15,511 nt of DNA from Gammaproteobacteria bacterium (GTDB lineage: Bacteria > Pseudomonadota > Gammaproteobacteria > HTCC5015). Location: NCBI GenBank assembly GCA_020630145.1, contig JAHDBX010000007.1, forward strand, positions 1 through 15,511. The letters run 5' to 3'. Below are positions 1 through 15,511 of this stretch, piece by piece. Below the pieces are notes generated by a model. The model worked only from the letters and a program-made list of their open reading frames with translations, made no database searches and was not told the DNA's origin. A program made the position numbers and the translations under genes. How positions within the stretch are numbered: the first letter of the stretch is position 1; every line of letters begins with the position of its first letter.

Positions 1-689
1 CGATGTTAGAGCAGCTGGAATCTGTTGCGCGCGACATTGATGCAGATACAAAAACACGTGTTGTAATATTAACAGCAAGTGGCGACAAAGCCTTTTGTGT
101 AGGGGCTGATATTAATGAATGGGCTGCACTAGAAGCCTTGGATATGTGGCGGCACTGGGTTAAGCGTGGCCACCGGGTGTTTGATCAGTGGGCACAGTTA
201 AGACAGCCAGTTATTACTGCCATTAATGGCTATGCTTTTGGTGGTGGTTTGGAGTTAGCCATTGTCGGTGATATTCGTATTGCAGCTACTCATTCACAAT
301 ATTCCTTACCTGAAGCCAGCATATCAACATGCCCAGGTTGGTCGGGTTCACAACGCTTAGTCAAAATAATTGGTACTAGTCAAACGAAATACTTAGCCTT
401 AAGTGGACAACGCTTAAGTGCCCAGGCAGCACTTGCCTGTGGCTTAATACATGAAGAGGTCACCCCAAGTGAACTGCGGGCGCGGGCGCTTGAACTTGCT
501 AATAATATGGCGAGTAAAGCCCCCGTTGCCTTGCAGTTAACTAAGCAACTAGTTAATGCAGCATCTGGTGAAGGTACTGCCGCAGTGCTGGAGTCTATGG
601 CAGCAGCCGTAGCGGCAAGTACTGCTGATGCCAAAGAAGGCATCACAAGTTTTCAAGAAAAACGCCCGCCTAATTATCAAGGGCATTAA
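1..689 (+). CDS. Enoyl-CoA hydratase/isomerase (crotonase) family protein, 5' end cut off
   Basis: Crotonase-fold protein, probably hydrating or isomerising a CoA thioester in the cytoplasm. The frame is open from the window edge. The first ATG (base 3) gives 228 residues against about 255-260 for the family, so roughly 30 N-terminal residues lie upstream and that ATG is probably internal. Seen, numbered from that Met: oxyanion-hole segments AFCVGADI (30-37) and NGYAFGGGLELA (75-86), and both acidic residues typical of hydratases, E84 in GGGLELA and E104 in LPEASI. The usual PGxGGTQRL is PGWSGSQRL here. It is the first visible gene of the catabolic operon, 27 bp before the aldehyde dehydrogenase. 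A CoA-ester enzyme is unexpected beside sugar-oxidising genes; it may act on a non-classical substrate or belong to an adjoining acyl-CoA route. Family call is firm, substrate unknown. Confidence 0.88.
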   Translation, partial: MLEQLESVARDIDADTKTRVVILTASGDKAFCVGADINEWAALEALDMWRHWVKRGHRVFDQWAQLRQPVITAINGYAFGGGLELAIVGDIRIAATHSQYSLPEASISTCPGWSGSQRLVKIIGTSQTKYLALSGQRLSAQAALACGLIHEEVTPSELRARALELANNMASKAPVALQLTKQLVNAASGEGTAAVLESMAAAVAASTADAKEGITSFQEKRPPNYQGH

Positions 690-716
690 TTCCAATATTA
701 ACAATACGAGACAGTT

Positions 717-2231
717 ATGAACGTTAAAAACAAAACGGCTTCTGCTGAGATATTATCTCATCCTCCTTTTCAGGGAAAACTATTTATCAATGGTGAATGG
801 GTTAATGCCGAAGATGGTGCAAGCCTAGAGCGTTATTCGCCTGCACATAACAAATTGGTTGCAACATATGCGCAAGCAGGTGTTGCCGATGCAGAGAAAG
901 CGATAGCGGCAGCAAGGCAAGCGTTTGATAAAGGACCCTGGCCAAGAATGTTAGGTGCTGAGCGTGCTGAGGTTTTACGTAAAGTAGCAGATGGTATTCT
1001 TGCAAAGAAACATGAAATAGCTTTATTAGAAACATTAGAAAACGGTAAGCCATTAGAACAATCCTTAGCTGAAATAGAAGGTGCTGCTGATCTTTGGCAC
1101 TATGCAGCAACACTTGCGCGTAACTTGCATGGAGATAGTTATAACACCTTGGGGCAAGATACTTTAGGTGTTGTGCTGCGCGACCCTATTGGTGTAGTAA
1201 GTATGATCACACCTTGGAATTTCCCTTTCTTAATTGCTAGTCAAAAATTACCTTTTGCGCTTGCAGCGGGTTGTACTGCGGTTGTTAAGCCTGCTGAAGT
1301 GACCTCAGGTACAACGGTAATGCTAGGCGATATTTTGCTTGATGCAGGTATGCCAGCAGGCGTTGTAAATATATTGGTTGGGCGTGGCAGAGTCATTGGT
1401 GAAGTGATGGTGAATCACCAAGATGTTGATATGTTGTCTTTTACTGGTTCGACAGAAGTGGGTAAAAAAGCAGTGGCTAAATCAGCCGAGACTTTGAAAA
1501 AAGTGTCGATGGAGTTAGGTGGCAAGAACCCTCAAATTATTTTTGACGATTGTGATTGGGATGCCGCTGTTGATGCAAGCGTATTTGGTATTTACTTTAA
1601 TGCGGGCCAATGTTGTAACAGTGGTAGCCGTATTCTTGTGCACGAATCTATCGCAGATAAATTTGTTGCTGAAGTAGTTGAACGTTCAAAGCAAGTCAAA
1701 GTAGGTGATCCATTAGTGCCGGGTGTGCAAGTGGGGGCAATTACAACGGACAAACAACTCGAAACTATTTTGTCTCACATCGAAGGTGCACGTAAAGATG
1801 GTGCAAATATTGTATTGGGCGGTTCACGTATAGATGGTGAGGGCATGTATATCGAACCGACTATCGTAACGGGTGTAACACCTGATATGGATATAGCAAA
1901 AGAAGAAGTTTTTGGGCCAGTACTGTCTGTACTGACATTTAAAGATTTAGATGAAGCCATTGAATTAGCAAATTCAACACTGTTTGGTTTGTCTGCTGCG
2001 GTATGGAGTCAAGATTTTTCAACTTGTATTACAGCAGCTCGACGCATTAATGCAGGTACAGTTTGGGTGAATACCTTCCTTGAGGGGCATGCTGAACTAC
2101 CTTTTGGTGGTTATCGTGAAAGTGGGATTGGGCGCGAGTTGGGGCGTGCTTCTGTTGAGGAATATACCGAAACTAAAACTTTGCATATGCACCTTGGTAA
2201 ACGTACTAACTGGTACGTGCCTAAAGATTAA
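717..2231 (+). CDS. NAD(P)-dependent aldehyde dehydrogenase (ALDH superfamily)
   Basis: Cytoplasmic oxidation of an aldehyde to a carboxylic acid. The 504-residue length is normal for the superfamily. Visible landmarks: TPWNFP with the oxyanion Asn N168, VVKPAE with cofactor-binding K191, FTGSTEVG (242-249) of the Rossmann fold, general base E266 in MELGGKNP, and the catalytic thiol in FNAGQCC (294-300), where C300 aligns with the nucleophile and C299 is an extra neighbouring cysteine. KEEVFGPV lies near the C-terminal third. It most resembles the betaine-aldehyde/aromatic-aldehyde branch, but substrate cannot be read from sequence. With an aldolase-like DUF993 protein and a glycerate kinase downstream in the operon, an aldehyde from retro-aldol cleavage, such as glyceraldehyde, is an attractive inferred substrate. 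Start is the ATG 27 bp after the previous stop; its ribosome site is weak (GAGACAG). Confidence 0.93.
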   Translation: MNVKNKTASAEILSHPPFQGKLFINGEWVNAEDGASLERYSPAHNKLVATYAQAGVADAEKAIAAARQAFDKGPWPRMLGAERAEVLRKVADGILAKKHEIALLETLENGKPLEQSLAEIEGAADLWHYAATLARNLHGDSYNTLGQDTLGVVLRDPIGVVSMITPWNFPFLIASQKLPFALAAGCTAVVKPAEVTSGTTVMLGDILLDAGMPAGVVNILVGRGRVIGEVMVNHQDVDMLSFTGSTEVGKKAVAKSAETLKKVSMELGGKNPQIIFDDCDWDAAVDASVFGIYFNAGQCCNSGSRILVHESIADKFVAEVVERSKQVKVGDPLVPGVQVGAITTDKQLETILSHIEGARKDGANIVLGGSRIDGEGMYIEPTIVTGVTPDMDIAKEEVFGPVLSVLTFKDLDEAIELANSTLFGLSAAVWSQDFSTCITAARRINAGTVWVNTFLEGHAELPFGGYRESGIGRELGRASVEEYTETKTLHMHLGKRTNWYVPKD

Positions 2232-2267
2232 AGTTTTTAACAACGTAGTAAAAATTGGAGAGAGGAA

Positions 2268-3524
2268 ATGAAAAAAATGTATATAAAAAAATTAATGTTA
2301 AGTGCGGCATTATCTTTTAGTGTGTCGTTGCCTGCTATTGCTAGCGAAGTAGAAGTGTTGCACTTCTGGACCTCAGGTGGGGAAGGTCAAGCGCTTAATG
2401 TACTTAAAGATAATTTAGAAAAAGAAGGCGTGAACTGGAAGGATATGCCTGTTGCAGGTGGTGGCGGTGGTGATGCTATGACGACACTACGCGCACGAGT
2501 AACATCTGGAAATCCACCTTCTGCAGCATTGCTGATGGGCTTTGATTTATTGGACTGGGCAGACCTTGGTGTATTGTCTAACCTTAATAGCTTAGCAGAA
2601 AAAGAAAACTGGGATGCAGTTGTGCCTGATGCAGTAAAGAAATTTACTAAGGTCGATGGGAAATGGATTGCCGCGCCTTTAGCTATGCACTCTATTAATT
2701 GGGTTTGGGCAAATAAAGAAGTATTAGAAAAATCAGGTGTCAATAAAGAACCTAGAACATGGGATGAATTTATTGCTGCGGCTGAAAAAGTAAAAAAAGC
2801 CGGTTACACAGCTTTGGCACATGGTGGCCAAGCTTGGCAGGAAGCTACGGTTTTTGACAGTGTTGTACTGGCAACAGGTGGCGCAGAGTATTACCGTAAA
2901 GCGTTTATTGATTTGGACAGTGATGCATTAGCTTCGCCGACTATGTTGAGAATATTCCAAAGAATGTCTCAATTACGTGGCTTAGTAGATGATAACTTTT
3001 CAGGTCGTGATTGGAATGTTGCATCTAGCATGGTTATCAGTGGTAAGGCTGGATTTCAAATAATGGGTGATTGGGCAAAAGGCGAGTTTGCTAATGCGAA
3101 TAAAGAACCTAATGTTGATTACTTATGTTTCCCTATGCCTGGAACAGCTGGTAGCGTGTCTTTCTTGTCAAATCAGTTCGCTATGTTTGATGCAGGTAAA
3201 GACAAACGTGCGGCGCAATTAAAAATGGCATCGTTAAGTCTAGACCCTAAAGTACAAGTTGAATTCAACTTGTTCAAAGGTGCAGTACCCGCACGTACAG
3301 ATTTGTCTAATGAGAAATTTGATACTTGTGCTAAAAGAGCCTTGCGTGATATTACTTATGCAAATAAAGCCAACACTTTAGTGGGATCTATTGCTCATGG
3401 TCATGCTGTGCCTGCGGCTATTAAGAATGCTTTTTATGATGTGATTACTAATCACTTTAATGGCCAGTTAAGTGATGCTGAGGCAGCCGCTGAAATGATA
3501 GTTGCTGTAAAAGTAAATAAGTAG
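2268..3524 (+). CDS. Periplasmic sugar (glucose-type) ABC transporter solute-binding protein
   Basis: Periplasmic receptor delivering a carbohydrate to an ABC importer (extracellular solute-binding family 1). The N-terminus is a signal peptide: KK-rich start, hydrophobic core at about residues 9-22, and cleavage predicted after AIA at residue 25. The mature start EVEVLHFWTSGGE, then VAGGGGGDAMTTL, SGNPPSAA, ALAHGGQAWQEATVF and YRKAFIDLD are, from memory, very like the Pseudomonas glucose-binding protein (GltB type). At 418 residues it is full length. The start at 2268 is backed by a strong purine-rich ribosome site (GGAGAGAGGA, 2257-2266), the best in the window and consistent with high expression. 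No permease or ATPase gene lies within 10 kb downstream; they would have to be upstream of the window or elsewhere. The ligand may be a monosaccharide, a sugar derivative or a glycoside. Confidence 0.9.
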   Translation: MKKMYIKKLMLSAALSFSVSLPAIASEVEVLHFWTSGGEGQALNVLKDNLEKEGVNWKDMPVAGGGGGDAMTTLRARVTSGNPPSAALLMGFDLLDWADLGVLSNLNSLAEKENWDAVVPDAVKKFTKVDGKWIAAPLAMHSINWVWANKEVLEKSGVNKEPRTWDEFIAAAEKVKKAGYTALAHGGQAWQEATVFDSVVLATGGAEYYRKAFIDLDSDALASPTMLRIFQRMSQLRGLVDDNFSGRDWNVASSMVISGKAGFQIMGDWAKGEFANANKEPNVDYLCFPMPGTAGSVSFLSNQFAMFDAGKDKRAAQLKMASLSLDPKVQVEFNLFKGAVPARTDLSNEKFDTCAKRALRDITYANKANTLVGSIAHGHAVPAAIKNAFYDVITNHFNGQLSDAEAAAEMIVAVKVNK

Positions 3525-3573
3525 ATATATCAATAAACATGCTATTCATAAATATTTTCAGGGTTTTAAAGGT

Positions 3574-5094
3574 ATGACTACAACGGAACATTATGATGTA
3601 GTTATTATTGGTTCGGGTGTAGGTGGTGGTTCTGTTGCCTTGCAGCTGGCGGGTAGTGATGCACGCGTTTTGGTTTTAGAACGTGGGCCAACCTTACCTC
3701 GTGAAGCACAGAATTGGGATCCAGAAGCGGTATTCTGCGATGAGCGTTATCGCTGTTCTGAAACCTGGTACGCAGATGGAAAACCTTTTAACCCTGGCAT
3801 GTTTTATTTTGTTGGTGGTCATACAAAGTTTTATGGTACAGCAATGTTCCGTTTTCGTGAACAAGACTTTGATGAGCTAAACCATGCAGGTGGTGTATCA
3901 CCTGCATGGCCAATAAAATATGCTGACCTTGAGCCATGGTATGGCCAAGCTGAAAAAATATTTGGCGTACGCGGTCAAGCAGGTGTTGATCCAACCGAGC
4001 CTTTCCGAAGTAGTGAGTTTACGCATGGGCCTGTACCGCATGAACCACTTTTGCTAGATATAGAAAAACGCTTGCAAGCACAAGGCTTGCAGCCTTTTCC
4101 TATGCCCAGTGCAATTGATTCTGGTTCTGGTGGGCGTTGTCAGCGCTGTGCTAATTGTGATGCTTTTCCCTGTAAGGTTGATGCAAAAGGTGATGCTGAA
4201 ATTAAGCTTATTCAACCTGCTACGCAATCAACAAATGTTGAGTTGCGTTCGGGGGTACGTGTTGAACGCTTAATCACAGATGAAAGTGGCCAACGGGTAA
4301 TCGCTGTTGAAGTGGTAGAAGGTAAGAATAAATATAAGATTAATGCTGACTTATTTGTATTAAGCGCAGGCGCTATTAACTCAGCTGCTTTGCTGTTGCG
4401 TTCTGCTAATACTAAGCATTCGCGTGGTTTGGCAAATAGTAGTGATGTTGTTGGGCGTTACTATATGACGCATAACACCTCAGCATTAATGGCTGTACAC
4501 CCATTTAAGATAAATACAACACGTTTTCCTAAAACCTTAGCCGTGCATGATTTCTATTTTGGTGATGAATCATCATCTTATGATAAGCCACTGGGAAGTC
4601 TACAATTGTTAGGGAAAATACGTGAACCCATGTTACGACAACCGCTTTCATATGCACCTAAGTTTGTGCGCACTGCTTTAGCCAATCGTAGTGTTGATTG
4701 GTATGCGCAAAGTGAAGACCTGCCTAGAAAAGATAGCCGCATAAGTTTGCGAGACGATGGCTCTATTAACATGTCGTGGCAACGTAGCAATATGGCTGCA
4801 CATAAACGCTGGGTAAATAAATGCAAGAAAATTTTGCGTAAAACGGGTTACCCCATTGTATTGGCAAAATCGTTTGGTACTGAAGTGGTTTCACATCAAT
4901 GTGGCACTGTACGCTTTGGTGATGATCCAACGAATTCAGCTTTAGATGTGCATTGTAAGGCTTGGGATCATGACAATCTTTATGTTGTCGATACCAGCTT
5001 TTTCCCGTCATCTGCTGCTGTTAACCCGGCTTTAACTTTGGCTGCACAGGCTTTGCGTGTTGGGCGGCATATACGAGAGAATGTTTTATCATGA
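3574..5094 (+). CDS. GMC-family FAD oxidoreductase with Cys-rich segment
   Basis: FAD-dependent oxidation of an alcohol group, probably on a sugar or polyol. Seen in order (506 residues): dinucleotide-binding GSGVGGG (13-19) with FAD-ribose-binding E36 in VLVLERG, a GGHTKFYGTAMFR segment (81-93) typical of GMC enzymes, a four-cysteine cluster C189-x2-C192-x2-C195-x4-C200, and the C-terminal catalytic region with H441 (HQCGT) and N484 (VNPALT). There is no twin-arginine or Sec signal, so it is probably cytoplasmic or membrane-peripheral. Sequences with this cysteine pattern occur, as I recall, in a branch of bacterial GMC enzymes near glucoside/sugar dehydrogenases. The gene follows the sugar-binding protein by 49 bp, and its stop overlaps the next start (ATGA), so it is translationally coupled to the SDR gene. 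Family certain, substrate unknown. Confidence 0.9.
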   Translation: MTTTEHYDVVIIGSGVGGGSVALQLAGSDARVLVLERGPTLPREAQNWDPEAVFCDERYRCSETWYADGKPFNPGMFYFVGGHTKFYGTAMFRFREQDFDELNHAGGVSPAWPIKYADLEPWYGQAEKIFGVRGQAGVDPTEPFRSSEFTHGPVPHEPLLLDIEKRLQAQGLQPFPMPSAIDSGSGGRCQRCANCDAFPCKVDAKGDAEIKLIQPATQSTNVELRSGVRVERLITDESGQRVIAVEVVEGKNKYKINADLFVLSAGAINSAALLLRSANTKHSRGLANSSDVVGRYYMTHNTSALMAVHPFKINTTRFPKTLAVHDFYFGDESSSYDKPLGSLQLLGKIREPMLRQPLSYAPKFVRTALANRSVDWYAQSEDLPRKDSRISLRDDGSINMSWQRSNMAAHKRWVNKCKKILRKTGYPIVLAKSFGTEVVSHQCGTVRFGDDPTNSALDVHCKAWDHDNLYVVDTSFFPSSAAVNPALTLAAQALRVGRHIRENVLS

Positions 5095-5858
5095 GTCAAT
5101 CTAAACCTGTGGCATTAATTACAGGAGCAAAAGGCGGTATTGGTGTCGGTATTGCTGTAGAGCTGGCAAAACGTGGTTTTGACTTAGCACTAACAGATAT
5201 TAATACGGTTAATTCTAGGCATCTAATGAAAGTCATTGAGCCTTATGATGCACGCGCACAGATGTTTAAATGTGATTTGGCAGACACAGATTCGCATGAG
5301 AAGTTGCTTGCAGATGTACTTGCATGGGGTGGCCCAATTAGTACTTTGGTTAACAGTGCGGGTATAGGTTCACCATCACGTGGTGACTTATTGGATATTG
5401 CTCCGAATTCATTAGATCTTGTTCTAAACGTGAACTTGCGTGGCACATTTTTTCTTACTCAAGCTGTAGCTAAACATATGCTTGATACTGAATCTGATCA
5501 TCCCCGCTCAATTATCACAGTGTCTTCTGTTAGTGCAGAAATGGCTTCTATAGAACGAGCCGAGTATTGTATTTCTAAGGCGGGTTTAAGCATGATGATT
5601 AAATTGTTTGCTTTGCGTTTGGCAGAATTGGGGGTGGGTGTTTTTGAAGTTAGACCCGGTATTATTCGTACGCCCATGACCGAGGGTGTAGCAACTAAAT
5701 ATGATCAGCGTATAGCAGATGGCTTAGTGCCAACAGGGCGCTGGGGATACCCCAAAGATGTTGCTGGCCCCGTAGCAACATTGGCTTCTGGTGAGTTTGC
5801 ATTTTCTACTGGCAGCATTATCAATGTTGATGGTGCCTTATCTATTCAAAGGTTTTAG
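5091..5858 (+). CDS. Short-chain dehydrogenase/reductase (classical SDR)
   Basis: NAD(P)-dependent oxidoreductase interconverting a hydroxyl and a keto group; classical SDR of normal length (255 residues). Seen: cofactor motif TGAKGGIG (11-18), acidic D36 at the end of the second strand (TDIN), which favours NAD over NADP, NSAG (88-91), N113, S146 in VSSVSAE, and the Y159-x3-K163 pair in YCISK. The PG motif follows in VRPGIIRTPM. Automatic annotation would call this a 3-ketoacyl-ACP reductase, but the position between two GMC sugar/alcohol dehydrogenases argues for a keto-sugar or polyol substrate. The start ATG overlaps the preceding stop by 4 bases, and the next gene begins two bases after its stop, so three oxidoreductases are made as a coupled set. 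Confidence 0.92.
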   Translation: MSQSKPVALITGAKGGIGVGIAVELAKRGFDLALTDINTVNSRHLMKVIEPYDARAQMFKCDLADTDSHEKLLADVLAWGGPISTLVNSAGIGSPSRGDLLDIAPNSLDLVLNVNLRGTFFLTQAVAKHMLDTESDHPRSIITVSSVSAEMASIERAEYCISKAGLSMMIKLFALRLAELGVGVFEVRPGIIRTPMTEGVATKYDQRIADGLVPTGRWGYPKDVAGPVATLASGEFAFSTGSIINVDGALSIQRF

Positions 5859-5860
5859 TA

Positions 5861-7483
5861 ATGACAAATTATGATTACATAATTACAGGCGGCGGCTCAG
5901 CAGGCAGTGTATTAGCTAACCGTTTAAGCGCTGACCCCGATATAAAAGTATTATTGATTGAAGCGGGTGGTTCTGATTGGCATCCATTTTTTCATTGGCC
6001 AGCAGGCTTTGCAAAAATGACCAAAGGTATTGGCTCTTGGGGTTGGCATACGGTGCCTCAAAAGCATATGAAGAATAGAGTGATACGTTTTACACAAGCA
6101 AAAGTGATAGGCGGTGGTTCGTCAATCAATGCACAAATTTATACGCGCGGCGTGCCTGCTGATTATGATGATTGGGTGAGTCAAGTTGGCGCTGATGGTT
6201 GGTCATATAAAGATGTTTTGCCATATTTTAAACGTTCTGAAAATAATCAACGTTATGCGAATGACTATCATGATTACGGTGGTTTGCTAGGCGTATCAAA
6301 TCCCATTAGTCCTTTACCCGTATGCGAAAGTTTTTTTCAGGCTGGTCAAGAACTAGGTATACCGTTTAATCAAGACTTTAATGGAGCCGAGCAAGAAGGC
6401 TTAGGTTATTACCAATTAACGCAATTAGATGCGAAACGTTCCTCAACGTCGACTGGTTTTTTAAAACCAGCACTAAAGCGAAAGAACTTAACAGTGATGA
6501 TGAAGTCGCAAGTGCTACGTGTTTTACTTGAAAATAATCGTGCTGTAGGTGTAGAGATTACAAGTGGCAATAATGGTAAGCGTAAAACGGTTTATGCAAA
6601 CCGTGAGGTGATTGTTTCATCTGGTGCAATTGGTTCACCTAAACTATTAATGCAATCAGGTATTGGTCCGGCTGAACATTTAGAGTCAGTCGGCGTAAAG
6701 TGCTTACATAATTTGCCGGGTGTCGGGTCAAATTTACAAGACCATTTAGATTTGTTTGTTATTTCTGAATGTACGGGTAATCATAGTTACGATAAATACA
6801 ATAATCCATTTTATGCAGCATGGGCAGGTATTCAGTACTTATTGCTAAAGAAAGGACCTGTTGCTTCGAGTTTATTTGAAACAGGTGGTTTTTGGTATGC
6901 CGATCCTCAAAAACAAGTACGTTCACCTGATATTCAATTTCATTTGGGCCTGGGCTCAGGTATTGAAGCCGGTATAAATAAAATGACTAATCCAGGCATT
7001 ACACTAAATACAGCATATTTGCGACCCAAGTCTCGCGGTACGGTAAGGCTGAGTGCTGCTGATCCCCTTGCTGCACCATTGATTGATCCTAACTATTGGT
7101 CTGACCCTCATGATCGCGATATGGCCATTAAGGGCTTGCGTTTGGCGCGTGACATTATGAATCAAAGTGCACTGAAAGGTTTTGTGCAAAATGAAGTTTT
7201 GCCAGGTGCTGATTTACAGTCTGACGAAGAGTTATTTGATTATGCCTGTGAAAATGCAAAAACAGATCACCATCCTGTCGGTACATGTCGTATGGGGCAA
7301 GAGAGCGATTCTCAAAGTGTGGTAACACCAGAATTAAATTTGATTGGCATAGAAGGTTTGCGCGTTGTTGATGCGTCAGTTATACCTTTTGTGCCTTCAT
7401 GTAATACCAATGCGCCAACAATTATGGTTGCAGAGAAGGGTGCTGATCATATTCTTGGTCGTATTGATGCACCTGTTAAATAG
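5861..7483 (+). CDS. GMC-family FAD oxidoreductase, choline-dehydrogenase-like
   Basis: FAD-dependent alcohol dehydrogenase of 540 residues, closest in organisation to the BetA/AlkJ branch. Seen: GGGSAG (10-15) and E34 in LLIEAGG for FAD binding, GGGSSINAQIYTRG (84-97; first GMC signature), SSGAIGSPKLLMQSGIGP (second GMC signature), H471 in DHHPVGTCRMG and N517 in NTNAPTIMVAEK as the probable catalytic His/Asn pair. It differs from the other GMC gene 0.8 kb upstream: it lacks the cysteine cluster and belongs to another subfamily, so the two are not a recent duplication. Although it resembles choline dehydrogenase, the sugar-type binding protein, DUF993 protein and glycerate kinase around it make glycine-betaine synthesis unlikely. 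It probably passes electrons to the respiratory quinone pool, which is inference from relatives. Confidence 0.91.
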   Translation: MTNYDYIITGGGSAGSVLANRLSADPDIKVLLIEAGGSDWHPFFHWPAGFAKMTKGIGSWGWHTVPQKHMKNRVIRFTQAKVIGGGSSINAQIYTRGVPADYDDWVSQVGADGWSYKDVLPYFKRSENNQRYANDYHDYGGLLGVSNPISPLPVCESFFQAGQELGIPFNQDFNGAEQEGLGYYQLTQLDAKRSSTSTGFLKPALKRKNLTVMMKSQVLRVLLENNRAVGVEITSGNNGKRKTVYANREVIVSSGAIGSPKLLMQSGIGPAEHLESVGVKCLHNLPGVGSNLQDHLDLFVISECTGNHSYDKYNNPFYAAWAGIQYLLLKKGPVASSLFETGGFWYADPQKQVRSPDIQFHLGLGSGIEAGINKMTNPGITLNTAYLRPKSRGTVRLSAADPLAAPLIDPNYWSDPHDRDMAIKGLRLARDIMNQSALKGFVQNEVLPGADLQSDEELFDYACENAKTDHHPVGTCRMGQESDSQSVVTPELNLIGIEGLRVVDASVIPFVPSCNTNAPTIMVAEKGADHILGRIDAPVK

Positions 7484-7499
7484 AAAGACGGAGAATAAA

Positions 7500-8666
7500 A
7501 TGCAAATTCGTTTACCGCAGTTTGACGGTACATTAAAAAATTTTACTTTACAGGCTGAGCCTATATACCCAGACAGTGTAAGTAAAGGTTTCAACCGCAC
7601 AGTATATGCCGCCGCTCATGTGGTTATAGACCCTGTTGCAACAATGGACCCATGGGATGCTTCCCCAGTTGTAGACTGGGATGCAACATTAGCTTTTAGG
7701 GAACATTTATACAAACTCGGTTTTAAAGTTGCAGAAGCAATGGATACGGCACAGCGTGGGATGGGTGTTGATTGGCCAATAGCGCGTGAACTGATGCAAA
7801 GGAGTATTCGTCATGCTCGCTCAGTTGGTGGTGACTTGGCTTGTGGTGTGGGTACTGATCAGTTAGTTGCAACTCACAATACATGCATTGCTGATGTAGA
7901 GGCGGCTTATAGAGAGCAGCTTGAAGTGGTTGAAGCTGAAGGTGGTCGTATTGTGCTTATGGCTAGTCGTGCTTTAAATCAGGTAGCGCGCACGCCAGAT
8001 GATTATCTAAAGCTGTATGGAAAAATATTGCAAGATACAAGTCAACCCGTGGTGTTGCATTGGTTGGGCGAAATGTTTGATTCTGCCTTATATGGTTATT
8101 GGGGAAGTGTCGACCTTAGTCAAGCACTGAAAACAGTCGTGTTATTAATTAATGAAAATGTTGACAAGGTTGAAGGTATTAAAGTTTCCTTACTAGACCC
8201 GCAGTGGGAACTTGAGTTGCGTCGTTTATTGCCTGATAGCGTTAAGCTCTACACTGGAGATGATTTTAATTACGCTGAGTTAATAGCTGGTGATGATGAT
8301 GGTTTTTCTCATGGTCTGCTGGGTATCTTTGACCCCATTGCACCAGTAGCTGCTTCGGCATTAAATGCTTTAGCAGCAGGCGATAAAGCGTTGTATCACC
8401 AATTGCTTGATCCCACTGTTGCATTATCGCGGGAAATTTTTCGTGCGCCAACTAAAAACTATAAAGCCGGTGTTGTTTTTTTAGCATGGTTAAACGGTTA
8501 TCAAAATCATTTTTCTATGGCGGGTGGTTTAGAGTCATCGCGTGGCGTTGCACATTATGCGAAGTTATTTGAACTTGCTGATGCATGTGGTGTTTTAGTT
8601 AACCCAGATCTGGCTTTGTCTCGTATGCGACATTTCTTATCTGTATCGGCTGGTGTAGTTAACTAA
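7500..8666 (+). CDS. DUF993 family protein (dihydrodipicolinate synthase/aldolase superfamily)
   Basis: Probable cytoplasmic TIM-barrel lyase or aldolase of the DapA/NanA superfamily, DUF993 branch, whose reaction is not established to my knowledge. I place the start at the ATG at 7500, preceded by a good ribosome site (CGGAGA), giving 388 residues, the usual family length; the longer in-frame reading back to 7365 overlaps the GMC gene in another frame. Recognised segments: YAAAHVV (36-42), WDATLAFREHL (60-70), VAEAMDTAQRGMG (77-89), ACGVGTDQL (114-122), VLHWLGEMFD (185-194), GIKVSLLD (226-233), YTGDDFNY (251-258), GIFDPIAP (275-282). K228 sits where DapA-type enzymes carry the Schiff-base lysine, but the usual YN.P tyrosine motif is HW at 187-188. 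Upstream oxidoreductases and the downstream glycerate kinase suggest C-C cleavage of an oxidised sugar into C3 units (inference). Confidence 0.85.
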   Translation: MQIRLPQFDGTLKNFTLQAEPIYPDSVSKGFNRTVYAAAHVVIDPVATMDPWDASPVVDWDATLAFREHLYKLGFKVAEAMDTAQRGMGVDWPIARELMQRSIRHARSVGGDLACGVGTDQLVATHNTCIADVEAAYREQLEVVEAEGGRIVLMASRALNQVARTPDDYLKLYGKILQDTSQPVVLHWLGEMFDSALYGYWGSVDLSQALKTVVLLINENVDKVEGIKVSLLDPQWELELRRLLPDSVKLYTGDDFNYAELIAGDDDGFSHGLLGIFDPIAPVAASALNALAAGDKALYHQLLDPTVALSREIFRAPTKNYKAGVVFLAWLNGYQNHFSMAGGLESSRGVAHYAKLFELADACGVLVNPDLALSRMRHFLSVSAGVVN

Positions 8667-8698
8667 GTTATTAAATTTACTATGATGAGAGTATAAGT

Positions 8699-9982
8699 TT
8701 GAGTGTAGATACTGAAAAACATGCAGAGAAAATTGATTTTTTAACGCGCTTATATAAAGAAGCCCTGGATGCCGCAGACCCTATGAAGGTAGTGCCTCCA
8801 CATTTGCCTGCGGCTCCGCGCGGGCGTACAGTAGTTGTAGGAGTAGGAAAAGCGGCGGCAGCAATGGCTTGTGCTGTTGAAGAGAATTGGTCCGGGCCAT
8901 TAGAAGGTGTAGTTGTTGTGCCTGAGGGCGCTGTTATGCCAACAAAGTATATTCATGTGCATGAGTCTAGCCACCCCGTGCCTGATGAACGCAGTATTGC
9001 TGGTGCTCAACTATTAATGGAAGCAGTCAGCGATTTAACGGAAGACGACCTAGTGATTGCGCTAGTATCAGGTGGTGGCTCAGCGCTTTGTGCTTTGCCA
9101 GCAGCCGGCTTAACTTTGGCTGATAAGCAGCATATTACCCGTGAGCTATTAAAACGTGGTGCATCGATATCTGAAATAAATGTGGTGAGGAAGCATTTGT
9201 CTGCCATTAAGGGAGGCAGGCTTGCTGCTCATGCTTATCCAGCAGAAGTCGTGAGTTTATTGATTTCAGATGTACCTGGTGATGATCCTGCTTTGATCGC
9301 CTCAGGCCCAACTTTAGCCGATGAGTCTACATGCCAAGATGCTTTAGATATATTACAGCGTTATGATATAGACGATATCGCTATTGTGAATGGTGCATTA
9401 AAATCAGGCGCATGGGAATCAATTAAACCAGGCGATTACAAAATGGCGCGCAACTCATACCATATTATTGCCAGTGCATGGGATGGCTTATCAGCAGCAG
9501 CTAAGCAAGCTGATAAAGAAGGTATGGCGTGTCATGTATTGTCTGATGTGATGGAAGGCGAAGCACGCGACTTAGCTAAAGCACATGCAGGCATTGCATT
9601 AAGTGTTGCAAGCCGTGGTGTGCCTTTTGAATTACCTTGTGTTGTTTTATCAGGCGGTGAAGCTACAGTAACGCTAAAAGGGCAAGGCAGTGGCGGGCGT
9701 AATACAGAGTTTATTCTGGCATTGGCACTGGCTCTAGAAGAGCATAATAGTATTTATGCATTATCTGCGGGTACGGATGGCCTAGATGGTACCGCAAATG
9801 CCGCTGGGGCATGGTTAGCACCTAATACTTTAAATCGTGCAAAGGCATTAGGTTGCAATGCGTTGCTAAGTTTAGATGAAAACGATAGCGCTACCTTATT
9901 AGATAAAGTGAATGCACTTATACATACTGGGCCAACTTTTACCAATATTAATGACTTTCGCGCAATATTAATTGAAGCGTAA
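8699..9982 (+). CDS. Glycerate 2-kinase (GckA/TtuD type, MOFRL family)
   Basis: ATP-dependent phosphorylation of D-glycerate, by family precedent giving 2-phosphoglycerate for glycolysis. Length 427 residues is full. Seen: GVGKAA (48-53) with K51, HESSHPVPDERS, SGGGSAL (124-130), NVVRKHLSAIKGGRLA (161-176), SDVPGDD (190-196), SGPT, and the C-terminal MOFRL domain with LSGGEATVTLKG, GSGGRNTEF and SAGTDGLDGT. The start is taken as a TTG; the next in-frame ATG is at codon 29, inside the conserved N-terminal helix region (AADPM), so it is too late. The ribosome site is weak (GATGAGAG), and a five-codon out-of-frame ATG ORF (8682-8696) lies just before it. It is the last gene of the operon, convergent with sbcB 27 bp away, with no clear terminator hairpin between. 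It indicates that the pathway yields glycerate. Confidence 0.93.
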   Translation: MSVDTEKHAEKIDFLTRLYKEALDAADPMKVVPPHLPAAPRGRTVVVGVGKAAAAMACAVEENWSGPLEGVVVVPEGAVMPTKYIHVHESSHPVPDERSIAGAQLLMEAVSDLTEDDLVIALVSGGGSALCALPAAGLTLADKQHITRELLKRGASISEINVVRKHLSAIKGGRLAAHAYPAEVVSLLISDVPGDDPALIASGPTLADESTCQDALDILQRYDIDDIAIVNGALKSGAWESIKPGDYKMARNSYHIIASAWDGLSAAAKQADKEGMACHVLSDVMEGEARDLAKAHAGIALSVASRGVPFELPCVVLSGGEATVTLKGQGSGGRNTEFILALALALEEHNSIYALSAGTDGLDGTANAAGAWLAPNTLNRAKALGCNALLSLDENDSATLLDKVNALIHTGPTFTNINDFRAILIEA

Positions 9983-10009
9983 ACCTTATTTCTAAAACAG
10001 TATAAAACC

Positions 10010-11452
10010 TTAGACTAAAGAAGAGGCGTATTCCGATAAATCTTCAAGAATGTGCATCTTGCTTTCATCTTCAGCGTATTCCGTTGCGAGATTTTGTAGC
10101 TCTTGTTCAAATTCGTCTAAGGTAATGCTTGCACCACCATCTTTATGCAGTAAACGTGTTTGACGGTAGTCTTCCCAGTCTTGTATTTCTTGCTCAGTTA
10201 ATGTTTGTGGGTAGTTGCGTGCTTTGTAACGGAACAATAAGGTTGTTAAACGCGGGTCGCTAAAATTAGCTTGCAAAGATGCCAGTTCATCGCTACTTGC
10301 ATAACGCACACTGTCACATAAACGTTTGTCTTCATTAGGTATAAAACTGCCATAAAGATTTTGTTCAGCGTCATTAATACCGAGCGGGGCGCTATCAAAA
10401 ACAGCCTGCATTTTTTCTGCTAATCCGGGTATCGCTTTTAACTCTTCGAGGTGCTGTAAGCAGCTATCAATATTGATCTGTGCACGTTCTTGTGCTGCGG
10501 CGTCTAAGGTTTTTAATGGTGCGATAAAGGGTGACTTATTAATGTGTATGCCTTTAAGATGAATACGCTCATTAGGGTCACTCAATTCACTAACCGGTGT
10601 AAATAAACGAGCTTGTATTTCATCGACGGATAATGTGGCTAAAATTTTGGGTGAGTAGCGTAAGTCATACGTAATCACAGCGTTAGCATTCGCTTTGTTA
10701 TAAGCAATTGGCGCAACTAAGCTTGTGCATGCTAACTCGCTGGGTATTTTGCCGCTAACATGGACTAATGGTGATAGCATGTTTTTATTAATAATATCTT
10801 TAACCGTATTTTTATTGCGCAGTGATAATGCGTAATCAAATAATTTGGTTTGCGCAGTTTTTAATTTTTTAGCGATTTCTATCGTGGCAATAACATCGGC
10901 GAGCGCATCGTGAGCATCGCTATGTTCAATGCCGTTAGCTACACTTAATTGCTCTAATTTAAAACTAGGTTTACCTGCCTGTTCGCCGTCTTGGTGCGTA
11001 GGCCAATTGAGGCCTTCAGGCCTAAGAGCGTAAGCCGCACGCATTACATCCAGTAAATCCCAGCGTGAAGAGTTGTTTTGATACTCATGTGCATAGGGGT
11101 CATAGAAGTTGCGAAAAAACATAAAGCGCAGTATTTCACTGTCAAAACGTATACTGTTATAACCCACTACACAGGTTTTGCTTTGGCTGACTTCTTGATG
11201 AATCTGCTTAGCAAACTCCGCTTCAATACTGCCTTTTTCCCAAGCTAGTTGGGGTGTAATACCTGTTATTAGGCAGGCCATTGGCTGTGGCAAAGTGTCA
11301 TTACTGGGTTTGCAGTAAATAACTAGTGGTTCACCAATAATGTTCAGGTCTTCATCTGTTCGTATACCCGCAAACTGACAAGGTTTATCTTTGCTTGGGC
11401 TAACGCCAAAGGTTTCAAAGTCGTACCAATAAAATGTAGGGGTATTTGTCAC
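10010..11452 (-). CDS. sbcB: Exodeoxyribonuclease I (3'-5' ssDNA exonuclease)
   Basis: Degrades single-stranded DNA 3' to 5' in recombination, mismatch repair and replication-fork clean-up. The 480 residues match E. coli ExoI (475) along the whole length. The DEDDh exonuclease residues are all present: D11 and E13 in YDFETFG, D104 in YNSIRFDSE, H181 and D186 in HSDAHDALADV. Further conserved stretches are RWDLLDVMRAAYALRPEG, VHVSGK, HINKSPF and RYKARNYP, spanning the exonuclease, SH3-like and C-terminal helical domains. The start is GTG at 11452; no ATG fits, because YWYDFETFG begins eight codons in. Its ribosome site is poor. Oddly, the 5' leader carries an intrinsic-terminator-like hairpin whose U-tract ends 17 bp before the start, leaving no room for a promoter between them, so expression should require read-through. 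Confidence 0.97.
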   Translation of the reverse strand: MTNTPTFYWYDFETFGVSPSKDKPCQFAGIRTDEDLNIIGEPLVIYCKPSNDTLPQPMACLITGITPQLAWEKGSIEAEFAKQIHQEVSQSKTCVVGYNSIRFDSEILRFMFFRNFYDPYAHEYQNNSSRWDLLDVMRAAYALRPEGLNWPTHQDGEQAGKPSFKLEQLSVANGIEHSDAHDALADVIATIEIAKKLKTAQTKLFDYALSLRNKNTVKDIINKNMLSPLVHVSGKIPSELACTSLVAPIAYNKANANAVITYDLRYSPKILATLSVDEIQARLFTPVSELSDPNERIHLKGIHINKSPFIAPLKTLDAAAQERAQINIDSCLQHLEELKAIPGLAEKMQAVFDSAPLGINDAEQNLYGSFIPNEDKRLCDSVRYASSDELASLQANFSDPRLTTLLFRYKARNYPQTLTEQEIQDWEDYRQTRLLHKDGGASITLDEFEQELQNLATEYAEDESKMHILEDLSEYASSLV

Positions 11453-11469
11453 GTTAGTTCAGCCAGAAT

Positions 11470-11495
11470 AAAAAAGGCTTTATATCATAAAGCCT
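11470..11495 (-). terminator. Intrinsic-terminator-like hairpin just upstream of sbcB
   Basis: On the minus strand a perfect 9-bp stem (AGGCTTTAT / ATAAAGCCT, 11495-11487 with 11483-11475) closes a 3-nt loop (11484-11486) and is followed directly by a U-tract (11474-11470). On the plus strand there is no T-run after the stem, so it would act only on minus-strand transcription. It sits 17 bp before the sbcB GTG. It could end a small RNA transcribed from the intergenic region or serve as an attenuator of sbcB. Three GC pairs per stem make it moderate in strength. Confidence 0.6.
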
Positions 11496-11537
11496 ATACA
11501 GAGGATTGTCGATTTATTGGAGTTTGTGACGTAAAAG

Positions 11538-11584
11538 CGCAGCACCTATATAGCTGAGGGGGAGAGGAGTCTATAGGTGCCGCG
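11538..11584. repeat. Inverted repeat with purine/pyrimidine-skewed loop
   Basis: Arms GCACCTATA (11542-11550) and TATAGGTGC (11572-11580) are perfect complements. After an A/C mismatch the pairing resumes for three outer pairs (CGC 11538-11540 with GCG 11582-11584). The 21-nt interval holds an uninterrupted purine block, GAGGGGGAGAGGAG (11556-11569), which is C/U-rich on the minus strand. The unusual strand asymmetry suggests an exposed loop rather than a simple operator. Confidence 0.65.
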
Positions 11585-11587
11585 TAT

Positions 11588-11624
11588 TTGCTTAATTCTG
11601 TTAGTGTGATGAGTAATTAAGCAA
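11588..11624. repeat. Inverted repeat, 10-bp perfect arms
   Basis: TTGCTTAATT (11588-11597) is the exact reverse complement of AATTAAGCAA (11615-11624), with a 17-nt interval. It starts four bases after the previous inverted repeat and its right arm shares two bases with the next one, forming a tandem of hairpins. Confidence 0.65.
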
Positions 11625-11661
11625 TAACCTAAATCCATTTGAGTTATTTGATTAGGTTATT
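11623..11661. repeat. Inverted repeat, 10-bp perfect arms
   Basis: AATAACCTAA (11623-11632) is the exact reverse complement of TTAGGTTATT (11652-11661), with a 19-nt interval. It is the 5'-most stem of the proposed minus-strand RNA. Confidence 0.65.
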
Positions 11662-11671
11662 AGTAATAGTG

Positions 11672-11680
11672 CATATAGCA
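11672..11680 (-). promoter_or_regulatory. Possible extended -10 promoter for the sbcB leader
   Basis: Minus-strand TGCTATATG matches the extended -10 pattern TGnTATAAT at the TG and at four of six hexamer bases. The hexamer 17 bp further upstream is poor. A start 7 nt downstream would fall near 11665, just before the first hairpin. A second reading is TTGGCA (11686-11681) as -35 with the AT-rich stretch near 11663-11658 as -10. Confidence 0.3.
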
Positions 11681-11724
11681 TGCCAATTTTTTAAGTCGTT
11701 GATTGGCAAAGTATTGTTGTATGG

Positions 11725-11757
11725 TTTTGACAATTGCGTCAAAAAATACCGTCAAAA
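11725..11757. promoter_or_regulatory. Cluster of TTTTGAC/GTCAAAA half-sites
   Basis: TTTTGAC (11725-11731), six bases, GTCAAAA (11738-11744), six bases, GTCAAAA (11751-11757): one inverted pair and one direct pair at identical 6-bp spacing and 13-bp period. This regular layout suggests a regulator binding site in the space between the divergent sbcB and trhO genes. Each half-site also contains TTGAC, a possible -35 element: TTGACA on the plus strand, TTGACG twice on the minus strand. I found no convincing matching -10, and the regulator is unknown. Confidence 0.4.
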
Positions 11758-11825
11758 ACAGCCGAAAAGTCAGGTTTTTACTTAAAAGAGCCATATCTAT
11801 GCCTTTTTATAGGCACTTTTTAAAA

Positions 11826-11831
11826 TATAAT
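11826..11831 (+). promoter_or_regulatory. Candidate -10 element for trhO
   Basis: A perfect TATAAT 47 bp before the ATG at 11878. No good -35 hexamer stands 16-18 bp upstream, where the sequence is T-rich. A small TGCCT/AGGCA stem-loop with a following T-run (11800-11821) lies just upstream and may be a weak plus-strand terminator. Confidence 0.45.
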
Positions 11832-11877
11832 AGCGTCTTTTTACACTGACCAGAATGTTTTGGGGTTATTGACGTTT

Positions 11878-12783
11878 ATGCCTATTGTTGTTGCTGCGCT
11901 TTATAAGTTTGTGCGCTTAGAAGATTATATTGATTTACAAAAACCATTACTGGAAGTTTGCCAAAAATATCAAATTAAAGGCACCTTACTGCTTGCTTTA
12001 GAGGGTATTAATGGCACCGTTGCGGGTAGTCGTGAAAATATGGATCAATTACTGGCTTATTTGAAGTCGAACAGCCGTTTTGAAGGGCTACAGCATAAAG
12101 AGTCATATACAGAAGACATGCCTTTTTTACGCATGAAGGTAAAGTTGAAAAAAGAAATTGTAACAATGGGGGTAGAAGATATTGATCCTACCGTATGTGT
12201 CGGACAATATGTTAAACCTACGGAATGGAATAAGTTGCTTAGTGATCCCGATGTTGTCCTGATTGATACGCGTAATGAGTATGAGTATGAAATTGGTACG
12301 TTTAAAGGTGCAATAAACCCTCATACGGATAGCTTTAGGGAGCTCCCTGAATTTGTAGCGAAAAATCTTGATCCTGCCAAGCATAAAAAAGTGGCTATGT
12401 TTTGTACGGGTGGTATACGTTGTGAAAAATCAACGGCTTATTTAAAGCAGCAAGGCTTTGATGATGTTTACCATTTGCAAGGTGGCATCCTTAAATATTT
12501 GGAAGAAGTACCGGTAGAGGAGAGCTTGTGGCAGGGTGAATGCTTTGTTTTTGATGAACGAGTGGCTGTTGACCATAGCTTAACTAAAGGTAAATATGAT
12601 CAATGCCATGCTTGTCGTTTCCCAATTACACAAGAAGAAAAACAATCAGAACATTATCTACCTGGGGTTGCATGCCCTAGGTGTTATGATAAGACAACAG
12701 CAGAGCAGCGCGAACGTTTTGCCGAGCGTCAAAAACAAATTCAGTTAGCTAAGGAACGTGGGGAAGCCCATTTGGGGAGTTAA
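11878..12783 (+). CDS. trhO: tRNA uridine(34) hydroxylase TrhO (rhodanese-family YceA)
   Basis: Oxygen-dependent hydroxylation of U34 of tRNA to 5-hydroxyuridine, an early step of cmo5U/mcmo5U wobble modification. I choose the ATG at 11878 ([11 protein letters not shown], 301 residues) over an in-frame TTG six codons earlier because homologues begin at this point. Seen: N-terminal acylphosphatase-like domain with [17 protein letters not shown] (34-50), rhodanese domain with [16 protein letters not shown] (130-145), and the active-site loop with C176 in [11 protein letters not shown] (C182 second). A C-terminal zinc-ribbon-like set C243-x2-C246 and C266-x2-C269 (CHAC, CPRC) is followed by a charged tail. 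It is somewhat shorter than E. coli TrhO (350). Transcribed divergently from sbcB, and followed after 56 bp by the SH3 protein gene on the same strand. Confidence 0.94.
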
Positions 12784-12839
12784 TTTATTAGCCTTAATGG
12801 TTAACTATACTTACAACAGCACAAAATTGAGGTAGTAAG

Positions 12840-13385
12840 ATGAATATAAAAGTAATCAGTTTATTATCACTAGTGAGTCTGCTTTTAATTAGCGTTGTTT
12901 TGCATGCTAACAATATTGCTGACAAAGCGATTGTTGTCAGGTTGTCTAATTTAAAATCAAAGGCAAGTTTTACTGCGCCAACTATTAAGCAAGTTAAGCT
13001 AGGTTATCAAGTTTCAATTGTTTCTAAACAAGGTGCTTGGGTACAAGTGCAAGGTATACAAGATGCTAGCCGGGGTTGGTTAAGGTCATATCAACTTAGA
13101 AGCAATGTCAGTGCTAAAAGTCTTCAGCTTGCACAAAATAAATCATCAGAAAGTAATGGTCTTGCCGATTTATCTCGCAGTACATCGGCTTTACTTGGTA
13201 CAAGCAAGAAAAAGAAATCCGGTAGTAGCGTAGTGGCGACTATTGGCATACGTGGTTTAAGTGAACAAGAGTTAAAACAAGCCAAGCCTAATCCTGTTGA
13301 GTTTAAAAAGATGCAGAGTTATGCGAGCAATAAAAAATTAGTTGCGCAATTTGCTCAGCAAACTAAATTGCAGGTGGCTAAATAA
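12840..13385 (+). CDS. Secreted SH3-like domain protein, partner of the M48 peptidase
   Basis: A 181-residue exported protein. Residues 1-23 form a Sec signal peptide, with a hydrophobic core rich in Leu/Ile/Val/Ser and cleavage after LHA. Residues about 30-90 look like a bacterial SH3-like domain: VVRLSNLKSKASFTAP, GYQVSIVSKQGAWVQVQ, then a GWLRSYQL end. A low-complexity Ser/Lys linker (about 100-127) follows, then a segment with IGIRGLSEQELKQAKPNP (136-153) that resembles, from memory, the C-terminal part of SH3 proteins paired with M48 peptidases. The stop overlaps the next start by one base (TAATG), so the pair is coupled. Likely role is recognition of the cell wall or an envelope protein for the peptidase; this is inference. 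The ribosome site GAGGTAG supports the start. Confidence 0.8.
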   Translation: MNIKVISLLSLVSLLLISVVLHANNIADKAIVVRLSNLKSKASFTAPTIKQVKLGYQVSIVSKQGAWVQVQGIQDASRGWLRSYQLRSNVSAKSLQLAQNKSSESNGLADLSRSTSALLGTSKKKKSGSSVVATIGIRGLSEQELKQAKPNPVEFKKMQSYASNKKLVAQFAQQTKLQVAK

Positions 13386-14239
13386 TGTCTATAGCAATAA
13401 AAAAACGTATTATTTTTATCATCGTGGCATTTATTTGCTTGTCGGCTTTTAATTTAAAAGACTTGAAACGAGATTTAAAAAAAGCCAAAGAAAATGTGAA
13501 TAAGGTAAAAGCGGTTACTGGCAAATTTACCGAGAAGGATGAGGTTGAGATGGGGGGCGTGATTATTAGCTCCTTATTAGGTGCTGCGCCTTTAGTGAAC
13601 GATGCAACGGTTCAACGCTATATTAATAATGTCGGTTACTTAATTGCTCAACATAGCCAACGTCCTCATTTGCCATGGACTTTTGGTGTGATAGATAATG
13701 AAAACATTAATGCCTTTGCTGCACCGGGTGGCTATATTCTCGTGACGAAAGGCTTAATGCAATATATGCAAAATGAAGCTGAGTTAGCAGCAGTATTAGC
13801 ACATGAAATTATTCATGTTGAACATAAACACCACTTGAATATATTAAAGAAAAATTCACAGCTGAATATAGCGGCTGAGTGGGGCGTAAAACAGTTAGAT
13901 AATAAGAAGAAAGAAAAACGAGTAACAAAATTAGTCAATGCCGGCACTACAATGTATGCACGCGGCTTAGATAAAAATGCTGAATATGAAGCAGATTTAA
14001 AAAGCGTTAAACTAGTATTGAAGGCGGGTTATGACCCATTTGCTATGCTTGATATACTCACTACGCTTGAAAGCTTACACACCGCATCAACTAAGTTAGC
14101 CTTATTAACGAAAACACATCCATCTTTCAGTAGCCGGATTGACAGTTTAGATCGGGGCATTGATGCTATGATACCGTCTGACTATCGCGGCCAGCGCGTA
14201 GAGCAAAGGTTTTTACAAATCAAACAACGTTTAGACTAA
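13385..14239 (+). CDS. M48 family zinc metallopeptidase, envelope-targeted
   Basis: Zinc endopeptidase of the M48 (Ste24/Oma1/BepA-like) group, 284 residues. The N-terminus has a basic start and a hydrophobic stretch (about 8-21), a signal peptide or anchor, which places it in the periplasm or at the inner membrane. Catalytic H140-E141-x2-H144 stands in AAVLAHEIIHVEHKHH, and the third zinc ligand is E202 in EYEADLKSV. Also present are INAFAAPGGYILVTKGLM (108-125) and THPSFSSRI near the end. The usual EADRxG is EADLKS here, with the Arg replaced, and the C-terminus lacks the TPR region of BepA, so it is nearer the short LoiP/YcaL-like forms. It is translationally coupled to the SH3 protein. 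Expected role is envelope protein quality control; the substrate is unknown. The start overlaps the preceding stop by one base. Confidence 0.88.
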   Translation: MSIAIKKRIIFIIVAFICLSAFNLKDLKRDLKKAKENVNKVKAVTGKFTEKDEVEMGGVIISSLLGAAPLVNDATVQRYINNVGYLIAQHSQRPHLPWTFGVIDNENINAFAAPGGYILVTKGLMQYMQNEAELAAVLAHEIIHVEHKHHLNILKKNSQLNIAAEWGVKQLDNKKKEKRVTKLVNAGTTMYARGLDKNAEYEADLKSVKLVLKAGYDPFAMLDILTTLESLHTASTKLALLTKTHPSFSSRIDSLDRGIDAMIPSDYRGQRVEQRFLQIKQRLD

Positions 14240-14259
14240 AGTAGTAGGTAAGAGTAATC

Positions 14260-14574
14260 GTGTTGAAAAAAATTATTAATATATTAGGCGCGCAACGTTT
14301 TTCATTGGCCCTGCTAACTTTTGTCTGTATTGTGCTATGTTTTTTTGCAGATACGAGTTTGCCCCACCACGGTTGGTATTTAATACTTTCAGTTGTTGTA
14401 CCAGCGGCACCGCCTTTATTATTCATGGTATACGGCCTTGATCTCTTAATGAGCCGGGTTTGGCGGCACGAATTTGGTCAAGAGCAAGTGCGTCGTTTTG
14501 ATATTATTGCTATTTTTGATTTACTCGTCATGCTTTTATTGGCGGCTGTTTGGCTCCCCATTTTTTTAGCATAA
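14260..14574 (+). CDS. Small three-helix membrane protein of unknown function
   Basis: I do not recognise a family. The 104 residues hold three hydrophobic segments: about 14-30 (Leu/Phe/Cys-rich), 39-65 (with VPAAPPLLFMVYGLDLL) and 81-103 (near the C-terminus, ending WLPIFLA). A short polar loop with LMSRVWRHEFGQEQVRR (63-79) lies between helices 2 and 3, and the many basic residues there suggest it is cytoplasmic. The start is GTG, with AGGTAAGAG about 7 bp upstream as ribosome site; TTG is the second codon. It follows the M48 gene by 20 bp, so it is probably the last gene of that unit and may be membrane-linked to it. Existence as a gene is likely, from the even hydrophobic pattern, ribosome site and spacing. 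Confidence 0.7.
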   Translation: MLKKIINILGAQRFSLALLTFVCIVLCFFADTSLPHHGWYLILSVVVPAAPPLLFMVYGLDLLMSRVWRHEFGQEQVRRFDIIAIFDLLVMLLLAAVWLPIFLA

Positions 14575-14819
14575 AACGTTTAGTTACAAGTGGTATTAAT
14601 TTTTTAAATATTAAGCATAGTCTGTACTGTATTGACTAATGTAAAAACATACCTTTTCGCCAAAAAAATTTCCACGTCTTCAAATTTCAATTCGTTTATA
14701 ATCTGGCGGCTACATAATATCGTTACAAAAAGTTTTTCTTCAGTCGATAAAGGTTATCAAACTAGTTACAAACGTAAATGGTTTGACTAGCAAATAATAA
14801 GTATACAGAAAGGTGCCGT
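14575..14819. other. Intergenic stretch before gltA
   Basis: 245 bp of AT-rich sequence with no ORF I can support and no convincing terminator for the preceding gene. It carries a TATAAT element (14697-14702) and, near the gltA end, a CTAGT/ACTAG inverted pair within 14763-14790 too short to interpret. Confidence 0.5.
14697..14702 (+). promoter_or_regulatory. Candidate -10 element for gltA
   Basis: A perfect TATAAT, 117 bp before the gltA ATG, with no recognisable -35 hexamer 16-18 bp upstream. A start near 14709 would give a leader of about 110 nt. Confidence 0.4.
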
Positions 14820-15511
14820 ATGACAGATCTTAAAGTCACTCTTAAAGATTCCCAAAATAATATAGAAGCTGAGTTTCCCGTTTACCAAGGTACGCATGGC
14901 AACTCGGTTATAGATATCAGTACACTTAATAAGCAAACAGGGTATTTTACTTTTGATCCAGGTTTTGTGGGTACAGCGAGTTGTGAAAGCAAAATCACTT
15001 ATCTAGACGGTGCTAAAGGTGAACTACGTTATCGTGGTTATCCAATCGAACAATTGGCGGATAAAGCGAGTTACTTAGAAGTATGTTATCTATTATTAAA
15101 TGGCGAATTGGCTGATAAAAAACAGTTTGATGACTTTGAAGACTCTATTACTCGCCACACTTTGGTTAATGAATCGCTATTAAGTTTCTTTAATGGGTTC
15201 CACTACGATGCTCACCCAATGGCTATGATGGCAGCAGCTGTTAGCTCTTTGTCGGCTTTCTATCATGATCGTATTGATATTCGCGACCCACAAAGTCGTA
15301 TGAATACGGCTCATCGTATTATTGCCAAAATGCCAACCATTGCAGCAGCGGCTTATAAACATTTAATTGGTGAGCCAGTAATTTATCCTCGTAACGAATT
15401 AAGTTACGCGGGTAACTTTTTGCATATGATGTATGCGCGACCAGTTGAAGATTATGAGGTTGACCCAGTAGCAGAAAAAGCACTGGATATATTATTTACA
15501 CTACATGCTGA
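14820..15511 (+). CDS. gltA: Citrate synthase, N-terminal part (runs off window)
   Basis: Condenses acetyl-CoA with oxaloacetate to citrate, the first step of the TCA cycle, in the cytoplasm. I translated it by hand because no stop falls in the window: MTDLKVTLKDSQNNIEAEFP begins at the ATG at 14820, with AAGG about 8 bp upstream. Recognised segments are FTFDPGFVGTASCESKITY, then YLDGAKGELRYRGYPIEQLA, YLEVCYLLLNGEL, a FFNGFHYDAHPMAMMAA stretch and NFLHMMYARP, all characteristic of the Gram-negative, NADH-sensitive, hexameric type of about 428 residues. About 230 residues (somewhat over half) are present; the catalytic HADHEQN-like and later histidine and aspartate regions lie outside. It has its own likely promoter and shows no functional link to the genes before it. 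Confidence 0.96.
   Translation, partial: MTDLKVTLKDSQNNIEAEFPVYQGTHGNSVIDISTLNKQTGYFTFDPGFVGTASCESKITYLDGAKGELRYRGYPIEQLADKASYLEVCYLLLNGELADKKQFDDFEDSITRHTLVNESLLSFFNGFHYDAHPMAMMAAAVSSLSAFYHDRIDIRDPQSRMNTAHRIIAKMPTIAAAAYKHLIGEPVIYPRNELSYAGNFLHMMYARPVEDYEVDPVAEKALDILFTLHA

Follow-up and report, generated by a model that had tools for sequence, protein, structure and literature searches.

A candidate minus-strand small RNA with an intrinsic terminator in the sbcB/trhO gap of a gammaproteobacterium

Several inverted repeats lie immediately ahead of sbcB in this gammaproteobacterial contig, which raises the question of whether they form a leader that controls the nuclease gene or belong to an RNA of their own. 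We examined the window, by which we mean the whole 15,511-nt stretch of DNA that was analysed; its contig is one of 306 in a 1.89-Mb draft genome of 73% completeness, and most of the named sbcB relatives agree with a place in the Gammaproteobacteria. Given that sbcB lies on the minus strand and trhO on the plus strand, and that the two diverge, the gap between them (11453-11877) is expected to carry the promoters of both. The features of the locus are as follows.

10010-11452, minus: sbcB, exodeoxyribonuclease I (ExoI), GTG start at 11452 (Pfam PF08411 and PF00929, NCBIfam PRK11779)
11878-12783, plus: trhO, tRNA uridine(34) hydroxylase, divergent neighbour of sbcB; longest frame from 11860
11470-11664, minus: core of the structured RNA candidate, from the fold z; several possible 5′ ends (11817, 11706, 11673 and 11652)
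11623-11661, minus: hairpin 1, perfect 10-bp stem (arms 11623-11632/11652-11661), 19-nt loop
11588-11624, minus: hairpin 2, perfect 10-bp stem (arms 11588-11597/11615-11624), 17-nt loop, abutting hairpin 1
11538-11584, minus: hairpin 3, uninterrupted 13-pair stem in the fold (11538-11550/11572-11584), C-rich loop of 21 nt that contains CUCCUCUCCCCCUC
11470-11495, minus: intrinsic terminator, 9-bp stem (arms 11475-11483/11487-11495), 3-nt loop, U-tract
11800-11815, to 11821 with the T-run, plus: terminator-like hairpin of five pairs and a T-run, before trhO

Stems, terminator and fold of the minus strand

An inverted-repeat search and a terminator search confirmed what a sequence-only reading of this DNA had described: the minus strand carries three inverted repeats in a head-to-tail series with a terminator, whose 9-bp stem is followed by a U-tract. 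The three hairpins combine long stems with large, G-poor loops of 17-21 nt; the inverted repeat of hairpin 3 was recovered with 18-nt arms (11533-11550/11572-11589) that are 83% complementary. The terminator stem of 9 bp, three of them GC, with a loop of 3 nt, is followed by TTTTTATTCT, as is characteristic of an intrinsic (Rho-independent) terminator; the hairpin energy is -8.7 kcal/mol. Between the T-run and the sbcB GTG there are 17 nt, exactly the spacing originally reported. Two terminator-like sites were found in 11300-11960, as compared with 0.3 in shuffled sequence, and the one before sbcB was found on the minus strand only. We also observed that outward-facing terminator-like sites border the gap, the plus-strand site before trhO mirroring the minus-strand site before sbcB.

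The inverted repeats and the minus-strand fold of the gap exceed chance. In 11465-11670 there are four non-overlapping perfect stems, each 9 bp or longer, whereas only 33 of 1,000 dinucleotide shuffles had one or more such stems and none had two. The minus strand of the same interval folds at -45.9 kcal/mol, compared with -26.3 kcal/mol in shuffles (z -5.08; equally good shuffles 0/200), and the three-hairpin core (11530-11664, minus) reaches z -6.69; for the plus strand of 11465-11670 the value is z -1.60, equalled by 12 of 200 shuffles. For the four candidate RNA starts, z is from -4.75 to -6.01. Among 768 windows of 160 nt covering both strands of the whole 15,511-nt sequence (step 40, 40 shuffles per window), 11521-11680 on the minus strand ranks first. 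When 288 windows of 135 nt were compared, taken from 36 gaps in 177 kb of this genome (the 15,511-nt window and 15 other stretches), minus-strand windows of the sbcB/trhO gap rank second and third, the first being a stretch with a strong terminator hairpin (L078). Weaker structure persists upstream of 11665 (z -2.57; equally good shuffles 4/200), which leaves uncertain where the RNA candidate begins. Together, these features give good support to a putative minus-strand RNA whose 3′ end would be at about 11470.

Searches for relatives and known families

A DNA search for relatives of the RNA matched one of 55 related genomes, the source genome itself (up to 14 candidates scored per genome), and a covariance model built from the single sequence gave the same result (1/55). 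Across 274 class genomes, the model found the source genome and three matches at E 0.16-0.38 (up to 12 candidates scored per genome); in the class genome set, three genomes belong to the same family and none other to the same genus. One structure-model match (L082, E 0.11), a stretch between two frames that has a terminator-like hairpin and broken pairs, was taken as chance. A class-wide DNA search gave matches at E 0.1 in 54 genomes out of 369, the source genome included (up to two candidates scored per genome); the other matches, 17-47 nt long and falling at scattered places in the query, were likewise taken as chance. The Rfam scan that the sequence-only reading had proposed as a check (release 15) matched no family over the gathering score in the window; seven weak matches, at E 2.7-9.9, were all below it. 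6S RNA is located elsewhere in the genome, no tRNA or tmRNA was found, and a CsrB/RsmZ-like RNA was rejected on the basis of few GGA motifs on either strand (by eye) and the lack of an Rfam match.

Inverted repeats in RNA are equally dyads in DNA, and this is a single orphan occurrence without relatives, as might be expected if the dyads were operator sites or a degenerate copy of a mobile repeat, lacking any function as RNA. However, in the genome as assembled (73% complete) the element occurs once; the only other matches, which we took as chance, are three pieces of 16-18 nt (E 0.37-0.70). It has no phage or plasmid match at E 0.01, and none of seven pattern stretches was in a viral contig encoding a relative of this SbcB. 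Moreover, the polarity of the terminator and the bias of the fold favour the minus strand as RNA. We consider a purely DNA-level role unlikely.

Promoter matches and transcription into sbcB

The sequence-only reading had held that there is no room for a promoter between the U-tract and the GTG, such that sbcB must be transcribed by read-through. This is not supported, since the highest sigma-70-like score in the gap, on either strand, belongs to a site that overlaps the terminator, with its -10 box inside the terminator hairpin. Two promoter candidates bear on the locus.

11484-11512, minus: sigma-70-like promoter candidate for sbcB, TCGACA-17-TATGAT, 10/12 matches, overlapping the terminator; predicted start at about 11477
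11713-11742, minus: weak promoter candidate for the RNA, TTGACG-18-AACAAT, start at about 11706, no better than chance

Transcription from TCGACA-17-TATGAT would begin about 25 nt before the GTG. Its score, for which the weights were consensus frequencies, was equalled in 10 of 300 shuffles of the entire gap and in 3 of 300 shuffles of the last 90 nt. The match is suggestive rather than proven, because the count of promoter-like sites in the gap shows no excess over shuffles (3 versus 2.1, sd 1.6). The RNA candidate itself has a terminator, while its own promoter is unconvincing. A dyad, TTTTGAC-N6-GTCAAAA at 11728-11747, overlaps the weak minus-strand candidate, and could be an operator. Overall, sbcB seems to have a promoter of its own as judged by this match, so that a link of control between the RNA and sbcB is not supported.

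If the hairpins and terminator were instead an attenuated leader acting in cis, regulated read-through would set the level of ExoI. The hairpins are on the same strand as sbcB, the terminator is close to the GTG, and we saw no clear Shine-Dalgarno sequence before that GTG (by eye), all of which would suit such a leader; the promoter match, however, is located after the three hairpins. In a leader of this kind, upstream RNA would be expected to hold the 5′ arm of the terminator. We computed pairing for an RNA with an assumed start at 11670, truncated just short of the terminator 3′ arm. In this truncated RNA, GUAUAG pairs with the 5′ end at 0.70-0.96, in a 6-bp helix that favours attenuation in that the last two bases of GUAUAG are the first two of the terminator 5′ arm (paired upstream at 0.86 and 0.96). 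The remaining seven of the nine 5′-arm bases are hardly paired upstream (0.01-0.25), and in the complete RNA all nine terminator pairs form at 0.77-1.00. With two arm bases engaged and seven mostly free, a small competition at the base of the stem is possible, but a fold that removes the terminator is not; no antiterminator fold able to disrupt it was found in pairing computed from 11670.

We also compared other sbcB loci. Forty-four loci were taken and 43 listed, one being the window itself; the 42 other rows include three places twice, some doubtful distant matches and mechanically placed starts, and at least one row (L005) has only about 50 nt of upstream DNA. None of these 42 rows has a terminator-like hairpin that begins 80 nt or less from the sbcB start, and four have one within 130 nt (L007, L039, L041 and L044, of which L039 and L044 are one place). 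Within the flanks examined, trhO adjoins sbcB in two of three family members. At L021, the sbcB/trhO gap of about 75 nt leaves no room for the RNA candidate. At L022, from a family member, a 200-aa frame (2877-3479) separates the two genes; it is on the sbcB strand and immediately precedes sbcB. As the other sbcB loci lack such a terminator near the start, and in view of the gap at L021 and the frame at L022, the element is not a conserved sbcB leader in the loci seen. A literature search, judged by titles and the openings of abstracts, found nothing on control of sbcB by a small RNA, a terminator, attenuation or a promoter.

We conclude that sbcB is probably not controlled by read-through, and regard the attenuated leader as rather improbable. 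The sequence-only reading had seen in this layout an attenuated leader or an sRNA: the stems, fold and terminator leave the sRNA plausible, whereas the promoter match, the lack of an antiterminator and the lack of conservation tell against the leader. The RNA candidate weighs against ExoI being leader-controlled here.

Neighbouring small frames and possible mode of action

Immediately upstream of the hairpins and on the same strand there is an ATG frame of 44 aa (11660-11794, minus), which could make the hairpins and terminator the mRNA end, that is, the 3′ UTR, of a translated small protein gene. Codon choice in this frame exceeds that of 92% of letter-shuffled sequences and of 76% of fragments read out of frame, but it is below that of all 960 gene fragments drawn from 12 genes of the window; as small proteins are difficult to assess in this way, the codon comparison counts as evidence rather than proof. 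Moreover, a word search, insensitive for so short a query, found no homologue, and no Pfam or NCBIfam family scored over the cut-off. The 3′ UTR of such a gene is, like the leader, rather improbable. The 44-aa frame overlaps, on the opposite strand, a 48-aa plus-strand frame (11639-11785).

Least probable, and very much so, is a type I toxin-antitoxin pair in which the 48-aa frame is the toxin and the minus-strand RNA its antisense antidote: the frame has a hydrophobic stretch (by eye), overlaps the minus RNA, is followed after its stop by the terminator-like hairpin at 11800-11815, and has codon choice above that of 92% of letter-shuffled sequences and of 82% of fragments read out of frame, but its start is TTG, its codon choice is at or below 0.2% of the 960 gene fragments, the terminator stem after it has only five pairs, word searches (insensitive for short queries) gave no homologue, no family scored over the cut-off, only the source genome among 274 class genomes matches it, and no known or conserved small hydrophobic family was found for it in the family and class-genome searches.

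We lean towards an independent, lineage-specific intergenic sRNA, transcribed from the minus strand and acting in trans, whose terminator shares its place with sbcB's own promoter. Such an RNA would be about 185-240 nt long (possibly up to 350), with three head-to-tail hairpins, large single-stranded loops and the intrinsic terminator, which would end it before sbcB; sbcB would be transcribed separately, from the promoter whose -10 box lies within the terminator hairpin. We infer that its most likely mode of action is base pairing by way of the loops, perhaps with Hfq. The same genome encodes Hfq: the match, of 76.5 bits (L067, G000:C165:3-155), begins at a contig end, indicating that the gene was probably cut in the assembly. 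The element is probably an ordinary candidate for an orphan sRNA, of a known kind. If it is transcribed, it would be a new orphan sRNA from a little-sampled gammaproteobacterial lineage, in which a terminator and a promoter candidate share one palindrome. We think it highly improbable that the RNA polymerase ending the sRNA occupies the sbcB -10 box, such that expression of the sRNA would shut sbcB by occluding its promoter, with the multi-loop RNA acting elsewhere; if this were true, a terminator-promoter switch would couple the sRNA to the level of ExoI.

We reasoned that the C-rich loop of hairpin 3, to which the target pairing tests were applied, might pair with Shine-Dalgarno sequences. 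Allowing up to three mismatches, the complement of the 16-nt loop matches nowhere else in the genome, as compared with three sites for the backward control. Of 140 mechanically chosen gene starts, 28 carry a Shine-Dalgarno-like motif, versus 8/140 in a control stretch. Duplexes of the loop with these starts have a mean of -6.4 kcal/mol, those of shuffled loops -6.1 (6 of 20 as good) and those of the reversed loop -5.5. The loop pairs with gene starts little better than shuffled loops do, and the anti-Shine-Dalgarno idea is without support; a literature search on C-rich anti-Shine-Dalgarno loops found nothing. An ACUC motif occurs four times in the RNA, a weak signal equalled in 32 of 1,000 shuffles.

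Transcription attenuators, such as trp-type leaders, place hairpins and a terminator ahead of a gene. The RNA candidate is alike in this arrangement, but differs in that its upstream RNA holds only two of the nine arm bases, and in that the gene's promoter match sits at the terminator. A different likeness is to AbcR1 and AbcR2 (alpha-r15) of Sinorhizobium meliloti, whose C-rich seeds are CUCCUCCC, located in a hairpin loop, and UUCCCCUC, which lies between stems (PMC8844928). The hairpin 3 loop CUCCUCUCCCCCUC resembles these two anti-Shine-Dalgarno seeds, and shares with them a C-rich single-stranded seed, here in a loop and with an Hfq gene in the genome; AbcR1 and AbcR2, however, are alphaproteobacterial, and the candidate here has no Rfam match and drew no support from the two target tests. 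A further likeness is to intergenic sRNAs of marine Gammaproteobacteria, for example those of Alcanivorax dieselolei B-5, which were found by RNA-seq, with terminators among the accepted 3′ ends (PMC9788540). Whereas those RNAs come from RNA-seq and ours from sequence alone, the candidate would resemble them in being a free-standing RNA between genes.
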